A stretch of DNA of 64,000 nt from Actinomycetota bacterium (GTDB lineage: Bacteria; Actinomycetota; Actinomycetes; Nanopelagicales; Nanopelagicaceae). Position 1 is the stretch's first letter; each line of letters begins with the position of its first letter. The stretch is from contig WLPU01000008.1 of assembly GCA_009698615.1 (NCBI GenBank), positions 1 to 64,000 of the forward strand, read 5' to 3'. Shown piece after piece: positions 1-64,000 of the stretch. The notes below the pieces were generated by a model. The model did not search any database, was not told the DNA's origin, and saw only the letters and a list, made by a program, of their open reading frames with translations. The position numbers and the translations under genes are program-made.

Positions 1-1922
1 TGAGCGGCTTCGAAAATATCTTGCCCATCTAGCAGTAATTCAATCAGTCGCATTTCATGGTGCAAATCCGCGGTCGGAGATTGTCCTCCACGTTGGCCGT
101 GTAAATAAGCCCATTGGCTTCCGGCCAAATCATTACGGGTTTCACCTAAAAGATATAAATCTAGACCGGCTCGATCAAATGCCATGGGTGTGCGCTTTCG
201 TACATCTGCAATAACCCCGAGTACTCCGATCACCGGTGTTGGCAAGATTGCAACATCGCCTGTTTGGTTGTAGAACGAAACATTCCCGCCAGTGACCGGC
301 AAACCCATTTCCAAACATCCATCAGCTAATCCCCGAACGGTTTCAGCAAATTGCCACATCACGCCAGGATCTTCAGGGGATCCAAAGTTAAGACAGTTAG
401 TGACAGCCAATGGGCGCGCACCTGCCGTTGCGATATTTCTTGCAGCTTCGGCAAGTGCCAACTTCGCACCTTCGTAAGGGTTGAGATATGACCAGGATGC
501 ATTTGCATCAGTTGAAATAGCAACTCCGAGGTGCGTTTTTTCATCAATGCGAACCATTCCAGAATCTTCTGGTTGAGATTGAATCGTATTTCCTTGCACG
601 TACTTGTCATATTGAGATGTCACCCATGATTTATCGGCCATATTGGGGCTGGACATTAATTTCAGTACTGCGGCCTTTATCTCACCGTCATTTGTAAGTG
701 CCGGAAACTCTATTTTCTCTGCGTTGGCATGGTCTAGGTAATCAGGTTTTGCAATCGGCCTTTCGTAGACGGGGCCATCGTGGGCAACAGTACGAGGTGG
801 GACATCTACAATAACTTCGTCCTCCCACGTGATAATCAATCGATCTCCATCTGTCACTTCGCCAATAACAGTGACAGTCACATCCCACTTCTTACAAATT
901 TCTAAAAATCGCGCGATTTTTCCAGGTTCGACTATGGCGCACATACGTTCTTGTGATTCGCTCATCAATATTTCTTCAGGTGACAGGCTGGGATCACGCA
1001 GTGGAACCGTGTCGAGTGCAACTTTCATTCCGCCAGAACCGCCAGATGCAAGCTCGCTCGTTGCACATGACAAACCAGCACCGCCCAAATCTTGAATACC
1101 AACGACCAAATCTTCAGCAAAAATTTCAAGTGAGCATTCAATCAAGACTTTCTCAGTGAATGGATCTCCCACTTGCACGCTCGGACGTTTTGCTGGACCA
1201 GTTGCTCCAAATGTTTCACTTGCAAGTACTGAAACACCGCCAATTCCATCTCCGCCAGTTTTTGCACCAAATAACACAACTAAATTTCCAGGACCTGATG
1301 CCTTCGCCAACTTAATCTGATCATGGCGCATCACACCAACACAGAGTGCATTTACTAATGGATTGCCTGCGTAAGTCTCATCAAAAACAATCTCTCCACC
1401 GATATTTGGTAGGCCCAAACAATTTCCGTATCCGCCAATTCCTGCGACGACTCCCGGCAGAACGCGGCGGGTGTCCGGCGCATCAGCTGGTCCAAAACGA
1501 AGTGGATCCATGACAGCAATGGGGCGAGCCCCCATGGTTAAAATGTCGCGCACGATCCCGCCCACTCCTGTTGCCGCTCCTTGATAAGGCTCTATAAACG
1601 ATGGGTGGTTGTGAGATTCAATTTTGAAAGTCACCGCATAGCCTTGGCCCACGTCCACAACTCCGGCATTTTCACCGATTCCTACTAGCAGTGCATCGCT
1701 TTTGGGAGCCTTCTCGCCAAATTGTTTCAAATGCACTTTCGATGATTTATATGAACAATGCTCTGACCACATCACCGAATACATAGCTAGTTCACTCGAT
1801 GTTGGGCGACGGCCCAAAATCTCCTTAATTCGTTGATACTCACCGGCTTTGAGACCTAGCTCTGCAAAAGGTTGTTGCCGCTCTGGCGTACTTTTCGCGT
1901 TCGCGACTGTGTCCAGGGTCAT
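1..1922 (-). CDS. purL: Phosphoribosylformylglycinamidine synthase large subunit PurL (3' end cut by window)
   Basis: Converts FGAR, ATP and glutamine-derived ammonia to FGAM in purine synthesis, in a complex with PurS and PurQ. The frame is open from the ATG at 1922 to the left edge, giving 640 residues; small-type PurL is usually about 720-780, so the C-terminus lies outside. The N-terminal motif '[10 protein letters not shown]' (about residues 53-62) is typical of the family. The ATG follows the purQ stop by 4 bases, and the SD-like stretch lies inside the end of purQ, which suggests translational coupling. Plus-strand frames here are shadows. Confidence 0.96.
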
Positions 1923-1926
1923 TTCT

Positions 1927-2595
1927 TTACTTCACCATCGAACTTAACGCAGATGTAAAGAACGCCAAGCCATCAGCGGTAGGACCAGTCAATGAGTCAA
2001 TCGCGTGTTCTGGATGTGGCATCAGTCCAACAATATTTCCCTTAGCATTTGAAATACCGGCTATCAGATTGCGAGATCCGTTGGGATTCTTGCCTACATA
2101 GCGAGCAACGATTTGACCCTCAGATTCTAGTTGGGTCAAAGTCTTATCATCACATTGAAATGATCCTTCGCCATTTTTTAGCGGGATAACAATCTCTTGG
2201 CCTCCTTCAAAATTACTCGTCCAAGCGGTATTTGTATTTTCGATTGCAATTCTTTGCGGGGTGCAAAGGAAATGTAAATCCTTGTTGCGCGTTAGCGCGC
2301 CAGGAAGAAGATGCGACTCGCACAATATTTGAAACCCATTACAGATTCCCAGAAGAGGCATTCCAGTTTTGGCTCGCTCAATAATCGAAGTCATCACAGG
2401 AGCAAAACGCGAGATCGCCCCACATCGCAAATAATCTCCGTAAGAAAATCCTCCAGGAAGGATTACGGCATCTACGCTTTGTAAATCTTCATCGCCGTGC
2501 CAGAGCGAAATCGCCTGACCGCCCGCCGCGCGGACCGCCCGTGCTGCATCACGGTCATCGAGCGATCCAGGAAAAGTTACAACGCCAACTTTCAT
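1927..2595 (-). CDS. purQ: FGAM synthase glutaminase subunit PurQ
   Basis: Class I glutamine amidotransferase that supplies ammonia to PurL. The 222 residues match the family length. The nucleophile is Cys85 in 'GICNGFQIL', and the His/Glu pair sits in 'MPHPEH' near residues 192-197. It starts directly after the purS stop (TAG then ATG with no spacer) and ends 4 bases before purL. Separate purS, purQ and purL genes are the Gram-positive/actinobacterial arrangement, unlike the fused enterobacterial PurL. Confidence 0.97.
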
Positions 2596-2841
2596 CTACT
2601 TTTCAACTCTCACGGTGAAGGTTTCGATGACTGGATTAGCAAGCAAAGTTTCTGCTGCTTTCGCCACTTCAGCTAGTTGTGCTGGAGTTGGCTCGCCTTC
2701 AACTTCGATTTCAAAGCGTTTCCCTTGGCGCACTGATTTAGCAAAGGTAAATCCGAGTCGTGGCAACGCCGCACCAACTGCTTGACCCTGCGGATCCAGA
2801 ATCTCAGGCTTTAACATCACGTCAACAATGATCTTTGCCAT
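2596..2841 (-). CDS. purS: FGAM synthase subunit PurS
   Basis: Small 81-residue subunit that bridges PurQ and PurL for ammonia channelling. The protein begins 'MAKIIVDVMLKPEILDPQG', the classical PurS start. The chosen ATG at 2841 has a good SD (AAGGAG) and overlaps the purC stop by one base (TAATG). A longer reading of the same frame up to 3045 runs inside purC and lacks family support. Confidence 0.95.
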   Translation of the reverse strand: MAKIIVDVMLKPEILDPQGQAVGAALPRLGFTFAKSVRQGKRFEIEVEGEPTPAQLAEVAKAAETLLANPVIETFTVRVEK

Positions 2842-3731
2842 TACGCACTCCTTAGGTTGAACTCTGTACCAGTAAGTCTTACGTAAGCATCGCGATATCG
2901 CTGCGATGTCTTTTCTACGATTTCTTGCGGTAATTCTGGCGGAGAAGTTTTGCGATTCCAGCCACTTAAAATTAAGTAATCTCGCAGGAATTGCTTGTCG
3001 AATGAACTCTGGGCCTTGCCCGGTTTCCAGGTAGCGGCATCCCAAAACCGAGACGAGTCAGGTGTTAGGGCTTCATCGCCCAGTGTTATCTCCCCTGTGG
3101 CATCCAGACCAAATTCAAATTTAGTATCTGCCAGGATTATTCCGCAATCTTGTGAAAAATCTGCAGCGGCTTTATAGAGTTTGAGAGTTAAATCGCGAAG
3201 CTTGGCACTTTCGGGGACAAGTTTCTGGGCTTGCCCAAAAGTGATGTTGATGTCGTGATCGCCGACATCTGCTTTGGTTGCTGGTGTAAAAATAGCTTCA
3301 GGCAACTGTGATCCATCCTCTAAACCCTGACCGAGAGAAATTCCGCAAATACTCTGGGACTTCTTGTATTCGCTCCATCCACTTCCTGTGAGATAGCCAC
3401 GTGCAACACATTCAATCGGAAACATTTTTAGAGGTTTCACAACGACTGCACGACCGCGAACCTGCTCTGGAACATCGGTGCTCACTACGTGATTAGGCAC
3501 GATAGCTGAAAGTTTTTCAAACCAAAAAAGGGATAACTGAGTTAAGACTGCTCCCTTACCGATAATTTCTGTCGGTAAGACCCAGTCGAATGCTGATACT
3601 CGATCAGAGGCAACAATTAGAAGTTGACTCAATGAATTGGTGTAAAGATCTCGGACTTTTCCGGTGCGCAAATGAGTCCACCCAAGTATCGCAGGCGCCG
3701 GCGGTGGACCGGCTGGGCCAAATCCGCTCAC
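2841..3731 (-). CDS. purC: SAICAR synthetase PurC
   Basis: Joins aspartate to CAIR to make SAICAR, the eighth step of purine synthesis. The 296 residues fit the family; 'GKVRDLY' (residues 24-30) is the N-terminal nucleotide-binding signature. The start is GTG at 3731 in a GTGA overlap with the purB stop, which argues for coupling. The proline/glycine-rich first 12 residues could mean that a slightly later start is used. Confidence 0.95.
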   Translation of the reverse strand: MSGFGPAGPPPAPAILGWTHLRTGKVRDLYTNSLSQLLIVASDRVSAFDWVLPTEIIGKGAVLTQLSLFWFEKLSAIVPNHVVSTDVPEQVRGRAVVVKPLKMFPIECVARGYLTGSGWSEYKKSQSICGISLGQGLEDGSQLPEAIFTPATKADVGDHDINITFGQAQKLVPESAKLRDLTLKLYKAAADFSQDCGIILADTKFEFGLDATGEITLGDEALTPDSSRFWDAATWKPGKAQSSFDKQFLRDYLILSGWNRKTSPPELPQEIVEKTSQRYRDAYVRLTGTEFNLRSA

Positions 3732-5149
3732 CTAATAGAGCCGGGTTTGTACTGCGCTGCGGCAGGATGCGCGGATGCAATCGCGTCAATGCGACTAACA
3801 ACTCGTGCAATTTGTTGGCGAGCGTCGCCAGTAAATTCAAGGGGCTCGTTAATAAGAGTGTCGAGTGATTTACGGTCAAGTGGAATACGTGGATCTTTTG
3901 CTAAAGCTTCTAGAAGCGAATTTGCTTTTCCATCTCGCATTTCAAGTGCCGCTTTTGTCGAATGTTCCTTAATAACTTCATGCGCCTCTTCGCGGCCCAT
4001 GCCGGATTTAATCGCAGCTATAAGAATTTTTGTAGATGCTAGGAACGGTAGGTAGCGTTCAATTTCTTCAGCAATCACTGCAGGAAATGCGCCAAATTCG
4101 GACACAACTGTCAGCATCGTTTCGAGCAGTCCATCAAGGGCATAGAACGCATCTGGCATTGCAACGCGGCGAACAACGCTGCACGAAACATCGCCTTCGT
4201 TCCATTGGTTTCCCGCAAGTTCTCCAACCATGGAGGCGTATCCGCGTAATACCACCGCAAGACCGTTGATTCGCTCGCATGATCGAGTATTCATTTTATG
4301 CGGCATCGCAGATGAACCCACTTGACCGGCTTTGAAGCCCTCAGTGACTAATTCAGCCCCTGCCATCAAGCGAATACTTGTCGCAAGAGATGAAGGGGCT
4401 GATGCAATCTGAACCAGAGTTGTTACAACATCATAATCAAGTGAGCGTGGATAGATTTGACCAGTCGAATCCAGGATTCGATTAAAGCCCAACTCTGATG
4501 CAATTTGCGTTTCGAGTTTTTGATGGGCTGTTGCTGATCCAAGCAAGTCAATTGAATCTTGAGCAGTGCCCACTGGGCCCTTAATGCCTCGCATTGGGTA
4601 GCGACCCAGAAGTGAATCTAAACGTTCGAATGCAAAAATCATTTCCTCTGCTGTGCTTGCAAAACGTTTTCCGAGGGTAGTTATTTGGGCAGGCACGTTG
4701 TGCGAGCGCCCAGCAATGGGTTGGTCTGCGTATTGCACCGCTCGCTCACCAATTCGAGCAAGGAGCGCCACGGACTTATTGCGGATAATTTCAAGTCCGG
4801 TTCGTATTTGTAGCGCTTCTATATTTTCCGTTATATCGCGGCTTGTCATACCTGCATGAATAACTTCGTGCCCCGCGAGCGCATTAAATTCCTCAATACG
4901 GGCCTTAACATCGTGGCGAGTAATCCTTTCCCGCGCATCAATCGAATCGAGATTTACGTTGTTTAGAACCTTTTCGTAATCTGCAATAACTGATGCGCTA
5001 ATTGAATGCCCTAAAGTGGACTGCGCCTTTGCAACAGCAATCCAAAGTTTTCGCTCTGCAATGATCTTTGCTTCCGGTGCGAATACCTCTCGCATCGCAG
5101 CGGATGCATATCTATCAGCCAGAAGACTCACTGGTGCATTCTCGCGCAT
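3728..5149 (-). CDS. purB: Adenylosuccinate lyase PurB
   Basis: Removes fumarate from SAICAR and from adenylosuccinate, so it acts in both common IMP synthesis and the AMP branch. 473 residues; the fumarase/aspartase superfamily signature 'GSSAMPHKMN' lies around residue 280. The ATG directly follows the purD stop without a spacer. Placement between purD and purC fits a single purine transcript. Confidence 0.96.
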   Translation of the reverse strand: MRENAPVSLLADRYASAAMREVFAPEAKIIAERKLWIAVAKAQSTLGHSISASVIADYEKVLNNVNLDSIDARERITRHDVKARIEEFNALAGHEVIHAGMTSRDITENIEALQIRTGLEIIRNKSVALLARIGERAVQYADQPIAGRSHNVPAQITTLGKRFASTAEEMIFAFERLDSLLGRYPMRGIKGPVGTAQDSIDLLGSATAHQKLETQIASELGFNRILDSTGQIYPRSLDYDVVTTLVQIASAPSSLATSIRLMAGAELVTEGFKAGQVGSSAMPHKMNTRSCERINGLAVVLRGYASMVGELAGNQWNEGDVSCSVVRRVAMPDAFYALDGLLETMLTVVSEFGAFPAVIAEEIERYLPFLASTKILIAAIKSGMGREEAHEVIKEHSTKAALEMRDGKANSLLEALAKDPRIPLDRKSLDTLINEPLEFTGDARQQIARVVSRIDAIASAHPAAAQYKPGSIR

Positions 5150-6361
5150 CTAGTTGCCCTTCTCCGCCACCGACGCATTGAGGGCTATATCGCTGCGGTA
5201 GAAGGTGCCCTGACACTGAATTTGGCTGATCGCACGGTAGGCACGATCGCGCGCTTCCGTGAGATCACTCCCAAGGCCAGTTGCGCTCAATAGCCTTCCA
5301 CCGCCTGCGTAAAAAATATAAGTATCCGTGATAGTCGAAAATTCAGAACCCACGTCAATTGTTTGTGGCGCACTTGGATAGCCATCCGCTGCCAAAACAA
5401 CTGCCACTGCAGAATCATCGCTCCATTCAAGTGTTTCATTTTCTAAATCTCGAGTAGCTGCCTTATAAAGCAAAGTCGCAAGTGGCGTCTTGAGTCGTGG
5501 AATAAGCACCTGTGTTTCTGGATCCCCAAAGCGAACATTGAATTCAATAACGCGAATTCCATGATCGGTGAGCGACAACCCCGCATAGAGCAGCCCTACA
5601 AATGGTGTGCCACGTGCTGCCATCTCCGCAATGATCGGTGCAAGCACTTCACGATGAGTTTGTTCAATGATGTCACTTGGCGCCCACGGTAGAGGCGAGT
5701 AAGCGCCCATCCCACCGGTGTTAGGGCCTTCATCACCATTGAATGCACGTTTGAAATCTTGTGCTGGTTGCATTGCAAGAATCGTCTTGCCGTCAGATAT
5801 TCCAAAAAGTGAAACTTCTGGGCCATCAAGAAACTCTTCAATAACTACCTTCTGGCAACCTAACGCGTGTTCAAGGGCTTCCTTGTAATCATTGGTAACG
5901 ACAACGCCTTTACCGCCTGCCAAGCCATCATCTTTAACGACATAAGGTTTTCCAAATTGAGCAAGAGCTTTTTCGATCTCAGCAGGAGTTGTACACGTTG
6001 CACTCCGCGCAGTTGCAACTCCGGCATCGTGCATAACTTCTTTTGCAAAATTTTTGGATCCCTCTAATTGCGCTGCAGCTTTTGATGGGCCAAAGGTGGC
6101 AATTCCTGCTCTGCGCAGGACATCTGAAACGCCATTAACAAGTGGGAGTTCTGGTCCAACAACGACAAGGTCCACATCAAGTTCTTGTGCAAGGCAGAGA
6201 ATTGCTGCATTATCGGAGATGTCGAGTGGATGCACTTTTGCAATCTGAGCGATGCCAGAATTTCCTGGTGCACAATGGAGCTCGGTCACTTCTAGATCTG
6301 CTTGTAACCCTAGTGCCAGGGCGTGTTCTCTACCGCCGCTACCAACTAGGAGGATTTTCAT
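5150..6361 (-). CDS. purD: Phosphoribosylamine-glycine ligase PurD
   Basis: ATP-grasp ligase joining glycine to phosphoribosylamine (second step of purine synthesis). The 403 residues begin 'MKILLVGSGGREHALALGL', the canonical PurD start, and the ATP-grasp core contains 'VVKDDGLAGGKGVVV'. It starts two bases after the purA stop and runs directly into purB. Confidence 0.97.
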   Translation of the reverse strand: MKILLVGSGGREHALALGLQADLEVTELHCAPGNSGIAQIAKVHPLDISDNAAILCLAQELDVDLVVVGPELPLVNGVSDVLRRAGIATFGPSKAAAQLEGSKNFAKEVMHDAGVATARSATCTTPAEIEKALAQFGKPYVVKDDGLAGGKGVVVTNDYKEALEHALGCQKVVIEEFLDGPEVSLFGISDGKTILAMQPAQDFKRAFNGDEGPNTGGMGAYSPLPWAPSDIIEQTHREVLAPIIAEMAARGTPFVGLLYAGLSLTDHGIRVIEFNVRFGDPETQVLIPRLKTPLATLLYKAATRDLENETLEWSDDSAVAVVLAADGYPSAPQTIDVGSEFSTITDTYIFYAGGGRLLSATGLGSDLTEARDRAYRAISQIQCQGTFYRSDIALNASVAEKGN

Positions 6362-6363
6362 CG

Positions 6364-7650
<1,287 letters not shown>

Positions 7651-7691
7651 TTAAGCCTTTCTGTACTTAGTGAACTAAGCGGGAAGAAAAA

Positions 7692-8726
7692 TTACGCGAG
7701 TAGAGAAGTACCAGTAGAGCGAAGGTCATCGCATGCACGTTGCACACGTGCGGCCATTCCTGCCTCTGCCAACTTGCCCCACGCACGTGGATCGTACGCC
7801 TTCTTGCTTCCAACTTCGCCGTCAATCTTTAAGACACCATCATAATTTTTGAAAACGTGATCAACCACCGGTCTGGTGTATGCATATTGAGTGTCTGTAT
7901 CGATATTCATCTTTACAACACCGTAATCAAGAGCCTCGCGAATTTCGGTCAGAAGCGAGCCGGAACCACCGTGGAATACTAAGTCCATCGGTTTGCTTCC
8001 CTCGGCAAGTCCTAGTTTCTTTACAACAGCATCTTGCAAGGTACGCAAAATCTTTGGTTGCAATACAACGTTACCTGGCTTATAAACACCGTGAACGTTT
8101 CCGAAAGTTGCTGCTACGAGATAGCGGTGCTTAGGATCGCTGCCAAGAGTCTCAATTGTTAGTAGAGCATCTTCTGGGTGAGAGTAAAGCTTGGCGTCAT
8201 GTTTTGCTTCGATTCCATCTTCTTCTCCACCGACGACACCGATCTCAATTTCCAAAATTGTGTGCGCTAATTTTGACTTGGCAAACATCTCTGCTGCAAT
8301 CTTCATATTCTCTGGCATTGAAACTGCAGAGCCATCCCACATGTGAGAATTGAAAAGTGGCGCTTTGCCATCTTTGATGCGTTGTGCACCAAAATCAAGA
8401 AGTGGCCGCATAAATCCATCTAACTTCTCAGCAGGGCAGTGATCTGTGTGAAGAGCAATCTGTACGTTGTAATGCTTTGCAACAACGTGGGAAAATTCTG
8501 CTAACGCCACGGCTCCGTCAACCATGTGCTTGACTGTTGCACCAGATGCATATTCAGCACCGCCCCAAGAAAACTGCAAAATTCCATCTGATTTCGCTTC
8601 TGCAAATCCCCGAAGCGCCGCAACTATTGTCGATGACGATGAAACGTTGATGGCTGGATATGCAAAAGCACCTGCTTTGGCGCGGTCTAACATTTGCGAA
8701 TAAATCTCAGGACTGGCTATTGGCAT
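7692..8726 (-). CDS. fba: Class II fructose-bisphosphate aldolase
   Basis: Zinc-dependent aldolase of glycolysis/gluconeogenesis, splitting fructose-1,6-bisphosphate into DHAP and glyceraldehyde-3-phosphate. Metal-ligand motifs 'HTDHCPAEK' and 'FHGGSGS' are present. I place the start at the ATG at 8726 (344 aa, 'MPIASPEIYSQ'), because GGGAG lies 5 bases upstream of it; a GTG 12 bases earlier would overlap that SD. It is co-directional with purA and could feed the same transcript. Confidence 0.95.
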   Translation of the reverse strand: MPIASPEIYSQMLDRAKAGAFAYPAINVSSSSTIVAALRGFAEAKSDGILQFSWGGAEYASGATVKHMVDGAVALAEFSHVVAKHYNVQIALHTDHCPAEKLDGFMRPLLDFGAQRIKDGKAPLFNSHMWDGSAVSMPENMKIAAEMFAKSKLAHTILEIEIGVVGGEEDGIEAKHDAKLYSHPEDALLTIETLGSDPKHRYLVAATFGNVHGVYKPGNVVLQPKILRTLQDAVVKKLGLAEGSKPMDLVFHGGSGSLLTEIREALDYGVVKMNIDTDTQYAYTRPVVDHVFKNYDGVLKIDGEVGSKKAYDPRAWGKLAEAGMAARVQRACDDLRSTGTSLLA

Positions 8727-8829
8727 TAGGGCTCCCACTGTTTGCGCGGATGTAAATCTCGCATCATGCGCGCCATTGGGCAGATTGGAGGCTTACGGGC
8801 AATTCCACCACATTTTGCCCTCTAACAAC

Positions 8830-8869
8830 AAAATCGCCATACGAATGATTGAGTCCGCATGGCGATTTT
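8830..8869 (-). terminator. Hairpin terminator after the micropeptide gene
   Basis: An 11-base perfect inverted repeat (8830-8840 with 8859-8869, unit AAAATCGCCAT) encloses an 18-base loop. T-rich tracts flank both sides, so it could work in either direction. On the minus strand it lies about 30 bases after the micropeptide stop and before fba, insulating the two. Between it and fba there is a second, shorter inverted repeat (GGGCAA 8797-8802 with TTGCCC 8815-8820) of unknown role. Confidence 0.7.
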
Positions 8870-8897
8870 CTTTTCTTCGGAGCGCTAGCGCCCGCTT

Positions 8898-9008
8898 TTA
8901 GTGCGCAATGGTCGCCAACATCTTGGTCAGGAGCAAAAAGAGCTTGCCTACTAGGGCAGGGCTCGAGAGGATCTTGAGGAATGCGGCAATGAATGCAGCC
9001 AGCGTCAT
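8898..9008 (-). CDS. Hydrophobic 36-residue micropeptide
   Basis: Small frame below usual length cut-offs, from ATG at 9008 to TAA at 8898. The peptide begins 'MTLAAFIAAFLKILSS' and continues with a second apolar stretch containing 'GKLFLLLTKMLATIAH'. It is almost wholly hydrophobic with three lysines and a C-terminal His, and would form one or two short helices in or on the membrane. An SD (AAGGA) stands 4-5 bases before the ATG, and a strong hairpin terminator follows about 30 bases after the stop, so it looks like a complete monocistronic unit. I do not recognise the family. It could be a membrane micropeptide or a toxin-like peptide; no antisense RNA or antitoxin was identified. Confidence 0.6.
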   Translation of the reverse strand: MTLAAFIAAFLKILSSPALVGKLFLLLTKMLATIAH

Positions 9009-9095
9009 GGATTCCTTTCTAACTAATAATCGTTCATGGATAAGGCGGGCAGTCTCACCTATTGAAAGTTCGCCACGTGAGAAAAACAGCTGGCT

Positions 9096-9152
9096 TGTGA
9101 AGAATCTGCCACGGTGAATACCTACCGAAAGTGAGATTGTCAGAGTAATCTC
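9096..9152 (+). promoter_or_regulatory. Possible regulatory elements upstream of acs
   Basis: At 9096-9111 there is a perfect TGTGA half-site with a degenerate second half six bases on (TGCCA instead of TCACA), which could be a weak Crp/GlxR site. At 9133-9152 the pair GAGATT/AATCTC forms a 6-bp inverted repeat ending 8 bases before the acs ATG. Both are weak by themselves; regulation of acs by GlxR is known in corynebacteria. Confidence 0.25.
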
Positions 9153-9160
9153 TGGAAATC

Positions 9161-11119
9161 ATGAGCGATGAGACACTAGAAAATATTCTGAGCGAAACTC
9201 GAACCTTTCCACCGAGTGCTGCCTTCGCTGCTCAAGCTAACGCCCAACCTTCTATTTATGCCCAAGCCGATAAGGATCGCTTGGCGTTTTGGGAGAAACA
9301 AGCAAAAGAATTGTTATGGGATTCGCCTTGGAACACAGTCTTGGAATGGAAACCGCCGTTTGCGAAATGGTTTATTGGTGGAAAAATTAATGCCTCCGTC
9401 AATTGTTTGGATCGCCACGTTAACGAAGGTCGCGGAGATCGCGTTGCCTTCCACTTTGAAGGCGAACCTGGAGATACTCGCACAATTACATACGCCCAAT
9501 TATTGACCGATGTAAAAAAAACAGCTAACGCGCTGACCGAACTCGGTGTGAAATCTGGCGACCGGGTGGCTATTTATATGCCGATGATTCCAGAGGCAGC
9601 AATGGCAATGTTGGCATGCGCACGAATCGGTGCGGCGCACTCGGTAGTTTTCGGCGGGTTTTCTGCAGAAGCACTCCTTTCTCGAATTCAAGATGCTGAC
9701 GCGACCCTAGTTATTACTGCCGACGGCGGATTTAGAAAAGGCAGCGCGTTTGCACTCAAGCCTGCAGTTGATGATGCGCTCAAGGGTTCTACAAATGTCA
9801 AGAAGGTATTAGTAGTTAAGCGCACAGGGCAAGAAACCGCTTGGGATAATGCGCGGGATGTTTGGTGGCACGAGATTGTTGAGCGCCAATCAGCTGAACA
9901 TGTCGCTCAGAGCTTTGATAGTGAACATCCTCTGTTTATTTTGTATACCTCTGGAACCACTGCAAAACCAAAGGGTATTTCCCACACCACCGGTGGATAT
10001 TTAACTCAAGTTGCTTACACCCACAAAATAGTTTTTGATTTGAAACCCGAGACAGATGTCTACTGGTGTACCGCGGACGTCGGGTGGGTTACTGGCCATT
10101 CATACGTCGTTTATGGTCCGCTGATCAATGGCGCGACTCAAGTTATTTATGAAGGTACTCCAGATACTCCTCACAAAGGTCGCATGTTCGAGATCATTGC
10201 TAAATACGGCGTAACTATTTTGTACACCGCACCAACGCTTATCCGCACATGGATGAAGTGGGGCGATGAATTCCCTAATGCCCATAATCTTTCATCTTTG
10301 CGTTTGCTCGGATCGGTGGGAGAACCAATTAATCCAGAAGCATGGATGTGGTACCGAGACATTATTGGCGGCAAGAGATGTCCGATTGTAGATACGTGGT
10401 GGCAAACCGAAACGGGTGCAATCATGATTTCACCTCTGCCAGGAATCACCGCAAGCAAACCTGGTTCTGCAATGCGTCCACTACCCGGGATTAGTGCCCG
10501 CGTTGTTGATAACAACGCCAAGGATGTTGGCAATGGGCATGGCGGCTTCCTCATTCTTGATGAGCCCTGGCCATCAATGTTGCGTGGAATTTGGGGCGAG
10601 CCAGAGCGTTACAAAGAAAGTTATTGGTCGAAATTTAAAGATTTGTACTTTGCCGGAGATGGCGCCAAACTAGATGACGATGGCGCAATTTGGTTGATGG
10701 GCCGCGTTGATGATGTTATGAATGTTTCGGGCCATCGAATCTCAACAACAGAGGTTGAATCTGCGCTCGTGTCTCATGAAGTTGTTGCTGAAGCAGCTGT
10801 TGTTGGCGCTGCCGATCCAATGACGGGGCAAGGCATTGTTGCTTTCGTTATTTTGCGCACTGGTATCGCAAGCGCTCAAGGTGATGCCTTAGTGAAAGAG
10901 TTACGTGACCATGTCACCAAGGAAATTGGTGCTATCGCCCGACCACGCCAAATCATGGTTGTTGCCGAGCTACCAAAAACTCGCAGCGGCAAGATTATGC
11001 GTCGGCTCCTTAAAGATGTGGCAGAAAACCGCGCAGTGGGAGATTCAACAACTTTGGCTGATCCCAACGTAATGAAACTTATTTCAGAGGGGCTTCAGAG
11101 CGCTACTTCGGAAGATTAA
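9161..11119 (+). CDS. acs: Acetyl-CoA synthetase
   Basis: Activates acetate to acetyl-CoA through acetyl-AMP (ANL superfamily). 652 residues is the usual length. The AMP-binding loop 'YTSGTTAKPKG' lies near residue 264, the hinge motif 'GRVDDVMNVSGHR' near 515, and the C-terminal 'PKTRSGKIMRR' carries the catalytic lysine at 611, the residue controlled by acetylation in characterised Acs. The 3' end overlaps the convergent cvpA-like gene by 17 bases. It is monocistronic. Confidence 0.97.
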   Translation: MSDETLENILSETRTFPPSAAFAAQANAQPSIYAQADKDRLAFWEKQAKELLWDSPWNTVLEWKPPFAKWFIGGKINASVNCLDRHVNEGRGDRVAFHFEGEPGDTRTITYAQLLTDVKKTANALTELGVKSGDRVAIYMPMIPEAAMAMLACARIGAAHSVVFGGFSAEALLSRIQDADATLVITADGGFRKGSAFALKPAVDDALKGSTNVKKVLVVKRTGQETAWDNARDVWWHEIVERQSAEHVAQSFDSEHPLFILYTSGTTAKPKGISHTTGGYLTQVAYTHKIVFDLKPETDVYWCTADVGWVTGHSYVVYGPLINGATQVIYEGTPDTPHKGRMFEIIAKYGVTILYTAPTLIRTWMKWGDEFPNAHNLSSLRLLGSVGEPINPEAWMWYRDIIGGKRCPIVDTWWQTETGAIMISPLPGITASKPGSAMRPLPGISARVVDNNAKDVGNGHGGFLILDEPWPSMLRGIWGEPERYKESYWSKFKDLYFAGDGAKLDDDGAIWLMGRVDDVMNVSGHRISTTEVESALVSHEVVAEAAVVGAADPMTGQGIVAFVILRTGIASAQGDALVKELRDHVTKEIGAIARPRQIMVVAELPKTRSGKIMRRLLKDVAENRAVGDSTTLADPNVMKLISEGLQSATSED

Positions 11120-11600
11120 TTGAAAGTTTCTTTTCAATTTCAGAGCGCAACTGAGTAATCAGGTGTGGCATCTGCTTATTTAGTTTTAGATAAATCGTGC
11201 TCTCTGCAACAACCTTTCGTGCACCAGTCCAAGGCGACCACAAGACCAAGGCAACGATGAGATAGGCAACAATCATTGCTCGAGCAAATTCCAGAACCAC
11301 GCCAGCAAGTGAATCTATAAACCGTAGAGGAGCCCAAAGAATCTTCGCTCTAAACACTTTCGAGACCCCGCCGAGCATCCGTCGCCCAAGTTCGGCGACA
11401 AGAAAAATGGAGACAAATATTATGGCAAAGCGAGTTATTTGATTATGAACACTTGCGAAAAAATGTAGAGCAAGAAGTAGGCCTAGAACCCCGCCGCCGA
11501 TATACCCAACAGTTCTAAATACCGTTTGCAAAAATCCTCGTTTGTAGCCAACAATAATTGAAATAATCGCAAGGGCGAGGAAAATCAGATCTACGAGCAC
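11103..11600 (-). CDS. CvpA-family membrane protein
   Basis: 165 residues with four predicted membrane helices and the family signature 'YKRGFLQTVFRTVGYIGG' near residue 19, as in colicin V production (CvpA) proteins. Unlike mycobacterial MarP it has no C-terminal protease domain; it ends in a short basic tail. GTG start, four bases after the thioredoxin gene stop, so the three leftward genes nth, tlpA-like and this one form an operon. The cellular role of CvpA proteins in actinobacteria is not settled. Confidence 0.75.
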   Translation of the reverse strand: MLVDLIFLALAIISIIVGYKRGFLQTVFRTVGYIGGGVLGLLLALHFFASVHNQITRFAIIFVSIFLVAELGRRMLGGVSKVFRAKILWAPLRFIDSLAGVVLEFARAMIVAYLIVALVLWSPWTGARKVVAESTIYLKLNKQMPHLITQLRSEIEKKLSINLPK

Positions 11601-11604
11601 ATGA

Positions 11605-12141
11605 CTAACTTACGGTGATATGGAGGTATTTACTTGTTAAATCTCGCAATTCCACTTCGCTCTTAATGGTTCCGATCTTTTTGTGAACCACCTTACCGGC
11701 GCTATCAATAAACCATGTCACGGGGACTCCCATTCCAAAATTCCCGCGGGTGCGTCCATCGGGATCAATAACGTTTGGCCATGTCATACCGTTCTTTACT
11801 ACAAAATCAGCGCCGTCCGAACTTTTTGCCTCTTCGACATCTATCCCCAATATCTGAACTTTCGATTTGGCCTTCACATAAAATGACCGAATTATCGGTA
11901 ATTCATCTTTGCAACTGGCACACCAGGAGCCCCAGACATTAACAATCAGGGGGCCCCTCAGTGAATTCAATGCGATAGTCGACTTGCCATCTAAACAAGG
12001 TAATTCTTGCCCGTTCGGTTGAGCAGACCTTCCGATGGAATCGCAACTCACAACTTCTCCGAGGGTTGGGATACTGGTTGACTGCGACGCACACCCACTC
12101 AATAATAAAATTAGTGAAAGACAAATAAAAATTCTTTTCAC
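11605..12141 (-). CDS. TlpA-type thioredoxin-like lipoprotein
   Basis: 178 residues with a lipoprotein signal (lipobox 'LLSGC', lipidated Cys17) and a redox-active 'WCASC' (Cys74/Cys77) in a TlpA/ResA-like fold ('[16 protein letters not shown]'). It probably acts outside the membrane in thiol-disulfide exchange, for example apocytochrome or cell-envelope protein reduction; the substrate cannot be told. GTG start in a GTGA overlap with the nth stop. Confidence 0.85.
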
Positions 12142-12836
12142 AAAAAAGCCTCGTCACTCTTAACTAGTGCACGGGCGCGCACTGGATCAGTCTCGCCAAT
12201 TCCAAAGGAGGGGCACAGTTTAGCCAAAGTGCATGCACCGCACGCAGGCTTTCGTGAGTGGCACACGCGACGACCGTGCCAAATCATTCGTTGTGACAAA
12301 TTTGTCCATTCTTTCTGCGGTATCAAAAGACCAACTTCGCGTTCTACTTTGGTCGGATCTTTTTCAGTCGTCCACTCGAATCTGCGGCTGAGTCGTCCAA
12401 AGTGCGTGTCAACGGTAATACCTGGTGTATCAAATGCGTGGCCTAAAACTACGTTGGCAGTTTTGCGACCAACTCCTGGCAGAGTAATTAGTTCCTCCAA
12501 TGTCCTGGGAACTTCGCCTCCAAAATCAGATTGAATCTTCATCGCAAGGCCCTTTATATTTTTTGCTTTAGCTCGAAAGAAACCTGTGGAATGAACAAAT
12601 TTTTCGATGTCGTGAAGATCAGCTTTTGCAAAAGCTTTAGCGCTCTTGTATTTAGCAAATAAAGCCGGGGTCACTTGATTAACTCTCTTGTCTGTGCACT
12701 GAGCTGAAAGAACGGTAGCGACCACAAGTTGCAGTGGATTTGCAAAATTTAATTCGCAACGCGCATCTGGGTAGGTCTTTCTCAGTATCCGATACATCCT
12801 CTGGGCACGACTCTTCAGAAGGCCTTGGGCTACCAC
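12138..12836 (-). CDS. nth: Endonuclease III
   Basis: DNA glycosylase/AP lyase for oxidised pyrimidines in base excision repair. The helix-hairpin-helix '[12 protein letters not shown]' carries the catalytic lysine, and '[12 protein letters not shown]' the catalytic Asp. The C-terminal cluster Cys-x6-Cys-x2-Cys-x5-Cys ('[17 protein letters not shown]') binds a [4Fe-4S] centre. GTG start at 12836, with an N-terminus that fits actinobacterial Nth; no clear SD. Divergent from crp across 58 bases. Confidence 0.95.
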
Positions 12837-12894
12837 TCCGCAGAGGTTACGCGCAGTTGAGCGAGGGTGAAAGTTCTCTCCATTTGCTAGTAAA

Positions 12895-13587
12895 GTGCCG
12901 TTTGTGACCTCCGATGATCAAGTAGTACGCCGTGCTCCTTTATTCACGGCTCTCGATGACGATGCTGCTGCTTCACTTCGCGCATCTATGGAAAGCGTGA
13001 GGTTAAATAAGGGCTCCGTACTATTTTCCGAAGGTGATGAAGGCGATCACTTGTATGTGATTATTGAAGGCAAGTTGAAACTTGGAACCTCGAGTGGGGA
13101 TGGGCGCGAGAACTTACTTTCAGTTCTTGGGCCAGGTGAAATGTTTGGCGAATTATCGCTCTTTGATCCTGGACCACGTACTTCGACTGCGACAGCGGTA
13201 ACTGATGTTCGCTTGCTTAGCCTTGGGCATGGTCAAGTAATTCCTTGGGTGACAAAGCACCCTGCAGTTGCGCTAGAACTTCTTGCGCGCCTTGCGCAGC
13301 GCTTGCGGCGTACAAATGAAATTGTTGGAGATTTAGTTTTTTCAGATGTGCCAGGTCGTGTTGCAAAAGCTTTGATCGATTTGGGGGAACGTTTTGGTAA
13401 GCAAACTCCTGAAGGCCTTTACGTTAACCACGATCTCACACAAGAAGAATTAGCGCAGTTGGTCGGCGCATCTCGCGAAACTGTAAACAAAGCGCTGGCA
13501 GATTTCGCCGGACGCAATTGGATTCGTCTCGATGGCCGTGCAGTTTTGGTTCTAGATGTTGAGCGACTAGAAAAGCGCGGCCGCTAA
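12895..13587 (+). CDS. crp: Crp/GlxR-type cAMP-responsive global regulator
   Basis: 230-residue dimeric transcription factor: an N-terminal cyclic-nucleotide-binding domain ('[20 protein letters not shown]') and a C-terminal winged helix with '[19 protein letters not shown]' from about residue 181. The whole chain follows the actinobacterial GlxR pattern, including '[10 protein letters not shown]'. GlxR binds TGTGA-N6-TCACA sites and controls carbon metabolism in relatives. GTG start; transcribed alone. Confidence 0.93.
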
Positions 13588-14049
13588 CTAACTTTTTAAT
13601 TCGACGGTGAGCTCAACTTCTACTGGGGAATCCAACGGTAATTCAGCAACTCCAATTGCCGACCTCGCGTGTTTTCCCGCATCTCCCCAAATATGTACAA
13701 ATAATTCGCTAGCGCCATTTACAACACCTGGATGGTTGAGGTAACCAGGAACTCCGTTCACATAACCCACTACGCGAACTACTCGAGCGATGTCATCGAC
13801 ATTGGCAACGGTTTCAATTGCAGCAAGCGCGTTAAGTGCACATAATTGAGCGAGTTCTTTACCTTGCTCCACGGTCACGGCGCCACCAACTTTGCCGGTC
13901 AGTGCAATTTTTCCATCAACTAGAGGAAGTTGCCCTGCGGTAAAAACTAGATTGCCCGTGCGCACTGCTGGCACATATGCAGCAATTGGTTTTGCAGCCA
14001 CTGGAAGAGTTAGGCCTAACTCTGCGAGCTTTGCTCGTACATCTGTCAC
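13588..14049 (-). CDS. RidA-family (YjgF/YER057c) protein
   Basis: 153 residues of a chorismate-mutase-like fold family whose characterised members hydrolyse reactive enamines/imines released by PLP enzymes. 'FTAGQLPLVDGKIALTGKVG' and 'HARSAIGVAELPLDSPVEVE' are typical of the longer, YtkB-like subgroup. GTG start overlaps the stop of the upstream DUF4177 gene (GTGA), so these are co-translated. Subgroup activity is unknown. Confidence 0.85.
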   Translation of the reverse strand: MTDVRAKLAELGLTLPVAAKPIAAYVPAVRTGNLVFTAGQLPLVDGKIALTGKVGGAVTVEQGKELAQLCALNALAAIETVANVDDIARVVRVVGYVNGVPGYLNHPGVVNGASELFVHIWGDAGKHARSAIGVAELPLDSPVEVELTVELKS

Positions 14050-14201
14050 TTCACTTCTCTTTTCATGTAAGCAACAAGACTGTCACCGCCGCCTGGTGCT
14101 GGTACAACTTGCACAAGCTCGTAACCTTCCGAGCCCCAGTTATCTAGAATCTGTTTTGTTGCATGAGTGAGCAATGGAACGGTGACATATTCGAATTTCA
14201 T
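14046..14201 (-). CDS. Conserved 51-residue DUF4177-type protein
   Basis: Short gene starting at ATG 14201 with SD GGAG six bases upstream, ending in a GTGA overlap with the ridA-like gene. The sequence contains 'VTVPLLTHATKQILDNWG' and 'GYELVQVVPAPG', which I recognise from a short conserved actinobacterial protein usually next to a RidA-family gene. The function is unknown; conserved coupling suggests it works with the RidA protein. Confidence 0.88.
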   Translation of the reverse strand: MKFEYVTVPLLTHATKQILDNWGSEGYELVQVVPAPGGGDSLVAYMKREVK

Positions 14202-14212
14202 TCATCTCTCCT

Positions 14213-14677
14213 TTAAGCGAGCGCGGCTTTTACTGCTGCAGAAACAACGCCGCCATCGGCTTTGCCTGCAATCTTTGGTGATAGTACTTTCATAACAAGA
14301 CCCATACCTGCGGGTCCCGCAGCACCTGTCTGTGCAATTGCTTCCTGAATCATTTTCTGAAGTTCCGCATCACTTAACTGTGTTGGCAGATAACGCGCAA
14401 TGACTTCACCTTCGGATCGTTCCATCGCCGCTTTATCGGCGCGAGCTCCAGCATCGTAAGCTTCAGCAGCCTCGCGACGCTTCTTTGCCTCTCGCGATAA
14501 GACCGTGATGACTTCTGCGTCACTGAGTTCGCGAGCGCTTTTGCCGGAGACCTCCTCCATTGTGATGGCGGTCAATACCATTCGGATGGTTCCGGAAGTT
14601 AATTCATCGCGTGCGCGAATAGCCTCAGTAAGGTTTTCACGTAGACGCTCTTTGAGTCCAAGATCTTTTGCTCCCAT
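14213..14677 (-). CDS. GatB/YqeY domain protein
   Basis: 154-residue YqeY-like protein resembling the C-terminal tRNA-tail domain of GatB. The GatB-like features 'ARYLPTQLSDAEL' and 'MGLVMKVLSPKIAGKADGG' are clear. Its role is not firmly established; it is thought to influence amidotransferase or tRNA-dependent processes. It is divergent from the phosphoesterase gene across 37 bases and precedes the DUF4177/RidA pair on the same strand. Confidence 0.87.
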   Translation of the reverse strand: MGAKDLGLKERLRENLTEAIRARDELTSGTIRMVLTAITMEEVSGKSARELSDAEVITVLSREAKKRREAAEAYDAGARADKAAMERSEGEVIARYLPTQLSDAELQKMIQEAIAQTGAAGPAGMGLVMKVLSPKIAGKADGGVVSAAVKAALA

Positions 14678-14714
14678 AGCGGTATCTTCTCACGTTAGAG
14701 ATGAAGGGGCGACA

Positions 14715-15524
14715 ATGAGCTTTGTGCTGAGGCAAGCGCAGATTCCAATCCTGCCACGTGGGCATCGCCCGATTCGAATTCTTCATTTTTCTGATTTGCA
14801 CCTCACGCCCTCGCGGCACCAAGAGATTGCCGACATTAAAAGCTTTATCAATCACAAACCTGACCTCGTCATTAGTACTGGTGATTTCCTAGGTCACCTT
14901 GATGCAGTCCCAACCGTGCTCGATGCCCTCGATGAATTGTTGGATCTGCCCGGCCTATTTGTATTTGGTTCCAATGACTATTACGCCCCTCGTATTAAGA
15001 ATCCACTCTCCTACCTGACCCCCGATAACGGAAAGCGCAAACATGGGGATCCACTGCCTTGGACGGAATTGGCCGCCGGATTAACTACGCGGGGATGGAA
15101 GAACATTAATTTCTCACGAGCGATGCTTAAAATTAATGATTCAATAATTGAAGCACGCGGCACTGATGATGCGCACTTGAATAAGGATGATTACTCACTG
15201 GTCGCAGGCAAGCCAGATGCAACATCGGATTTTGCAATTGGCGTTACGCATGCTCCCTACCTTCGATTGCTATCGGCAATGGGAGCAGATGGTCTTGCTG
15301 CAATTTTTGCTGGACATACACATGGCGGGCAAGTTCGTCTGCCATGGATCGGCGGCAGCAAAGCGTTGACGACAAATTGTGATCTTCCAACTTGGCGAGC
15401 GCGCGGCCTCACTCACTTTGGTAGTGAACCTTGGCTGCATGTCTCTGCAGGAATGGGAACAAGTCCTTTTGCTCGGATACGTGTTGCAAGCCCGCCCGAG
15501 GCTTCTGTGGTGACTTTGGTCTAA
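14715..15524 (+). CDS. Membrane-associated-type metallophosphoesterase
   Basis: 269-residue calcineurin-like phosphoesterase, close to the YkuE/SCO group. Metal motifs in order: 'FSDLHL' (25-30), 'STGDFLGH' (54-61), 'GSND' (85-88; GNHD in most relatives, here Ser for Asn and Asn for His), 'THAP' and the C-terminal 'AGHTHGGQ'. No signal peptide is evident. I start at ATG 14715 (preceded by AAGGGG); a reading from 14505 would run through yqeY on the other strand and is unsupported. The substrate is unknown. Confidence 0.88.
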   Translation: MSFVLRQAQIPILPRGHRPIRILHFSDLHLTPSRHQEIADIKSFINHKPDLVISTGDFLGHLDAVPTVLDALDELLDLPGLFVFGSNDYYAPRIKNPLSYLTPDNGKRKHGDPLPWTELAAGLTTRGWKNINFSRAMLKINDSIIEARGTDDAHLNKDDYSLVAGKPDATSDFAIGVTHAPYLRLLSAMGADGLAAIFAGHTHGGQVRLPWIGGSKALTTNCDLPTWRARGLTHFGSEPWLHVSAGMGTSPFARIRVASPPEASVVTLV

Positions 15525-16369
15525 GGCTTTCGGATTGAAAAAGTCCAAAATGGTTCATCTTTTGAAAAAGTTAGAGTGCTCATGTCAAATCCAGATTGAC
15601 TTAACATTTGAGTAATCTCTAATTGTGTGAATCTTTGCTCGAGGGAAGTTCCAAAGCGATCGTAGGCGTCATTTCGCATAACATAGTAAGACATTTGTGC
15701 ATAGTGATGTAGCGGAATATTTCCAGTGCTCATACCAAGTTTTTCTACGGCTTTAGAAACTCTTGCTAGTGGAAAATAGAATATTCCTGCAATTATCTCG
15801 CAGACGGCGCGTCTGGCAATAAATGGTAACTTTGAAATCGCTAGGCGAAATAGATTAGAAAACTTCCACAATAACCTGTATGCAAATGGCTTGTTTTCTA
15901 GCGCGTAATAGAGGTAACAGAGGAAATAGCCACCAGGTTTGATTTTTTTAGAAATGTCTTGAATTCCTTTGAGAGTACTCGGGATATGGTGCAAGACTCC
16001 GAGGGATACTGCAAGATCAAGTGATGAATCAGGGACAGAGTTATCTGAAACAGTTTCATTAAGTAATGCGGCTTTTGGATTAGCGCTAAATCTTTGACGC
16101 AATAGAGCAAAAGATTCGACTCCTGGCTCGAGCATATATACCTGCTTGGCGCTATCTAAAAAGAAATGCGCCCAACGGCCGCTTCCGGCACCAAAATCGG
16201 CAATGACGAGATCTTTGCGGGTTAGGAAACCTTGCGGTAGGGGGCGCACATATGAATTGAACTGTTCGCGAACATCTTCTAGGCGTTCAGAATCTAGATA
16301 ATTAAAGGCTTTCCATTCGCCACCAAAGTGAGAAATTACATTCTCGTCGCGATTCTTGTCACCACCCAT
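15521..16369 (-). CDS. Class I SAM-dependent methyltransferase
   Basis: 282 residues with motif I 'IADFGAGSGRWAHFF' near residue 56, followed by 'MLEPG' and 'SLGVLHHIPS', typical of Methyltransf_11/25 enzymes. The C-terminal half is hydrophobic-basic (around 'FARRA' to 'FPLARVSKAV'), suggesting membrane proximity. Similar proteins occur in surface polysaccharide clusters, but no such neighbours are seen. Ends in a 4-base overlap with the convergent phosphoesterase gene. Substrate unknown. Confidence 0.85.
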   Translation of the reverse strand: MGGDKNRDENVISHFGGEWKAFNYLDSERLEDVREQFNSYVRPLPQGFLTRKDLVIADFGAGSGRWAHFFLDSAKQVYMLEPGVESFALLRQRFSANPKAALLNETVSDNSVPDSSLDLAVSLGVLHHIPSTLKGIQDISKKIKPGGYFLCYLYYALENKPFAYRLLWKFSNLFRLAISKLPFIARRAVCEIIAGIFYFPLARVSKAVEKLGMSTGNIPLHHYAQMSYYVMRNDAYDRFGTSLEQRFTQLEITQMLSQSGFDMSTLTFSKDEPFWTFSIRKP

Positions 16370-16391
16370 GCGGGCAACTCTAACAGTTGGC

Positions 16392-17444
16392 CTATTTAGT
16401 GAATTCGACTGCGAGCAGTTCTGCGATTTGAGCGGTATTTAGCGCAGCGCCTTTGCGCAAATTATCCCCGCACACAAAAAGATCAAGGGCCATTGGATCA
16501 TCAATGCTCTTTCGCACTCGTCCCACCCACGTCGGATCGGTCCCAACTACATCTGCTGGAGTTGGAAATTTATGATTTTCTGGATCATCCACCAACTTAA
16601 CTCCTGCGGCGTTTTCCAAAATATCTTGGGCTCCTTTTCGTGATGGCTCCTTCGCAAAGACCGCATGAACAGTGAGGGAGTGGGTTGTAATCACTGGGAC
16701 TCGAACACAGGTGGCAGAAATTTTGAGATTAGGTAGGCCTAAAATTTTTCTAGATTCATTGCGTACTTTTAATTCCTCAGATGAGTATCCATCCGCTTTG
16801 AGTGAGCCAGCCCATGGAATTACGTTGAGAGCAAGTGGCGCAGGAAATGGCCCCAGGTTTGAAATTTTGCTACCAATGTCACCTGCTGTGGTTCCGGCTT
16901 CACTTCCAGCGATGGCCGATATTTGCTCGCGCAAGGTATCGATTCCTGCTTGACCAGCTCCTGATGCTGCCTGGTATGAAGAGACTACTAATTCTTTTAG
17001 TTCGTATTCTTTATGAAGGGCGCCCATCGCTACGATCATTGAAAGTGTGGTGCAATTTGGATTTGAAATGATCCCGCGTGGGCGATTGCGAGTTTCCTCT
17101 GGATTCACTTCAGGTACAACTAGCGGAACATCTTTATCCATGCGAAATGCACCAGAGTTATCAACAACGACCGCGCCTCGAGCTGCGGCAATAGGTGCCC
17201 ATTCTGCGGAGACTTCATCGGGAACATCAAACATTGCAACGTCGATTCCATCAAAAGATTCAGGTGAGAGTGCAACAACAGTTAATTCTTCACCACGGCA
17301 TTTCAATTTCTTCCCAGCACTTCTTGCAGAGGCGATCAAGCGAATTTCTCCCCAAACATCTGGACGAGTTGAAAGGATGTCGAGCATGACAGTTCCTACG
17401 GCTCCAGTTGCTCCAACAACCGCAATTGATGGTTTGCGTGTCAT
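16392..17444 (-). CDS. asd: Aspartate-semialdehyde dehydrogenase
   Basis: NADPH-dependent reduction of aspartyl phosphate to the semialdehyde, shared by lysine/DAP, threonine and methionine synthesis. 350 residues; NADP loop 'VVGATGAVG' at 9-17, catalytic Cys131 in 'SNPNCTT'. Overlaps the aspartokinase stop by ATGA, so the two pathway steps are coupled. Confidence 0.97.
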
Positions 17445-18712
17445 CGGCCGGTTCCCCCATAAACAACAGCTTCTACTTGATCTGCATCGAGTTCAAAAGC
17501 AGTGTGTGCCGCTTTAACTCCACGCTCTAGATCGGCACCGCGACAGACAATTGAAATACGAATCTCTGATGTTGAAATCATTTCAATATTGACGCCTGCT
17601 TCAGACATTGCAGCAAAGAAGGCCGCAGTAACGCCCGGGTGCGAACGCATACCTGCGCCGACTAAGGAAAGTTTGCCTATTTGATCGTCGTATTGAATCG
17701 AGGCATATCCAACTTCTCCTTGAATGCGCTTCAAAATTGCTGTTGCATTGGAACCTTCGCTCTTTGGCAGCGTAAATGAAATATCAGTTAATCCTGTTGC
17801 AGCAGCAGAAACATTTTGCACAATCATGTCGATGTTGATGTCAGCATCGGCAATGGCTTGGAAGATTCGCGCAGCCACTCCAGTGCGATCGGGGACTCCA
17901 ACGATTGTGATCTTGGCTTCGCTCTTGTCGTGTGCGATGCCTGAGATTATTGCTTGCTCCATGATGTCTCCTTCAGGGCGGGTCTTAACCACCCAAGTGC
18001 CTTCGTTGGTAGAAAAAGATGATCGAACATGTATTGGCATCTCATATCGGCGTGCATACTCAACGCAGCGCAAGTGCAACACTTTGGCGCCACTTGCTGC
18101 GAGTTCTAACATTTCATCGTAGGTGACAGATTTTAACTTGCGCGCATTTGGAACAACGCGCGGGTCTGCGCTAAATACCCCATCGACATCTGTGTAAATT
18201 TCACAGACATCTGCATCGAGTGCGGCGGCAAGTGCAACTGCTGTTGTGTCAGATCCACCACGACCAAGAGTCGTAATATCTTTTGTATCTTGGCTAACAC
18301 CTTGAAAACCAGCAACAATTGCAATCGCGCCCTCTTTGAGTGCTTCCTGAATGCGACCAGGTGACACATCGATAATGCGAGCACGGCCATGTGCTGAATC
18401 TGTAATGACTCCTGCTTGGCTGCCAGTAAACGAGCGCGCTTCATGACCTAAATTGGAAATCGCCATCGCAAGTAGCGCCATCGAAATTCGCTCACCTGCC
18501 GTAAGCAACATGTCGAGTTCGCGACCACTGGGCATGGGAGTTACTTGATTAGCTAAATCAATGAGTTCATCGGTCGTATCGCCCATCGCGCTGACGACAA
18601 CGACAACCTGATTTCCATCTCTTTTGCTCGCAACGATGCGGGCGGCAACGCGTTTCATGCCCTCGGCATCTGCGACAGAGGAGCCACCATATTTTTGAAC
18701 GATCAAGCCCAT
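17441..18712 (-). CDS. lysC: Aspartokinase
   Basis: Phosphorylates aspartate, the first step of the aspartate family. 423 residues: kinase domain beginning '[13 protein letters not shown]', then two ACT domains from about residue 265 that give feedback control by lysine/threonine in actinobacterial homologues. In Corynebacterium an internal start makes a separate beta subunit containing the ACT part; I cannot confirm one here. It lies 82 bases downstream of recR and is followed by asd. Confidence 0.97.
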
Positions 18713-18794
18713 GGCGTAATCATGAACTACCTGGGGTCAATTTGGTAATTTATCTCAATATATAAGACATCAAACGATCCAAATAATGAGACAA

Positions 18795-19403
18795 TTACTC
18801 GTTTACGGTCCGGCGTCCTTCAAAAGCACGACCTAAGGTGACTTCGTCGGCATATTCCAGGTCCCCGCCTACAGGAAGACCGCTGGCAAGACGGGAAACC
18901 TTGAGACCCAATGGCTTGATAAGGCGGGCTAAGTAGGTGGCTGTCGCCTCGCCTTCGAGGTTGGGATCGGTAGCCAAAATAATCTCAGTCACAGAGCTAT
19001 CGGCAAGACGAGTCATAAGTTCTCGAATGCGTAACTGCTCGGGGCCAATGCCATCAATAGGGCTAATTGCACCACCGAGCACGTGATACTTACCGCGAAA
19101 TTCACGAGTGCGCTCAATGGCGATGACATCTTTGCTTTCTTCTACCACGCAAATGGAAGTATTTTCGCGGCGCGGATCGCGGCAGATGCGACATTGCATT
19201 TCTTCCGAGACATTCCCACATTCGGTGCAGAACTTCACTCGCTCTTTCACTGTGCGGATTGCATCAACGAGGGCTCCTGCAATTTCAGCGTCCGATTGCA
19301 AAATATGAAATGCAATTCTTTGTGCACTCTTTGGTCCGATACCCGGAAGACGACCAAGCGCATCAATCAAATCTTGAATTGCACCTTCATACATTCCACT
19401 CAT
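18795..19403 (-). CDS. recR: Recombination protein RecR
   Basis: 202 residues; with RecO/RecF it loads RecA at gaps. The N-terminal HhH '[15 protein letters not shown]', a C4 zinc finger ('[16 protein letters not shown]', about 59-74) and a Toprim domain with '[12 protein letters not shown]' are all present. ATG at 19403 overlaps the dnaX stop (ATGA); a second ATG three codons on (MYEG) matches the usual family start equally well. Confidence 0.96.
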
Positions 19404-21181
19404 GAACGAGGGGTCTCACTTATAAATTGTGCGCCAAGTTCTTTGGCCAGGAGAGCTTGGCCAGAAAGATGCTCACCATCGCTTGGAGACTCATCTACTC
19501 GAACAGCACGAGCTTGAGGAGTGTTGGGATTAATTGATGGATCTACAACTACTTCAATTTTGCGGTCTAGTCCTACAACATCGATAAATGCATTGCGCAA
19601 AATCTCATCACTTCCGGACCTAATAAAAGAATCTCTCGCGCCAGCATTCACAATTGCAATCGTGATCGTCGTTGCATCAACCGCTAAGACTTGGGCGCTC
19701 GTGCTAAGCAATGACCAGGTTAAGCGGCGGCGCTTTTTAACATCTTCGATGACCTCGGGCCATAGACGGCGCAACCCTGCAATGTCACCGGCCGAAGGTT
19801 CCTGCCTTTCAACACGGCTCGTAGACTCCGGAAAAACTTTTTTAGCGTCTGCCGAGTCAGTTGATTGCGCAGGATTTTTTTCGGCCTCACTTTTTGCGTT
19901 CGCGCCGGCACCAGCATTAGAAGCTGAGTTGCTTGTAGAGCTCTTGGTTTGCGGAACAACGACAGGCGATTCCTGTACGGGAGCGCTGCGATTTAGAACC
20001 GCTGAACTCATTGGTGGCAAACTATCTGCGCGTTCTAAACGCTCGACGCGAGCCAATAATCCACGTTCACTCTTATCTCCCAATGGCAAAAGCATCCGTC
20101 CGCAAATTAATTCGAGCATCAAACGTGGGGCCGTGGCGCCGCGCATTTGCGTCAGTCCATCGGCTGCAATATCTGCTGCACGCGACAGACCTGCAGAACT
20201 AATGAGTTGTGCTTGAGTGCGCATGCGTTCTAACTGATCATCAGAGACTTCGCGCAAGATTGCACTTGCTCCGCCATCAGGTAGCGCATCCACGATCATG
20301 AGGTCGCGAAGGCGTTCGAGAAAATCACTGGCAAAGCGACGCGGGTCATGACCAGATTCGATTACTCGATCAACGGTTTTAAATAAAGTTGCTCCATCGC
20401 CAGCAGCAAGCGCGTCGACGGCGTCATCTAGAAGCGCGCCATCGGTGAATCCCAAAAGTTGAATAGCAATGTCATAACTCACGCCCTCTTTGCCAGCTCC
20501 CGCTAAGAGTTGGCCAAGTACTGAAAGCGCGTCGCGGACAGAACCGCCGCTTGCACGCACTACGAGCGGAATAACGCCTTTAGCGACTTTAACCCCTTCG
20601 CTATTGCATACTTTTTCTAAGTGGGCTGCCAATATTCCTGGTGGGACTAGGCGAAACGGATAGTGATGTGTGCGAGAGCGAATAGTTGCAATTAACTTTT
20701 CTGGCTCTGTGGTTGCAAAAATAAAAATAACGTGGGGAGGTGGCTCTTCGACTACTTTGAGTAATGCGTTGGCTGCGCCAGGTCCGAGCTGATGAGCTTC
20801 GTCAATAATGTAGATCTTGTAGCGTGAATGAACGGGTGCGAAGAAAGCTTTATCTCGCAAATCGCGAGCATCATCTACTAACCCATGTGTTGCTGCATCT
20901 AATTCAATTACATCAAGTGAGCCCGGCCCATTTGCAACTAAGTCCTTGCATGATTGACACTCGCCACAAGGATGTGGAGTTGGACCATTGATGCAATTGA
21001 GACTGCGCGCCATGATGCGAGCGCTGGAAGTTTTACCGCATCCTCGAGGACCAGAAAAAAGATAAGCGTGGTGAATTCGATCGGATTCGAGGGCATTAGA
21101 AAGCGGAATCGTCACATGTTCTTGCCCAATAACATCTGCAAATAAAGAGGGACGATACTTACGATAAAGCGCGAGTGACAT
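19400..21181 (-). CDS. dnaX: DNA polymerase III subunit gamma/tau
   Basis: 593-residue clamp-loader ATPase. Walker A 'GPRGCGKT' at 44-51, zinc cysteines 63/72/75/78, and 'IIDEAHQLG' as Walker B. A low-complexity Ser/Ala/Asn linker spans roughly residues 405-450, followed by a tau-type C-terminal domain. The linker holds two A-runs on the coding strand; the first (A7, codons 434-436) is a possible -1 frameshift site (see separate entry). It is the first protein gene after ffs and is coupled to recR. Confidence 0.96.
19875..19881 (-). other. Candidate -1 frameshift/slippage site in dnaX
   Basis: Coding-strand run of seven A in the codons GAA AAA AAT (434-436), i.e. a slippery heptamer A AAA AAT. 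A -1 shift here reads five more codons (Ser-Cys-Ala-Ile-Asn) and then TGA, giving a product of about 441 residues. That is close to the 431-residue gamma made by frameshifting in E. coli dnaX. A GTGAGG stretch lies just upstream. A second A6 run is at 19838-19843. Frameshifting here is inferred only. Confidence 0.35.
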
Positions 21182-21235
21182 CGTTACCTCTCCTTTCTAG
21201 CAATCTCTTGAACGCATTAATTCAGCGAGAAATTA

Positions 21236-21330
21236 GGACCCCCCGTGCACCCATTAGAGCGCACCTACCCTTGCTGCCTTCCAGCCCTGGGGGAGTTCAG
21301 TACGGTAATGCCGCACGAGGGATCTGGGTG
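21236..21330 (-). ncRNA. ffs: Small signal recognition particle RNA (4.5S-type)
   Basis: The minus strand carries the SRP RNA domain IV core, including GGCTGGAAGGCAGCAAGGG with the conserved GGAA tetraloop and asymmetric loop. It is flanked by pairing arms (CGTGC with GCACG) as in mycobacterial 4.5S RNA. The ends are approximate. Position directly upstream of dnaX is common in actinobacteria. It binds Ffh for co-translational membrane targeting. Confidence 0.93.
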
Positions 21331-21367
21331 TAAGCATAGTTAAGACCACCGATAGAGTGCTCTCCTT

Positions 21368-21455
21368 GGAGGATTCGCATAGCGGCCGAGTGCGCACGCT
21401 TGGAAAGCGTGTGTAGGGCAACCTACCGAGGGTTCAAATCCCTCATCCTCCGCCA
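21368..21455 (+). tRNA. tRNA-Ser(GGA)
   Basis: Long-variable-arm tRNA with perfect acceptor pairing (GGAGGAT with ATCCTCC), T-loop GGTTCAAATCC, and anticodon loop CTTGGAAAG giving anticodon GGA (reads UCC/UCU). The 3' CCA is encoded (21453-21455). Confidence 0.95.
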
Positions 21456-21501
21456 TGAACGGCTACACCGTTCTTTCTAATTTACTTGTACTACCAAACT
21501 T

Positions 21502-22920
21502 CTAAATCTCGACCCCGATGTATTTAGTCTGCAGAAATTCATGAATGCCATCAAAGCCACCTTCGCGACCTAATCCGCTTTGTTTAACTCCTCCAAATGG
21601 AGCGGCGGGGTCGGAAATCACACCTTTATTAATGGCAACCATTCCAGATTCCATTGCCTCTGCTGTGCGAATGGCGCGGGCCAAGCTTGCAGAAAAGACA
21701 TAACTTATAAGTCCAAATTCTGTGTCATTAGCCAGCGCAATACCTTCTTCATCGGTATCGAAAATTACAACCGGTGCGACGGGGCCGAAGATTTCATGGT
21801 TCAGGATCGGATTGTTCTTGTCTACCGTCAGCACCGTTGCTGGGTAGAAAGCACCTTCGCCGCTTGGCTTTACGCCACCGAGCAGTACTTTGCCTCCCGC
21901 TGCAATTGATTCATCAACAATTTCTGCAATTTTATTGCGCTCTTTCATGGACACACTGGCACCGAGAGTTGTTGTCGCATCCGTACCACGGCCCATGACA
22001 AAAGCAGACATGGATTTGGTTAGTTCTGCAATGAACTTATCTGCAATAGGGCGTTGCACATAAATGCGGTTTGCCGAAGTGCAAGCGGCTCCTCCATTGC
22101 GCATCTTTGCAAGCAGCAATTGCGGAATTGTGACAGTAAGGTCAGCATCATCATGAACGATAACTTGTGCATTGCCGCCAAGTTCCATAGAACAACGAAT
22201 GACTTTATCGGCCGCCTCTTTTAATAAAACCCGTCCAACTTCGGTCGAGCCAGTAAAGGAAAGATTCTTGACTCGCTTATCATGCAACATTTTGGAAATT
22301 GCTGGACCGGATTTTTCTGGAAGAACCAAATTAAGGACGCCCTTTGGCAACCCTGCACGTTCCATAACATCAACTATGTACATGGCGGTCAGTGGAGTTT
22401 CAGATGCGGGCTTCAAAATCATCGTGCACCCTGCGGCTACTGCTGGGCCAATCTTGCGCGTGGCCATTCCGGCTGGGAAATTCCATGGAGTGATAAGTAT
22501 TGAAAGACCAATTGGTTGATGAGTGACAAGAATTCGCTTATCTCCCGATGGAGATTTGCGAAAATCTCCCGGGGTACGCACTGCTTCTTCTGCAAACCAG
22601 CGAAAGAACTCTGCAGCATATGCCGCTTCGCCTCGGGCATCTGGCATCGCTTTTCCGTTTTCGCGAGAAATAAGTTTTGCGATGGCTTCAGATTCGGAAG
22701 TCATGATTTCGAAAGCTTTACGCAAAATCTCTGATCTAAATCGTGGAGCAGTTTTCGCCCAAGCAACTGCTGCGGCATCGGCGGCTGTGAGTGCTGCTTC
22801 GCATTCGGCTTCGCCGGCAATAGCAACGTCGGCAATGACAGAACCATCACTTGGGTCATACACGGGCATCGTCCCCGAGCCATCAACCCACTCACCATTT
22901 ATATATAGCTTTGAGCGCAT
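21502..22920 (-). CDS. gabD: NAD(P)-dependent succinate-semialdehyde dehydrogenase-type aldehyde dehydrogenase
   Basis: 472-residue ALDH, most like GabD/SSADH, oxidising succinate semialdehyde to succinate. 'ITPWNFPAGMATRKIGPAVA' is the classic N-domain motif. The general base is Glu246 in 'MELGGNA' and the nucleophile Cys280 in 'GGAACTSANR', with the normal 34-residue spacing. The cysteine context (GAACTSA instead of GQTCVSA) is a variant. No GABA aminotransferase is adjacent, although a class III aminotransferase lies at 35012. Divergent from the KimA-like gene. Confidence 0.85.
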   Translation of the reverse strand: MRSKLYINGEWVDGSGTMPVYDPSDGSVIADVAIAGEAECEAALTAADAAAVAWAKTAPRFRSEILRKAFEIMTSESEAIAKLISRENGKAMPDARGEAAYAAEFFRWFAEEAVRTPGDFRKSPSGDKRILVTHQPIGLSILITPWNFPAGMATRKIGPAVAAGCTMILKPASETPLTAMYIVDVMERAGLPKGVLNLVLPEKSGPAISKMLHDKRVKNLSFTGSTEVGRVLLKEAADKVIRCSMELGGNAQVIVHDDADLTVTIPQLLLAKMRNGGAACTSANRIYVQRPIADKFIAELTKSMSAFVMGRGTDATTTLGASVSMKERNKIAEIVDESIAAGGKVLLGGVKPSGEGAFYPATVLTVDKNNPILNHEIFGPVAPVVIFDTDEEGIALANDTEFGLISYVFSASLARAIRTAEAMESGMVAINKGVISDPAAPFGGVKQSGLGREGGFDGIHEFLQTKYIGVEI

Positions 22921-22987
22921 ATGCCGAGCATACGCTCTAAGATGGGATGAGTGAAAAGCGTAATTCCAACACAGCGGGGGAGAATAC

Positions 22988-25324
22988 GTGCCTAAGTCGT
23001 GGACAGATGGCGCCCCCGCCCCCGTTGCGCTGCAAGAACATGCGCACTTAAAAGATCCCTTTTTCTATAAATTAAAACGCGCATTCTTAGGGAGTCCACT
23101 TAATCGGCATTCGCTCAGCCATCAACGCCTAAGCAAACGATACGCACTGGGCATTCTCTCCAGCGACTGTATTTCTTCATCCGCATACGGAAGCGAGCAG
23201 ATTCTTATAGCGCTCTTACCTGCCTTTGGACTTGCCTCATTTGCACTCATGATGCCGATGACGGCAGTCATCATTGGCATTTTGATAATTGTCACTTTGA
23301 ATTATCGAAACGTCATCGCTGTCTATACCAAGACTGGCGGTGCGTACATTGTCGCGCGCGATAACTTTGGCCCAACTACTTCAATAGTGGCAGCAGTTGC
23401 GTTAATGCTCGATTACATCGTGACAGTTGCGATTCAATCTGCAGCAGGTGTTGCAGCAATTATTTCTACTTTCCCTTCACTCCACGCAGGCAAGGTTTAT
23501 ATGACCCTTGCCGTAATCATTTTGCTTACCTACGGAAATCTTCGCGGCGTGAAAGAAGCGGGTAAATCTTTTGCAATGCCGACCTACCTCTTTGTTGGTG
23601 CCATGGCGGTTGTATTTATCACCGGCCTCTATCGCGTCTTCAGCGGCAATCTTCCAGTTTTAGAGACTGATTTGCCTGGCACGGTTGCTGTGGGGCAAGC
23701 CCAAGGGCTTCTTACATTTAGCGCAATTTTTATTTTGCTCCGTGCTTTCGCAAACGGCGGATCCTCGCTTACTGGCCTTGAAGCAATTTCCGACGGAGTC
23801 GCACTGTTCAAAGTCCCTGAAGGACAAAATGCTCGCAAAACCCTCGTTATCATGAGTTCGATTCTTGGCACGCTAGTTCTTGGAGTCTCTTGGTTCGCGC
23901 AACACATTCATGCGATGCCGTATGAAGCAGGCACTCCAACTGTTATTTCACAAATTGCCAAGGTAGCCCTTGGTGATGGTGCGACGGGTAAAACATTCTT
24001 TATCTTTGTCCAAGCCGCAACAATGTTGATCCTTTTTGCTGGGGCCAACACGACCTACAGCGCTTTCCCTATTCTTTGTAACTTCGTTGCAACTGATGGC
24101 TACCTGCCACATCAACTGAGCAAACGCGGACACCGGTTAGCATTTTCGAACGGAATCATCTTCTTAGCTAGTGCTGCAATGTTGCTCGTTTTATTTACCC
24201 GCGCGTCCGTAGATCACCTTGTCGCTTTCTACGCTCTCGGTGTATTTACTGGATTTACTTTGGCTGGATTTGGTATGGCTAAGCATGCTTACACTCATCG
24301 TGTTGGCGCGTGGAAATGGAAAATGGCAATTAATGGGCTTTCGGGAAGCGTCTCCATCATCGTCGTTTTAGTTTTTGCGATAGTTAAATTCAGTGAAGGT
24401 GCATGGATTGTTATTGTAATTGCCCCCATTGCGATTCTTTCACTTCTTCGCCTCAACCGTCAGTATCGCAAAGAACAAGCGGCGCTAAACCTTCGAACCG
24501 AAAAATCTCGAGCAACTTCCATCGGTCGCCATGATGTTGCAATCTTGATTGATAGCGTCGACGTTGCGACCGTTGGTGCGGTTAGATATGCCAGAAGTTT
24601 AAATCCTCACTCTTTAACTGCGGTGCACTTTGTCATCGACGATCAGAGAGCTGAAGATATTAGAAAAGCGTGGGCGGAGACCCCATCCCTTGATGATGTA
24701 ATGCTCGAGCTCATTGATTGTCCTGATCGTCGTTTACCTAACGCCGCAATGGACTATGCAATTCGAGCCACCGCGTCCCCCGATGTTGAAGTGACATTAC
24801 TTCTGCCACGACGCTCTTACGCGGCAGTTCTTGGAAAACTCCTGCACGATCAAACGGCCGAAGAGATTGCCCGTCCTATTTCGCAATTGCCTCGGGTTGT
24901 GGCAACAATCGTTCCTTTTGATGTGGCAAAAATAATTTCCGGAAAATCAGTTTTGACCCACAACAAACCTCAAGAAACTTTGCCCCATGTCAGCAAACAG
25001 AAAACTGCGACGGCGGTATCGTTTAAGAGTTCTGACCCGGTAAGTCACTATGCCGAAAACTTAACGCCGATCGGTGATATAACTTGGCGCTCTCGAGCCC
25101 ACGTTCAAGGTCGCGTGACCTCGATTCGTACTGCTCCGAGCGGAGCCACCCCTGGTGTCGAAGTTGAAGTCTGGGATGAAACCGGTGGCGTCACTTTGCA
25201 ATTTCTTGGCCGACGCGAAATTGCGGGACTAGATGTTGGATCCGAGTTGCGTGCTGAAGGAATGGTCGGCGAAGCAGATGGGTCGCTCACAATTTTGAAT
25301 CCGTCATACGAAATCGTTATTTAA
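22988..25324 (+). CDS. KimA-like APC-superfamily transporter with C-terminal OB-fold
   Basis: 778 residues. Residues about 50-470 form 11-12 membrane helices with strong KimA/YdaO features: 'LSSDCISSSAYGSEQILI', 'GGAYIVARDNFG', 'LTGLEAISDGVALFK' and 'RLAFSNGIIFLAS'. KimA is a high-affinity potassium importer; a general amino-acid permease is the alternative. Residues about 490-640 are a cytoplasmic USP-like domain ('DVAILIDSVDVATVGAVRYA'). Residues about 695-778 form a beta-rich OB-fold-like domain starting 'WRSRAHVQGRVTSI'. GTG start at 22988 with SD GGGGGAG. The OB domain is not part of Bacillus KimA and looks like a fusion. Confidence 0.82.
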   Translation: MPKSWTDGAPAPVALQEHAHLKDPFFYKLKRAFLGSPLNRHSLSHQRLSKRYALGILSSDCISSSAYGSEQILIALLPAFGLASFALMMPMTAVIIGILIIVTLNYRNVIAVYTKTGGAYIVARDNFGPTTSIVAAVALMLDYIVTVAIQSAAGVAAIISTFPSLHAGKVYMTLAVIILLTYGNLRGVKEAGKSFAMPTYLFVGAMAVVFITGLYRVFSGNLPVLETDLPGTVAVGQAQGLLTFSAIFILLRAFANGGSSLTGLEAISDGVALFKVPEGQNARKTLVIMSSILGTLVLGVSWFAQHIHAMPYEAGTPTVISQIAKVALGDGATGKTFFIFVQAATMLILFAGANTTYSAFPILCNFVATDGYLPHQLSKRGHRLAFSNGIIFLASAAMLLVLFTRASVDHLVAFYALGVFTGFTLAGFGMAKHAYTHRVGAWKWKMAINGLSGSVSIIVVLVFAIVKFSEGAWIVIVIAPIAILSLLRLNRQYRKEQAALNLRTEKSRATSIGRHDVAILIDSVDVATVGAVRYARSLNPHSLTAVHFVIDDQRAEDIRKAWAETPSLDDVMLELIDCPDRRLPNAAMDYAIRATASPDVEVTLLLPRRSYAAVLGKLLHDQTAEEIARPISQLPRVVATIVPFDVAKIISGKSVLTHNKPQETLPHVSKQKTATAVSFKSSDPVSHYAENLTPIGDITWRSRAHVQGRVTSIRTAPSGATPGVEVEVWDETGGVTLQFLGRREIAGLDVGSELRAEGMVGEADGSLTILNPSYEIVI

Positions 25325-25331
25325 AAAAGAG

Positions 25332-25418
25332 CGGTGGCGGTGGGATTTGAACCCACGGTTGAGTTTCCCCAACACGCGCTTTCGAGGCGCGCTCCTTCGG
25401 CCGCTCGGACACGCCACC
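25332..25418 (-). tRNA. tRNA-Ser(CGA)
   Basis: Class II tRNA on the minus strand: acceptor GGTGGCG pairs with CGCCACC, discriminator G, anticodon loop CCTCGAAAG giving CGA (reads UCG). CCA is not encoded. Confidence 0.94.
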
Positions 25419-25446
25419 AAAGATGAGGATACAGCAATGAATTTAC

Positions 25447-25899
25447 TTAGCGTTGCGCCTTAAAAAAGGAAGAAAGCAAGGCTGCGCAATCATCAGCAAG
25501 AACTCCTGCCGTCACTTCAACTGTGTGAAGCGCTCGAGGATCTCGCAAGACATCCCACACTGACCCAACAGCCCCAGCCTTTTCGTCCCATGCCCCGAAA
25601 ACTAAATACGGAATTCGTGCTTGCGCAATTGCACCAGCACACATTGCACAAGGCTCAAGAGTGACGACAAGTGTGTGCCCTTCTAAGCGCCAATCACCTA
25701 ACATTTTCGCAGCATTTCGAATTGCAATAATTTCTGCATGAGCTGTTGGATCTTTACTTAGTTCCCGTTCATTAATTCCGGTCGCAACAATTTCTCCAGA
25801 TTCATTTAGAATCACTGCACCAATTGGCACATCACCGCTTGCTTTTACACATGTTGCAGCAAGTTCAATTGCCTTCTGCATCGCCTCGGTCGTGTTCAT
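25447..25899 (-). CDS. tadA: tRNA-specific adenosine deaminase TadA
   Basis: 150-residue zinc deaminase converting A34 to inosine in tRNA-Arg(ACG). Zinc/catalytic motifs are His54-Ala-Glu56 and Pro83-Cys84-x2-Cys87 ('EPCAMCAGAI'). The only expected substrate, tRNA-Arg(ACG), is encoded at 37960-38032. It follows its associated acidic protein by 9 bases. Confidence 0.95.
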   Translation of the reverse strand: MNTTEAMQKAIELAATCVKASGDVPIGAVILNESGEIVATGINERELSKDPTAHAEIIAIRNAAKMLGDWRLEGHTLVVTLEPCAMCAGAIAQARIPYLVFGAWDEKAGAVGSVWDVLRDPRALHTVEVTAGVLADDCAALLSSFFKAQR

Positions 25900-25908
25900 G
25901 TGAAAATC

Positions 25909-26370
25909 CTAGAGGTCAAGTAGCGTCCGAAACTCTTCGCCAAATCCAAGACGAGTTGCAATCGCATCGAGTTGTTGGTCTGGAAATAATTCAGCATCGT
26001 CGCAGAGCGCGGAAATCTCCATGTGATTCATTCCTAAATCAGCCAAAATATCTAGGTGCCCCGTAGGCATTGGCTCATCATCTTCATCTGGAAAAGGAAG
26101 ATCGGCCAATTCAACAAATTCTGCCGCAACTTCATAATCAAACGCGCAGGTAACATCGCTCAAAAACATACTGATGTGAGCTCCGAGGACGCGGATTAAC
26201 ATAAAAAACTCTTCGTCGATGGCTAGGAGAGCGATCGCACCACCATTTGTCTGTTGACTTTTTAAACGATCAATAATGTGTGCTAAATCATGCGCACTGG
26301 GTAATTCGGCCAAAGTCCATCGGCCATCTTCGTGCCACGCTGCTACGGCGATATCAACTTCGTTGCTCAT
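25909..26370 (-). CDS. tRNA adenosine deaminase-associated protein
   Basis: 153-residue acidic protein found beside tadA in actinobacteria; function unknown. It has no catalytic motif I can see but has conserved patches ('DLPFPDEDDEPMPTGHLDIL', 'LGFGEEFRTLLD'). I use the ATG at 26370, which has GGAGG 5 bases upstream; an ATG 12 bases earlier would include that SD. Probably acts with or regulates TadA. Confidence 0.9.
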   Translation of the reverse strand: MSNEVDIAVAAWHEDGRWTLAELPSAHDLAHIIDRLKSQQTNGGAIALLAIDEEFFMLIRVLGAHISMFLSDVTCAFDYEVAAEFVELADLPFPDEDDEPMPTGHLDILADLGMNHMEISALCDDAELFPDQQLDAIATRLGFGEEFRTLLDL

Positions 26371-26449
26371 CGCAGCCTCCATTGGTCAAACCCTAGGTTG
26401 CATCTTGACACTTATTTATTAGGAAAGAAAGCCCTGTAAGGTAGGGAGC

Positions 26450-27088
26450 ATGAAAGTTCATGTCGCCGATCACCCGCTAATTTCGCATAAATTGACCGTC
26501 CTGCGCGATGAAAAAACGGACTCTCCAACATTTCGTCGCCTCGTGGAGGAACTTGTAACACTGCTTGCTTACGAAGCCACGCGTGATGTTCGCACCAAGA
26601 CTGTCACAGTACAAACACCTGTAACGCAAACTCAAGGTTTTAAAATGGCTGAGCCCCGACCAGTCGTGGTGCCAATTTTGCGAGCAGGTCTAGGAATGCT
26701 TGAAGGAATGTCGCGATTGATCCCCACTGCCGAGGTGGGCTTTCTTGGAATGGTGCGCGATGAGAAAACTTTAAAGGCCAGTACTTATGCAAATCGTTTA
26801 CCAGATGATCTTTCCGGAAGACAATGTTTCGTCCTCGACCCCATGTTGGCAACTGGAGGCACTCTTATCTCCGCGATTAATTATTTAATAGATAAAGGTG
26901 CTAATGACATAACAGCGATTTGCATTCTCGCTGCGCCTGAAGGAATTGCAAACATGGAACAGGCATTTGAAAATTCTCGAGTACCTATTACTATTGTTAC
27001 TGGGGCGCTTGATACAAAATTAAATGAATTTGGTTATATTGTCCCGGGTCTCGGTGATGCAGGCGATCGACTTTACGGTGTTGTATAA
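26450..27088 (+). CDS. upp: Uracil phosphoribosyltransferase
   Basis: Salvages uracil with PRPP to UMP. 212 residues; PRPP loop 'DPMLATGGT' at 130-138 and the C-terminal uracil-binding '[13 protein letters not shown]' are intact. SD-like AGGGAG just before the ATG. The malic enzyme gene starts immediately after its stop (TAA ATG), so they are probably co-transcribed despite unrelated roles. Confidence 0.97.
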
Positions 27089-28465
27089 ATGGCCTCAACA
27101 AGTCCAGGCTACGGCATCACTATACGTATCGAAGGACCACCTTCTTCGCAACCAGTTGCACTAGTTACTGCCGCGATTACTGGCGCTGGGGCCACAATTA
27201 CTGCACTCGATGTTGTTGAGTCGCTCATAGAGAAAGTTGTAGTCGACGTAACATGTGACACCATCGATGCAGAGCATGCAGAGTCAATCACTCAAGCAAT
27301 TAAGGCCCACCCTGAATTAACAGTCCGTAAAGTAAGTGATCGAACATTCTTGTTGCACTTAGGTGGCAAACTAGAAGTTCAATCGCGCGTTCCATTAAAA
27401 ACTCGTGATGACCTATCTCGCGCCTACACTCCTGGCGTTGCACGAATCTGCCAAGCAATTGTTGATGATCCCACAGATGCTCGTCGCCTCACGATTAAGC
27501 GAAATACTGTGGCTGTAGTAACTGATGGATCGGCAGTACTGGGACTTGGAAATATCGGTCCTGCTGCTGCCTTGCCGGTGATGGAAGGAAAGGCGGCACT
27601 TTTTAAGAGATTTGCTGATGTTGATGCTTGGCCAGTTTGCCTTGATACTCAGGATGTCGATGAGATCGTGCGCACGGTACAACTTATTGCTCCCGTCTAT
27701 GGAGGGATAAACCTTGAGGATATTTCAGCGCCACGTTGTTTTGAGATCGAACGACGACTTCGCGAGCTTCTAGATATTCCTGTTTTCCACGACGATCAAC
27801 ACGGGACTGCAATAGTTGTTTTAGCAGCACTTCGTAACTCTCTCAAGCTGGTTAAAAAGAATCTTTCCGACTGCACAATCATCATGAGCGGTGCTGGCGC
27901 TGCAGGCACTGCGATTGCTCGCTTATTAATGCAAAGTGGGGCTAAAAACATCATGGCCTTTGATACTAAGGGTGTCATTCACCAGGGGACCAAAACTGAA
28001 GATCCCATGCGCCAATGGTTTATCGATAATTGCAACCCTACTAATTTCCTTGGCAATCTGCACGAGGGAATGATTGGTGCAGATGTATTTATCGGCGTGA
28101 GTGCTGCAAATATTTTGAAGGAAGCCGATGTTGCAGCAATGGGTAAGGACGCCATTGTTTTTGCACTTGCTAACCCAGATCCTGAAATTGACCCAGCCAT
28201 CGCTCGTAAGTACGCAACAGTTGTTGCAACTGGCAGAAGCGACCAGCCCAATCAAATTAATAATGTCTTAGCATTTCCTGGAATCTTTCGCGGATTGTTA
28301 GATGCCAACGCGCACAAGATTACAGATGAACTTCTCATTGCAGCAGCCGAAGCGATCGCAGATTGCGTAAGCCCAGAACAACTCAACGCCTCATTCATTG
28401 TCCCGAGCGTCTTTGACCCAAATGTAGTCAAGGCGGTTACCGCAGCCGTAAAGAAATGCGTGTGA
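27089..28465 (+). CDS. NAD(P)-dependent malic enzyme with N-terminal ACT domain
   Basis: Oxidative decarboxylation of malate to pyruvate. 458 residues: an ACT-like regulatory domain (about 8-88) precedes the malic core with 'RAYTPGVA' (catalytic Tyr113), 'VMEGKAALFKRF' and the NAD-binding 'SGAGAAGTAIARLL'. The ACT fusion points to allosteric control by an amino acid or similar ligand; known in actinobacterial and firmicute homologues. Its 3' end overlaps the dedA start by 10 bases. Confidence 0.93.
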   Translation: MASTSPGYGITIRIEGPPSSQPVALVTAAITGAGATITALDVVESLIEKVVVDVTCDTIDAEHAESITQAIKAHPELTVRKVSDRTFLLHLGGKLEVQSRVPLKTRDDLSRAYTPGVARICQAIVDDPTDARRLTIKRNTVAVVTDGSAVLGLGNIGPAAALPVMEGKAALFKRFADVDAWPVCLDTQDVDEIVRTVQLIAPVYGGINLEDISAPRCFEIERRLRELLDIPVFHDDQHGTAIVVLAALRNSLKLVKKNLSDCTIIMSGAGAAGTAIARLLMQSGAKNIMAFDTKGVIHQGTKTEDPMRQWFIDNCNPTNFLGNLHEGMIGADVFIGVSAANILKEADVAAMGKDAIVFALANPDPEIDPAIARKYATVVATGRSDQPNQINNVLAFPGIFRGLLDANAHKITDELLIAAAEAIADCVSPEQLNASFIVPSVFDPNVVKAVTAAVKKCV

Positions 28466-29070
28466 TTGAACTAGCCGCATCTTTTGATGCCCAACTTTCC
28501 CCCCTTGCTCCATTCTTGATCTACCTTGTAGTTGGCGCCGTAATTTTCTTAGAAACAGGCGTCATATTTGGGTTTTTTCTGCCTGGGGATTCAATACTCT
28601 TTAGCGCTGGGCTCGTGTCTGCATCTCGGAACAATCTCAATATCGCACTTCTATGCGGAGTCATTTTCATTGCTGCCTTCTTTGGAGATCAAATCGGCTA
28701 CGTGCTTGGTCGCACTATCGGACGCTCCTATCTTGAGCGGAAAACGTCGCCTCGGATTAATCGAATGATTAGTAAGGCCGAGCGCTTCTACGATCACAGC
28801 GGTTGGTGGGCAGTTGTTGCAGCACGCTTTTTCCCATGGATTCGAAGCTTTATCCCACCAGTTGCCGGTGTTGCAAAGATGAATTACTACAAATTCTTAT
28901 CTGCAAATGCTCTTGGTGCACTCATATGGGGAGCTGGAATTACACTCGCAGGTTTTTATGCAGCACGCTTTCCTTGGGTGAAAAGCTCGTCGTATGCTCT
29001 TGCGGCATTCTTTATTGGTGGTTCACTTGTTTCAGCGACGTGGAATTACTTTCGCGCGAAACGTGACTGA
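28456..29070 (+). CDS. DedA-family membrane protein
   Basis: 204 residues with the family core 'FLETGVIFGFFLPGDSILF' and 'RFFPWIRSFIPPVAGVAKM', including the conserved acidic and arginine residues in the re-entrant loops. DedA proteins are implicated in lipid-carrier flipping and membrane homeostasis. ATG at 28456 lies inside the end of the malic enzyme gene (10-base overlap). Ends in a 25-base convergent overlap with the DMT gene. Confidence 0.9.
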   Translation: MRVIELAASFDAQLSPLAPFLIYLVVGAVIFLETGVIFGFFLPGDSILFSAGLVSASRNNLNIALLCGVIFIAAFFGDQIGYVLGRTIGRSYLERKTSPRINRMISKAERFYDHSGWWAVVAARFFPWIRSFIPPVAGVAKMNYYKFLSANALGALIWGAGITLAGFYAARFPWVKSSSYALAAFFIGGSLVSATWNYFRAKRD

Positions 29071-29978
29071 CCCGAGCCGCTCACGATGACACCTAAATAG
29101 GTCATCACGATGCCAGAAATTAAATACCAACTGATGTGAACGCCTGCAGTTGGTGCAAGTACGTCGATTAACAGCGAGCCCAGTAGCTGACCGCCAACGG
29201 TAAATAGAGTAAAGGTCAATACACCTAAGTGTTGAACAATCGTCGATGCAAAGGCGATGTAGAAAACGCCAATCGTGCCGCCGGAGTAAAGCCACCAAGG
29301 CATATGAGGGATTGCCGACAAATGTGCGTGGTGGGTAAGTAAACCAACACACATGAGAAAAATTAAGAGAAGCATTCCCGTAATGAAATTGAGTAGAGAG
29401 GTAGTGAAACTCTGTTGAGACTTCTCGTTAATTTGACCATTAAATGCACGTTGGACCCCAACAATTGCTCCAGCCAAGATTCCAAGTACAACTGCAAAAA
29501 GTGAAAGGTTTTCTGCGTTGATTCTGTCCCATACCGAGACCAGAACGGCAATGATCGTCAGAATCGCGGCGATAACCCTCCGTGTGGTGATTTCTTTCTT
29601 GCCGCCGCCAGTGAGACCCCATCGATCAACACCTAATGAGACCGCCGTTTGCCCCGCGATAGCAGCAACAGAAAAGATTGCAACACCGAGGATTGGGACA
29701 ATTTGTGTTTGAACCGCGACAAATGTTGCGCCGATTGAACCTGCAAAAAGTCGAACTTTGGGCAGCTCGCGTGCCCGCACCGCTGCAATAAGTTTCTTGG
29801 TTCCAGTCTTTACGCCAGGGATGAAAATAGAAATTGCCGTAACAACTATTAGGCCCGTTCCAAATGAAATAATTGCTGCTTCCAATGAATTATTCAGGCG
29901 AAGAGCAAGTTCTCCATTGATTCGCGATTGCAGTGCAACCAACACCCCGGCAAGTGCAGCCAAAAGATCCAGTCTCAT
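29046..29978 (-). CDS. DMT-superfamily (YdcZ/DUF606-like) transporter
   Basis: 310 residues with about ten hydrophobic helices in two repeats of similar design ('ALAGVLVALQSRINGELALR' and 'GILAGAIVGVQRAFNGQINE'), the hallmark of two-domain DUF606 proteins of the drug/metabolite superfamily. Substrate unknown. The 3' end overlaps dedA by 25 bases; its 5' side is 9 bases from the stop of the ABC-F gene, so the two leftward genes may share a transcript. Confidence 0.85.
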   Translation of the reverse strand: MRLDLLAALAGVLVALQSRINGELALRLNNSLEAAIISFGTGLIVVTAISIFIPGVKTGTKKLIAAVRARELPKVRLFAGSIGATFVAVQTQIVPILGVAIFSVAAIAGQTAVSLGVDRWGLTGGGKKEITTRRVIAAILTIIAVLVSVWDRINAENLSLFAVVLGILAGAIVGVQRAFNGQINEKSQQSFTTSLLNFITGMLLLIFLMCVGLLTHHAHLSAIPHMPWWLYSGGTIGVFYIAFASTIVQHLGVLTFTLFTVGGQLLGSLLIDVLAPTAGVHISWYLISGIVMTYLGVIVSGSGQSRFARK

Positions 29979-29987
29979 TAAGCGAGT

Positions 29988-31763
29988 CTACTGACCCTCT
30001 AGGGCCATCGTTGCAGCGAGCCATTGAGTCTCGAGTGTTACCTGCTGCGCCTTTAGCTCTTCGATCTCATTTCCGATTTCAAGGAGCCGTTGATGGTTTG
30101 AGGTTTCGCCTAACTGCTCTTCTAAGAGACCCACCAATTTTTCAGCTGCTTTTTCTATCTGACGATCAAGACGAGCGATATCTTTCTTGATTTGACGTTC
30201 TTGGGCAGCGTTTGAAACTTTTTTAGTTGAACCAGACGGCTTGTTGGAATCTTCCATCATTTCCGCACGCTGTTCTAAGTATTGCTCAACTCCGCGTGGC
30301 AGATCACGTAGTGCGCCATCGCCGAGGAGTCCGACAAATCGATCGCACACTCGTTCAAGAAAATAGCGATCGTGCGAAATAACAAGAATTGTGCCGCCGA
30401 AACTATCGAGAAGGTCTTCTAGCTCTGTCAGCGTTTCAATATCAAAATCGTTTGTCGGTTCATCAAGGAGTAAAACATTGGGGCTATCCATCAAAAGACG
30501 CGTTAACTGCAGTCTGCGTTTTTCCCCGCCGGACAGGTCCCCCACTGGTGTCCATTGAGATTCACGGTCAAAACCAAGACGTTCGCACAATTGTGAGGCG
30601 GAAAGCGTTTTCCCGCTGCCGAGTTCAACATGATTTGCAACCTCTTCAACTGCTTCCAGCACTCGCCATGTTGGATTGAGTTCATCTAGGTGCTGAGTAA
30701 GAAACGCGGGCTTTACAGTAATTCCTGTGACAAGTTTGCCGGCAAAGGGCTTTATCTCACCGTCTAGCATCCGCATTAAGGTTGTCTTGCCCGCACCGTT
30801 GATTCCAACAATGCCAATCCGATCCCCCGGACCAACATTCCAATACACATCATCCAATATTTCTTTATCGCCCGCTCGTACTTGCGCATGTTGAACTTCA
30901 TAAACAGTTTTACCTAAACGGTTGAGTGCAAAACGAAGCAGTTCGGTTTTGTCGCGTGGCGGCGGTTCTGTTGAAATTAATTCATTTGCTGCATCCACTC
31001 GAAACTTTGGTTTTACAGTTTGTGCTGGTGCACCACGGCGCAACCAAGCCAGTTCTTTCCTGATGAGCTGATTGCGGCGCCCTTCCACTGCAGAGGCTTG
31101 GCGAGCGCGCTCAGCCTTTGCCAATACAAATGCTGAATAACCCCCGTCGTATTCTTCAATCTTTCCAGAGACGACTTCCCATGTTCGTTCTGTGACAGCG
31201 TCAAGAAACCACCGATCGTGCGTGATGACGGCTACTCCTAAATTCTTTCTTTCATTAAGGTGACGAGAGAGCCAGGCGACGCCTTCAACATCAAGATGGT
31301 TTGTTGGTTCGTCCAGCAGAATCAAATCAACATCATCAATGAGGAGTTTTGCTAAACCTACGCGCCTTCTTTCTCCACCAGAGAGCGCGCCAAACTTACG
31401 GTCCAGAAGTTCATCTGAATGTCCGCCGAACAGGCCATCGAAGATTTCTCTAATTCCAGATTCGCGTGCCCACTCGTGTTTTGGTTTATCTCCAAGAACA
31501 ACATCTCTCACACTAGCTTCGGCTTCAGCAATATCGACTTGAGAAAGGAGCCCCACTTTCACTCCACCAGCGCGAGTCACGCGTCCCTTATCTGGAGCTT
31601 CGATTCCCGCCATCACTTTCAAAAGAGTGCTTTTTCCAGAGCCGTTGCGGCCAACAATTCCTACTCGATCCCCTTCAGAAATCCCTAAGGAAACCTCATC
31701 AAGTAGTTGTTTAACATCAAATGCTTTAGAGACGCCTTCAAGATTGACTAAGTTGCGCGCCAT
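29988..31763 (-). CDS. ABC-F family ATP-binding protein
   Basis: 591-residue soluble twin-ATPase with two ABC cassettes: Walker A 'GRNGSGKST' and 'GINGAGKTT', signatures 'LSGGERRRVG' and 'LSGGEKRRLQ', a linker between them, and a C-terminal coiled coil rich in Glu/Gln (about 520-590). No membrane domain. ABC-F proteins act on the ribosome (translation factor or antibiotic protection); the Uup-like coiled coil favours Uup/Ettb type. Start placed at ATG 31763 ('MARNLVNLEGV'); a longer frame to 31847 has no family support and would cross the divergent dedA start. Confidence 0.9.
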   Translation of the reverse strand: MARNLVNLEGVSKAFDVKQLLDEVSLGISEGDRVGIVGRNGSGKSTLLKVMAGIEAPDKGRVTRAGGVKVGLLSQVDIAEAEASVRDVVLGDKPKHEWARESGIREIFDGLFGGHSDELLDRKFGALSGGERRRVGLAKLLIDDVDLILLDEPTNHLDVEGVAWLSRHLNERKNLGVAVITHDRWFLDAVTERTWEVVSGKIEEYDGGYSAFVLAKAERARQASAVEGRRNQLIRKELAWLRRGAPAQTVKPKFRVDAANELISTEPPPRDKTELLRFALNRLGKTVYEVQHAQVRAGDKEILDDVYWNVGPGDRIGIVGINGAGKTTLMRMLDGEIKPFAGKLVTGITVKPAFLTQHLDELNPTWRVLEAVEEVANHVELGSGKTLSASQLCERLGFDRESQWTPVGDLSGGEKRRLQLTRLLMDSPNVLLLDEPTNDFDIETLTELEDLLDSFGGTILVISHDRYFLERVCDRFVGLLGDGALRDLPRGVEQYLEQRAEMMEDSNKPSGSTKKVSNAAQERQIKKDIARLDRQIEKAAEKLVGLLEEQLGETSNHQRLLEIGNEIEELKAQQVTLETQWLAATMALEGQ

Positions 31764-31793
31764 GATGTGAGAACTTACCAATAGGATTGCCCA

Positions 31794-32420
31794 ATGTCGC
31801 ATTGGATACATACAACTGCCACTTGGCTTGTCGCACACAACTATCAAGTTCCGCTCTTTGCCTTACTTATCCTTCTGGCATTCGCAGAGGCTGCCGCTTT
31901 CATTGGTTTCGTGCTTCCAGGTGAAACCTCTCTCCTTATCGGAGGAGTTTTATCTCATGAGAAAGTCTGGCCTTTATGGCTCTTCTTGATTTGCGCAATT
32001 GTTGGTGCTATCGCCGGAGACTCGGTTGGATACGAAGTTGGAAAACACTTTGGCCCTCGCATTGAGGTTTCACGACTAGGAAAATTGGTTGGTGCTAAAC
32101 GTTGGCGGTTAGCTCAACGCATTTTTGATAAATACCATGGTGGGGCAATCTTTTTCGGGCGCGCTCAAGCACTTCTGCGTGCCCTTGTTCCTGCGCTTGC
32201 TGGCATGAATAAGGTCCCTTATCGCACATTTTTAAAATGGAATGCTGCTGGCGGAATCGTATTCTCGTCAATTGTCATCCTTTTGGGATATGAATTTTCT
32301 AACCAGCTCACCAAACTTGAGCATGCTTTTAGATACTGGGCTATCGGGTTCTTAACGGCTGCTGTGATTGTAATTTTGTACTTGAAACGCAAACTCGAAG
32401 ATAAATTGGAATCAGAATAG
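31794..32420 (+). CDS. DedA-family membrane protein (second copy)
   Basis: 208 residues with 'AFIGFVLPGETSLLIGGVL' and 'FGRAQALLRALVPALAGMNK', the DedA glutamate/arginine loop motifs. Sequence differs clearly from the copy at 28456, so it is a paralogue rather than a recent duplicate. Starts 30 bases from the divergent ABC-F gene. Followed by the Rieske gene 21 bases on. Confidence 0.9.
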   Translation: MSHWIHTTATWLVAHNYQVPLFALLILLAFAEAAAFIGFVLPGETSLLIGGVLSHEKVWPLWLFLICAIVGAIAGDSVGYEVGKHFGPRIEVSRLGKLVGAKRWRLAQRIFDKYHGGAIFFGRAQALLRALVPALAGMNKVPYRTFLKWNAAGGIVFSSIVILLGYEFSNQLTKLEHAFRYWAIGFLTAAVIVILYLKRKLEDKLESE

Positions 32421-32441
32421 AAATACGAGTAATCTCCCGTC

Positions 32442-32885
32442 ATGCCTAAAATTAATCGCAGACAACTTCTCGCATTCACTTCAGCAATAATTCCTAGCTT
32501 TCTAGCCAGCAAGCTAGATTCTGCCCAGGCGTTCTCATTAGAAAAAGCGGCGACTTCTTCAATTGGTGCAAAGGTTGCGAAATCTTCGGCTGTCAAAGTT
32601 GGCCAAACGCAGATTTTCTCAGGATCGTCCGCATCGGGTACAAGTATTGAAGTTGTTCTCACGCGAACTTCAAAGGGATTGTTCGCTCTCGACGGTGCTT
32701 GCACGCATAATGGATGCGGTGTTGCGGCACAGGGTTCAAAGCTTGTTTGCCCTTGTCACGGTTCGATCTTTGCATCTGATACGGGAGCAAATCTCATGGG
32801 CCCTAATGGAGCGCCTAAAAACACACTCCAACCGTTAACTAAATACAAAGTTACAGAAAAGGCTGGCTACATCTACATCAAGTAG
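32442..32885 (+). CDS. Exported single-domain Rieske [2Fe-2S] protein
   Basis: 147 residues. An N-terminal export signal with an Arg-Arg pair ('NRRQLLAFTSAIIPSFLA') suggests Tat or Sec targeting. The Rieske ligands are Cys87/His89 and Cys103/His106, with a disulfide pair Cys92-Cys105 ('CTHNGC', 'CPCHGS'). No membrane anchor besides the signal and no oxygenase or cytochrome domain, so it looks like a stand-alone extracytoplasmic electron carrier. A related protein is encoded at 53688. Partners are not apparent. Confidence 0.87.
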   Translation: MPKINRRQLLAFTSAIIPSFLASKLDSAQAFSLEKAATSSIGAKVAKSSAVKVGQTQIFSGSSASGTSIEVVLTRTSKGLFALDGACTHNGCGVAAQGSKLVCPCHGSIFASDTGANLMGPNGAPKNTLQPLTKYKVTEKAGYIYIK

Positions 32886-32940
32886 GACTACCTCCATGAT
32901 TCTTAAAGGGATTCGCGCAGAAAATCCTTAGACTCCTCTT

Positions 32941-34917
32941 ATGATCGGACAATCAACCCGCCCTTACCGCAGAGATATTGACGGCCTTCGGGCAATTGCA
33001 GTTATCGCCGTCGTTATTTTCCACGCATTTCCAAATTACTTCCATGGTGGATTTGTTGGTGTCGATATATTCTTTGTGATTTCGGGCTTTCTTATTACTC
33101 AAATTATTTTAGATGAAATTAATAAGGGACGATTTCGCGTTCGCGACTTCTATTCAAGGCGCATTAGGCGGATATTCCCAAGTCTTGCAGTTGTACTTGT
33201 AACTGCAATTCTCCTTGGTTGGTTTATTTTGCTGCCAGAGGACTTGGCATCTTTCGGAACTTTGTTGTCCGGCTCCACAGTGTTCGTGATCAACTTTCTC
33301 CTTTGGAACCAAGTGGGTTATTTCGATACAAGCTCGATAGAAAAGCCGCTTCTCCACCTGTGGTCCCTGAGCATTGAAGAGCAGTTTTACTTGGTGTGGC
33401 CTGCCTTGTTGATCATTTCTTTCAAAATGAAAAGGAACTTTCTAGCACTCGCTGGAACAACTGCACTCGTCTCCTTGGGTGGTGCATTTTATTGTCGCCA
33501 CAACTATCCGGATTTTTCATTTTATTCGCCTTTAACAAGGTTCTGGGAATTGCTCGTTGGGGCACTCCTTGCCCATGGTTTTACAAGTTCCGAAGGGTTT
33601 ATGAGCAAGGTTCTTGTCCGCTCCAAGAATCGTGAAATTATTGTTTCTATCGCGGGAATTGTTCTCTTATGTGCGATTACTTTGGGGAGTGAGAGTAGAA
33701 GTTTCCTTACCGTGGCCCTTGGAGTTTTTGCCTCCGCTGGCGTTATCGCATTTGGCGCAGGGACAAAAACCTCTGTAAAGGTTATCGGCAATCCCGTTTT
33801 TGTTTGGGTGGGACTTATTAGCTATCCCCTCTATTTGTGGCATTGGATCTTTTTGTCTTACGCGGAAATCTATTATGGAAAGACTCCACCATTGAGTGTC
33901 TGTGCTGCGAGCATTGGACTCAGCGTCTTCTTATCTTTTCTGTGTTATCGATTTTTAGAGATTCGAATGCGCAGCAGGACTCATGAAAGTAGGAAGGTGA
34001 TCACTTTATTAGCGATCATGGTGGTTATTGGTCTTATCGGAGTTGCCCTGCAATCTAGTCACGGAGCACGAAGTCGAATTTCGAGTTCTGCGGCGAATGT
34101 GGCTCAGTTAGTCAGACCCGCAGCAAGTGATGCAGTTTGTGGTGAATTTATCAAACTTCCAAACCATCTCTTCGCCTACTGTCGACTCAGTAACGTTGGT
34201 GGGAGACAGACCGTTGCGGTAATCGGCGACTCTCATGCCGATGTGAGTTGGAACGGTTTTGCTAAAGAGTTCTCCAAAGACGGGATCAACACCCTGATGT
34301 TGGCCAATAGCAGCTGTCCCACGTTCCTTGGAACAGCAACCGGAAGCACAGTGATCAAGTTAAATCGCTGCGCGAGTGCAATCGAACAAATTTTGAGATC
34401 TGTTGACGCTAATTCATCTATTCATTCGGTGATACTCATTACCAGGGGCGCTGTTTACTTAGAAGGTGGTGCAGGCTTTAGGCCGTGGACTGCAAAGGGG
34501 AATTCATCGCAAAACTATTCTGCTCTGCAGTTAAGAAACGCCTTTGCGCAGGGCCTCCAGGCCACGGTTGACGATCTCAATTCTCATGGGAAGAAAGTTT
34601 TTCTAGTTTCTGAAAATCCAGAGCTTGGTTTCGAACCCAAGAATTGCATTACTACTAATTTATGGCGCGCAAAGTCCATTGAGAATTGCAAAACCCCAAC
34701 ACGTGCAGAAGTTGAATCGCGCCAAGCGGAACATCAAAAAATATTGCAACAAGTACATGACGCATTTTTTGTCAATACCCTTGATCTATTTTGCCCAGAA
34801 AAAGAATGTTTTTTCACAAAAAATGGACTTTTTATGTATGCGGATAAGGATCATTTATCAATTTTTGGTAACGAAACGCTGGCTTTACGCGTAAAAAACT
34901 TTATGGTGTTGCATTAA
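32941..34917 (+). CDS. OafA-type acyltransferase with C-terminal SGNH domain
   Basis: 658 residues: an acyltransferase_3 membrane domain (about 8-365, ten or more helices; 'DIDGLRAIAVIAVVIFHAF' with the catalytic His, 'WSLSIEEQFYLVWP') followed by an extracytoplasmic SGNH domain with 'GDSH' (429-432) and a late 'DKDHLSIFGN' Asp-x-x-His. Such proteins O-acetylate cell-envelope glycans. Transcribed alone; the next gene starts 94 bases on. Confidence 0.93.
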   Translation: MIGQSTRPYRRDIDGLRAIAVIAVVIFHAFPNYFHGGFVGVDIFFVISGFLITQIILDEINKGRFRVRDFYSRRIRRIFPSLAVVLVTAILLGWFILLPEDLASFGTLLSGSTVFVINFLLWNQVGYFDTSSIEKPLLHLWSLSIEEQFYLVWPALLIISFKMKRNFLALAGTTALVSLGGAFYCRHNYPDFSFYSPLTRFWELLVGALLAHGFTSSEGFMSKVLVRSKNREIIVSIAGIVLLCAITLGSESRSFLTVALGVFASAGVIAFGAGTKTSVKVIGNPVFVWVGLISYPLYLWHWIFLSYAEIYYGKTPPLSVCAASIGLSVFLSFLCYRFLEIRMRSRTHESRKVITLLAIMVVIGLIGVALQSSHGARSRISSSAANVAQLVRPAASDAVCGEFIKLPNHLFAYCRLSNVGGRQTVAVIGDSHADVSWNGFAKEFSKDGINTLMLANSSCPTFLGTATGSTVIKLNRCASAIEQILRSVDANSSIHSVILITRGAVYLEGGAGFRPWTAKGNSSQNYSALQLRNAFAQGLQATVDDLNSHGKKVFLVSENPELGFEPKNCITTNLWRAKSIENCKTPTRAEVESRQAEHQKILQQVHDAFFVNTLDLFCPEKECFFTKNGLFMYADKDHLSIFGNETLALRVKNFMVLH

Positions 34918-35011
34918 AAAAACGCCCTGCTAGACTCACTACCTAACATGCGCAGAAGGAGCGTACTAATCAATTTCTGGACCGCCTGGACCTTGACCGT
35001 ACATTTTAAAA

Positions 35012-36406
35012 ATGAAAACCCAAGCGAATCATTCGCAGACATTTCGTTCAACACCCACGCAATCAAGACCAATATCTGAAACAAAATTAACTGCTCTTCT
35101 TGATCAAGAGTGGTCCCGTTATAAAGAAGCAACGATCGCATCAGGCATCGAAAACAAGATTGCTTCAGAAGTTCTTCCACTCGGAGTCCAGTCGAGTTTC
35201 CAGCACTGGGAGCCATATCCAATCTCGATCGTTGCAGCAGATGGTGCCTGGATGACCGATATGGATGGTCGCCGACTCCTGGATCTGTCGATGGGCTTTG
35301 GTGCAATGCTCGTAGGCCACCTCAACTCGGCAGTCGTCGATGAGATCAAGGCCACCCTGGAAGTTGGAACACTCTTTGTGACTCCTTCTCCAATCTCCAG
35401 AGACGCAGCTCAGCGCATTTGCCGACGTTTCGCCATCGACCAGGTTCGCTTCACCAACTCTGGCACCGAGGCAACGATGTACGCCGTTCGAACCGCTCGG
35501 GCCGTATCTGGCAAGAGTTCAGTCATGAAAATTGAAGGCGGTTATCACGGTAGCTACGACCCATTAATGGTTTCAGGCAAGCCATCACTGGAGGCCGCTG
35601 GATCAGCCGATGCTCCAAATGCTGTCCATCCCAATGGCGCAGTTGCTGGAGAAGTTTTCGTCGTTCCATACAACAATCTTTCAGCGATTGAGAAGATCTT
35701 CTCCGAGAGTGCAAACAAGATTGCCTGCTTCATTCTCGAGCCAGTGCTAGAGAATTTAGGAATCATTCTTCCTGATGATGGATACCTGGAAGGTGTTCGT
35801 GAGCTCTGCGACCAATACAACGTCATCTTGATTTTTGATGAAGTTAAAACTGGTCTGACTGCAGGTCCACAAGGAGCAGCTCAGCGTCTTGGCGTTAAGC
35901 CAGACCTTATCTGTCTTGCAAAATCTATTGGTGGCGGAATTCCACTTGCAGCATTTGGTGGAAAGCAAGAAATTATGGATGCAGTTACCGATGGACGCAT
36001 GGCGCACTTTGGTACATTCAATGGAAATCCTCTAGCTATGGCAGGTGTCCGCGCGGTTGATCGAATCTGCACCGATGAGGCTTTGGCTGATGCTGAAGCA
36101 TTTAACATGCAGGCGCTAGATCGCATTAGCGACATTATCGAAGAGTACGAATTGCCTGCACATACTGTCGGCTTTGGTGTTAAAGGTTGCGTGACGTGGT
36201 CCCCGACTCCAGTTCGCAACTACCGCGATTACAAAGCTACTGATTTCAAAATAGCCGAACTATCATGGTTATGGTCTATTAACCGTGGAATCATTACACC
36301 TCCAGGACTTGATGAGCAATGGCTCATCAGCTTGGCCCATGGTCAAACTGAAATCGACATGTTGGTAGAAGATTTTCGTCAGTTAGCACAGGCACTTCGT
36401 AGCTAA
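35012..36406 (+). CDS. Class III aminotransferase, glutamate-1-semialdehyde aminomutase-like
   Basis: 464-residue PLP enzyme of fold I. 'RFTNSGTEATMYAVRTAR' and the PLP lysine 304 in 'CLAKSIGGGIPLAAFGG' place it with HemL-like class III aminotransferases. It has an N-terminal extension of about 45 residues compared with HemL, and no haem genes are nearby, so a catabolic transaminase or aminomutase is more likely than haem synthesis. No SD is seen before the ATG at 35012; TACATT stands 6 bases upstream and could serve as a -10 box for a leaderless mRNA. It opens the accessory catabolic region. Confidence 0.8.
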   Translation: MKTQANHSQTFRSTPTQSRPISETKLTALLDQEWSRYKEATIASGIENKIASEVLPLGVQSSFQHWEPYPISIVAADGAWMTDMDGRRLLDLSMGFGAMLVGHLNSAVVDEIKATLEVGTLFVTPSPISRDAAQRICRRFAIDQVRFTNSGTEATMYAVRTARAVSGKSSVMKIEGGYHGSYDPLMVSGKPSLEAAGSADAPNAVHPNGAVAGEVFVVPYNNLSAIEKIFSESANKIACFILEPVLENLGIILPDDGYLEGVRELCDQYNVILIFDEVKTGLTAGPQGAAQRLGVKPDLICLAKSIGGGIPLAAFGGKQEIMDAVTDGRMAHFGTFNGNPLAMAGVRAVDRICTDEALADAEAFNMQALDRISDIIEEYELPAHTVGFGVKGCVTWSPTPVRNYRDYKATDFKIAELSWLWSINRGIITPPGLDEQWLISLAHGQTEIDMLVEDFRQLAQALRS

Positions 36407-36549
36407 TTCATCACAGAAGCTGGGCGAGTTGATGCCGAAGGGGCAATAGCCTGCCTATCTAACCTGCGAAGTTTCTACTTGTCCTACCTGATCCCTCGGG
36501 CAATCTTTATTGACTAGCATTGACTTACTAGGCTGGAGATTGTGAAACC

Positions 36550-37578
36550 ATGGCGGAAATGATGCGTGCTTTAAAGATAGTTGCAAAGCTCGATATGCGC
36601 ATTGAAGAAGTTCCTGTACCCACACCAAGCAACAATCAAGTTCGCGTTCGTATTGCTTACGTGGGCATCTGTGGTACTGATCTTCATTATTATTTTGAAG
36701 GCGCAAACGGTGCATTTGTCATTAAGGAACCGCTCACTCCCGGTCATGAACTATCTGGCGTTGTAGATCTTGATCCTTCTGGAAAGTATCCAAAGGGCAC
36801 GCCTGTAACTTTTCATCCCGCAACCTTGGGTAAACCGGAGGAAGCAATTCAAGATCGGCCGAATATTTGGCCTGGTGGAAGATATTTTGGAAGCGCTGCA
36901 ACCTTCCCTCATACACAAGGTGGGGCTGCCGATTTTATGATTGTTGAAAGTTCCATGATTCGCGTTCTGCCTTCATCGCTACCTCTCAAAACGGCAGCGC
37001 TTGCAGAACCTTTGGCAGTTGGACTTCATGCCATAGTTATTTCCGGTGGAGTTGAAGATAAGACAGTTTTAATTTCAGGGGCTGGGCCAATTGGTTTGCT
37101 CTTGGCAGAGGCTGCAAAAATTAAAGGTGCAAGAGAAGTAACTATTTCCGACGTATTACCTGGACCATTGGAACGCGCAACTGCCCTTGGAGGAATTTCG
37201 ACGGTGCGCATTGGTGCCCAAGCTTTACTAGAGAACCATTTTGATATTGTTTTTGAATGTTCAGGTGTCATTCAAGCCCTGAGCTCTGCCCTTGTTGCAG
37301 TACGTCGCGGGGGAATCGTTGTACAAGTCGGAACGCTCGCCTCAGGTGATCTCCCTGTTGCAATCAACCCAATAATTGCAAAAGAGATTGAACTGCGAGG
37401 AACATTTAGATTCAGTGACGAAGTTGATGAAGCAATTGTTCTGTTGGATCAAAACTCGGCAATCGCAAAGGTGATCACCCATGAATTCAGCTTGGAGCGA
37501 GCCGTCGAAGCACTCGAGGTCGCCAAAGATTCGCAAATCTCTGGGAAGGTCCTGATCGCTGTCAATGCAGGTGAATAA
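36550..37578 (+). CDS. Zinc-type medium-chain dehydrogenase, L-idonate 5-dehydrogenase-like
   Basis: 342 residues with the catalytic zinc site Cys41, His66-Glu67 and Glu153 ('GICGTDLHYYFEG', 'PGHELSG', 'LAEPLAVGLHA') and a Rossmann loop 'GAGPIGLLLAE'. 'RYFGSAATFPH' and 'EIELRGTFRFSDEV' are very like E. coli IdnD, which oxidises L-idonate to 5-ketogluconate. The segment that normally holds four structural-zinc cysteines (about 88-110) has none. Substrate is probably a polyol or sugar acid. Confidence 0.82.
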   Translation: MAEMMRALKIVAKLDMRIEEVPVPTPSNNQVRVRIAYVGICGTDLHYYFEGANGAFVIKEPLTPGHELSGVVDLDPSGKYPKGTPVTFHPATLGKPEEAIQDRPNIWPGGRYFGSAATFPHTQGGAADFMIVESSMIRVLPSSLPLKTAALAEPLAVGLHAIVISGGVEDKTVLISGAGPIGLLLAEAAKIKGAREVTISDVLPGPLERATALGGISTVRIGAQALLENHFDIVFECSGVIQALSSALVAVRRGGIVVQVGTLASGDLPVAINPIIAKEIELRGTFRFSDEVDEAIVLLDQNSAIAKVITHEFSLERAVEALEVAKDSQISGKVLIAVNAGE

Positions 37579-37742
37579 TTATTTTCTCCCTAGGGCAGTA
37601 AAGATTTAACGCTTTCCTCGATACCTCAGAGGTTTTATTGTTTCAACCACGAATTCGAATATCTCGCTAGTGCCGTTTGACCTGCCTTCAACAGTGACTA
37701 GGTAGAATGACCCATCAAGAGGAATCTCAAAAGGGGGAAGTC

Positions 37743-37934
37743 ATGGCGATTGTCAGTATCACTATCGAATTGGTGGCAGAAATTCCTGTTACGGTAAACG
37801 AGTCCGATAGAAAAGAAGGTCAGTCCTACGTTGACCTCGTGACCGATGCTGCTACTGCCTTCATGGAAAATAATGATTTAAACCAGTTGGACTTTCAGGT
37901 AAAAGTCGTTGGGGACGTTATCGCTGCGGAATAG
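37743..37934 (+). CDS. Small conserved-looking protein, 63 residues, function unknown
   Basis: Begins 'MAIVSITIELVAEIPVTVNE' from ATG 37743, which has an SD (AGGGGGAAG) 3-8 bases upstream. Acidic, with alternating beta-type hydrophobics and a helix around 'DLVTDAATAFMENN'. No domain recognised. A longer frame from 37707 lacks an SD. TTGACC (37677) and TAGAAT (37703) could be promoter boxes but their 20-base spacing is poor. A small hairpin follows the stop. Confidence 0.65.
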   Translation: MAIVSITIELVAEIPVTVNESDRKEGQSYVDLVTDAATAFMENNDLNQLDFQVKVVGDVIAAE

Positions 37935-37953
37935 CACCGCTATTTAAATTTTT
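37931..37953 (+). terminator. Short hairpin with T-rich tail
   Basis: ATAGC and GCTAT (5-bp stem, 3-base loop) overlap the stop codon of the 63-aa gene and run into TTAAATTTTT. The stem is short, so it is a weak intrinsic terminator at best. Confidence 0.4.
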
Positions 37954-37959
37954 GCCCTG

Positions 37960-38032
37960 TGCGCCCGAAGGGATTCGAACCCCTAACCTTCTGATCCGTA
38001 GTCAGATGCTCTATCCGTTGAGCTACGGGCGC
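37960..38032 (-). tRNA. tRNA-Arg(ACG)
   Basis: 73-nt tRNA on the minus strand: acceptor GCGCCCG pairs with CGGGCGC, D-arm GCTCAACGGATAGAGC, anticodon loop CTACGGA giving ACG, T-loop TTCGAAT, discriminator A. A34 should be deaminated to inosine by TadA (25447). CCA not encoded. The degraded copy at 54356-54501 is related to this gene. Confidence 0.95.
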
Positions 38033-38215
38033 CGAAAATAGAACTTCTTTTCGTGTTTCGTACCCTATCAAAACTTTCCCATAGAGCACATTTAGAGTGA
38101 TTTTCGCTCAGTAAATGGGCCATCAGGAGAATCTCTCCGCTATCTGGACGCGGTCTTTGAAAAAAGTCGAGAGAAGACTTTAATTGGACATCTAGACAAG
38201 GAAGTGAGTGGCGTA

Positions 38216-38677
38216 ATGAATGTAAATATTCCAGTTCCGGGAGCAGATCCAATTATTTTCAATCTTGATGATATGAAGAAAGAAATGTTGGAAGCGCTCA
38301 CTCGCGGAAGTCATCCAACTGGAAGATTTCTAAACGGACGCATCGTTGTTGTATTAGCCACTCCCGATAACGGAACAGCCAAGGATGTCGCAATTGGATT
38401 AAGTGCGATTCCCGCAGGGTTAAGTACTGAAGAACATTTTCATCCGGCAGAAGAAATTGCAACAGTTTTGGCTGGTAAGGGGACAATTTATATTGACGAT
38501 GTTCCATTTGAAGTAGGGCCAGGATCTGTTATTTACACTCCTTCAATGGCAAGACATCGAACAGAAGTCACCGGGGATGAGGTTTATCTCTCTTGGTGGA
38601 TGTACTCACCCGCCGGAAGTGAGTCTCGCTGGTTACCATCTAAAGGATTTGAAGAACCGATCGCAACAAAGAAATAA
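38216..38677 (+). CDS. Single-domain cupin protein
   Basis: 153 residues from ATG 38216. Cupin motif 1 is 'EHFHPAEEIATVLAGKGTIYI' in outline (HxH-type metal site) and motif 2 'PGSVIYTPSMARHRTEV'. Family members include isomerases, dioxygenases and sugar-binding sensors; the activity cannot be read. GTG at 38204 is in frame, but the SD AAGGAAG overlaps it, so the ATG is preferred. The neighbours suggest a role in sugar-acid or amino-compound catabolism. Confidence 0.78.
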   Translation: MNVNIPVPGADPIIFNLDDMKKEMLEALTRGSHPTGRFLNGRIVVVLATPDNGTAKDVAIGLSAIPAGLSTEEHFHPAEEIATVLAGKGTIYIDDVPFEVGPGSVIYTPSMARHRTEVTGDEVYLSWWMYSPAGSESRWLPSKGFEEPIATKK

Positions 38678-38688
38678 TTACTTAAGAA

Positions 38689-39816
38689 TTATTCTTTACC
38701 GCTCGAGCGCTCCGAAATTCGATATTTGGCAATGTAATCACGGTCTAATTCCCAACCCAAACCAGGGTTGCTGTTGAGTTGAACATGGCCCGATTTTAAT
38801 TGCGGGCGATTAGCAATCATGTTGTGCCAAATGGGATCCCGCATTGGATGGAAATACTCCATATATGTTCCGTGGGGAATGGATGCTAGAAGGTGAGAGG
38901 AAACTTGAGGTTCTTCATGATGTGCCATCTTGACGTCATAAACCGTTGCCATCGCCGCAACTTTGCGCCACTCAGTTGGTCCACCCGACCATGAAGAATC
39001 AAAATTGCAGTAATCAATAGAGCCGATCTCCATTAAGTCGCGACAGCCAGCTGCAGAAAATTCACTCTGTCCCGCGCACACGGCGACACCACCTGCAAAG
39101 CGAACATCCCGCATTGCGCGTCGATCATTTTGCCATTGGCAGGGCTCTTCAAACCATAGGAGGTTGTCATCTTTAACCATGTGTGAAAATGCAATTGCAT
39201 CAGGGACGGTGTAGCCCTGATTTGCATCCACCGCGATACGGAAATCTTCTCCGCCGGCTTTACGCGCACGACGAAAACGTTTGACGTCATCCTCTGGGCT
39301 CATTCCCCCGATTTTAAATTTCATTCCCGCAAATTGCTCTTTAAGAAGATAGTCAACTTCTTCTTCAATTGTTAAATCGCTGCCGTAATACCCGCCGATA
39401 GTGATCACAGGAAGTTTTGATCGATATCCGCCCCACAGTTTCCACAATGGGAGATTTAGAGAGCGGGCAAAAAGATCCCATAGCGTGACGTCGATAGAAG
39501 CGCAGGCGACCAGGCCTAGGCGCCTATCTCGCAAAATATCCCATGTTGCCGGCCTAGCAATTTCCCAACACAATTCAATTGCGGAACCATCTTGCCCAAT
39601 TAACTTTGGTGCAATTTCATCATGAATAATTGCATCAATTTCTGCCAGTCCGGCGTCTTCATCGCCAGCATAAGCCTCGCCGACTAATCCACTCGCAGTA
39701 TGAATACGTGTAAGGATTGTTGAGCGATGCGTCATTTTGTAGTGGCTACCTTTGTAAACACGTTCTAACGGAACACGTATTTGCTCAGTCTCGATTCGAG
39801 TGATTGTTAAATCCAT
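38689..39816 (-). CDS. Mandelate racemase/muconate lactonizing-type enolase-superfamily enzyme
   Basis: 375 residues of the MR subgroup. The Lys-x-Lys base is 166/168 ('MKFKIGG'), metal ligands are Asp197 ('VDANQG'), Glu223 ('WFEEPC') and Glu252 ('GQSE'), and the opposing Asp273/His299-300 dyad is present. Such enzymes usually racemise or dehydrate hydroxy or sugar acids. SD GAGGAG seven bases before the ATG. Divergent from the E1 operon across a 159-base region that holds a strong palindrome. Substrate unknown. Confidence 0.9.
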   Translation of the reverse strand: MDLTITRIETEQIRVPLERVYKGSHYKMTHRSTILTRIHTASGLVGEAYAGDEDAGLAEIDAIIHDEIAPKLIGQDGSAIELCWEIARPATWDILRDRRLGLVACASIDVTLWDLFARSLNLPLWKLWGGYRSKLPVITIGGYYGSDLTIEEEVDYLLKEQFAGMKFKIGGMSPEDDVKRFRRARKAGGEDFRIAVDANQGYTVPDAIAFSHMVKDDNLLWFEEPCQWQNDRRAMRDVRFAGGVAVCAGQSEFSAAGCRDLMEIGSIDYCNFDSSWSGGPTEWRKVAAMATVYDVKMAHHEEPQVSSHLLASIPHGTYMEYFHPMRDPIWHNMIANRPQLKSGHVQLNSNPGLGWELDRDYIAKYRISERSSGKE

Positions 39817-39903
39817 TTTCTTCTCCTCGTCGACTGGTAGCTAAAATTTGTGGTATCCACATTGCGAAAAAAGTGCACTTCGTAAGCCTGGATACGCATC
39901 TGA

Positions 39904-39936
39904 ACAATACCCTTTTGTAAGAAAAAAGTGTATTGT
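39904..39936. promoter_or_regulatory. 33-bp palindromic operator candidate
   Basis: Near-perfect palindrome centred at 39920: arms ACAATAC (39904-39910) and GTATTGT (39930-39936) match fully, and 12 of the first 13 base pairs from the outside are complementary. It lies 40 bases before the E1-beta ATG and 88 bases before the divergent racemase gene. A perfect AAGTGCACTT palindrome at 39871-39880 lies in the same region. The layout fits a dimeric repressor (GntR, LacI or IclR type), but no regulator gene is adjacent. Confidence 0.65.
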
Positions 39937-39975
39937 CCAAACCAATTAATGTAAGTCGTTAAGTGAGGGAGCGCC

Positions 39976-40986
39976 ATGACGGCGATGAGATTTCGTCAGG
40001 CAATAGTCACTGCCCTTGCCGATGAAATGCGTGCAGATTCATCTGTCATGATTTTTGGTGAAGATGTTGCTGTAGCGGAAGGACCATTCAAAACTTCTGA
40101 AGGTTTATTACAAGAGTTTGGGCCCCTTCGTGTACGCGATACTCCAATTTCGGAAATGGCCTTCACCGGCGCAGCGGTTGGCGCTGCAATAATGGGAATG
40201 AAACCAGTTGTAGAAATTATGTTTATGGAATTTTTAGGCGTAGCGTTGGACCAATTAGTAACAGAAGCTGCGAAATTGCGTTACTTAAGCAATGGAACGC
40301 TTTCTGTTCCAATTGTGGTTCGCGCGTCGTGCGGTTCTGGACTTGGTTTCGGCAGCCAACATTCTCAAACTCTCGAAAACTGGGTTGCCGCGACGCCGGG
40401 ATTGAAAGTTGTTCACCTGAGTGATGCTCAATCTGCATATAGCTTGATGCGGGCTGCAATACAAGATCCAGATCCCGTTATGGTGTTGGAGCCACGTATT
40501 TTGTACGGAGAGCGCGGAGAAGTAGATACATCCCTGAAGATGACGATAGGCCAAGCCAGAATGATTCGTTCGGGTGGCGCTATTACGATTGTCTCCTTAG
40601 GGCAAATGGTTAATGTTTGCAAAAGCGCGATTGAAAAATCTGGGATCGATGTTGAGTTGATTGATTTAGCAACAGTTGTCCCTTGGGATCGGGCAGCGGT
40701 TTTGAATTCTGTAAAGAAAACCGGCCGCCTTGTGGTGGTGGAAGAATCGCCAGAAAGTGGTGGTTGGGGCTCAGAAATTGTGGCCACCGTTACTGCTGAG
40801 CTTTTTGGCAGCTTAAAGGGTGCACCATTTCGCATCACGACTCCAGATGTACCTGTTCCATACAGTGGAGTCCTTGAAACTCGCTATGTCCCTACCGATG
40901 ATGACATTGTGCGACAACTTACTCATGCCATCGGTACTGGAGAAAAACCAAAGACTTGGTGGCAACTTGAGGGGATCAAGAAATGA
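39976..40986 (+). CDS. TPP-dependent 2-oxoacid/acetoin dehydrogenase E1 beta subunit
   Basis: 336 residues of the transketolase-like E1-beta family: 'MIFGEDVAVAEGPFKTSEGL', 'PVVEIMFMEFLGVALDQ' and C-terminal 'VVVEESPESGGWGSEI'. Closest in style to acetoin or branched-chain dehydrogenases (AcoB/PdhB). SD GAGGGAG before ATG 39976. It overlaps E1-alpha by ATGA; beta before alpha is the reverse of the common order. It would use ThDP with E1-alpha to decarboxylate a 2-oxoacid or cleave an acyloin. Confidence 0.9.
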   Translation: MTAMRFRQAIVTALADEMRADSSVMIFGEDVAVAEGPFKTSEGLLQEFGPLRVRDTPISEMAFTGAAVGAAIMGMKPVVEIMFMEFLGVALDQLVTEAAKLRYLSNGTLSVPIVVRASCGSGLGFGSQHSQTLENWVAATPGLKVVHLSDAQSAYSLMRAAIQDPDPVMVLEPRILYGERGEVDTSLKMTIGQARMIRSGGAITIVSLGQMVNVCKSAIEKSGIDVELIDLATVVPWDRAAVLNSVKKTGRLVVVEESPESGGWGSEIVATVTAELFGSLKGAPFRITTPDVPVPYSGVLETRYVPTDDDIVRQLTHAIGTGEKPKTWWQLEGIKK

Positions 40987-41981
40987 AAACCTCATTACAG
41001 CGTAGGCAAGATATTAAGACAGACAAGATCGCTCAATACGAGCGCATGGTGGAAATTCGAGAGTTTGAAGAACAAATCAACGCCCTCTTTGCTGCAGGTT
41101 TAGTTCGCGGAAGTACGCACCTGTGCCAAGGACAAGAAGCGCTAGATGTTGGTATTGCAGCGGTATTGCGCCCCGACGATGTTGTTTTAGCAACCTATCG
41201 CGGACATGGCGTGGCCTTGGCTTTGGGACTAACACCAGAATCAGTTCTTGGCGAAATTATGGGTAAAACAAATGGATGTTGCGGTGGAGTCGGTGGATCA
41301 ATGCACATGTGCGACATGAGTGTTGGTTTGTTACCTACGTCAGCAATTGTTGGTGCCGGAATTCCTATTGCCGCTGGTGCAGCCCTTGCTTTTCAGGTCC
41401 AAGGAAAAGATAACGTTGGTGTAGCCGTCTTTGGCGATGGCGCCAGCAATATCGGCGCTTTTCATGAGGGTTTAAATCTCGCTGCAATTTGGAAATTGCC
41501 CGTCATTTTTATTTGTGACAATAATGTCTACGGCGAATATAGTCGCATCAACACAACCACCCCTATAGAGGATTTACACACGCGCGCCGAGAGTTACAAC
41601 ATGCCACATTTCTCGCTTGACGGCATGGATATTGCAGCGGTAGAAAAAGGGATGACGGAGGCAGTCAATCGCGCACGAAGTGGTGGTGGACCTACGTTGA
41701 TTGAAGCAAAAACCTACCGTTTTGCTGGACATTCGCGAGCAGACCAAGCTTTGTATCGTCCTGCGGGTGAACTTGAGCAATGGCAAAAGCGCGATCCTTT
41801 AAAAGTTACCGAAGAAGGATTAGTTGCCAGTGGACTCCTCACCCCTGAAAAGATAGAGAAAATCAAGAGTGACATGAAAGTCCGGATGCAAGAGGTCATC
41901 GAAACATGTAGTGCTGCGCCCGAGCCAACTTTGGCATCTATGTTTGAAAACATTTGGACTCCGGTAAAGGCATCGAAATAG
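40983..41981 (+). CDS. TPP-dependent 2-oxoacid/acetoin dehydrogenase E1 alpha subunit
   Basis: 332 residues with the ThDP motif 'GDGASNIGAFHEGLNLAA' followed by 'ICDNN', and the AcoA/PdhA features 'QGQEALDVGI' and 'GVGGSMHM'. Overlaps E1-beta by 4 bases and the lipoyl-protein GTG by 1 base. 'RFAGHSRAD' (HxR loop) is the usual phosphorylation-loop region in PdhA relatives. Substrate not deducible. Confidence 0.9.
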   Translation: MKTSLQRRQDIKTDKIAQYERMVEIREFEEQINALFAAGLVRGSTHLCQGQEALDVGIAAVLRPDDVVLATYRGHGVALALGLTPESVLGEIMGKTNGCCGGVGGSMHMCDMSVGLLPTSAIVGAGIPIAAGAALAFQVQGKDNVGVAVFGDGASNIGAFHEGLNLAAIWKLPVIFICDNNVYGEYSRINTTTPIEDLHTRAESYNMPHFSLDGMDIAAVEKGMTEAVNRARSGGGPTLIEAKTYRFAGHSRADQALYRPAGELEQWQKRDPLKVTEEGLVASGLLTPEKIEKIKSDMKVRMQEVIETCSAAPEPTLASMFENIWTPVKASK

Positions 41982-42220
41982 TGAAACAAATGATCAAAAT
42001 GCCACGAGTGGCAGAAACTACCGATGAGGTCTACTTGGTCTCCTGGGCAAAACAGGTGGGCGATCAGATTGAGATCGGTGAATCCTTGATGGAAGTTGAA
42101 ACCGACAAGGCCACCGTACAAATCCCTTCTCCCGTTTCAGGAACAATTATGGAACTATTGTTCAATGAAGGCGATGAGATTAAAACTGGCGCACATGTCG
42201 CCAGCTGCGAGAGCGCTTAA
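41981..42220 (+). CDS. Stand-alone lipoyl (biotinyl/lipoyl attachment) domain protein
   Basis: 79 residues comprising only one lipoyl domain; the lipoylated lysine is Lys43 in 'METDKATVQIPSPVSG' (read with Glu-Val before it). GTG at 41981 overlaps the E1-alpha stop (TAGTG); an ATG at 41990 is an alternative. There is no peripheral-subunit-binding or acyltransferase domain, and the next gene (RidA) begins 37 bases after its stop, so this is not a frameshifted E2. It would carry the acyl or reducing equivalents from E1 to a partner encoded elsewhere. Confidence 0.85.
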   Translation: MKQMIKMPRVAETTDEVYLVSWAKQVGDQIEIGESLMEVETDKATVQIPSPVSGTIMELLFNEGDEIKTGAHVASCESA

Positions 42221-42257
42221 TTTTTACTAGACAAAGACGCAAGTAAAGGAGCAAGAG

Positions 42258-42647
42258 ATGGCAAAAGTGGGTCGTGTTGATGGAGATCGTCCTTGGGCTC
42301 CGATAGTTGGCTACTCACGGGCTGTGCGCATGGGTAATCTCATTGAGGTAAGCGGAACAACTGCTACTACTCGCGATGGTGGAGTGATTTGCCCGAACGA
42401 TCCGTACGGACAGATGCAGTACATCCTTGCTGAAGTAAAAAAAGCTATTGAAGAACTTGGTGCAACATTTGAGAATACAATCCGTACTAGGGTGTTTATG
42501 ACCAATATTGACGATTGGCCAGCAGTTGCCAAGGCTCACGGAGAAGTATTCGCATCTATATTGCCTGCATGCTCATTTGTTGGAGGAAGCCGTCTAATGC
42601 TCCCGGAACTTTGTTGTGAATTTGAAGCAACTCTTTGGCTTGATTAA
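42258..42647 (+). CDS. RidA-family protein
   Basis: 129 residues; 'GNLIEVSGTTATTRDGGVIC' and 'RTRVFMTNIDDWPAVAKAHG' identify the family, and the C-terminal Glu of 'CCEFEATLW' matches the region of the catalytic Arg/Glu pair in others. Known RidA proteins hydrolyse enamine/imine intermediates from PLP lyases, and a PLP lyase is encoded at 44206. SD AAAGGAG before the ATG; stop overlaps the SDR start (TTAATG). Confidence 0.87.
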   Translation: MAKVGRVDGDRPWAPIVGYSRAVRMGNLIEVSGTTATTRDGGVICPNDPYGQMQYILAEVKKAIEELGATFENTIRTRVFMTNIDDWPAVAKAHGEVFASILPACSFVGGSRLMLPELCCEFEATLWLD

Positions 42648-43426
42648 TGCCAGATCTAAACGGTGGCCATAGCTCCATTATTATTGCTGGCGCCGCCAGC
42701 GGAATTGGATTGGCTACTACCCGTCGTCTGCTTAAAGAGTGGCCTAATGTAAAGATTATTGCCGCTGATATTCAAAGTGGCGCCCTGGCTGAAGTGGAAA
42801 AAGAGTTTGGCAAAGAAAGATTATTGATCCTAAAATCTGACATTACATCGGCAGAGGGCGCTGCCAAGGTTGTCGAGTCGGCGGCCACTTGGGCAAACCC
42901 TCTATCTGGTTTGGTCGTGACTGCGGGAAATAGTACAAACCATGCAAGCCTTGAATTAACACCTGAGCAATGGAAAGAAGTTCGAGACTGTCATCTCGAT
43001 GGCCATTTCTACATGAACCAAGCCTTTGCAAGGCATCTAGTTGCAAATAAAATCGATGGGGCAATCGTTAATTTCTCATCTGTGGCACACATATTTGGAT
43101 GGCCTCGGCGCCTGCCTTATGCAGTAGCAAAAGCCGGTATTGATGCGCTTACTCGCACTTTAGCTGTGGAATGGGCGGAATTTAATATTCGCGTGAATGC
43201 AATCGCTCCGGGGTATGTCAACACTTCGATGGTGATCAATGCACAACAAGCTGGATATTTGGACCCGTCAATTATTGATATGCACGCTATGAAGCGATTT
43301 AGCGAGCCAGATGAAATTGCAGCTGGTGTTCAATTCTTACTCTCAAATGAGGCTAGTTTTATAACAGGTGAAATTCTGACTATTGATGGTGGCTTTACAG
43401 CCAAAAAGATTCCTTGGAATAAATAA
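42647..43426 (+). CDS. Short-chain dehydrogenase/reductase
   Basis: 259 residues; cofactor loop 'AGAASGIG' near residue 14, catalytic 'YAVAKAG' (Tyr-x3-Lys), and the family end 'ITGEILTIDGGF'. Classical SDR fold, probably NAD-dependent. Last gene of the rightward E1 operon, ending 12 bases before the convergent SDR. Substrate unknown; a hydroxy acid or sugar acid fits the context. Confidence 0.9.
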   Translation: MPDLNGGHSSIIIAGAASGIGLATTRRLLKEWPNVKIIAADIQSGALAEVEKEFGKERLLILKSDITSAEGAAKVVESAATWANPLSGLVVTAGNSTNHASLELTPEQWKEVRDCHLDGHFYMNQAFARHLVANKIDGAIVNFSSVAHIFGWPRRLPYAVAKAGIDALTRTLAVEWAEFNIRVNAIAPGYVNTSMVINAQQAGYLDPSIIDMHAMKRFSEPDEIAAGVQFLLSNEASFITGEILTIDGGFTAKKIPWNK

Positions 43427-43438
43427 ACCTAGCAAGCC

Positions 43439-44209
43439 CTACCGCATCACCCATCCGCCATCAACGTTGATCACTTGCCCAGTGATAAATGAGGATTCTT
43501 TGCTGGCCAAGAACAAGAATGTTCCAGCCAAATCATCTGCATAACCACGCCGCTTGAGTGCTTGTAATTTATACATCGCTTCAGAAACTGCAGTTTCATC
43601 TGGATCGAGTTCGACTTCTAACTCTGTTCGGATGGCGCCAGGCATTACTGCATTTATGCGCACTCCATCTTCACCAATTTCACGAGCCAGCGCCCGAGTT
43701 AATCCAATAATGCCAGCCTTGGATGCTGAATAGTGCACCGCTCCTGCTTGACCCGTTTCCACCATTACAGATGTGACGGTGATGATTGACCCTTGATGTT
43801 TCTTTAGATCTGAGTAAGCAGCTTTTGCCAGCAACCATGTGCCTCGCAAATTCACATTTTGAAAGCGATCCCACTCGTCGATGGAAATTTCTAGCCAAGG
43901 AGTTCTGCCGAGAGCTGCGCCATTGGCAACCAAGGTTGTTATTTCACCCAGGGCTGCGCGCGTTTGTGAGACCAACTGTTCTGGGCCATGGGGATCGGCA
44001 AGATTGCCATCGACTGCAACAGCTTTCCCTCCATTGCTGTTTATTTCTGCTGCTAATTCCTGCGCTAGTTTCTTCATCTCTGGGGTATTTAGATATCCAA
44101 TAGCAACCGCTGCACCTTCTTGCGCAAACAATCGAGCGACAGAGGCACCGATTCCACGACTAGCTCCGGTAACGAGAGCTACCTGCCCGGATAAACGTCC
44201 AGCTTTCAT
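43439..44209 (-). CDS. Short-chain dehydrogenase/reductase (3-oxoacyl/gluconate type)
   Basis: 256 residues from ATG 44209 (SD GGAGAAGGA). Nucleotide loop 'TGASRGIG' (14-21), catalytic Ser and 'HYSASKAG', ending 'ITGQVINVDGGW'. The ATG overlaps the stop of the PLP enzyme by ATGA, so it is co-translated. A longer frame to 44272 is arginine-rich and has no support. Different enough from the SDR at 42647 that it likely takes another substrate. Confidence 0.9.
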   Translation of the reverse strand: MKAGRLSGQVALVTGASRGIGASVARLFAQEGAAVAIGYLNTPEMKKLAQELAAEINSNGGKAVAVDGNLADPHGPEQLVSQTRAALGEITTLVANGAALGRTPWLEISIDEWDRFQNVNLRGTWLLAKAAYSDLKKHQGSIITVTSVMVETGQAGAVHYSASKAGIIGLTRALAREIGEDGVRINAVMPGAIRTELEVELDPDETAVSEAMYKLQALKRRGYADDLAGTFLFLASKESSFITGQVINVDGGWVMR

Positions 44210-45237
44210 TTTCCTTCTCCTATCGTGGCGAGGTGAGATTGAACAGCACTTTTTACTTCTTCTATTTCGCAATTACGTTGATGGCTGCCTACAGAGTTTC
44301 TATACCGACCGAGATCTTTAAGCCCAGATCCTGTGAGCACGATAAGGGGTTGATCATCTGAGTCAATCTTCCCTTCGACAATATCTTGATGTAGCGCAGC
44401 AAGTGCGAGCGCTGATGCAGGTTCAACAAATACTCCCTCTTGGGTGGCAAGTAAATCTTGAATTTTCCAAGTATCCTCATCGCGCACTTTGACGCCCCAG
44501 CCTTTGGAACTCTTCACTCTCTCCACTGCCACATCACCATCAGGGGGAGATGCAAGTTGAAGGCCTGATATGAGAGTCGTACATGAATCAACAATGGGTG
44601 TAGCGATTTCTCCGTTAATACATTGAGATATTGGTGAGCAGTCAAATGGCTGAGCACAAATTACTGCAGCCTTTGAGCTTCCTGCAGCCAAACCATTCGC
44701 CGTGGCTACAAGCAATCCGCCGCCGCCGCTAGGAATGTAAACGTGCGTCGCCCTGTTATGAGATGCGATCTCGGTTCCGATTGATTCGGCGCCCTTCATT
44801 CCTTCGGGGTTAAATTTATATGCGGTAATTGTCAAAATTAGATTTTCTTGCTGTGCAATCTCTGCCAAAGTCTGCATTTCTTGAGGTCCCAGGCTTTTCA
44901 TCGTGAGCATTAACGCACCATAAGGCTTGATGGAAAGTAATTTCTCGACAGGGGCGCTGGCCATTACACACAAAATTCCGGGTAATCCCGCACGTGCACC
45001 GTATGCGCTCATTGCTGCGCCACCATTGCCGGAGGATGTCCCCAACCATCCTCGTCGACCATCCTTGATAGCAACTGCCATCGTCGCCAGTGCGATTCGA
45101 TCTTTATACGAGCCAGTGGGGTTGAGATACTCAGCTTTAGCCCAAATATTCTTTATTCCCCATGCTTTTGCAAGACGGGGAAGCGAAATAACGGGAGTAT
45201 TGCCTTCACCCATACTTAAATCTTTGAGCTCTTTCAT
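44206..45237 (-). CDS. Threonine synthase-like PLP fold-II enzyme
   Basis: 343 residues with PLP lysine 45 in 'NPTGSYKDRIAL' and the glycine-rich phosphate loop 'PSGGGGLLVA'. Resembles threonine synthase/threonine dehydratase-like lyases. The genome's biosynthetic thrC would be expected near homoserine genes; here it sits between a deacylase and an SDR, so a beta-elimination or beta-replacement step in catabolism is more likely. Overlaps the deacylase gene by 4 bases. Confidence 0.85.
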   Translation of the reverse strand: MKELKDLSMGEGNTPVISLPRLAKAWGIKNIWAKAEYLNPTGSYKDRIALATMAVAIKDGRRGWLGTSSGNGGAAMSAYGARAGLPGILCVMASAPVEKLLSIKPYGALMLTMKSLGPQEMQTLAEIAQQENLILTITAYKFNPEGMKGAESIGTEIASHNRATHVYIPSGGGGLLVATANGLAAGSSKAAVICAQPFDCSPISQCINGEIATPIVDSCTTLISGLQLASPPDGDVAVERVKSSKGWGVKVRDEDTWKIQDLLATQEGVFVEPASALALAALHQDIVEGKIDSDDQPLIVLTGSGLKDLGRYRNSVGSHQRNCEIEEVKSAVQSHLATIGEGK

Positions 45238-46127
45238 CGCAGTTGAGCCACGATTGCAAGAGTGTCCGACACTTCAACCTCTGTTTTTCTACGCAGCAGC
45301 ATTATTACGCCGGATTGCGGGGACTTAATGGCTTCGAGCACTTTTCCGCGACTATCTACAATTTCTCCAAGAAGTGTGCCCTGGGCAATCTTTTCTCCGA
45401 CTTGCCCGTGAGTGATGTAATAACCCGCCGAGTGAGCAACAATCCCTTCATCAGTGTTTCCATCTCCTTCAACTACAACACTGGCGCTCTTAGCAATAGG
45501 GGCATCGTTAATCATTGTCAGAGATTTTAGAATTCTTAATACTCCCTCAACGTAGCAATCTAGTTCGGTTGCTCGGACTTGTCCTCCACCACGGCCTTCC
45601 ACATAAATGGAGGGTATTCCTAATTCCTCCGCAGCAGAGAGTGATCGTCCAGGTGCGGGTTTCCCATTATGTTGCCATAGAAATGGTGCCGCGAATATTT
45701 CAGCAAACTTATGAGAGCGTGCTCCCAGCTCTCCCCCCGCATCTTGATATCCACACAACATCGGCATATCAAATAATTTTCCCGCAGAGTGTAAATCGAT
45801 AACTAAATCAGATCGGGCGATTAGATTCTGTGTGAGGTGATGGGCAATCTTCTCCGTAGGCAAGCCATCGTCTTTACCCGGAAAAACTCTAGCTAAATTT
45901 AAGCCATCAAGGGGGCTCACTCGCATTGCAGAATCCCATGCAGGTGGATTTGATGGAGCTGCATATTTCACTCTTCCACACAGAAGTGAAGTACTCACTG
46001 CATCTGCAATTTTGCGAGTTGCTAAAACCCCTTCAAATTCGTCCCCATGAACGCCACCGAGAATTGCAACTGTTGGCCCGTCTTTTTTGCCGGAAATCGT
46101 TTCGACGGAGGGCATAAGTGATGACAT
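45234..46127 (-). CDS. Succinylglutamate desuccinylase/aspartoacylase-family deacylase
   Basis: 297-residue zinc amidohydrolase (M14-like). Zinc ligands His27 and Glu30 in 'GGVHGDEFEG', a third His in 'DLHSAG', and a C-terminal beta domain with 'PQSGVIMLLRR'. This subgroup includes DoeB, which deacetylates N-acetyl-diaminobutyrate in ectoine breakdown. First gene of the leftward three-gene operon; it would remove an N-acyl group from an imported compound. Substrate not proven. Confidence 0.87.
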   Translation of the reverse strand: MSSLMPSVETISGKKDGPTVAILGGVHGDEFEGVLATRKIADAVSTSLLCGRVKYAAPSNPPAWDSAMRVSPLDGLNLARVFPGKDDGLPTEKIAHHLTQNLIARSDLVIDLHSAGKLFDMPMLCGYQDAGGELGARSHKFAEIFAAPFLWQHNGKPAPGRSLSAAEELGIPSIYVEGRGGGQVRATELDCYVEGVLRILKSLTMINDAPIAKSASVVVEGDGNTDEGIVAHSAGYYITHGQVGEKIAQGTLLGEIVDSRGKVLEAIKSPQSGVIMLLRRKTEVEVSDTLAIVAQLR

Positions 46128-46284
46128 TTTGTAAGTTTACGGAAGGTTTTTCCTAAATGACAAGAAAGTGGGATTTCACTGACCTATACCGTCCAAACAG
46201 TGGAATTTTCCATGCTTTTCCTTGGGTGAAGCTCTCAATTGCCCACGGGTCACTACCTTCACTCCCTTGAAGATCCATTCCAGC

Positions 46285-46315
46285 TGTACACCTACTTGAA
46301 ATGAGTAGGTGTACA
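46285..46315. promoter_or_regulatory. 12-bp perfect inverted repeat in the 420-base divergent region
   Basis: The interval 46128-46547 between the deacylase and the binding-protein gene has no convincing gene. It contains TGTACACCTACT (46285-46296) and its exact inverse (46304-46315) around a 7-base loop. No T-run follows, so a terminator is unlikely; an operator for the divergent operons or an RNA hairpin is more likely. A smaller palindrome TGGAATTTTCCA lies at 46201-46212. Confidence 0.6.
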
Positions 46316-46470
46316 CGATTGTTTATTCGCGACATGCAGAGTTTATGAAAGTTTTGCGTTGTTATTAAGCGCAAACAGTGAGAAAAAGATTCCGAGGCGT
46401 GGATTATTTGCTTTCCACCTAGCGGATTAATTAGAAAAGGAGATACTAAATACTCTTTTTGAAAAATGGT

Positions 46471-46543
46471 GTATCCCCTAGATTTGCCATGGTTCCTGAA
46501 TAGGAGCGCATCTACTAGTCAAATTAATTTCCTTGGGGGATAC
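46471..46543 (+). promoter_or_regulatory. Distant inverted repeat covering the SD of the binding-protein gene
   Basis: GTATCCCC at 46471-46478 is the exact complement of GGGGATAC at 46536-46543, which includes the SD (GGGGGA) of the gene starting at 46548. If both are in the mRNA, pairing would hide the ribosome site, with a 57-base loop. This may be chance; the transcript start is not known. Confidence 0.35.
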
Positions 46544-46547
46544 GCAA

Positions 46548-48143
46548 ATGGCGAAAAAGGAAGATGAAAAAGTAAACATTGGGCCTTGGGGCAATAGCCT
46601 CTCACGCCGCAATGTTTTGATTGGTGCTGGCGGAGTTGCAACTCTTGCTGGCGTTGGATTATTAGCTTCATGCTCATCAAGCACTAAAACTGCAGATGCT
46701 GGTGCTGAAGCAAAAGTTGGTGGAACTCTTGATGGAATCATGACTCAACAGATTCCTTCGTCATTAGATCCATTTACTAACGCACAGGGCGCCGCACTTA
46801 ATGCTGCCGGTCCTTGTCACGATTGGCTTGAGTGGGTAGATACCAAGGGCGATCTTTATCCTTCCTTGGCTGCATCGGCCACACAAGATGATGCTAAGAC
46901 AATTACTTACGTTTTGAATTCTGGTGTTAAGTTCCAAAATGGTGAAGCAGTCAACGCACAAGCTGTCGCTGACCTATTTGCTTGGGTTATGGATAAGAAG
47001 AATGCTGCCTGGCTAAATTCACGTTTTGACGGAGTAAAGACAGAGGTTGTCGATGAACTGACTCTTAAGGTTCACCTTCCAAAGCCAGATGTTGCCTTCC
47101 GTTACGCAGTAACTCGTTTGCCTATCGCTGCCGTCTCAACCATGGCTGCTCAGGCACTAACACCAAGTGGTTGTGGCCCATACAAGTTTGACCGCTGGGT
47201 ACAAGGTTCTTATGTTTCATACACAAAAGACCCTGGCTATCGCAATGCAGCAGATATCACGCTTGATGGAATCAAGATGGAACACTTTGCTGATGCCAAC
47301 GCTGGTACTCAAGCCTTCCTTGCTGGTGGAAAGAATTGGGTTTACCCATCTTCTCTTTCTCAAGCTAAGGACCTGAAAGCTCGCGCAGATAAGGGTGAGA
47401 TTAAATACCTTCCTGCAGAACCAGGTGTTTGTTACTTGCTCAATAACTGCAAGACAGGCCCAACGGCAGATCCAAATGTTCGCAAGGCGATTCGTTTGGC
47501 GTTTGATCGCAAGGCAATGGTTGATGGTCCGTTCAATGGAGTAAGTCGTCCATTCTTCTCGATGCTTAAGCCTGAAAGTTCTTACTATGTTCCAGAATTG
47601 GAATACGAGCGCAATATCGATGAAGCCAAGGCTTTGATGGCTAAGTCAAAGACTCCAAAGGGCTTCAAGGAAAAGATCTACACACCTAACGTAGATTATT
47701 TCATTGGTCTATCAACCGTTATGAAGGCTAATCTCGCCGAAATCGGCATCGACATCACTGTTGAAATCGAAGAAACTGCAGCCGTTATCAACCGTATGTT
47801 CGTGAAGAAGGACTTCAATATGGTTGTACTTGGCGATGCACTATCTCCAGAAGTTTCCGAACTTCACGAGTATTACCTTCGCTCAACTGGTGGTCGCAAC
47901 TGCGGTAAGTACGTGAACAAGGCAGTCGACAAGCTCCTTGATGAAGGCTTGAGGGAAATTGATGATGCAAAGCGCATCGCGATCTACAAGCAGATCCAAA
48001 TGATCACAATGTTGGATGACACAGCCTTCATTCCGTTAGTTGGAGAAGTTCTTCCAGCTGCCTATAAGGGCTCAAACTTCGATGAATTTGCTGGGGGCTT
48101 TATCCAGTACATTATTTGGCCAAAAGCCAAGCTGACTGCGTAA
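46548..48143 (+). CDS. ABC importer substrate-binding lipoprotein, family 5 (DppA/OppA-like)
   Basis: 531 residues. Signal 'SLSRRNVLIGAGGVATLAG' has a twin-arginine pair (20-21) and a lipobox 'LLASC' with Cys42. Family features: 'PSLAASATQDDAKTITYVL' and 'NVRKAIRLAFDRKAMVDGP'. Binds peptides, oligosaccharides or similar ligands outside the membrane. ATG at 46548 with SD GGGGGA; the upstream in-frame TTG at 46533 is less likely. Lysine is nearly always AAG here, unlike neighbours, which suggests high expression. Confidence 0.92.
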   Translation: MAKKEDEKVNIGPWGNSLSRRNVLIGAGGVATLAGVGLLASCSSSTKTADAGAEAKVGGTLDGIMTQQIPSSLDPFTNAQGAALNAAGPCHDWLEWVDTKGDLYPSLAASATQDDAKTITYVLNSGVKFQNGEAVNAQAVADLFAWVMDKKNAAWLNSRFDGVKTEVVDELTLKVHLPKPDVAFRYAVTRLPIAAVSTMAAQALTPSGCGPYKFDRWVQGSYVSYTKDPGYRNAADITLDGIKMEHFADANAGTQAFLAGGKNWVYPSSLSQAKDLKARADKGEIKYLPAEPGVCYLLNNCKTGPTADPNVRKAIRLAFDRKAMVDGPFNGVSRPFFSMLKPESSYYVPELEYERNIDEAKALMAKSKTPKGFKEKIYTPNVDYFIGLSTVMKANLAEIGIDITVEIEETAAVINRMFVKKDFNMVVLGDALSPEVSELHEYYLRSTGGRNCGKYVNKAVDKLLDEGLREIDDAKRIAIYKQIQMITMLDDTAFIPLVGEVLPAAYKGSNFDEFAGGFIQYIIWPKAKLTA

Positions 48144-48176
48144 TTAACTGGCCTAATAAACTAGGTTAATTTCCGC

Positions 48177-49118
48177 ATGAAGTACTACGTATTACGAATT
48201 ACGGGCGGGCTACTAACGATATTTGTTAGTAGCTTGCTCGTTTTTTCACTTATTCGACTTATCCCAGGTGACCCTGCCGCAGAATTAATGGGACTGGCTT
48301 TTGATCCTAAGTTAGCCCACCTCCTGCGCATCCGACTTGGACTCGAAGGTTCATTTGTTCAGCAGTACATCGCATGGATTACAGCAGTCTTTCACGGCGA
48401 TTTTGGGTATTCCTTCATCAATGGAGCGCCAGTAGGCCAAGAAATTGGCGACAGACTTATTCGGACTGTCCAGCTATTAGTTGGTGGAGTGATTGTCGGT
48501 TTACTAATTTCAATTCCTGCAGGCATAGTTTCTGCTCGCAATAAGGGCAAGTGGCAAGACGGCGGAATTATGGCATTTACAACTCTAATGCTCTCCGTTC
48601 CTCAATTTGTTTTAGGAATCTTTCTAATCTATATCTTCGCGGTAAGAATGCATGTACTGCCTGCCGGTGGCTGGATAGACCCCCACGATAACTTTGTTGA
48701 ATGGCTAAAATCGATGGTACTGCCGTGGCTTTGCGTGGGTATGGCTATGTCTGCTTTCACCTCTCGAGTTCTTCGAGCAAGCATTTTGGATGCTAAGAAT
48801 ATGGATTACACCCGCACCGCAAGGTCTTGGGGTTTATCGGAAAAAGAAATAGCGAAGAAGCATGTTTATAAAAATGCTAGCGCTCCAACTTTGACAGTCG
48901 TCGGTCTCGAAATTGGTTATCTCCTTGGCGGCGCTTTTGTGATCGAGAATGTTTTTGCATATCCAGGAATCGGGCAACTTACTGTAAAAGCAATCTCCCA
49001 GCGAGATTATCCAATGGTTCAAACTTCCATATTGATTTTTGCAACAGGGTTTATTCTGGTAAACCTGATTGTGGATCTGGCTTATGGCTTTATTGACCCG
49101 AGGATTCGTCAGAGATGA
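48177..49118 (+). CDS. ABC importer permease, DppB type
   Basis: 313 residues with six membrane helices. 'RLIPGDPAAELMG' near the first helix and the EAA loop 'RTARSWGLSEKEIAKKHVYK' are typical of DppB/OppB. 33 bases after the binding-protein gene; overlaps the next permease by ATGA. Confidence 0.93.
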   Translation: MKYYVLRITGGLLTIFVSSLLVFSLIRLIPGDPAAELMGLAFDPKLAHLLRIRLGLEGSFVQQYIAWITAVFHGDFGYSFINGAPVGQEIGDRLIRTVQLLVGGVIVGLLISIPAGIVSARNKGKWQDGGIMAFTTLMLSVPQFVLGIFLIYIFAVRMHVLPAGGWIDPHDNFVEWLKSMVLPWLCVGMAMSAFTSRVLRASILDAKNMDYTRTARSWGLSEKEIAKKHVYKNASAPTLTVVGLEIGYLLGGAFVIENVFAYPGIGQLTVKAISQRDYPMVQTSILIFATGFILVNLIVDLAYGFIDPRIRQR

Positions 49119-50014
49119 AGCTAGTAACCTGGTGGCGGAGTTTAAATACAAGAATTCGTGTCAGTATCTTTATGTTGTTCTTCTTGGCACTGTTATCAGC
49201 GATTGCGCCTTTTCTTACACCTTTCCACTCCGACCAAATGGGAACGGGTCAAACACTCCTTGGCCCTACATGGAAGCATCCATTTGGTATCGATTCCATG
49301 GGGCGCGATCAATTCAGTCGTGTAACGGAAGGAATTAGGCTGTCGGCCTTCATTGGTTTCACTGTTATGTCTACATCCCTCCTAGTGGGAATACCTGTAG
49401 GAATTCTCTCAGCCTACAAAGGTGGGCTCTTAGATAGCCTTTTTAGCCGGGTTTTGGATCTTCTTTTTGCATTTCCTAATCTCTTATTAGCCTTGGTTTT
49501 TGTTACGATTCTTGGTTCGGGTTCATGGACTGCGCTGCTAGCGCTCGTCATTATTTATATACCTATCGCCAGCCGATTCATCCGTAGCGCCGCTTTAGCT
49601 GAAAAAGACAGAGATTACGTATCTGCAGCGAAAGTTAACGGAGCGAGTACTTTTCGTATTTGCGCTCGACACATTCTCCCAAACATCGCACCGTCACTTT
49701 TGGTCTTAGGCACCAATATTTTCGCTTTTGCAATTCTCGCTGAAGCCGCACTGTCATACCTTGGTGTCGGTGCAAAACCTCCAACCCCGAGTTTAGGAAA
49801 GATTTTGACTGAGAATCAGGGATTTATCACTACAAGTTCACACCTTGTGATCATCCCCGCGATCACATTAAGTTTCTTGGTTTTGTCTCTCAATTTACTG
49901 GGAGATGGCCTTCGAGATTACTTAGACCCTAAGAAATCAAATAGTCGACATAAAAAATCATTGCTGCAAGTATTGTCCCGAAAGAAGTCTGTCGCTGGGA
50001 AAGTAGTGGATTAA
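49115..50014 (+). CDS. ABC importer permease, DppC type
   Basis: 299 residues, six helices, 'LGPTWKHPFGIDSMGRDQFS' (the DppC 'GTDxxGRD' signature) and the EAA loop 'AAKVNGASTFRICARHILPN'. The C-terminus is a basic tail. Partner of the DppB-type protein; ATGA coupling to it. Confidence 0.93.
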   Translation: MKLVTWWRSLNTRIRVSIFMLFFLALLSAIAPFLTPFHSDQMGTGQTLLGPTWKHPFGIDSMGRDQFSRVTEGIRLSAFIGFTVMSTSLLVGIPVGILSAYKGGLLDSLFSRVLDLLFAFPNLLLALVFVTILGSGSWTALLALVIIYIPIASRFIRSAALAEKDRDYVSAAKVNGASTFRICARHILPNIAPSLLVLGTNIFAFAILAEAALSYLGVGAKPPTPSLGKILTENQGFITTSSHLVIIPAITLSFLVLSLNLLGDGLRDYLDPKKSNSRHKKSLLQVLSRKKSVAGKVVD

Positions 50015-50015
50015 C

Positions 50016-50855
50016 ATGAATTCCTTATCTTTGGTTTCTGTAAGAAATCTTTCTGTTGATTTCTGGAGAGTCGCGGGCCCACCGGCGCTCAGCAGTGTCT
50101 CTTTGGAAGTTTCACCCGGTGAAGCAGTGGGTCTTGTGGGCGAATCCGGTTCAGGTAAATCTACTTTAGGTTTTGCTATTGCTGGGTTGCTCGATCCTAA
50201 TGACGCGCAATTATCTGGCGAGATACTTTTCAAGAGTCAAAACTTATTAACTACCAATCAAGATGATTACAGAAAAATTCGAGGCTCCGAAATTGGGTAC
50301 ATATTTCAAGATGCTAGTTCTTCTCTTAACCCACTCTTGAAAATTGGAAAGCAGCTGACACACCCGCTGATGGCTAACGGCGGAATGAGCAAGAACGACG
50401 CAATGGTGAGAGCAAAAGAGTTGCTCGATATGGTGGAGATCTCTCAATCTGAACGCCGTCTCAACCAATACCCCCATGAAATCAGTGGCGGAATGAAGCA
50501 AAGAGTTGTCATTGCGGCTGCGCTCTCTCGTGATCCTTCGCTTTTGATTGCCGATGAGCCAACAACCGCGTTGGACGTTACCGTCCAAGCACAAATCATC
50601 GACCTTCTCTTGCGGCTTAAGAAATCACTTTCTATGTCGTTAATATTTATTTCGCATGATCTCGGCGTCGTTGCACGTGTCGCTGATCGAGTTGTCGTGA
50701 TGAAAGATGGAAATATTGTTGAATCTGGTGGTGTCGAACAAGTTCTTGCTAATCCCAAGGAGTCCTACACGCAATTACTTCTAGCTAACATTCCTAAACT
50801 TCGCCATGTAGATCAGAGCCACTCGTTAAGTTTTTGGGGGACCAATGAGCGCTAA
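50016..50855 (+). CDS. ABC importer ATPase, DppD type (short C-terminus)
   Basis: 279 residues: Walker A 'GESGSGKST', signature 'ISGGMKQRVVIA', Walker B 'LLIADEPTTALD'. Most DppD proteins are about 320-340 residues with a Cys-rich C-terminal oligopeptide domain; here the chain stops soon after the 'YTQLLLANIPK' helix, so that domain is missing. Its end overlaps the dppF start by 11 bases. Confidence 0.92.
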   Translation: MNSLSLVSVRNLSVDFWRVAGPPALSSVSLEVSPGEAVGLVGESGSGKSTLGFAIAGLLDPNDAQLSGEILFKSQNLLTTNQDDYRKIRGSEIGYIFQDASSSLNPLLKIGKQLTHPLMANGGMSKNDAMVRAKELLDMVEISQSERRLNQYPHEISGGMKQRVVIAAALSRDPSLLIADEPTTALDVTVQAQIIDLLLRLKKSLSMSLIFISHDLGVVARVADRVVVMKDGNIVESGGVEQVLANPKESYTQLLLANIPKLRHVDQSHSLSFWGTNER

Positions 50856-51834
50856 TCACATTGCCCTCTCTGTTGATTCATTATCTGTAAATTTTCGCTC
50901 CCGAGTTTTCTCGAAAGTAAAGGGTGTCGTTCACGCTGTCGATCAGGTTTCATTCGACCTCGGACGTGGAACGACTACCGCCATTGTCGGAGAAACCGGC
51001 TCTGGTAAAAGCACGATTTTAAAGGCAATTATTGGTCTTGTTGAGGCTTCCGAAGGATCCATCACCCTTAATGACGTCAACTTCTCTCAATTGAATTCGC
51101 GGGCTGCTAGCGAATTGCGGCACCACATCCAAATGGTTTTCCAAGATCCAATCGGTAGTTTAAATCCTAGAATGCGTATTTCTGAGATCATCGCAGAACC
51201 TTTAGTGATCACTAAGACTGGAAACAAGATCGACCGTGAGCAAATGGCCCAAGAAATACTCTCGAAGGTTGATCTCAAGCCTGAATTGCTTTCACGCTTC
51301 CCTCATCAACTCAGTGGTGGGCAACGGCAAAGAGTGGCAATTGCTAGAGCACTCATCGTGCAGCCGGAGGTTTTGTTGCTCGATGAGCCTCTCAGCGCTC
51401 TTGATGTGTTGGTTCAGGCTCAAGTTGTAAGGCTTCTTGCAGATATTCAAAAGGCGGGAAACCTCAGTTACCTTTTTGTTACCCACGACCTTGCCCTGGC
51501 AAGTGAGATTGCTGACAATGTGGTGGTTCTTTATTTGGGAAGAATTGTCGAGGCGGGAAGCGTTAAAGAAGTTTTTGAAAATCCTTCGCATCCATACACG
51601 CAAGCACTTTTGTCAGCGGTTCCAACAGCCGATCATAAAATCGAATCCACTCGCGAACGTGTCATTCTGATTGGAGATCCTCCTAATCCCTTTGATCCGC
51701 CATCAGGGTGCAGTTTCAGAACTCGATGCCCGGCCGCGGAAGAAAAGTGCTCCATTGAAAGGCCTCAACTATTTGATCTTGCATCCGATCATCGAATCGC
51801 TTGCCACGTTGTACATCAGAGATCTTCTAGTTGA
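50845..51834 (+). CDS. ABC importer ATPase, DppF type
   Basis: 329 residues: Walker A 'GETGSGKST', signature 'LSGGQRQRVAIARAL', and a full C-terminal oligopeptide domain with 'GCSFRTRCPAAEEKC'. Pairs with the shorter DppD type. Last gene of the transporter operon, followed by a hairpin terminator. Confidence 0.93.
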   Translation: MSANHIALSVDSLSVNFRSRVFSKVKGVVHAVDQVSFDLGRGTTTAIVGETGSGKSTILKAIIGLVEASEGSITLNDVNFSQLNSRAASELRHHIQMVFQDPIGSLNPRMRISEIIAEPLVITKTGNKIDREQMAQEILSKVDLKPELLSRFPHQLSGGQRQRVAIARALIVQPEVLLLDEPLSALDVLVQAQVVRLLADIQKAGNLSYLFVTHDLALASEIADNVVVLYLGRIVEAGSVKEVFENPSHPYTQALLSAVPTADHKIESTRERVILIGDPPNPFDPPSGCSFRTRCPAAEEKCSIERPQLFDLASDHRIACHVVHQRSSS

Positions 51835-51871
51835 CGCCCCGCACTCTCCCTCGAAAAGTACGGAGCGTCAA
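51831..51871 (+). terminator. Terminator-like hairpin after the transporter operon
   Basis: TTGACGC (51831-51837) pairs with GCGTCAA (51865-51871), continuing inward with C/G pairs, and overlaps the dppF stop. A T-rich but interrupted tract (CTATTTATTTAG) follows. It lies between convergent operons and may serve both. Confidence 0.55.
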
Positions 51872-51896
51872 CTATTTATTTAGTTATGTTCCGGAA

Positions 51897-53510
51897 TTAT
51901 GATCCGAATACAGTCTTCCAATCAGTGATTGCGAGCCTGTAGTAAGCACCACCTTCGAGTGTCTTCTGGTTGAATTTCAAAATTCCAGAAGTTGACTTTG
52001 GGGTAAGATCTGGGCGTGCTGTGTAGCCACCAGTTGTATGTACTTGAGCATTAAAGTAGAAATATTTCGTCTTATCGCCAGGCTTAGCAATGAGTGATGA
52101 AACATCGATGATTCCTGATGTCTCTTCATCCACTGTCATAAGCTTTGAACCGGTCTTTGCGAAATAGTCTGAGTTGAACTCGGCAACAACAGCCAACTTT
52201 CCATCCTGTGGGCGGAATGCAATAAGACGTGAAACGTGATCGCTATTGCCCGGATCTTCCTGAAGTAAAACAATTCCGTCAGAGGTGATTGTCATGTTAT
52301 CTGGCTTGCTGAGGTATGGAGCTTCTGAACCGTCGAGAAGTAGTTCAAGTTTTCCGCCAAGTTCTGGTTTCTGACCATCAATAAAAGTCAATCTCCAGAA
52401 TCCGCCACCATCGCGCTTTACTCCTGGTTCTAATGGATTCTCCTTAGTTGCTCCTGCATCCTTATTGGATTCAGTAGTTACAAAGTAGTAAACATTTGGA
52501 TTCGTTGGATCCCACTGGCCATCTTCAATGCGTGAGAACTCAGTTCCCTTCGCAGCATGATCTGCCTGTTGTGTCTTCATGTCCCCATCCCAAATGGTCT
52601 GTACAAATGTCACATCGGTAGGTTTGTTCTTACCATAACTAGCGCGGAATGCGTTGTCATTAGCGATATTTGGAACATTGAGAACGTGGAGATTTCCATT
52701 TGTAAGGCCCGCTTTATCAGCAAATGTTCCTGATGCTGTTTTTGTACCGACATACATAAAGAGCTGTGAATCGGTTGCTGAGCCATCTTCGTTGCCCATA
52801 ACAACTGTGTTCTTGCCAGGCTTGAGATTTGGAATCAAGTTCTCCCATGAAGCAAGGCCAACGCGAGGTAGATTAATTGCATTGCCATCCATATCAAAAG
52901 CGAAACCACGTGCATAGCCGCTGTCGCCGTCTTCTTCGCCGGTTAGGTAAACAGCTCCCTCATAACCGAGAGTTGTGGAACCATCCTTGAATGAAAGTGC
53001 TCCCGCTTGGACGAGAGTTGCGGCGCAAAAACGGCTAATAAAGTTGTCCATACCAAGTGCTTGTCCTGCAGGGGCTGCTCCTACTGGAGATGCTTGGTAA
53101 GTTTTTGTATTGTAGTTATAGAAACTCCATGATGAGATGAAATTTGAAGCCCTAAGAATACGATCACCGGCTGCATTCAGCGTGAATTTAGTAATCGATG
53201 TTCCTAAAATTGGCTTACCCTTGTCTGCAGCCTTTGCAAATGTTGCGATTGGGGCATATGAAGGAACTTCATGGTTTGAAAGAAGTGTAATTGTGCCGTC
53301 CGTATTGCGGTATGTGCCCATTCCGTCCGGGATACCTCGAATAGTAAAACCGCCGAGAGTATCCCCTGCGAATGCAAAAGATTTAATTGATGCTGCACTT
53401 GTCGAAGCAATAATGTATTCAGGTTTTAAACGAGTAGAGTTTGCCGCTGCAGATCCTGTAATGGTTGCAACAATTGTCAAACCTGCAATCAATTTGTGAC
53501 GAGTTTTCAT
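51897..53510 (-). CDS. Exported PhoX-like (DUF839) protein
   Basis: 537 residues from ATG 53510 (SD AAGGGA nine bases upstream). A Sec-type signal 'MKTRHKLIAGLTIVATITGS' is followed by a beta-propeller-like PhoX/DUF839 body with 'LLSNHEVPSYAP', 'YLTGEEDGDSGYARGF', 'FSRIEDGQWDP' and 'KPDNMTITSDG'. PhoX enzymes are calcium/iron phosphatases usually exported by Tat; this one lacks a twin-arginine motif. It may be a phosphatase or a related secreted enzyme. Lysine AAG-rich codon use suggests good expression. Confidence 0.8.
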   Translation of the reverse strand: MKTRHKLIAGLTIVATITGSAAANSTRLKPEYIIASTSAASIKSFAFAGDTLGGFTIRGIPDGMGTYRNTDGTITLLSNHEVPSYAPIATFAKAADKGKPILGTSITKFTLNAAGDRILRASNFISSWSFYNYNTKTYQASPVGAAPAGQALGMDNFISRFCAATLVQAGALSFKDGSTTLGYEGAVYLTGEEDGDSGYARGFAFDMDGNAINLPRVGLASWENLIPNLKPGKNTVVMGNEDGSATDSQLFMYVGTKTASGTFADKAGLTNGNLHVLNVPNIANDNAFRASYGKNKPTDVTFVQTIWDGDMKTQQADHAAKGTEFSRIEDGQWDPTNPNVYYFVTTESNKDAGATKENPLEPGVKRDGGGFWRLTFIDGQKPELGGKLELLLDGSEAPYLSKPDNMTITSDGIVLLQEDPGNSDHVSRLIAFRPQDGKLAVVAEFNSDYFAKTGSKLMTVDEETSGIIDVSSLIAKPGDKTKYFYFNAQVHTTGGYTARPDLTPKSTSGILKFNQKTLEGGAYYRLAITDWKTVFGS

Positions 53511-53687
53511 ATTTTCTATTCCCTTAGTCATTGAGTCAGGATGATTTCCTATCGACTCTAGGGAGACAGTTTCGCTTCTTTTAATGACGCGACAAAGAAC
53601 GAGGGGTTAAGTTGAATGAAATATCTACAGCGCTTTTAGCACCTGAAATACATTAATTATTAACTTTCTTATATTACCTTCACTTAT

Positions 53688-54293
53688 ATGAAAGTTATCT
53701 CGCGAAGAATCTTAGGAATCGGATTTATTACAACGATAGCCTCGCTTGCCTTTCCTGCGTTGGCTACTGAAACACCATCGATTAAGTGCCGGGCCTTGGG
53801 GCAAACAACACGCTACAGGGGAAAGCTCTTTACTTGTATTAAAGTTAAGAGTAAAGGCAAAACAATTCTCGCTTGGGATTCTGGAAGAGTGATTGCCATC
53901 CCTTCGGCAACTCCGTCACAAAATCCAATTCTTTCACCAACCGAGTCGCCGATTCAATCATCGGAGCTGGTCGTAGTGAATAAAATAGATATTCCAATCG
54001 CTAAATCTTCAGAAGTCCCAGCAAACACGACTATGTCCTTTACGGCAAAGAATCGTTATGGGAATTCCAACACCTACTTCGTTGTTCGGAATTCAGATGG
54101 ACTTCTTGGAATGAACGCTGCATGCACACATAATGGATGCGCTGTGAAACAAGAGCGTGAAGGCCTGCTGTGCCCTTGCCATAACGCTCTCTTTGATCTT
54201 AATAATGGTTCGGTGTTGCGTGGCCCCGCGGCACACCCACTTGAAAGAGTAGATGTGCGTGAAGAGGCTGGAATTATTTATCTCACCGATTGA
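53688..54293 (+). CDS. Exported Rieske protein with N-terminal Cys-pair module
   Basis: 201 residues: signal peptide to about Ala26, a 35-residue module with Cys34 and Cys50 ('IKCRALGQTTRYRGKLFTC'), a Ser/Pro/Thr linker (72-92), then a Rieske domain with ligands Cys146/His148 and Cys162/His165 and disulfide Cys151-Cys164. The second motif is CPCHN instead of CPCHG. Related to the protein at 32442. Divergent from the PhoX-like gene across 177 bases, in which I see no clear operator. Probably an extracytoplasmic redox carrier. Confidence 0.85.
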   Translation: MKVISRRILGIGFITTIASLAFPALATETPSIKCRALGQTTRYRGKLFTCIKVKSKGKTILAWDSGRVIAIPSATPSQNPILSPTESPIQSSELVVVNKIDIPIAKSSEVPANTTMSFTAKNRYGNSNTYFVVRNSDGLLGMNAACTHNGCAVKQEREGLLCPCHNALFDLNNGSVLRGPAAHPLERVDVREEAGIIYLTD

Positions 54294-54308
54294 GTGAGCT
54301 TTTTTTTG
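54282..54308 (+). terminator. Intrinsic terminator of the Rieske gene
   Basis: CTCAC (54282-54286) and GTGAG (54294-54298) form a stem that spans the stop codon and is followed by C and a run of eight T. A good, if short, rho-independent terminator. Confidence 0.65.
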
Positions 54309-54355
54309 GGAAAAAGAAATGCCACCGGCGTGAAAGGCACCGAGAATTTAACTTG

Positions 54356-54501
54356 TGTGTGCGATGGGATTCGAACCCTAACTTTCTGATCCGTACGATT
54401 AAATGTATTGCTGCATTCTGCATTCAAATATTTCAACCCGTTATGAGCCTGCTTTCACATACTCATAAGGTCACACGCTCTATCTGTTGAGCTACGTGCG
54501 C
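54356..54501 (-). pseudogene. tRNA-Arg-derived pseudogene split by an insertion
   Basis: The minus strand shows a tRNA start (GCGCACG, then D-arm GCTCAACAGATAGAGC) and a tRNA end (TACGGATCAGAAAGTTAGGG then TTCGAATCCC). Both are nearly identical to tRNA-Arg(ACG) at 37960. Between them, just before the anticodon, sits an extra stretch of about 70 bases. The two acceptor strands no longer pair at three of seven positions and the T-stem is eroded, so it is probably non-functional. TTATGAG/CTCATAA copies occur inside the insert and right next to the 5' end. Confidence 0.65.
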
Positions 54502-54539
54502 TTATGAGTTTTATTGAAACCGTGAAGCTTACCTATTTT

Positions 54540-55844
54540 TTACAAACCTCCCAAACGCAATAGTTCGTGACGTTCCGTAGCTTTTACGCGGGGCTTCCCC
54601 AAAAGTTCACCTTGCGCAACTTCGGCCCCATTGATTGCTTCCCAATGTATTTGAGTAACCACCGTATGCCCTTTTAGTAATTCTGCGACATCACCCTTAT
54701 TTTTTGGTGTTGCTGGAAGTTGAGAAATCAATAACTTGATAACTTCGCTGGCGTCACTTTTATTTGTGCCAATAACACCTGATGGGCCGCGTTTTGCCCA
54801 ACCCACCGCATAAAGGTTTGTGCCCTCGACATGACCATCTGTATTTGCCACTTTGCCTTTGAGGTATGGCACTCCTTCGATGGCTTCTGCCTCATATCCA
54901 ATTGCGGAAATGACAAGACCGCACTTGATGGTCTTGGTTTCGCCAGTTGCTACGACTTTGCCCTCCATGACCTTATTTACTCCTAGGACTATTTCTTCCA
55001 CACGGCCAGTGCCGTGAATTTCGAGGGGGGCAAGAAGGAATTCAAATTCGAAGGTTCGCTCGTTATTGGTGGCGTCCTTTTCGGCGACTAATGACATTGC
55101 GTCGAGATTACTTTTCACATCTTTTTCAGGTTCAGTTCCGGCGCGCTCTCGTGCCGCCTGGATTTCATTTTTATTAATAATGACATTTGTGTGTTCAAGT
55201 TTTGATAGTTCTCGCAACTCTGGTGATGTGAACGATGCATTCTCGGCTCCGCGCCTGGCGCACAGAATAACTCGCCTTATCGAACTGTTGTGAAGTGCAC
55301 TTAAAGCATGATCTGCCGTATCTGAAGTGTCGAGTTCGTGTGGATCAAGGGCCAACATGCGTGCAACATCCATTGCAACATTGCCTGCGCCGATAACAAC
55401 TGCGGTGTCGCAGTCGAGGGGAACATCTAGGGATGCAAAGTCTGGATGGCCGTTATACCAAGGTACAAAGTCAGCAGCGGAGAGGGATCCTCGTAGCTCT
55501 TCTCCTGGAATACCCAGTGCTCGTCCAAGTGATGACCCTGTGGCGATCACAACTGCGTCATAGCGTTCTACAAGATCAGAAGAGTGAAGGTCTGTGCCAA
55601 GTTCGACATTTGCAAATAAGCGGAAATTCTCAGTGGTAGCAATTTTTTCAAAAACTTTAGAAACAGTCTTAATCTTTGGATGATCAGGTGCAACACCGCT
55701 TCGGACTAAACCCCAAGGTGTAGGAAGCCGTTCGATCATGTCGATAAGAAAAGTTTGATCTTCGGTCGCGCTATTTTGTAATGCTTGTGCTGCAAAATAA
55801 CCAGCAGGACCTGCACCAACGATCGCTATCCGAAACGTGGCCAT
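54540..55844 (-). CDS. fprA: Ferredoxin-NADP+ reductase FprA type
   Basis: 434 residues of the adrenodoxin-reductase-like FAD/NADPH family. FAD loop 'IVGAGPAGYFAAQAL' (8-22), 'PTPWGLVRSGVAPDHPK' (the FprA signature), NADP loop 'VIGAGNVAMDVARML', and the late 'YAVGWAKRGPSGVIGTNK'. Shuttles electrons between NADPH and ferredoxin. Monocistronic; possible source of electrons for P450s or other ferredoxin users. Confidence 0.95.
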   Translation of the reverse strand: MATFRIAIVGAGPAGYFAAQALQNSATEDQTFLIDMIERLPTPWGLVRSGVAPDHPKIKTVSKVFEKIATTENFRLFANVELGTDLHSSDLVERYDAVVIATGSSLGRALGIPGEELRGSLSAADFVPWYNGHPDFASLDVPLDCDTAVVIGAGNVAMDVARMLALDPHELDTSDTADHALSALHNSSIRRVILCARRGAENASFTSPELRELSKLEHTNVIINKNEIQAARERAGTEPEKDVKSNLDAMSLVAEKDATNNERTFEFEFLLAPLEIHGTGRVEEIVLGVNKVMEGKVVATGETKTIKCGLVISAIGYEAEAIEGVPYLKGKVANTDGHVEGTNLYAVGWAKRGPSGVIGTNKSDASEVIKLLISQLPATPKNKGDVAELLKGHTVVTQIHWEAINGAEVAQGELLGKPRVKATERHELLRLGGL

Positions 55845-55892
55845 TGGCCCCTCCTGCTAGCGCTTGCTTCTGACCGTAGTACTAAATAAAAC

Positions 55893-55984
55893 TGGCGGAG
55901 ACGAGAGGATTTGAACCTCCGAAGGTATTTCTACCTTACCTCGTTAGCAGTGAGGCGCACTCGACCGGGCTATGCGACGTCTCC
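55893..55984 (-). tRNA. tRNA-Ser(GCT)
   Basis: Class II tRNA on the minus strand, acceptor GGAGACG with CGTCTCC, anticodon loop CTGCTAA giving GCT (reads AGC/AGU), long variable arm AAGGTAGAAATACCTT. CCA is encoded. Confidence 0.94.
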
Positions 55985-56098
55985 AAGTGTTAGCTTGAGT
56001 TTACAGGTTTCCTCTCTAGGTTTGGCACACACTTAGGACCCGAAATTAGTCGATAAGAACGATGGTGCAACTTGTTGTCCACTCGCTAGGCTTGCCGT

Positions 56099-57544
56099 AT
56101 GAGCGAAAATACAAAGGTCCCAGCCAAATACAAGCGCGTCCACGACGTTGCACCTTCAGCGCAATATGCAGCTTTCATGAAAACTGGATGGACCCCATCC
56201 CCGCTTCACGGAATTACAGCTGGCCCTGCAACTAGTTGGTGTGTTGCCCGCCGTAGTGCTTTATCAGCGGCATACCCAGGGATCCGACTCGTGTTACCTG
56301 CGGGAAATTTTAAGACGCGTAGCAACGATGCCGACTATCGTTTTCGTCCTCACACAGCATTTGCGTACTACACCGGCGTACAAGGAGTAGAGGCAACTGC
56401 TGATGCGATCTTAGTGATGGAGCCAAACGGTTCTGGTCACCAACCACTACTTTACATTCACCCTCGTTCAACACGCGAAACGGATGCTTTCTATCGAGAT
56501 GCTCGCTATGGGGAACTTTGGGTTGGACGTAGATTTACCCTTGATGAAGCTCAAGCTCGGTATGAAATTGAAACCCGAGAATTAAATTCGCTCTCTGAAC
56601 TTTTCGCAACGAAAAAAGAGACTTTAACTTTACGGGATGAAGATGCATTCGTTGACGAGAATGTTTCGGTCCACCCACGCGAAGAAGAGTTTATGGCTTT
56701 TATCTCGGCAGCAAGATTAGTGAAAGATGAGTACGAGATTGCAGAAATGCAACGTGCTTGTGATACGACAGCTCGTGGTTTTGCTGACGTAGTAAGAGCA
56801 CTTCCTGCTGCAGTTGCCACTCGACGTGGAGAGCGTGTAGTTGAGGCGGCTTTTTTTGGCCGTGCTCGAATTGAAGGTAACGATTTGGGGTACGAAACGA
56901 TTTCTGCAGCGGGTGCCCATGCGTGCGTACTGCACTGGATCCGCAATGATGGAGAAGTTCGACCTGGCGAATTGATTCTTGTTGATGCGGGTGTAGAGAT
57001 GGAGTCTTACTACACCGCAGATGTCACTCGCACTTTGCCCATCAACGGCAAATTCACACCAGCTCAACGTTCTTTATATATGTTGGTTTATGAAGCACAA
57101 AATGCAGGTATAGCGGCTTTAAAACCGGGTGCCGATTGGGGCGATTTCCATCGCGCCTGTCAAAGTGTTCTGGCCCATGGATTAGCGGACATGGGAGTGA
57201 TGAACATGAGCGCGGAAGAATCTCTTAGTCCCGAGGGTGGACTGCACCGACGTTGGACTCTCCATAGTGCAGGGCACATGCTCGGCATGGATGTCCATGA
57301 TTGTGGTCAAGCCCGCAAAGACCAATACATTGAAGGAAAATTGGAAGTTGGTCATGTTCTTACTGTCGAGCCAGGTCTTTATATTCAGCCAGATGACGAG
57401 TTATTTGCTCCCGAGTATCGTGGCATCGGTATTCGAATTGAAGATGATTTAGTAATCACTGAAGATGGTTGTCGCAACCTCAGCGGTGCGCTTCCTCGTC
57501 ACCCAGATGAAATTGAAGCCTGGATGGCTTCTTTAATGCGCTAA
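56099..57544 (+). CDS. pepP: Xaa-Pro aminopeptidase (PepP, M24B)
   Basis: 481 residues. N-terminal AMP_N domain ('NDADYRFRPHTAFAYYTG') and C-terminal pita-bread domain with di-manganese ligands in 'LVDAGVEMESYYTADVTRT', 'HSAGHMLGMDVHD', 'TVEPGLYI' and 'IRIEDDLVIT'. Cleaves N-terminal residues before proline, useful after peptide import. Ends in a 12-base overlap with the convergent crcB. Confidence 0.95.
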   Translation: MSENTKVPAKYKRVHDVAPSAQYAAFMKTGWTPSPLHGITAGPATSWCVARRSALSAAYPGIRLVLPAGNFKTRSNDADYRFRPHTAFAYYTGVQGVEATADAILVMEPNGSGHQPLLYIHPRSTRETDAFYRDARYGELWVGRRFTLDEAQARYEIETRELNSLSELFATKKETLTLRDEDAFVDENVSVHPREEEFMAFISAARLVKDEYEIAEMQRACDTTARGFADVVRALPAAVATRRGERVVEAAFFGRARIEGNDLGYETISAAGAHACVLHWIRNDGEVRPGELILVDAGVEMESYYTADVTRTLPINGKFTPAQRSLYMLVYEAQNAGIAALKPGADWGDFHRACQSVLAHGLADMGVMNMSAEESLSPEGGLHRRWTLHSAGHMLGMDVHDCGQARKDQYIEGKLEVGHVLTVEPGLYIQPDDELFAPEYRGIGIRIEDDLVITEDGCRNLSGALPRHPDEIEAWMASLMR

Positions 57545-57907
57545 GTGCATCCCTAAGCTCGCAGCAATAAGGCCCAGTAGTAACGAGGCTAGTAAATTTA
57601 TGAAGGCTTCTTTGTATCGCTTCTTTTCAAGGGTGAAGTAGATATCTGCAATAAAAGTCGACCATGTTGTGAAAGCACCTGCAAAACCGATCGCAATAAG
57701 TGCTTGTGTGTTGGTTGTCTGTAATGCTTGATAAGACGCTGAACCAATGTTGATTCTTGGAATTGTTAGCCCGATAACAAATGATCCGAGTGCGTTGATG
57801 ATCAATATTCCGTAAGGGTATTTAATGAATTTACGTAAATATTGATCAAGAAGGAAGCGTGATGGCGCGCCAATCCCAGCGCCAATAATTATCAGCAATG
57901 CGGTCAT
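57533..57907 (-). CDS. crcB: Fluoride channel CrcB/Fluc, subunit 1
   Basis: 124 residues, four helices; 'GAGIGAPSRFLLDQYLRKF', 'LIINALGSFVIGL' and 'GFAGAFTTWSTFIADIYF' hold the conserved Asn and Phe-box residues of fluoride exporters. Overlaps the second crcB by ATGA; paired genes usually encode antiparallel heterodimers. No fluoride riboswitch motif was recognised upstream. Confidence 0.93.
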   Translation of the reverse strand: MTALLIIIGAGIGAPSRFLLDQYLRKFIKYPYGILIINALGSFVIGLTIPRINIGSASYQALQTTNTQALIAIGFAGAFTTWSTFIADIYFTLEKKRYKEAFINLLASLLLGLIAASLGMHLAH

Positions 57908-58263
57908 TTCTTCACCGGAATCAATCTACGCGCCGATGGAATACAGATTGCGACAGTGCAAAGGCTCAAAACAACTGTTACCAATAGGTATCTGGCACCC
58001 GAGACAGCTGGAATCGATAGTGTTCCAGACGCCTCATGGAGAGTAATCGCCATCACTGCAGAAAAAGTTGTTAGGCCACCACAAAAACCGGGCAGTAAAA
58101 AATGGCGTATTGCTTCACTTGCGTGACGCTCCGTAAAAACTAAGAAAAATGAAGCTAGGGCAATACCTAATAAGTTTGCAATCAAAGTTCCTAAACGATT
58201 CTGATCATTTGTTGTTGTCAGAATCCAACGGAGAAGGGAACCAAACACGCTTCCCAGCGCCAC
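57904..58263 (-). CDS. crcB: Fluoride channel CrcB/Fluc, subunit 2
   Basis: 119 residues, begins 'MALGSVFGSLLRWILT' from GTG 58263; 'LIANLLGIALASFF' and 'GFCGGLTTFSAVMAITLHE' are the CrcB motifs. Two or three N-terminal residues seen in relatives (Trp-Trp) are coded upstream but without a start codon. Lies 14 bases after the holin-like gene on the same strand. Confidence 0.92.
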   Translation of the reverse strand: MALGSVFGSLLRWILTTTNDQNRLGTLIANLLGIALASFFLVFTERHASEAIRHFLLPGFCGGLTTFSAVMAITLHEASGTLSIPAVSGARYLLVTVVLSLCTVAICIPSARRLIPVKK

Positions 58264-58277
58264 CCACCATGCTGACT

Positions 58278-58631
58278 TTAAAATGGCGTTGCCGTTTTAT
58301 AAAACTTGCGCAAGACGCTTGTGATGAAACTTATAAGGAAGCTTCCTAACAGTGCTGGCCAGAAACCTTTGACGTTCAGCGCCGAACTCCAGCGGGCGGT
58401 CAACATCAACATTGCAGCATTAATAACAAAAATAAATAAGCCAAAAGTGATCAATGTTGCTGGTAGCGTCAATATTTTAACTATCGAACCCAAGATCGCA
58501 TTAATTAAACCAAACAAGAGTGCGACCCATAAATAAGAGGCAAAGCCACCATTAATTGTGATTCCCGGAACTATCGACGCTGTTACCCAAAAAGCCAAGC
58601 TCAGTGCTGCCCAACGAAAGATCAAACGCAT
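58278..58631 (-). CDS. Superfamily IV holin-like (Phage_holin_4_2) membrane protein
   Basis: 117 residues with four helices and 'YLWVALLFGLINAILGSIV' plus 'LPATLITFGLFIFVINAAML', the pattern of the mycobacterial 4-TMS holin-like family. Despite the name, these are mostly chromosomal membrane proteins; no phage genes are near. Three bases beyond the sdhB stop side, same strand as sdhB, so it may be read from the sdh operon. Confidence 0.8.
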   Translation of the reverse strand: MRLIFRWAALSLAFWVTASIVPGITINGGFASYLWVALLFGLINAILGSIVKILTLPATLITFGLFIFVINAAMLMLTARWSSALNVKGFWPALLGSFLISFITSVLRKFYKTATPF

Positions 58632-58634
58632 GTA

Positions 58635-59396
58635 TTAAACAATACCCTCGCGTTTGCGTATTTTGGAGCCCAACCACCGCACTGGGTCGTACTTAACATC
58701 AACTACGCGTTCTTTCATCGGGATGATCGCGTTATCGGTAATTCGGATGTGCTCTGGGCACACTTCGGTGCAGCACTTAGTAATGTTGCACATTCCAAGA
58801 CCGTGTTCTGTTTGGGCAGTCTCTTTGCGGTTACGCAACATATCTAGCGGGTGCATATCTAGCTCAGCGATACGGATAAAGAAACGCGGACCAGCAAAAG
58901 ATTTCTTATTCTCTTCATGATCTCGGATGACGTGACATGTGTCTTGGCATAGAAAACATTCGATGCACTTGCGGAATTCTTGGCTACGCTCGACATCGAT
59001 TTGCTCCATACGAGCCTCACCCGGAGCTAGATCGGCAGGATGAGCATAAGCTGGGATTTCCATTGCTTTGCGATAGTTAAAGGAAACATCCGTCACAAGA
59101 TCTTTGATTATTGGGAATGCACGCAGTGGGGTAACGGTAATTGTTTCCTCTTCAGCAAAAGAAGAAATCTGGGTCATGCAGGCAAGGCGTGGTTTTCCGT
59201 TGATCTCCATAGAACATGAGCCGCATTTTCCAGCTTTGCAATTCCAACGAACGGCTAAGTCACCCATTTGTGTTGCTTGAACGCGGTGAATTACATCGAG
59301 AACTACTTCGCCCTCGTTGACCTCAACTTGGACGTCTTTGAGTGAACCGTCAGAACTGTTGCCTCGCCAGATTCGCATATTGAGTTTGCGTGTCAT
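58635..59396 (-). CDS. sdhB: Succinate dehydrogenase iron-sulfur subunit
   Basis: 253 residues. [2Fe-2S] cysteines in 'CKAGKCGSCSMEING' and following Cys, [4Fe-4S]/[3Fe-4S] cysteines in 'CIECFLCQDTC' and 'CNITKCCTEVCPEH'. Transfers electrons from SdhA to the membrane anchor. ATG overlaps the sdhA stop by one base (TAATG). Confidence 0.95.
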   Translation of the reverse strand: MTRKLNMRIWRGNSSDGSLKDVQVEVNEGEVVLDVIHRVQATQMGDLAVRWNCKAGKCGSCSMEINGKPRLACMTQISSFAEEETITVTPLRAFPIIKDLVTDVSFNYRKAMEIPAYAHPADLAPGEARMEQIDVERSQEFRKCIECFLCQDTCHVIRDHEENKKSFAGPRFFIRIAELDMHPLDMLRNRKETAQTEHGLGMCNITKCCTEVCPEHIRITDNAIIPMKERVVDVKYDPVRWLGSKIRKREGIV

Positions 59397-61279
59397 TATT
59401 TAGATCCGCCTTTCGCAACTTCATCTGCGGTCATATATTTTTCAAGTTCATGTACATCAAATAAGTCGAATAGTTCTTTAGGTATAACAGGTAGCGCTTG
59501 TGCCCGAATATTGACTTGATTGCCGTCGAAACTCGAAATGTGATTAACCTGGCGCCACTTATTGTTCATGCCTGGGAAATCATCGCGAGTATGACCGCCA
59601 CGAGATTCTTCTCGCAAAATTGCCGATTTCGCTGTGCTTTCTGCAACTAATAACATATTGTCTAAGTCAAAGGCTAGATGAAATCCGGGATTAAATTCAC
59701 GGCCACCGCTCACAGAAATATTGGCACTACGTTGGCGAATTTCGGCAATTTTTTTGATTGCTTCTTCTAGTTCAGGACGTGTGCGAATAATACCCACTAA
59801 GTTGTGAGTGATCTCTTGTAACTCTGCGTGAAGTGAATAAGCATTTTCGCCGCCTTTTCGGGTAAAAGGTGCCTCAATTCTCCTCGTGGCTTCAGCAATT
59901 GCAACTTCGCTCACTGGAATCGGCTCATTGGCTTTTACGTATGCAGTTGCACCCATTCCGGCGCGACGACCAAATACCAAAAGATCTGAAAGTGAATTGC
60001 CGCCTAAACGATTGGATCCGTGCATGCCGCCAGCAACTTCGCCTGCTGCAAAAAGGCCTGGCACGCTTATTGCGCTAGCGGTATCTGGATCCACTTCGAC
60101 GCCACCCATAACGTAGTGACATGTTGGCCCCACTTCCATCGCTTCTTTAGTGATGTCTACGCCAGCCAATTCGTAAAACTGATGCCACATAGAAGGCAGG
60201 CGCTTTTTAATAACTTCAGCGCTTAAACGTTTAGAAACATCAAGAAATACTCCGCCATGCTCAGTGCCGCGTCCTGCTTTAACTTCTGTATTTATAGCAC
60301 GAGCTACTTCGTCACGAGGTAACAGTTCAGGAGGACGGCGATTATTGTCCTGATCTTCATACCATCGATCAGCCTCTGCTTCGTTATCAGCGTACTTATC
60401 AATAAATACATCTGGGATGTACTTAAACATGAAGCGCTCTCCAAGAATATTTGTGAGTACTCCACCTTCTCCACGTACAGATTCTGTTACCAAAATTCCA
60501 CGGACTGAAGGCGGCCACACCATTCCGGTCGGATGGAATTGCAAAAATTCCATATCAACCAAATTTGCTCCAGCTTTAAGCGCAAGTGCATGCCCATCTC
60601 CGGTGCCTTCCCAAGAATTCGACGTGATCTTAAAAGTTTTGCCAACTCCACCAGTTGCGATAATTACAGCTGGCGCTTCGAACAGAACTTCTTCGCCGCT
60701 TTCGCGCCAGTACCCGTAGACGCCTGAAACTTTTCCTTTTTCTTTTAAGACTTCAGTAACAGTTAACTCCGCATAAACCTTAATATTGATTTCTGGTTCG
60801 CCATAGACTTGAGCATCTTTTTGCTGCAGCGCCACAATTTTCTGTTGCATGGTCCGAATAAGTTCTAGTCCAGTTCTGTCGCCAACGTGTGCTAGCCGTG
60901 GATATTCGTGGCCCCCAAAATTTCGTTGAGAAATCTTTCCTTCCTTAGTGCGATCAAAGAGAGCGCCCCACGTTTCAAGTTCCCAAATGCGATCTGGCGA
61001 CTCTTTAGCGTGCAGTTCCGCCATGCGGTAGTGGTTAAGAAACTTCCCCCCACGCATGGTGTCGCGAAAGTGAACTTGCCAATTGTCCTTCTCGTTCACG
61101 TTGCCCATTGAAGCCGCCGCGCCGCCTTCGGCCATTACGGTGTGCGCTTTACCGAATAGGGACTTACAAATAATTGCTACGCGTAATCCCGATTCGCGTG
61201 CTTCAACTGCTGCGCGCAAGCCAGCACCGCCAGCACCAATTACTACTACGTCATACTTGTGGCGTTGGGAAATTGTCAT
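59396..61279 (-). CDS. sdhA: Succinate dehydrogenase flavoprotein subunit
   Basis: 627 residues. FAD loop 'VVIGAGGAGLRAAVEARESG', covalent-FAD histidine in 'GKAHTVMAEGGAA', and active-site regions 'FHPTGMVWPP' and 'MGGVEVDPDTAS'. Oxidises succinate to fumarate in the TCA cycle at the inner face of the membrane. It lies 12 bases downstream of the anchor gene. The type matches mycobacterial Sdh1. Confidence 0.97.
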   Translation of the reverse strand: MTISQRHKYDVVVIGAGGAGLRAAVEARESGLRVAIICKSLFGKAHTVMAEGGAAASMGNVNEKDNWQVHFRDTMRGGKFLNHYRMAELHAKESPDRIWELETWGALFDRTKEGKISQRNFGGHEYPRLAHVGDRTGLELIRTMQQKIVALQQKDAQVYGEPEINIKVYAELTVTEVLKEKGKVSGVYGYWRESGEEVLFEAPAVIIATGGVGKTFKITSNSWEGTGDGHALALKAGANLVDMEFLQFHPTGMVWPPSVRGILVTESVRGEGGVLTNILGERFMFKYIPDVFIDKYADNEAEADRWYEDQDNNRRPPELLPRDEVARAINTEVKAGRGTEHGGVFLDVSKRLSAEVIKKRLPSMWHQFYELAGVDITKEAMEVGPTCHYVMGGVEVDPDTASAISVPGLFAAGEVAGGMHGSNRLGGNSLSDLLVFGRRAGMGATAYVKANEPIPVSEVAIAEATRRIEAPFTRKGGENAYSLHAELQEITHNLVGIIRTRPELEEAIKKIAEIRQRSANISVSGGREFNPGFHLAFDLDNMLLVAESTAKSAILREESRGGHTRDDFPGMNNKWRQVNHISSFDGNQVNIRAQALPVIPKELFDLFDVHELEKYMTADEVAKGGSK

Positions 61280-61291
61280 TGTCGACGCCCC

Positions 61292-62092
61292 CTAGAAGAA
61301 GTAAAAATCAGTAATAGAACCGGATGAGACAGCACGCACGTAAACATCGCTGAGGGCAACTCCAAAGAGAGATATCCATGCGAAAGTTGGATGTTTGTGA
61401 TTAAGAATTGATACCCATGTCCAGAGTTTGTATCTCATCGGGTGTTTAGAAAAATGCTTGAGTCGTCCACCAATTGTGTGGCGACATGTGTGACAGGAAG
61501 CCGAATAGAGCCAAAGTAGGGTGGCATTCGTCAGTAGCACTAATGTGCCAACGCTCATGTGACCCCATTGGCCTTCTGAGTTTCTAAATGCTAAAAATGC
61601 ATCAATCGTTAAAAGTACATTGAAAACTAATCCGGCAAGAAAGAACCAACGGTGCCCATTTTGTAAAACAAGTGGAGCTTTGGTTTCACCCGTATAAGTT
61701 TTGTGCGGCTCTGCTACTGCACATGCAGGTGGTGACTGCCAAAAAGATCGGTAGTAGGCCTTGCGGTAGTAATAACAGGTCATTCTAAATCCGAGTGGGA
61801 AAATTAAAATAAATAACGCTGGTGAAATTGCCATTCCAAAAATTGCAACCGATCCAAGTGGGTGCCCTAGAAGTGATCCGTTTTCTGGGCACGCTGCGGT
61901 TAAACAAGGAGAGTAGAAAGGTGAAATGAGTGGTTCGGCAAAATAAAATTTTGCTTCAAATGCTCGAATGGTTGCGTAAATAATAAAGGAGACAAGAACT
62001 GCGACAGTGATGGCTGGTTGTAACCACCAACGATCTGTTCGCAGTGTTCGCGCGGCTATCTTTGCGCGAGATGGAGAAAAAACTCCGGACAT
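61292..62092 (-). CDS. sdhC: Succinate dehydrogenase membrane anchor subunit
   Basis: 266 residues with five predicted helices (around 27-50, 86-110, 158-180, 195-215 and 243-262) and extramembrane His/Cys-rich loops ('SCHTCRHTIGG'). Length and layout match the single-subunit anchor of actinobacterial Sdh1 (Rv0249c type), not the two-gene SdhC/SdhD pair. Start at ATG 62092 with SD AAGGAG eight bases upstream; a longer frame to 62128 has no SD. Haem content is unclear. Confidence 0.85.
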   Translation of the reverse strand: MSGVFSPSRAKIAARTLRTDRWWLQPAITVAVLVSFIIYATIRAFEAKFYFAEPLISPFYSPCLTAACPENGSLLGHPLGSVAIFGMAISPALFILIFPLGFRMTCYYYRKAYYRSFWQSPPACAVAEPHKTYTGETKAPLVLQNGHRWFFLAGLVFNVLLTIDAFLAFRNSEGQWGHMSVGTLVLLTNATLLWLYSASCHTCRHTIGGRLKHFSKHPMRYKLWTWVSILNHKHPTFAWISLFGVALSDVYVRAVSSGSITDFYFF

Positions 62093-62234
62093 GTAACGGC
62101 TCCTTATATATGGCATCAAAATGCGCAATGGCTAAGTTTCTCGCTACTGACCTGTTGTGGCTAGGTCGTTCTGGGTGTGAATGGCTATGAAATCAACCAC
62201 ATGCCCTTAAAAATAGGTCTGTAAGAAAAAAGAG

Positions 62235-62317
62235 CGGAGGGCGAGGGATTTGAACCCTCGAAGGTTTCCCTTGCCGGTTTTCAAGACCGGTGCACTCGGC
62301 CGCTATGCGAGCCCTCC
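62235..62317 (-). tRNA. tRNA-Ser(TGA)
   Basis: Class II tRNA on the minus strand: acceptor GGAGGGC with GCCCTCC, anticodon loop CTTGAAA giving TGA (reads UCA/UCG), T-loop TTCAAAT. CCA not encoded. Confidence 0.93.
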
Positions 62318-62342
62318 GCCGCGTAATGTACCCGAACTCTGC

Positions 62343-63155
62343 TCAGGCAGGAAGTTGAAGAAGTTTCTCCAAAATCACTGCAACTCCATCGTCGGTATGG
62401 GCTGGCGCAACATCTTTTGCATGCAGTTTACCTTCTGGGTGTCCATCAGCCATTGCGTATGAGCGACCGCACCATTCCAACATTGAAAAATCATTTGGGT
62501 TGTCACCGAAAGAGACGCAATCTGCTGCATCAATTCCTAATCGACCGGCCATTTTTGCCAGTGTCGCTCCTTTGGAAACACCAACCGCTGAAATTTCAAG
62601 AAGAGATTCATGAGGGTTTGAATGTGTAACGGTAACTACTCCTTCAACTGCTTTCTTTGCGATAATCAACATCTCATCTGATGAAAGTTCTTGATCGGAA
62701 CAACGCGCAAGAATTTTTAGAGCCGGAGCGGTCATGATTTCCTCAATGACATCCACTCCAACATTATCAAGACCCACGTCCCATCTGGGTATATATGCTT
62801 TTTCACGGTGAAAATAACTTTGGCTTTCGACGGCAAACGACACTCCAGGAATTGATTTACGCAATCGAGTAATGGTTTCTTTCTGCGCATCAACAGAAAT
62901 TAGCCACTCTTCCAAAACTTTATCGTTATGTAAGTCGTACAACATCGCACCGTTTCCACAAATTGCAGAACCCATTCCAAAAGCTTCTTTAATCTCAGGC
63001 ATCCACCGTGGGGGGCGTCCGGTTACAAAAAATATGTGAATACCAAGGCTATGTGCCTCGCGAAATACATTGATGGTGCGCTGTGAGATTTCTCCGTAGT
63101 GTGCGACGATCGTTCCATCAAGGTCTGAAGCAATTAATTTGGGGCGACGACTCAC
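62343..63155 (-). CDS. HAD-superfamily Cof-type phosphatase
   Basis: 270 residues: motif I 'ASDLDGTIV' (9-17), motif II 'FVTGRPP', motif III Lys in '[16 protein letters not shown]' and motif IV '[14 protein letters not shown]'. The large C2 cap is typical of Cof/YidA sugar-phosphate phosphatases. GTG start in a GTGA overlap with serS. Substrate unknown. Confidence 0.92.
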
Positions 63156-64000
63156 ACAAGCTCAAATCTAGACATCCCTAGAAACGGTTGGAGGGCTGCA
63201 GGTACATTCACTGTCCCATTAGCGTTTTGATGGTTTTCAAGAATCGCGACAATCATGCGAGGGATCGCTACGAGTGTGCCGTTTAACGTCGCAACCGCTT
63301 TGGTTTCCTCTCCATCCTTCATCCGAATATTCAAGCGTCGAGCTTGAAATTCAAGGCAGTTGGAGGTGCTCGTAACTTCGCGATATGCATTCTGTGTTGG
63401 AATCCAAGCTTCGCAATCAAATTTCCTGCTCGCGCTAGAACCTAAATCTCCAGAGGCAACATCAATAACTCTAAAAGGGATCTCCATCGCGTTAAGAAAA
63501 TTCTTCTCCCACTGCAATAGGCGTTGATGCTCCGCCGCTGCTTCCTCTGGCTTACAAAAACTAAACATTTCAACTTTATCAAATTGATGTACTCGGATAA
63601 TTCCACGAGTGTCTTTTCCATATGTTCCTGCCTCGCGCCGAAAACAAGTGGAGTATCCAGCGTAACGAAGTGGGAGTTTGTCTCCATTGAGAATTTCATC
63701 CATGTGAAATGCTGCAAGAGGAACTTCGCTGGTGCCAACTAGATAAAAATCATCTTTCTCTAAATTAAATACATTCTCTGCGGCCTGTCCTAAAAACCCA
63801 GTGCCCTCCATTGCTGGTGGCTTTACAAGCACCGGTGTAATCATCGGAATAAATCCAGCTTTAACGGCACTTGAAATTGCGTAATTGACTAGAGCAAACT
63901 CAAGGAGGGCTCCAACGCCTGTGAGATAGTAGAAGCGAGCGCCTGAAACTTTTGCCCCTCGCTCTGTATCTATTGCACCTAAAAGTTTGCCTAGTTCTAC
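63152..64000 (-). CDS. serS: Seryl-tRNA synthetase (C-terminal part; 5' end outside window)
   Basis: The frame is open to the right edge, giving 282 residues of the catalytic domain. Class II motif 2 is '[18 protein letters not shown]' and motif 3 '[19 protein letters not shown]'. The missing part is the N-terminal coiled-coil arm and motif 1. Charges the four tRNA-Ser species encoded in this window. Stop overlaps the HAD gene start (GTGA). Confidence 0.96.

Follow-up and report, generated by a model that had tools for sequence, protein, structure and literature searches.

A conserved micropeptide gene in a variable slot beside acs and fba in the family Nanopelagicaceae

Introduction

Does the 434-bp interval between acs and the class II fba gene of this actinobacterial genome hold a gene and, if so, what might its product do? 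An initial annotation of the window (the whole 64,000-nucleotide stretch of DNA that was analysed) had proposed a hydrophobic micropeptide gene with its own Shine–Dalgarno (SD) site and terminator, the product being possibly a membrane-complex subunit or a toxin-like peptide. The 36-residue product of this ORF is MTLAAFIAAFLKILSSPALVGKLFLLLTKMLATIAH; the gene, for which no strand had been given, lies on the minus strand, with acs diverging from it and fba following it (Table 1). Our literature search found no publication on this gene.

Table 1. Features of the acs–fba interval and its neighbours (positions in the window)
Feature	Position	Strand	Remarks
Micropeptide gene, 36 codons	8898..9008	minus	stop TAA included
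Shine–Dalgarno AAAGGA	9013..9018	minus	four bases 5′ of ATG
Intrinsic terminator: long stem (8869–8830), loop, T-rich tail	8824..8872	minus	folding and covariation
Divergent promoter region common to peptide and acs	9019..9160		by eye, alignments
acs, acetyl-CoA synthetase, divergent neighbour	9161..11119	plus	Pfam PF00501, PF13193, PF16177
fba, class II fructose-bisphosphate aldolase, downstream past terminator	7692..8726	minus	Pfam PF01116; ATG at 8726

Results

A coding gene under purifying selection

The 36-residue ORF is a real gene whose protein sequence is under purifying selection. Of the 20 other genomes in the genus, 18 gave a homologue in a whole-genome search; the two congeners without one also lack any match to acs or fba, so that the locus is probably absent from their assemblies. 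The frame is open in all 22 cases, no alternative frame is open throughout, and the stop codon itself varies between TAA, TGA and TAG. In two subclades, synonymous changes account for 80–83% of the single-difference codons, against an expected 32%, and dN/dS by ratio of means is 0.14 and 0.19 (medians 0.12 and 0.13), figures that are rough since synonymous sites are close to saturation. Among close relatives the identity within the ORF is 0.75, compared with 0.28 and 0.26 (about chance) in the flanking spacers without gaps. An ORF that passes the hydrophobicity and SD filter arises in just 2.8% of dinucleotide-shuffled slots. The initial annotation had suggested judging the ORF by Ka/Ks on homologues, and had named a conserved RNA with a lost reading frame as the outcome that would make it a small RNA; what was found is the opposite, with the frame kept and the flanks no more alike than chance. 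That the locus is a small RNA whose ORF is accidental is hardly credible: the hairpin is conserved and the transcript is short, as would suit such an RNA, but there is no Rfam family, conservation is limited to the ORF, and we rejected this reading on the strength of the codon-level selection seen in the synonymous excess.

When 296 genomes of the family were searched with a profile, a second genus (g16) proved to carry the micropeptide, in dozens of genomes and essentially as a single copy in each; among 395 genomes sampled across the class, matches were confined to these two genera. No relatives were found in viral contigs, on which ground a prophage or mobile origin was rejected. The related records are metagenome-assembled genomes (MAGs) of freshwater actinobacteria, and judging from genome size, habitat and gene content their family is probably Nanopelagicaceae. 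A MAG labelled Streptomyces griseus (L194, CAMCYO010000005.1) carries this freshwater locus as well, and the label looks wrong.

A transcription unit of its own

The SD sequence is kept in the aligned congeners with one exception, which has ATAAGGA. The stem of the terminator starts 28 nt past the micropeptide stop and comprises 16 pairs, counting those formed by the A- and T-tracts; its minimum free energy is −24.0 kcal/mol, against a shuffle mean of −11.4 (z −4.9), and among 15 relatives eight of 17 stem pairs are altered on both sides with pairing retained. A simple terminator scan did not detect the 8869–8830 hairpin, probably because its T-tract pairs with the A-tract. The initial annotation, which had the ORF ending just before an 11-bp hairpin, was right about the existence of the hairpin, but hairpin and stop codon do not touch. 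The terminator closes the peptide transcript ahead of fba; SD and terminator are both conserved, and the peptide would be made from its own short mRNA. The conserved frame, the low median dN/dS and the compensatory changes in the terminator together bear out the description of the locus as a hydrophobic micropeptide gene that possesses both an SD and a terminator of its own.

In alignments read by eye, acs has a conserved −10-like TAATCT on the plus strand, and the −10 of the peptide gene would be a weaker AGAAT/AGACT-like candidate. A sigma-70 scan found no promoter-like site on either strand, but the promoters of acs and fba escape it too. DnaA-box-like strings (TTATCCACA / TTTTCCCCA) recur near the acs promoter, in the acs–peptide spacers of genera g2, g7, g15 and g17; possibly they are merely the acs −35 region. 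Upstream of fba, at 8740–8815 of the window on the minus strand, lies a near-invariant block, GTGGTGGGATTGGGCGTAAGCCTC..GGCCCAATGGCGCGC..GATTTACAT, which is also present in loci L003–L023 and L047–L056 and is partly retained at L047, from a genus that lacks the peptide. It has no Rfam match and appears more likely to be an operator than an RNA hairpin, because several species have a disrupted inverted repeat.

A hypervariable slot across the family

The gene is one version of a slot found across the family, next to acs, fba or purA, whose micropeptides are hypervariable. When the sequence upstream of fba and of acs was read in other genera, an SD-bearing short ORF of 32–54 residues was found at the equivalent slot in 13 of the 17 sampled genera (numbered here g1 to g17), and no slot peptide was found in g5, g9, g12 and g14. 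Two types, which occur in different genera, can be told apart. Type A peptides (32–53 residues) are those of g1, g2, g3, g4, g8, g10, g13, g16 and g17. Their homology is clear by alignment for g1, g16, g3 and g4, has weak profile support for g2/g13 and g17 (E = 0.001 between g1/g16 and g2 and 0.0015 between g2 and g17, both weak, and a still weaker 0.019 between g1/g16 and g17), and for g8 and g10 membership is by position and pattern only. At the g8 locus L075 (genome G027), a gene that by eye resembles class I fructose-bisphosphate aldolase lies past the peptide, at the usual place of class II fba. Type B peptides (48–54 residues, one truncated at 35) were found in 45 genomes of g6, g7, g11 and g15 and in no other genera, and carry the signature HSNxGLLGLDR plus two nearly invariant histidines. 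This signature (loci L049, L050, L052–L054, L056 and L111–L133), in which the two histidines (LH...HSN) are nearly invariant and the asparagine and two glycines invariant, is more specific than that of type A, and the histidine pair could possibly form a ligand or metal site. Homology between types A and B has no profile support, and the two may be distinct genes that occupy a common slot.

The neighbours of the slot vary as well. Where class II fba is missing (g2 and g17), purA replaces it as the next gene; the distance between peptide and acs is about 0.9 kb in some of the g7 genomes; and g11 keeps the peptide with fba but has acs at another place. Neither acs nor fba can thus be an obligate partner. 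The arrangement in the window, where peptide and fba share a strand, the peptide gene comes first and a terminator separates the two, could suggest a leader peptide whose translation governs read-through into fba. We nevertheless rejected an fba leader, a reading scarcely better placed than the small RNA, because purA follows in other genera; in addition, fba has its own conserved block past the terminator, and no run of regulatory codons was seen. The peptide is also dispensable, since it has been cleanly lost from genomes G201 (L064, a one-contig genome) and G222 (L162), in which acs and fba lie about 150–175 bp apart without it. The resolution of the acs tree is too weak for gains and losses to be counted, and the tree is compatible with a single gain.

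Form of the peptide

Peptides of the window's type are amphipathic, with a predicted helix-hinge-helix form, and the slot peptides are mostly cationic and lack an evident signal peptide. An AlphaFold2 model places helices at residues 3–14 and 17–35 (mean pLDDT 86.6), and type B is also modelled with two helices, at low confidence (pLDDT 65). In 59 distinct peptides of g1, g16, g3 and g4, hydrophobicity follows a helical periodicity over residues 2–14 (P = 0.005) and 17–35 (P < 0.0001), and lysine 12 is invariant in all 59; F6, K12, P17 and K29 are invariant in the g1/g16 alignment. Net charge is +2 to +5 in 18 of 19 representatives, the g17 form shown being neutral, and cysteine is absent from all 19. 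Kyte–Doolittle hydrophobicity over 19 residues reaches about 2.1, and no classical signal peptide was evident by inspection.

No significant family match was obtained in Pfam, NCBIfam, PHROGs, PADLOC, the PDB (by sequence) or Foldseek. The nearest sequence neighbour is the pore-forming pardaxin (E = 0.13 in the PDB and 0.042 in Pfam, not significant), a likeness that is physicochemical only. A Tet(L)/Tet(K) match in NCBIfam for one type B member (E = 0.003) was judged spurious. The group has no name in the libraries searched; its kind, the short amphipathic bacterial membrane peptide, is already known.

Discussion

Our best reading, which we hold with somewhat better than even confidence, is that of a membrane-interface peptide, dispensable yet retained in most genera, a role that we infer from the features described above. 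The peptide would bind the cytoplasmic membrane, its two helices lying at the interface or the molecules joining into a small oligomer. Nearly all of the sequence has changed between genera whereas length, charge, hinge and periodicity have been kept, from which one could assume that function is set mainly by bulk amphipathic properties; selection would then keep amphipathicity, length, the hinge and, in the alignable group, lysine 12 over the precise sequence. Since selection would act on bulk properties rather than on exact sequence, the job is more likely to be lipid-facing than to depend on a rigid protein–protein fit, and candidate jobs would be membrane shape, integrity or permeability, or the anchoring of a partner. 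What counts against an interface position is that the peptide is also hydrophobic enough for a single membrane-spanning helix.

It could be, then, that the peptide spans the membrane once and serves a membrane enzyme or transporter as accessory subunit or regulator, a possible but rather improbable reading. CydX, KdpF and similar small accessory membrane proteins are 30–40 residues long and are encoded with their partner complex. Length and hydrophobicity of the micropeptide would suit such a role, and the residues invariant in g1/g16 (F6, K12, P17 and K29) could form a binding face. However, the neighbours in the loci read (acs, fba and purA) encode soluble metabolic enzymes rather than a membrane complex, and a near-complete turnover of sequence between genera, with length and amphipathicity kept, is unlike subunits of conserved partners. 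The membrane-complex subunit suggested in the initial annotation is therefore in keeping with our results as regards membrane association, but a plain span fits less well than helix-hinge-helix.

Whichever job the proposed membrane-interface peptide performs, streamlined genomes have few spare genes, and an unannotated micropeptide that most genera have retained is probably of importance to its host. Being nearly invisible to similarity search across genera and traced by its slot, it also suggests that similar genes have probably been overlooked elsewhere. The natural losses in G201 and G222, together with the replacement of type A by type B or the reverse, provide ready comparisons toward its role.

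Comparison with known systems

Type I toxins of the Fst/Ldr kind, silenced by antisense RNA, resemble the micropeptide in being hydrophobic and about 30–36 residues long, with an intrinsic terminator, here flanked by A- and T-tracts; the window's subclade also has a PxxxG stretch (P17–G21), which other subclades have not retained. These toxins carry a tryptophan between the transmembrane helix and a highly charged C-terminus, although the Fst prototype has valine in its place (PMC7472228). The micropeptide has no tryptophan and ends in, e.g., TIAH, TLGH or LHP, and the missing charged tail weighs more than the missing tryptophan because of this exception. No direct repeats were found at the locus, and no antisense promoter-like site was seen in the sigma-70 scan, which overlooks the promoters of acs and fba too. 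The SD is consistently strong, and the gene is single-copy, nearly universal and vertically kept, and gave no match on viral contigs. On the missing tail signature and repeats we rejected Fst/Ldr membership, and the toxin-like role raised in the initial annotation did not hold up; a type I toxin of this kind is very unlikely.

Phenol-soluble modulins, with the PSM-like LspU, are staphylococcal small amphipathic helices exported by a dedicated ABC transporter and missed by annotation (PMC12607899). The micropeptide is likewise an amphipathic helical small protein overlooked by annotation, but its host is not staphylococcal, no exporter lies beside the gene, and there is no sequence match: the window peptide has no Pfam or NCBIfam match and its relatives gave nothing significant. 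A released membrane-active peptide without a signal peptide, similar to these modulins or to leaderless bacteriocins and acting against competitors or as a surfactant, would accord with the cationic, helix-hinge-helix and hypervariable character of the group and with its weak, non-significant best match to pardaxin. Yet no exporter or immunity gene is adjacent in the loci read, and strong purifying selection within genera with vertical, single-copy inheritance is atypical for bacteriocins, so that we regard this reading as unlikely.

The PorA and PorH cell-wall channel peptides of corynebacteria are amphipathic and helical, with as little as 37–40 residues in Corynebacterium urealyticum and C. 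jeikeium, and are encoded by genes so divergent that BLAST fails and that were located via the groEL2–ppk2 slot (PMC3792995, PMC5944148). Membership was rejected because our slot is another one (acs–fba or acs–purA) and because no EmbABC arabinosyltransferase was found: a search for PF04602, covering the arabinosyltransferase alone, gave a positive C. glutamicum control and no match in the genome analysed here, so that nothing points to the mycolate outer membrane that a PorA/PorH-type porin needs. Sequence match to the window peptide is absent as well. One could go further and see in the slot a core, fast-evolving, pore-forming or membrane-shaping family, a cytoplasmic-membrane counterpart of the porA/porH slot in which types A and B stem from one ancestral gene, an idea that we consider rather doubtful. 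The corynebacterial porA/porH slot is nevertheless the nearest analogue in behaviour, its peptides being, like those described here, actinobacterial, very short and amphipathic helical, with an intrinsic terminator downstream of the gene.
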